The notes under the pieces are model-generated. The model was not told the origin of the DNA, searched no databases, and was given only the letters and a program-made list of their open reading frames with translations. A program made the position numbers and the translations under genes. 7,047 bases of DNA from NCBI GenBank assembly GCA_030682755.1, contig JAUXNR010000769.1, positions 1 to 7,047 of the forward strand, written 5' to 3'. Each line of letters opens with the position of its first letter. Positions within the stretch are counted from its first letter, which is position 1. The DNA is from Flavobacterium sp. GTDB lineage: Bacteria > Bacteroidota > Bacteroidia > Flavobacteriales > Flavobacteriaceae. Shown here piece by piece: positions 1 to 7,047 of this stretch.

Positions 1-131
1 ATGTTCGGATGATGCACGAGCAATTGAAGATTTTCATTTTTAAATCCTGTCCACCAGTTGGGTGGTTCAATTCGATTGACTTGAGCTATTGCAGAAGTCG
101 ATATTAGTAAAAAAATAAGTAGCTTTTTCAT
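1..131 (-). CDS. SusA-like GH13 neopullulanase/cyclomaltodextrinase, N-terminus only
   Basis: Only the first 43 codons are present and the gene continues past the left edge. The product starts MKKLLIFLLISTSAIA-Q, a short type I signal peptide with likely cleavage after residue 16 and no lipobox cysteine, so an exported, probably periplasmic, protein is expected. Mature residues 21-43 read IEPPNWWTGFKNENLQLLVH, which resembles the start of the N-terminal domain of Bacteroidota SusA-type GH13 enzymes (cyclomaltodextrinase/neopullulanase N domain, with its PPxWWxGxKNxxLQL signature). Members hydrolyse malto-oligosaccharides, cyclodextrins or pullulan. It is the last visible gene of the minus-strand operon, fitting a role in supplying maltose to the transporter and phosphorylase. 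Its start codon (129-131) is only 2 bases from the end of an inverted repeat bounding the upstream GxxExxY cassette. The catalytic domain is not visible, so exact specificity is unknown. Confidence 0.85.
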   Translation of the reverse strand, partial: MKKLLIFLLISTSAIAQVNRIEPPNWWTGFKNENLQLLVHHPN

Positions 132-133
132 TT

Positions 134-165
134 TTTAAACCATTAAGAGATTAAGATTCATTAAG
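134..165 (+). repeat. Left terminal inverted repeat of the GxxExxY cassette
   Basis: This 32-bp arm matches the reverse complement of 623-654 at 29 of 32 positions; the mismatches are at 148, 149 and 156. It starts TTTAAACC and holds three NATTAAG units beginning at 141, 149 and 159. The inner edge lies 2 bases from the GxxExxY stop codon (168-170) and the outer edge 2 bases from the GH13 start codon. Confidence 0.85.
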
Positions 166-167
166 AG

Positions 168-587
168 TTATTCATCATCTAACATTTGAAAATATTCATT
201 TACAAATGGTTTTGTTGATTTCGTAATATTTGTTGTATTAAAATTTATCAGTAAGCCTTGTGGTCTTTTTAATAAATTCATATAAGTTAAAATTTTAGCT
301 TCGTGAATAGGATGAAAGCTGTCCACTGTTTTTAATTCAACAACTACGCAGTCATTTACTAGAAGATCGAGTCTTAATTGACTTTCCAATTCTAACTCAT
401 CATATTCAATCTTAATAATTAGTTGTTGCTTGACATCATATCCATTTTTTTCAAGTTCATATTTCAAACATTCTTCATAGACACTCTCTAACAAACCCGG
501 TCCTAATCTCTTGTGAACTTTTATGGCATAGCCAACTATTTCATAAGATAATTGAGTAACTTCTTTTTTTGTTAATCGAACTTTCAT
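168..587 (-). CDS. GxxExxY family protein (PD-(D/E)XK nuclease-like)
   Basis: This small protein is 139 aa from the ATG at 585-587. An in-frame ATG at 603-605 would add six residues (MPFLYI) but lies inside the flanking repeat, so the inner start is preferred. Residues below are counted from the outer ATG. The family signature is clear: GPGLLESVY gives G37, E40 and Y43. RLDLLV at 78-83 followed by VVVELK at 87-92 supplies D80 and E90-x-K92, the arrangement of a PD-(D/E)XK nuclease core. The family is widespread and often multicopy in Bacteroidota; I know of no established biochemical role. It is in the same orientation as the sugar genes but has no apparent link to maltose metabolism. The coding region nearly fills the space between two 32-bp inverted repeats, suggesting an inserted cassette rather than an operon member. 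No promoter of its own is evident, so it may be read from operon transcription. Confidence 0.9.
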   Translation of the reverse strand: MKVRLTKKEVTQLSYEIVGYAIKVHKRLGPGLLESVYEECLKYELEKNGYDVKQQLIIKIEYDELELESQLRLDLLVNDCVVVELKTVDSFHPIHEAKILTYMNLLKRPQGLLINFNTTNITKSTKPFVNEYFQMLDDE

Positions 588-600
588 AATATATAAAAAA

Positions 601-641
601 GGCATTAAGAAGATTAAGAAAACTTAATGAACCTTAATGCC
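601..641. repeat. Nested inverted repeat upstream of GxxExxY gene
   Basis: GGCATTAAG at 601-609 is perfectly complementary to CTTAATGCC at 633-641. Inside it ATTAAG (613-618) pairs with CTTAAT (623-628) across an AAAA loop. The two stems could stack as one hairpin with a small internal loop. The right half overlaps the right cassette repeat, so this structure and the long-range cassette stem would compete. No T-run follows on the transcribed strand, so it is not a convincing terminator. Confidence 0.75.
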
Positions 642-654
642 TTAATGGTTTAAA
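623..654 (-). repeat. Right terminal inverted repeat of the GxxExxY cassette
   Basis: Read on the minus strand from 654, this arm starts TTTAAACC and carries NATTAAG units with the same 8- and 10-base spacing as the left arm. It matches that arm at 29 of 32 positions. It ends 12 bases before the GH65 stop codon (667-669), so together with 134-165 the cassette takes up nearly all of the space between the GH65 and GH13 genes. Confidence 0.85.
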
Positions 655-666
655 TTAATTGTTAAA

Positions 667-2970
667 CTAAACCGTTACTAAACTATTCGGTTCTACTAAA
701 ATTTCTTTTCCTTTTACAAAAACAGTAATTGGTTTATTTCCTTCCAATGAAAATTTCGTTTCATTAGATTGCACAGAAACTTTCAAAATTTGATTTCTGA
801 AATTAATTTTAAACGAATATCCTTTCCATTGTGTTGGGATTTTTGGTTCAAAATGTAAGGTTTCGTTTTTAACACGCATTCCACCAAAACCTTCAACAAT
901 ACTCATCCAAGTTCCGGCCATCGACGTGATATGTAAACCTTCGTGCACTTCTTTGTTATAATCATCTAAATCCAAACGGGAAGTTCGAAGATAGAACGTA
1001 TATGCTTGTTCCATTCTGTCCAAAACGGCAGCTTGAATCGAGTGGACACAAGGCGAAAGCGAACTTTCGTGAACGGTAAATGGTTCATAAAAATCAAAAT
1101 GTTTCTCTAATTGTTCTTTCGTGAAATGATCTTCAAAAAAGTAGAAACCTTGCAATGTATCGGCTTGTTTGATGTAAGGTGAACGTAAAATTCTATCCCA
1201 AGACCATTTTTGGTTAATGGGTCGCTGACTTTTATCTAAATCAGAAACTTTTACCAATTCTTTATCCAAAAATCCATCTTGTTGCAAATAGACATCGTGT
1301 TCTTCCGAATAGGGAAAATACATATTATCTGCAACTTCTTTCCAATGGTTAATTTCAGCCACAGAAAGTTTTACTTTATTTAAAATTCGAGTATAATCCG
1401 ACGAATATTCTTTTTCAATTTTATTGATTTGTTTAATCGTATAATCAATACACCATTTTGCAATATAATTAGTGTAAAAATTATTGTTTACGTTATTTTC
1501 ATATTCATTCGGACCCGTTACACCTAAAATCACAAACTGATTACGGTAAGTAGAGTAGGTAGCTCTTTGGTGCCAAAAACGAGCAATTCCGATTAAAACT
1601 TCCAGACCTTTTTCAGGAATATAGCTGTAATCTCCGGTGAATCGGTGATAATTGAAAATAGCAAAAGCAATCGCTCCATTTCTATGAATTTCTTCAAACG
1701 TAATTTCCCATTCGTTGTGACATTCTTCGCCGTTCATGGTCACCATCGGATATAAAGCAGCTCCGTTTTTGAAACCTAGTTTTGCAGCATTTTCAATCGC
1801 TTTTTCTAAATGATTGTAACGATAAGTCAATAGATTTCTGGCCACTTGCTGATCTTTGGTTGCCATATAAAAAGGAATGCAATACGCTTCGGTATCCCAA
1901 TAAGTTGATCCACCATATTTTTCTCCGGTAAATCCTTTCGGACCAATATTTAAACGAGAATCTTTCCCTAAATAGGTTTGATTTAATTGAAAAATATTGA
2001 AACGAATGCCTTGTTGAGCTTTCACATCGCCATCAATCGTAATATCGCTCATTTCCCAAATTTTTGCCCAAGCTTTGATTTGGTCTTCTAATAATTGGTT
2101 GTAACCGATGGATATTGCTTCAGATAAAACTTTTTTAGCAGCTTCTTCTGGGTTTTCATGATTCATCGAAACGGTGTAACCACCTATTTTTTGAATAGAC
2201 GTCGATTGATTTTTGGTAACTGAAACTTCATACGAAAATTCAATTTTATCATTTGAAGATGCAACGTTGGACGGAGAAGCATTCACATTTTTCCCATCAA
2301 CCAAAATCGTATTTTGCATAAAAGTGGTCGCTGTGAAATGCGTTTTAAATGTTCTTGCAGTTACAAAAGCTTCGTTTCCATTGTTTTTTACATTTAATGG
2401 TTCCCAAAATTTTTCTTCCCAGTTGGCATCTTCGTTGTGAACACCGGCATCAATGTAAGGTTTGAAAACAATCTTCGCATCCTGATTTAAAGCGGTAATT
2501 TGATAGTTAATTACACCCACTTCATCCAAATCTAATGAAAGAAAACGACGCACTTGTACTTCAATTTCAGTTCCGTTTTGAAGTTTTGCCATGAAAGATC
2601 GATGATACCAACCTTCTTTCATATTCAGTTCTCTACGGAAGTTTTTCACCCTTGCACAATTGGCTAAATCTAAATTTTCACCGTTGATTTCGATGTTAAT
2701 TCCAATCCAATTTGGAGCATTAAGTACTTTGGCAAAATATTCGGGATAACCGTTTTTCCACCAACCCACTTTTGTTTTATCGGGATAATAAATTCCGGCA
2801 ATATAACTTCCTTGGAAGGTTTTTCCGGAATAATATTCTTCAAAATTTGCACGTTGTCCCATCGCACCGTTTCCGATGCTGAACAAACTTTCAGAAGACT
2901 TAACCAGGTCTTGTTCAAATCCTTCTTCAATAATCGACCAGTTATCTGGTATGATATAATCTTGGTTCAT
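667..2970 (-). CDS. GH65 family phosphorylase, probable maltose phosphorylase
   Basis: The 767-aa product is a full-length GH65 enzyme, close to the roughly 750 aa usual for maltose phosphorylases. The expected layout is an N-terminal beta-sandwich (about 10-265), a helical linker, an (alpha/alpha)6 barrel (about 320-690) and a small C-terminal beta domain. Conserved segments are YGGSTYWDTEAY (352-363), MNGEECHNEWEITFEEIHRNGA (412-433) and VTGPNEYENN (484-493). E489 in the last matches the general acid of the family. KQAD (601-604), HESSLSP (634-640) and GLHITSMAGTW (678-688) match the region that binds phosphate. The family inverts configuration, so maltose plus phosphate would give glucose and beta-glucose 1-phosphate in the cytoplasm. 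The beta-phosphoglucomutase gene directly upstream uses exactly that product. Trehalose, kojibiose or nigerose phosphorylase are alternatives that sequence alone does not exclude; the SusA/SusC-type neighbours favour maltose. Confidence 0.93.
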   Translation of the reverse strand: MNQDYIIPDNWSIIEEGFEQDLVKSSESLFSIGNGAMGQRANFEEYYSGKTFQGSYIAGIYYPDKTKVGWWKNGYPEYFAKVLNAPNWIGINIEINGENLDLANCARVKNFRRELNMKEGWYHRSFMAKLQNGTEIEVQVRRFLSLDLDEVGVINYQITALNQDAKIVFKPYIDAGVHNEDANWEEKFWEPLNVKNNGNEAFVTARTFKTHFTATTFMQNTILVDGKNVNASPSNVASSNDKIEFSYEVSVTKNQSTSIQKIGGYTVSMNHENPEEAAKKVLSEAISIGYNQLLEDQIKAWAKIWEMSDITIDGDVKAQQGIRFNIFQLNQTYLGKDSRLNIGPKGFTGEKYGGSTYWDTEAYCIPFYMATKDQQVARNLLTYRYNHLEKAIENAAKLGFKNGAALYPMVTMNGEECHNEWEITFEEIHRNGAIAFAIFNYHRFTGDYSYIPEKGLEVLIGIARFWHQRATYSTYRNQFVILGVTGPNEYENNVNNNFYTNYIAKWCIDYTIKQINKIEKEYSSDYTRILNKVKLSVAEINHWKEVADNMYFPYSEEHDVYLQQDGFLDKELVKVSDLDKSQRPINQKWSWDRILRSPYIKQADTLQGFYFFEDHFTKEQLEKHFDFYEPFTVHESSLSPCVHSIQAAVLDRMEQAYTFYLRTSRLDLDDYNKEVHEGLHITSMAGTWMSIVEGFGGMRVKNETLHFEPKIPTQWKGYSFKINFRNQILKVSVQSNETKFSLEGNKPITVFVKGKEILVEPNSLVTV

Positions 2971-2986
2971 TAAATTTTTGTTTAAA

Positions 2987-3013
2987 AAGTTTAAGTTTCA
3001 AGTTTCAAGTTTT
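2987..3013. repeat. AAGTTTC heptamer tandem repeat
   Basis: Four successive units read AAGTTT (2987-2992), AAGTTTC (2993-2999), AAGTTTC (3000-3006) and AAGTTTT (3007-3013). They lie in the 81-bp gap between beta-phosphoglucomutase and the GH65 gene. There are too few and too short units for a CRISPR array. Confidence 0.75.
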
Positions 3014-3037
3014 GTTGAATGATTTTAAAACTTGAAA
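3003..3037 (-). repeat. Intra-operon stem-loop between pgmB and GH65 gene
   Basis: TTTCAAGTTTT (3003-3013) and AAAACTTGAAA (3027-3037) form perfect 11-bp arms around a 13-base loop. The left arm is built from the last units of the heptamer tandem repeat. On the transcribed strand the hairpin lies after the pgmB stop codon (3052-3054) and before the GH65 start. No long T-run follows it, so RNA processing or differential stability within the operon is more likely than complete termination. Confidence 0.6.
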
Positions 3038-3051
3038 ACATTAAAATTTTA

Positions 3052-3708
3052 CTATTTATTTATTAGGTTTTGTATAAAATTCAGATCGATGTGTGTAAAA
3101 TCAGGAAATACGAATTGAGCTTCATGCAAAATACTTTCTTCTCCAATTCCAACACTTGTCATTCCGGCGATATTTGCGGCTTGAACTCCGGCCACAGAAT
3201 CTTCAAAAACGATACATTTTTCATTTGAAAAATCTACTTTTTTAGCTCCTTGAAGAAAAACTTCAGGATCCGGTTTTGCATTGGTAACGTCATTTCCGTC
3301 CACAATAGCATCGAAATAATCAATAATTTTTGCTTTTTCTAAAATTGGTTTTGCGTTTTTACTGGCAGAACCTAAAACGATTTTTTGATTGTTTTCTTTT
3401 AAATAGATTAAAACAGGCAAAACGCCGGGCAAAATTTCGCTTTCATCCATCGTTACTAAATAGGACAAATAGTCTTCATTTTTTTGAACGAGCCATATGT
3501 TTTTTTCTTCTTGTGTTGCGTCAATATTCCCTAATTTTAAGATAATATCGAGTGAACGAACACGACTCACGCCTTTTAATTCTTCATTGTGTTCGGGTGT
3601 AAATTCGATTCCCAATTGTTGAGCAATTTTTTGCCAAGCTAAATAGTGATATTTGGCTGTGTCAACGATTACGCCGTCGAGGTCGAATATGAAACATTTT
3701 TGATTCAT
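3052..3708 (-). CDS. pgmB: Beta-phosphoglucomutase
   Basis: This 218-aa cytoplasmic HAD-superfamily enzyme converts beta-glucose 1-phosphate to glucose 6-phosphate. Its residues align almost position for position with the well-studied Lactococcus lactis enzyme. DLDG (9-12) supplies the nucleophile D9 and acid/base D11. H21 and W25 lie in the cap region, followed by the substrate loop KGVSR (45-49), the phosphate-binding GSASKN (113-118), K145 and the magnesium-binding E169-D170. The start codon overlaps the transporter stop by one base (TAATG on the minus strand), a sign of translational coupling. The neighbouring GH65 phosphorylase makes its substrate, so the pair feeds maltose glucose units to glycolysis with one phosphorylation costing no ATP. 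The length is normal and no active-site residue is missing. Confidence 0.95.
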   Translation of the reverse strand: MNQKCFIFDLDGVIVDTAKYHYLAWQKIAQQLGIEFTPEHNEELKGVSRVRSLDIILKLGNIDATQEEKNIWLVQKNEDYLSYLVTMDESEILPGVLPVLIYLKENNQKIVLGSASKNAKPILEKAKIIDYFDAIVDGNDVTNAKPDPEVFLQGAKKVDFSNEKCIVFEDSVAGVQAANIAGMTSVGIGEESILHEAQFVFPDFTHIDLNFIQNLINK

Positions 3709-5054
3709 TAGTTTTGTACTACATCATCCACATCTTTTACTTTGTAAACTAAGGCAGCGGCAATTAAAAAACTGACACCACTGGTTACAAGAGCAAAAAT
3801 GGCATGATCATTATATAAATATTTAACAAGTAATCCTCCAATGAGGGCATTAATAATCTGTGGAATTACAATAAAGAAATTGAAAATTCCCATGTAAACT
3901 CCCATTTTTTTAGGTTGAATAGATCCGGCTAAAATGGCATAAGGCATTGATAAAATACTTGCCCAAGCAATTCCGACACAAATCATAGAAAAAATAAGAG
4001 TTTCTTTGTTTGGCATGAAATAAATTGAAATCAAACCGATTCCACCAATGATTAAAGAAATTGCATGTGTTTTCTTTCGTCCAATTTGTTTCGCAATGTA
4101 AGGAAGGGTAAAGGCAAAAATCATCGAAACGAAGTTGTAAACCCCAAAAAGAATTCCGACCCAATTTCCAGCATCATCAAATAATGGGTTTTTAACATCA
4201 TCTGATGCTAAGCCATAAATGTGCTGTGCAATGGCAGGAGTTGTAAATACCCACATTCCGAATAGTCCAAACCAAGAAAAGAATTGTACCATACTTAATT
4301 GACGCATAGTGGTAGGCATTTTGGCAAAATCTTCAAAAATGTCTAACAATCGTGCTGGTTTTTCATCACCAATCGCATCTTTATGAGCTTTTTCATCAGT
4401 AAAATTTTCTAATTCTTGTGGCGAATATTCATGAGTAGTAACCACAGTAACCAAAATGGTAATAATTAAAATAGCAGCACCAATGACAAATGACCAAATT
4501 AAATCATTTGGAATTCCACTTTCGGTTTCACCTGTAACTCCCGTCCATTTTAAAAAAGAGGGTAGAATGGAACCGACAACTGCACCCATTCCAATTAAAG
4601 CAGTTTGCACGCTAAAACCTAAGGTTCGTTGATCCGTTCGAAGGTTGTCTCCAACCAAAGCACGGAAAGGTTCCATGGCAATGTTAAATGAAACGTCCAT
4701 AATCATTAGCATTCCGGCACCAACCCATAGAGCTGGTAAAAAAGCAATGAAAATTTCAGATTGTGGCATTAAAATTAATCCGACAGAAGCTAGAACAGCA
4801 CCAAGTAAGAAAAATGGTTTTCTTCTTCCAAAGCGACCCCAAGTATTATCACTGTAGTGACCAATAATGGGTTGAACAATTAATCCTGTTAGTGGAGCAA
4901 TAATCCAAAACCACGAAAGTTCGTGAACATCGGCAACAACTTTTTGAAGAATTCTACTGGCATTTGAATTTTGAAGGGCAAAACCCATTTGTATTCCTAA
5001 GAAACCGAAACTCATGTTCCAAATTTCCCAGAAACTTAACTTACGCTTTTCCAT
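3708..5054 (-). CDS. MFS sugar transporter, probable maltose importer (GPH/SLC45-like)
   Basis: This 448-aa inner-membrane protein has about 12 hydrophobic segments: roughly residues 12-30, 47-66, 80-97, 104-124, 146-166, 185-207, 252-272, 297-318, 328-346, 352-372, 388-410 and 417-437. A charged central loop (about 208-250) separates the two halves. GHYSDNTWGRFGRRKPF (65-81) after the second segment is the signature loop of the sucrose/maltose branch of the major facilitator superfamily. Such proteins couple disaccharide uptake to cation entry. Position directly before pgmB and the GH65 gene points to maltose as substrate, by inference from context. The product starts MEKRKLSFWEIW, typical of the group, and no better upstream start is seen. 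A Bacteroidota-type promoter and a strong dyad lie in the 157-bp leader region, so the gene may head its own transcription unit. Confidence 0.88.
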   Translation of the reverse strand: MEKRKLSFWEIWNMSFGFLGIQMGFALQNSNASRILQKVVADVHELSWFWIIAPLTGLIVQPIIGHYSDNTWGRFGRRKPFFLLGAVLASVGLILMPQSEIFIAFLPALWVGAGMLMIMDVSFNIAMEPFRALVGDNLRTDQRTLGFSVQTALIGMGAVVGSILPSFLKWTGVTGETESGIPNDLIWSFVIGAAILIITILVTVVTTHEYSPQELENFTDEKAHKDAIGDEKPARLLDIFEDFAKMPTTMRQLSMVQFFSWFGLFGMWVFTTPAIAQHIYGLASDDVKNPLFDDAGNWVGILFGVYNFVSMIFAFTLPYIAKQIGRKKTHAISLIIGGIGLISIYFMPNKETLIFSMICVGIAWASILSMPYAILAGSIQPKKMGVYMGIFNFFIVIPQIINALIGGLLVKYLYNDHAIFALVTSGVSFLIAAALVYKVKDVDDVVQN

Positions 5055-5080
5055 TATCGTAATTAATTGATTAATAATAC

Positions 5081-5102
5081 GATAAGCGGTTTATGGCTTA
5101 TC
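5081..5102 (-). repeat. Hairpin in transporter leader
   Basis: GATAAGC (5081-5087) and GCTTATC (5096-5102) form perfect 7-bp arms around an 8-base loop, 27 bases upstream of the transporter start codon. The right arm shares bases 5100-5102 with the larger dyad at 5100-5139, so both cannot be fully paired in the same RNA. The sequence towards the start codon is AT-rich but has no uninterrupted T-run. Confidence 0.55.
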
Positions 5103-5139
5103 AAAACTTGTGGGTTCGAAGTAAAATACAAGTTTTGAT
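5100..5139. promoter_or_regulatory. Long dyad in transporter leader: possible operator or attenuator
   Basis: ATCAAAACTTG (5100-5110) and CAAGTTTTGAT (5129-5139) are perfect 11-bp inverted repeats separated by 18 bases. They begin about 13 bases past the putative -7 box at 5152-5159, so the dyad would lie at the very start of the transcript or just after its start site. It could bind a dimeric regulator or fold in RNA. The spacer and right arm contain the 18-bp element also found upstream of the susC-like gene. ATCAAAACTT also recurs at 6318-6327 in that region. Confidence 0.55.
5115..5132 (+). repeat. 18-bp element shared with the susC-like leader (copy 1)
   Basis: TTCGAAGTAAAATACAAG occurs here and again, identically, at 6405-6422. 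Flanking bases differ, so the identity ends sharply at 18 bp. This copy lies in the transporter leader, reversed relative to the direction of that gene. I could not find a third copy in the window. Confidence 0.8.
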
Positions 5140-5151
5140 TAATAATGGTTA

Positions 5152-5159
5152 CAAATATA
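5152..5159 (-). promoter_or_regulatory. Putative Bacteroidota -7 promoter box for the transporter gene
   Basis: The minus strand reads TATATTTG, an exact match to the Bacteroidota TAnnTTTG -7 consensus. A T-run at 5176-5180 lies about 17-20 bases upstream, where the TTTG -33 element is expected, but matches it poorly. Transcription would start near 5145, giving a leader of about 90 bases before the transporter ATG. The match rests mainly on the -7 box. Confidence 0.5.
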
Positions 5160-5211
5160 TATTTTTTTCTATTCGAAAAATTTATTAAGCTTAAATATTT
5201 TAGGAGAAAAT

Positions 5212-6231
5212 TTATTTTGTAGATTCTCTTTCCACCAAATGCGTTTCAATAACTTCAGTTTTGAATTGATCTTCATCCCATTCATCGCTTTCCAACCTTT
5301 CGATAAGCATTTTGGCTGCTTTTTCTCCCATTTTAATGCCGTTTTGGCTTACAGTAGTAATGCTTGGGGAGGAATATTTAGAAATAATTCCATCTGTAAA
5401 TCCAATAACCGATAAATCTTCAGGTACATTAATGTTGTGTTTTAAAGCAGCTTTAATTGCAGTAACGGCAAATAATTCATTAACAGCAAAAACGGCATCA
5501 ATTTCATTGTTCTTTATCAGTTCTTCAATGAGGTTTTCACATGAATCAATGTCTTCAATTTTAAGAATTAAATCGTTGTTCACTTTTAAATCGTTTGTTT
5601 TTAAAGCTTTAATGTAGCCGTCAGTTCGGAGCTTACCCACACTAACATAATCTACGGTTGTGATTAAGGCAATCTTCTTCAATCCACTTTCGATTAAGGT
5701 TTGAACAGCATTGAAAGCGGCTAAATTATCATCAATAATGACTTTATCACACAAAATATCATTTGAAACCCTGTCAAACATAACAACAGGCATTCCTTGA
5801 TTTATAATCTCAGTAATGTGATGGAAATCTCTTTTTTGTTGCGTTTCTTTTGACAATGACATAATGAATCCATCAATACTGCCATTGGCCAACATTTCCA
5901 TATTGATAACCTCTTTGTCAAAAGATTCGTCAGACAAACAGACAATAACATTGTATCCGTTTTCATTGGCAAGATGTTCAATGCCGCTGATAACTGTTGC
6001 AAAAAAGTGATGTACAATTTCAGGAATAATAACACCAATTGTTTTGGTCTTTTTATTCTTTAAGCTTAAAGCAATATTGTTTGGTTTGTAGTTGTAAAGT
6101 TTAGCAAAAGCTTGCACTTTTAAGCGTGTGTCTTCACTGATTTCAGTGCTGTCTTTTAATGATTTTGAAACGGTAGAAATAGAAACATCGAGTTCTTTTG
6201 CAATCTGTTTTAAGGTAACTTTTCTTTTCAT
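5212..6231 (-). CDS. LacI-family transcriptional regulator
   Basis: The 339-aa protein has the normal LacI/GalR length and order. The N-terminal helix-turn-helix covers about 5-28, with TLKQIAKELDVSISTVSKSL containing the recognition helix. A hinge segment follows (PNNIALSLKNKKT, 50-62), then a periplasmic-binding-protein-like effector domain starting at KTIGVIIPEI (63-72). DGFIMSL (120-126), VVMFDR (149-154), ALITT (188-192), DAVFAVNE (245-252) and DLSVIGFTD (272-280) are landmarks of the two lobes. It should bind DNA as a dimer, with a sugar as effector. Being next to the maltose genes suggests it controls them, probably responding to maltose or a derivative; this is inference. A perfect palindrome with a central CG lies 104 bases upstream of its start in the divergent intergenic region, fitting control of itself, the susC-like gene, or both. 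The 157-bp gap to the transporter leaves open whether they share a transcript. Confidence 0.93.
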   Translation of the reverse strand: MKRKVTLKQIAKELDVSISTVSKSLKDSTEISEDTRLKVQAFAKLYNYKPNNIALSLKNKKTKTIGVIIPEIVHHFFATVISGIEHLANENGYNVIVCLSDESFDKEVINMEMLANGSIDGFIMSLSKETQQKRDFHHITEIINQGMPVVMFDRVSNDILCDKVIIDDNLAAFNAVQTLIESGLKKIALITTVDYVSVGKLRTDGYIKALKTNDLKVNNDLILKIEDIDSCENLIEELIKNNEIDAVFAVNELFAVTAIKAALKHNINVPEDLSVIGFTDGIISKYSSPSITTVSQNGIKMGEKAAKMLIERLESDEWDEDQFKTEVIETHLVERESTK

Positions 6232-6334
6232 TTTAGGGTAGGGTAAATAGTAAATTTTGAATAAAGATAAATTTAATTTTCTGTAATCGGAATTTTAGGG
6301 GTAAAAAACTATGAATTATCAAAACTTTTCAACA

Positions 6335-6348
6335 CGAAAACGTTTTCG
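6335..6348. promoter_or_regulatory. Probable LacI-type operator
   Basis: CGAAAACGTTTTCG is a perfect 14-bp palindrome with a central CG, the classic form of LacI/GalR operators. It lies in the 227-bp divergent region between the regulator (start at 6231) and the susC-like gene (start at 6459). That position fits the adjacent LacI-type protein as the ligand. Whether it represses or activates depends on promoter positions I could not fix. Confidence 0.72.
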
Positions 6349-6371
6349 GAGCACATTTAACAAATGTTCTC
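6349..6371. promoter_or_regulatory. Second dyad abutting the operator
   Basis: GAGCACATTT (6349-6358) and AAATGTTCTC (6362-6371) form inverted arms matching at 9 of 10 positions around AAC. It starts at the base after the LacI-type palindrome. It may be a separate protein site or a hairpin if transcribed; no family is assigned. Confidence 0.4.
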
Positions 6372-6404
6372 AAAAAACAGTTAGATTTTTACGTAAATTT
6401 AACA

Positions 6405-6422
6405 TTCGAAGTAAAATACAAG
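6405..6422 (+). repeat. 18-bp element shared with the transporter leader (copy 2)
   Basis: This is the second exact copy of TTCGAAGTAAAATACAAG, 36 bases upstream of the susC-like ATG. It is in the same orientation as the gene, opposite to the arrangement at the transporter. The position suggests a site shared in control of the two uptake genes, but no binding protein can be named from sequence. Confidence 0.8.
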
Positions 6423-6458
6423 CACATAAAAAACACAATTTTAACCTAAACAAACTGT

Positions 6459-7047
6459 ATGAAAACAATTTATAAAAAGTTGTTCATTGCGTTGCTTCTG
6501 ATGCCGCTTACAATGCTAGCACAGAGTACTTTAACGGGAAATGTCGCAGACAAGGCAACTAGCCTGCCGCTACCCGGAGTTAACGTGATTGTAAAAGGTA
6601 CTACAAACGGTACCACTACTGATTTTGACGGAAATTTTACACTGTCAAATCTAAAAAACGGAGATGTTGTTGAGTTCTCTTATGTAGGATTCAAAACACT
6701 CGATGTTGCATTTAGTAACCAAAGAAATCTTCAAGTCTCACTAGAGGAAGATACTGCACAACTTGATGAAGTAGTGCTTGTTGGTTATGGAACGGTTAAG
6801 AAAAAAGACGCAACCGGTTCTGTGACTCAAATTGCGTCAAAAGATTTTAACAAAGGAGCAAATGTAACTGCTGAAAATCTTTTGAATGGTCGGGTTGCAG
6901 GTTTAACTATCAATACTGGTGGTGCTCCAGGATCTGGTTCTGCAATTAGAATTCGTGGAGGTTCATCTTTAAGTGCATCAAATGATCCTTTAATTGTTAT
7001 TGACGGATTGCCTGTTGGAGCGTCTGTGGGAGGGTCTACTTCAATTT
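6459..7047 (+). CDS. SusC/RagA-like TonB-dependent outer-membrane receptor, N-terminus only
   Basis: The frame is open from the ATG at 6459 to the right edge, giving 196 residues of a protein that usually reaches about 1000. Residues 1-21 (MKTIYKKLFIALLLMPLTMLA) form a signal peptide. Residues 23-98 are a carboxypeptidase-regulatory-like beta domain, with PLPGVNVIVKGTTNGTTTDFDGNF typical of SusC proteins. LDEVVLVGYGTVKKKDATGSV (102-122) is the SusC signature around the TonB contact region. The plug domain follows, with LLNGRVAGL (141-149), RIRGGSSLS (164-172) and PLIVIDGLPV (177-186). SusC proteins form the outer-membrane channel of a SusCD pair importing glycans; a susD-like gene would be expected just downstream. 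The divergent maltose operon suggests malto-oligosaccharides as cargo. No Shine-Dalgarno sequence is seen, as is normal in this phylum. Confidence 0.92.
   Translation, partial: MKTIYKKLFIALLLMPLTMLAQSTLTGNVADKATSLPLPGVNVIVKGTTNGTTTDFDGNFTLSNLKNGDVVEFSYVGFKTLDVAFSNQRNLQVSLEEDTAQLDEVVLVGYGTVKKKDATGSVTQIASKDFNKGANVTAENLLNGRVAGLTINTGGAPGSGSAIRIRGGSSLSASNDPLIVIDGLPVGASVGGSTSI

What the first reader, a model, noticed from the sequence alone, without database searches (positions are those of the whole stretch)
134..654. GxxExxY gene in matched inverted repeats: candidate mobile or selfish cassette
The only gene in the operon without a metabolic role is enclosed by 32-bp inverted repeats matching at 29 of 32 positions. 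Each arm has three NATTAAG units at the same 8- and 10-base spacing. The 521-bp unit consists almost entirely of the nuclease-like coding region and the repeats, and nearly fills the space between two genes that work together. GxxExxY genes are often multicopy in Bacteroidota and their function is unknown. A nuclease-like protein with its own terminal repeats and no transposase would be a new kind of small mobile unit, loosely comparable to REP/RAYT elements. No target-site duplication is visible.
Basis: partly seen in the sequence, partly recalled or inferred. Interest (0 to 1): 0.75.

Follow-up and report, generated by a model that had tools for sequence, protein, structure and literature searches.

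The report
Nuclease gene in mobile word-hairpin
A small gene predicted to encode a DNA-cutting enzyme sits inside a hairpin made of short repeated words; the words are inherited together with the gene in many bacteria, and gene-free hairpins of the same words lie scattered between genes, so the pair is likely a tiny mobile element that would move without any known transposase.

Summary
In detail: 134-165 and 623-654 match at 29 of 32 positions with the stated word spacing. It is not a one-off. In the genus, 116 of 140 distinct GxxExxY genes are enclosed by inverted arms, against 31 of 752 other ORFs and 9 of 140 mismatched partners. Arms differ between genes but track the protein tree: six word classes need six changes, shuffled mean 41. 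Arms of the window's word, many of them gene-free hairpins, are scattered in its genome and occur in 29 of 61 genus genomes. Two hairpins are missing, flanks intact, in a close relative. ATTAAG-class genes lie in four contexts. Arms surround 38 of 64 relatives not named Flavobacterium. The protein keeps an invariant D-E-K triad and a Cas4-like predicted fold. I read it as a transposase-less, REPtron-like unit: nuclease gene plus cognate hairpin, gene-free hairpins being likely non-autonomous derivatives. Movement by the nuclease is inferred, not shown. Against it: no clear target duplication, and two hairpin-rich genomes without a matching gene among those classed.

The parts
168..587 (-). GxxExxY gene, PD-(D/E)XK nuclease fold (139 aa from the ATG at 585-587; the 145-aa ORF starts at 605 inside the hairpin)
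134..165 (-). distal return arm a' downstream of the gene: three words CATTAAG/GATTAAG/CATTAAG read on the + strand
623..654 (-). upstream arm a, 29 of 32 complementary to the distal arm
601..618 (-). proximal return arm a'; with 623-654 it forms a local hairpin (-18.2 kcal/mol as RNA for 595-662), and it resembles part of the distal arm as a direct repeat
619..622 (-). loop of the upstream hairpin
667..2970 (-). upstream neighbour: GH65 glycoside hydrolase/phosphorylase; match at E 1e-100 or better in 206 of 249 genus genomes searched
1..132 (-). downstream neighbour: start of a secreted GH13 cyclomaltodextrinase-type protein (cut by the contig end)
   Evidence: alignment to L223; Pfam of the L223 counterpart

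Best explanation
The unit is a GxxExxY gene wrapped in a hairpin built of its own lineage-specific repeated word, and it is likely a small mobile element in which the predicted nuclease would recognise that hairpin in DNA and drive its copying into spacers between genes, the many gene-free hairpins being its likely non-autonomous offspring. Shown: inverted arms around most GxxExxY genes examined; co-inheritance of arm word and protein; dispersed gene-free hairpins of the same word; two hairpins missing in a close relative; several host sites; an invariant D-E-K triad, and purifying selection between the window and G182. Inferred: that the nuclease binds and cuts its own hairpin; that cutting leads to copying, for example through a hairpin or cruciform in single-stranded DNA at replication; that recombination between the two a' direct repeats flanking the gene removes the gene and leaves a short palindrome.
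For: Arms: 116 of 140 genes against 31 of 752 control ORFs. Co-inheritance: 88 labelled proteins, 6 changes for 6 word classes, least possible 5, shuffled mean 41.1, 0 of 200 as low; without labels, Mantel r 0.32 in 116 genes, 0 of 999 permutations as high, and 0.24 for pairs under 70% identity; between those 116 and 38 units not named Flavobacterium r is 0.20 against a permutation maximum of 0.15. The 8 genomes with an ATTAAG-class gene hold 20, 0, 60, 19, 9, 11, 14, 17 exact ATTAAG arms; the 53 without hold at most 22, 9, 8, 8, 7, then 4 or fewer, p 5e-5 (counts; relatedness of genomes not corrected). Missing hairpins: sufC-sufD has an ATTAAG hairpin in G000, G182 and G065 but one base between stop and start in G127, G164, G064 and G138; the C388 hairpin of G000 and G182 is absent in G127. 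ATTAAG-class genes in four contexts: GH65-GH13 (7 of 13), hemA-hemC (3), after GH13 (2), GDPD-HI0933-like (1). Same-site variants with and without gene in the same word class. The variable dinucleotide is equal in both arms in 13 of 23 hairpins, shuffled mean 5.1. dN/dS 0.05 against G182. No Y1 transposase match in G000, G004, G029, G030.
Against: No movement was observed and no clear target-site duplication is visible at the two empty sites. G029 (22 exact arms) and G040 (9) have no ATTAAG-class gene among those I classed (in G029 two of eight genes remain unclassed), and G001 has the gene but no exact arm. 0 of 30 sampled arm sites have a GxxExxY gene within 1 kb and only 13 of 30 have a close inverted partner at my threshold. 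28 of 75 loci that could be scored show no arms at the threshold. Mantel correlations are modest. Fold matches are weak by Foldseek (best E 0.009). Purifying selection would also fit a host function; over all classes the median dN/dS was 0.46 in 101 pairs, many probably saturated. Four-helix-bundle genes sit in the same kind of arms, so arms are not peculiar to this nuclease.
Confidence: 0.5

Rival explanations
1. The word-hairpins are independent dispersed repeats moved by something else, and GxxExxY genes are cargo that settles in hairpin loops.
For: Most arm sites looked at have no gene (0 of 30 with GxxExxY within 1 kb; own-genome sites); G029 and G040 have many arms and no matching gene among those classed; an unrelated gene family (PF05635 four-helix bundle) sits in the same kind of arms, 24 of 34.
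Against: Cargo landing in whatever hairpins a genome holds would not give one word per protein clade across genomes and genera. No Y1 transposase match in four arm-bearing genomes, and 0 of 28 Y1 loci carry the ATTAAG arm.
Confidence: 0.22
2. The hairpin acts in RNA: the unit is an intervening-sequence-like insert whose stem is processed or autoregulates the gene, and it is tolerated in operon spacers for that reason; any mobility is incidental.
For: Outer arms pair around the gene in the predicted RNA fold of the whole unit, and the upstream hairpin alone scores -18.2 kcal/mol; units and hairpins sit between stop and start codons inside operons; the 23S rRNA IVS of Coxiella is a 428-nt element with a 28-bp terminal stem, an S23 ORF and heptamer repeats upstream of it, cut out by RNase III (PMC4990558, passages).
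Against: Does not by itself explain gene-free hairpins scattered with the same word, nor one word per protein clade.
Confidence: 0.18
3. An ordinary vertically inherited gene with terminator-like hairpins on both sides.
For: Many GH65-GH13 spacers without the gene hold other, mostly terminator-like sequences (8 of 24, by eye).
Against: Presence and class change between close relatives at one site (G000 and G182 with, G127 without); word arms in 116 of 140 genes but inverted arms in 31 of 752 control ORFs; four different gene contexts.
Confidence: 0.07

Closest known systems
REPtron: REP/REPIN palindromes with TnpA_REP (RAYT)
   Same: Small gene linked to cognate palindromes; gene-free palindromes dispersed between genes.
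   Different: TnpA_REP is a HUH-superfamily enzyme and REPs carry GTAG (PMC8266576, passages); here a PD-(D/E)XK protein and arms of tandem 7-base words, the window's without GTAG or CGTC.
23S rRNA intervening sequence (IVS) with S23p ORF
   Same: Short ORF inside a stem formed by terminal inverted repeats; tandem heptamers next to the start codon in Coxiella (PMC4990558, passages).
   Different: Sits in rRNA helices and encodes a four-helix bundle; this unit sits between protein genes and encodes a nuclease-like protein.
Bacterial MITEs
   Same: Short, non-coding, inverted-repeat elements between genes.
   Different: MITEs resemble degenerate insertion sequences (PMC3733652, passages). I saw no clear target duplication; besides Y1 transposases I did not search for an insertion sequence with these ends.
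Cas4 / Hjc-type PD-(D/E)XK nucleases
   Different: No significant sequence match: 4ic1 E 0.42 in the PDB search, PADLOC Cas4 E 0.003 over part of the protein.

Membership tests
GxxExxY / PDDEXK_3 proteins | Profile score above the curated cut-off | tested here: met
   TIGR04256 136.6 (35); PF13366 129.5 (22)
GxxExxY / PDDEXK_3 proteins | GxxExxY motif and D...ExK triad | tested here: met
   G37, E40, Y43, D80, E90, K92 invariant in 50 proteins
REP/RAYT (REPtron) | HUH/Y1 transposase linked to the repeat | tested here: not met
   Protein matches PF13366 only; no PF01797 match in G000; 0 of 28 Y1 loci of other genomes carry the arm
REP/RAYT (REPtron) | GTAG (or CGTC) tag at the palindrome | tested here: not met
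   Neither in the window's two arms, either strand
REP/RAYT (REPtron) | Dispersed palindromes between genes in the same genome | tested here: met
23S rRNA IVS | Insertion in a 23S rRNA helix | tested here: not met
   Unit lies between GH65 and GH13 genes
23S rRNA IVS | S23p four-helix-bundle ORF | tested here: not met
   Single Pfam match is PF13366; predicted alpha/beta fold
23S rRNA IVS | Excision of the insert from RNA by RNase III | not testable with these tools
   needs RNA work
MITE | Terminal inverted repeats, no coding sequence (gene-free form) | tested here: met
MITE | Target-site duplication | tested here: inconclusive
   none clear at two empty sites in AT-rich sequence

The most novel reading that the evidence does not exclude
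GxxExxY nucleases and their word-hairpins are a widespread class of transposase-less mobile elements of Bacteria and Archaea: the nuclease reads 7-base words phased about one helical turn apart in its own hairpin and copies the hairpin, with or without the gene, into gene spacers. The four-helix-bundle units, the 23S rRNA intervening sequences among them, are the sister type with another core protein.
Probability: 0.35. Interest if true: 0.92.

Novelty: new variant of a known kind. Interest (0 to 1): 0.78.

Why it matters
Two papers in the searched library contain the name; I saw one passage of one of them, which only names the domain beside a reverse transcriptase gene (PMC8934634), and nothing of the other beyond the listing. 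A class-specific partner sequence would give the family a testable substrate. It could also explain many of the intergenic hairpins in Flavobacterium, which shape spacers inside operons such as suf and the maltose operon, and it suggests that 23S rRNA intervening sequences could belong to a larger family of gene-in-hairpin elements.

Tried and rejected
RAYT as the driver: PF01797 matched in 8 of 12 genomes but not in G000, G004, G029 or G030, and 0 of 28 Y1 loci carry the ATTAAG arm. Defence gene: only partial Cas4 matches in PADLOC, none in PHROGs. Solved relative by sequence: nothing significant. A strict link of hairpin to gene: rejected, since 0 of 30 sampled arm sites have the gene near. 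First word-class regexes left 26 of 117 genes without a class and 1 without flanks; many of those 26 showed other words by eye, so classes were widened and then checked without labels. Dropped before counts: ORFs under 105 aa, identical proteins and genes with short flanks (the number before dropping was not printed); 25 of 113 proteins from the tree, 24 with arm score under 16 and 1 without a class; 6 of 30 GH65 loci without GH13 next to them; 5 of 80 loci (2 short flanks, 3 without a complete ORF match). GxxExxY genes beyond the listing were not fetched, and one search kept the best 80 of 569 relatives. Absence from print rests only; one listed paper tabulates REP-like sequences for two Flavobacterium genomes (PMC12306157, one passage), which I could not compare with these words.

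Full report
OBSERVATION. The two arms, 134-165 and 623-654, match at 29 of 32 positions, and their three words lie 8 and 10 bases apart as stated. The gene between them is GxxExxY / PDDEXK_3. Arm 623-654 returns on itself at 601-618 through a 4-base loop, so the plan is a, a', gene, a'. The two a' copies are imperfect direct repeats that flank the gene. The longest ORF starts at 605 inside the return arm; the start at 587 fits the homologues.

NOT A ONE-OFF. In 61 genus genomes PF13366 matches in 50, with up to 9 genes in one. I fetched flanks of most genes in that capped listing; a few more came with GH65 loci of other genus genomes. Genes beyond the listing were not fetched. Of 140 distinct genes with usable flanks, 116 have an inverted-arm score of 16 or more; of 752 other ORFs in the fetched loci, 31; with the downstream flank of another GxxExxY gene, 9 of 140. 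The arms are not one repeat. They are tandem short words such as CATTAAG, CATATAAG, CACATAG, CGCAAAG, CGCGGAT or CGAATT; arm self-similarity peaks at shifts of 8 to 10 bases and again near 21 (116 arms).

ARM AND PROTEIN TRAVEL TOGETHER. On a tree of 88 labelled proteins the six word classes need 6 changes (least possible 5; shuffled mean 41.1; 0 of 200 shuffles as low), and the ATTAAG class is one side of a branch with support 96/96. The labels are my own regular expressions, so I repeated the test without them: arm k-mer similarity against protein identity gives r 0.32 in 116 genes (0 of 999 permutations as high), and 0.24 for pairs below 70% identity. Between those 116 and 38 units not named Flavobacterium r is 0.20, above all 999 permutations. 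Chryseobacterium and Chlorobiota proteins nearest to the window's class also carry TTAAG words, though at least two distant units matched their nearest protein's word poorly.

GENE-FREE HAIRPINS. The window's word occurs as short palindromes or single arms on many other contigs of its own genome, none of them the contigs of its three other PF13366 matches. A 26-base pattern of one arm is found in 29 of 61 genus genomes and never as the reversed control. In 30 such sites in 29 genomes, no GxxExxY gene lies within 1 kb, and 13 of 30 have an inverted partner within 70 bases at a score of 14, against 11 of 300 random places. The variable dinucleotide agrees between the arms of a hairpin in 13 of 23 cases (shuffled mean 5.1, highest 12 in 5000 shuffles), so pairing is kept. 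The 8 genomes with an ATTAAG-class gene carry more such arms (p 5e-5, relatedness not corrected), but G029 and G040 have 22 and 9 without such a gene among those classed, and G001 has the gene and no exact arm.

CHANGES BETWEEN RELATIVES. G127 and G182 have GH65 proteins 96% identical to the window's. In sufC-sufD, G000, G182 and G065 carry an ATTAAG hairpin; G127, G064, G164 and G138 have one base between stop and start; G048 carries a hairpin of another word. At the C388 site the hairpin of G000 and G182 is absent in G127. A third site (C398) is continuous in G127 with no flank match in G182, and a fourth (C93) is continuous in both, so not every hairpin differs. At GH65-GH13, of 24 loci with both genes, 7 have the ATTAAG unit with gene, 2 a CGCAAAG unit with a GxxExxY only 42-43% identical to the window's, 1 (G071) an ATTAAG hairpin without gene, 3 ATATAAG and 3 CGCAAAG-type hairpins without gene (one of these short), and 8 other sequences, mostly terminator-like (sorted by eye, some printed in part). 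G127 is one of those without the gene. The 13 ATTAAG-class genes lie in four contexts: GH65-GH13 (7), hemA-hemC (3), behind GH13 (2), GDPD-HI0933-like (1). No clear target duplication is visible.

HOW IT MAY WORK. Shown: word and protein co-inherit; gene-free copies exist; hairpins differ between relatives; the triad is intact. Inferred: the nuclease reads the phased words in its hairpin, cuts it, and the hairpin is copied into spacers; recombination between the two a' repeats sheds the gene and leaves a short palindrome. This is how a REPtron would look with a PD-(D/E)XK enzyme in place of the HUH enzyme. It is not a REPtron by membership: no Y1 protein in this genome, no GTAG tag in the window's arms.

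KIN. PF05635 four-helix-bundle genes, the protein family of 23S rRNA intervening sequences, are present in 60 of 61 genomes and also sit in inverted arms in 24 of 34 cases examined, with a co-inheritance signal of r 0.34 in 24 genes, 0 of 999 permutations as high, highest 0.31. The Coxiella intervening sequence has terminal inverted repeats and tandem heptamers before its S23 ORF (PMC4990558, passages). Of 75 scorable loci among the best 80 of a capped scan, 47 have arms at the same threshold: 9 of 11 named Flavobacterium and 38 of 64 others, among them Ignavibacteria, Anaerolineae, Pyrinomonadaceae and a Methanosarcinales bin; in 6 of 75 at least one of 20 composition shuffles reached the threshold. 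Contigs of MAGs may be misbinned.

PRINT. The library holds two papers with the word GxxExxY, and in the listings of my other searches I saw none whose title or abstract start described these units; most subscription journals are not in it. Passages only were seen of PMC8934634, PMC12306157, PMC4990558, PMC8266576, PMC5524665 and PMC3733652.

Noticed in passing
L084-L113; sufB-sufC spacers in L305, L307, L308: Four-helix-bundle (PF05635) genes sit in the same kind of inverted word arms; in three relatives an ORF that reads like one of this family (by eye) lies between sufB and sufC.
   Followed up: partly
sufB-sufC spacer in L300-L302 and L304: In several relatives this spacer holds small ORFs that look like a toxin-antitoxin pair (by eye, no profile search).
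   Followed up: no
window 601-605: The longest reading of the GxxExxY gene starts inside the hairpin's return arm, so the hairpin could control its translation.
   Followed up: partly
sufC-sufD spacers in L295, L296, L306: Further hairpin families with other words (CAGTTGTCTGTTATCGG, CAGTCTCAGTCACAG) and no gene, each possibly another unit of the same kind.
   Followed up: no
PMC4990558, IVS of Coxiella burnetii (passages): Tandem heptamers before the S23 ORF resemble the word arms seen here.
   Followed up: partly
PMC5524665, table of phage elements (passages): In both compared Flavobacterium columnare genomes a four-helix-bundle gene is listed between a guanylate kinase and a nicotinate mononucleotide adenylyltransferase gene, another spacer of the same sort.
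   Followed up: no
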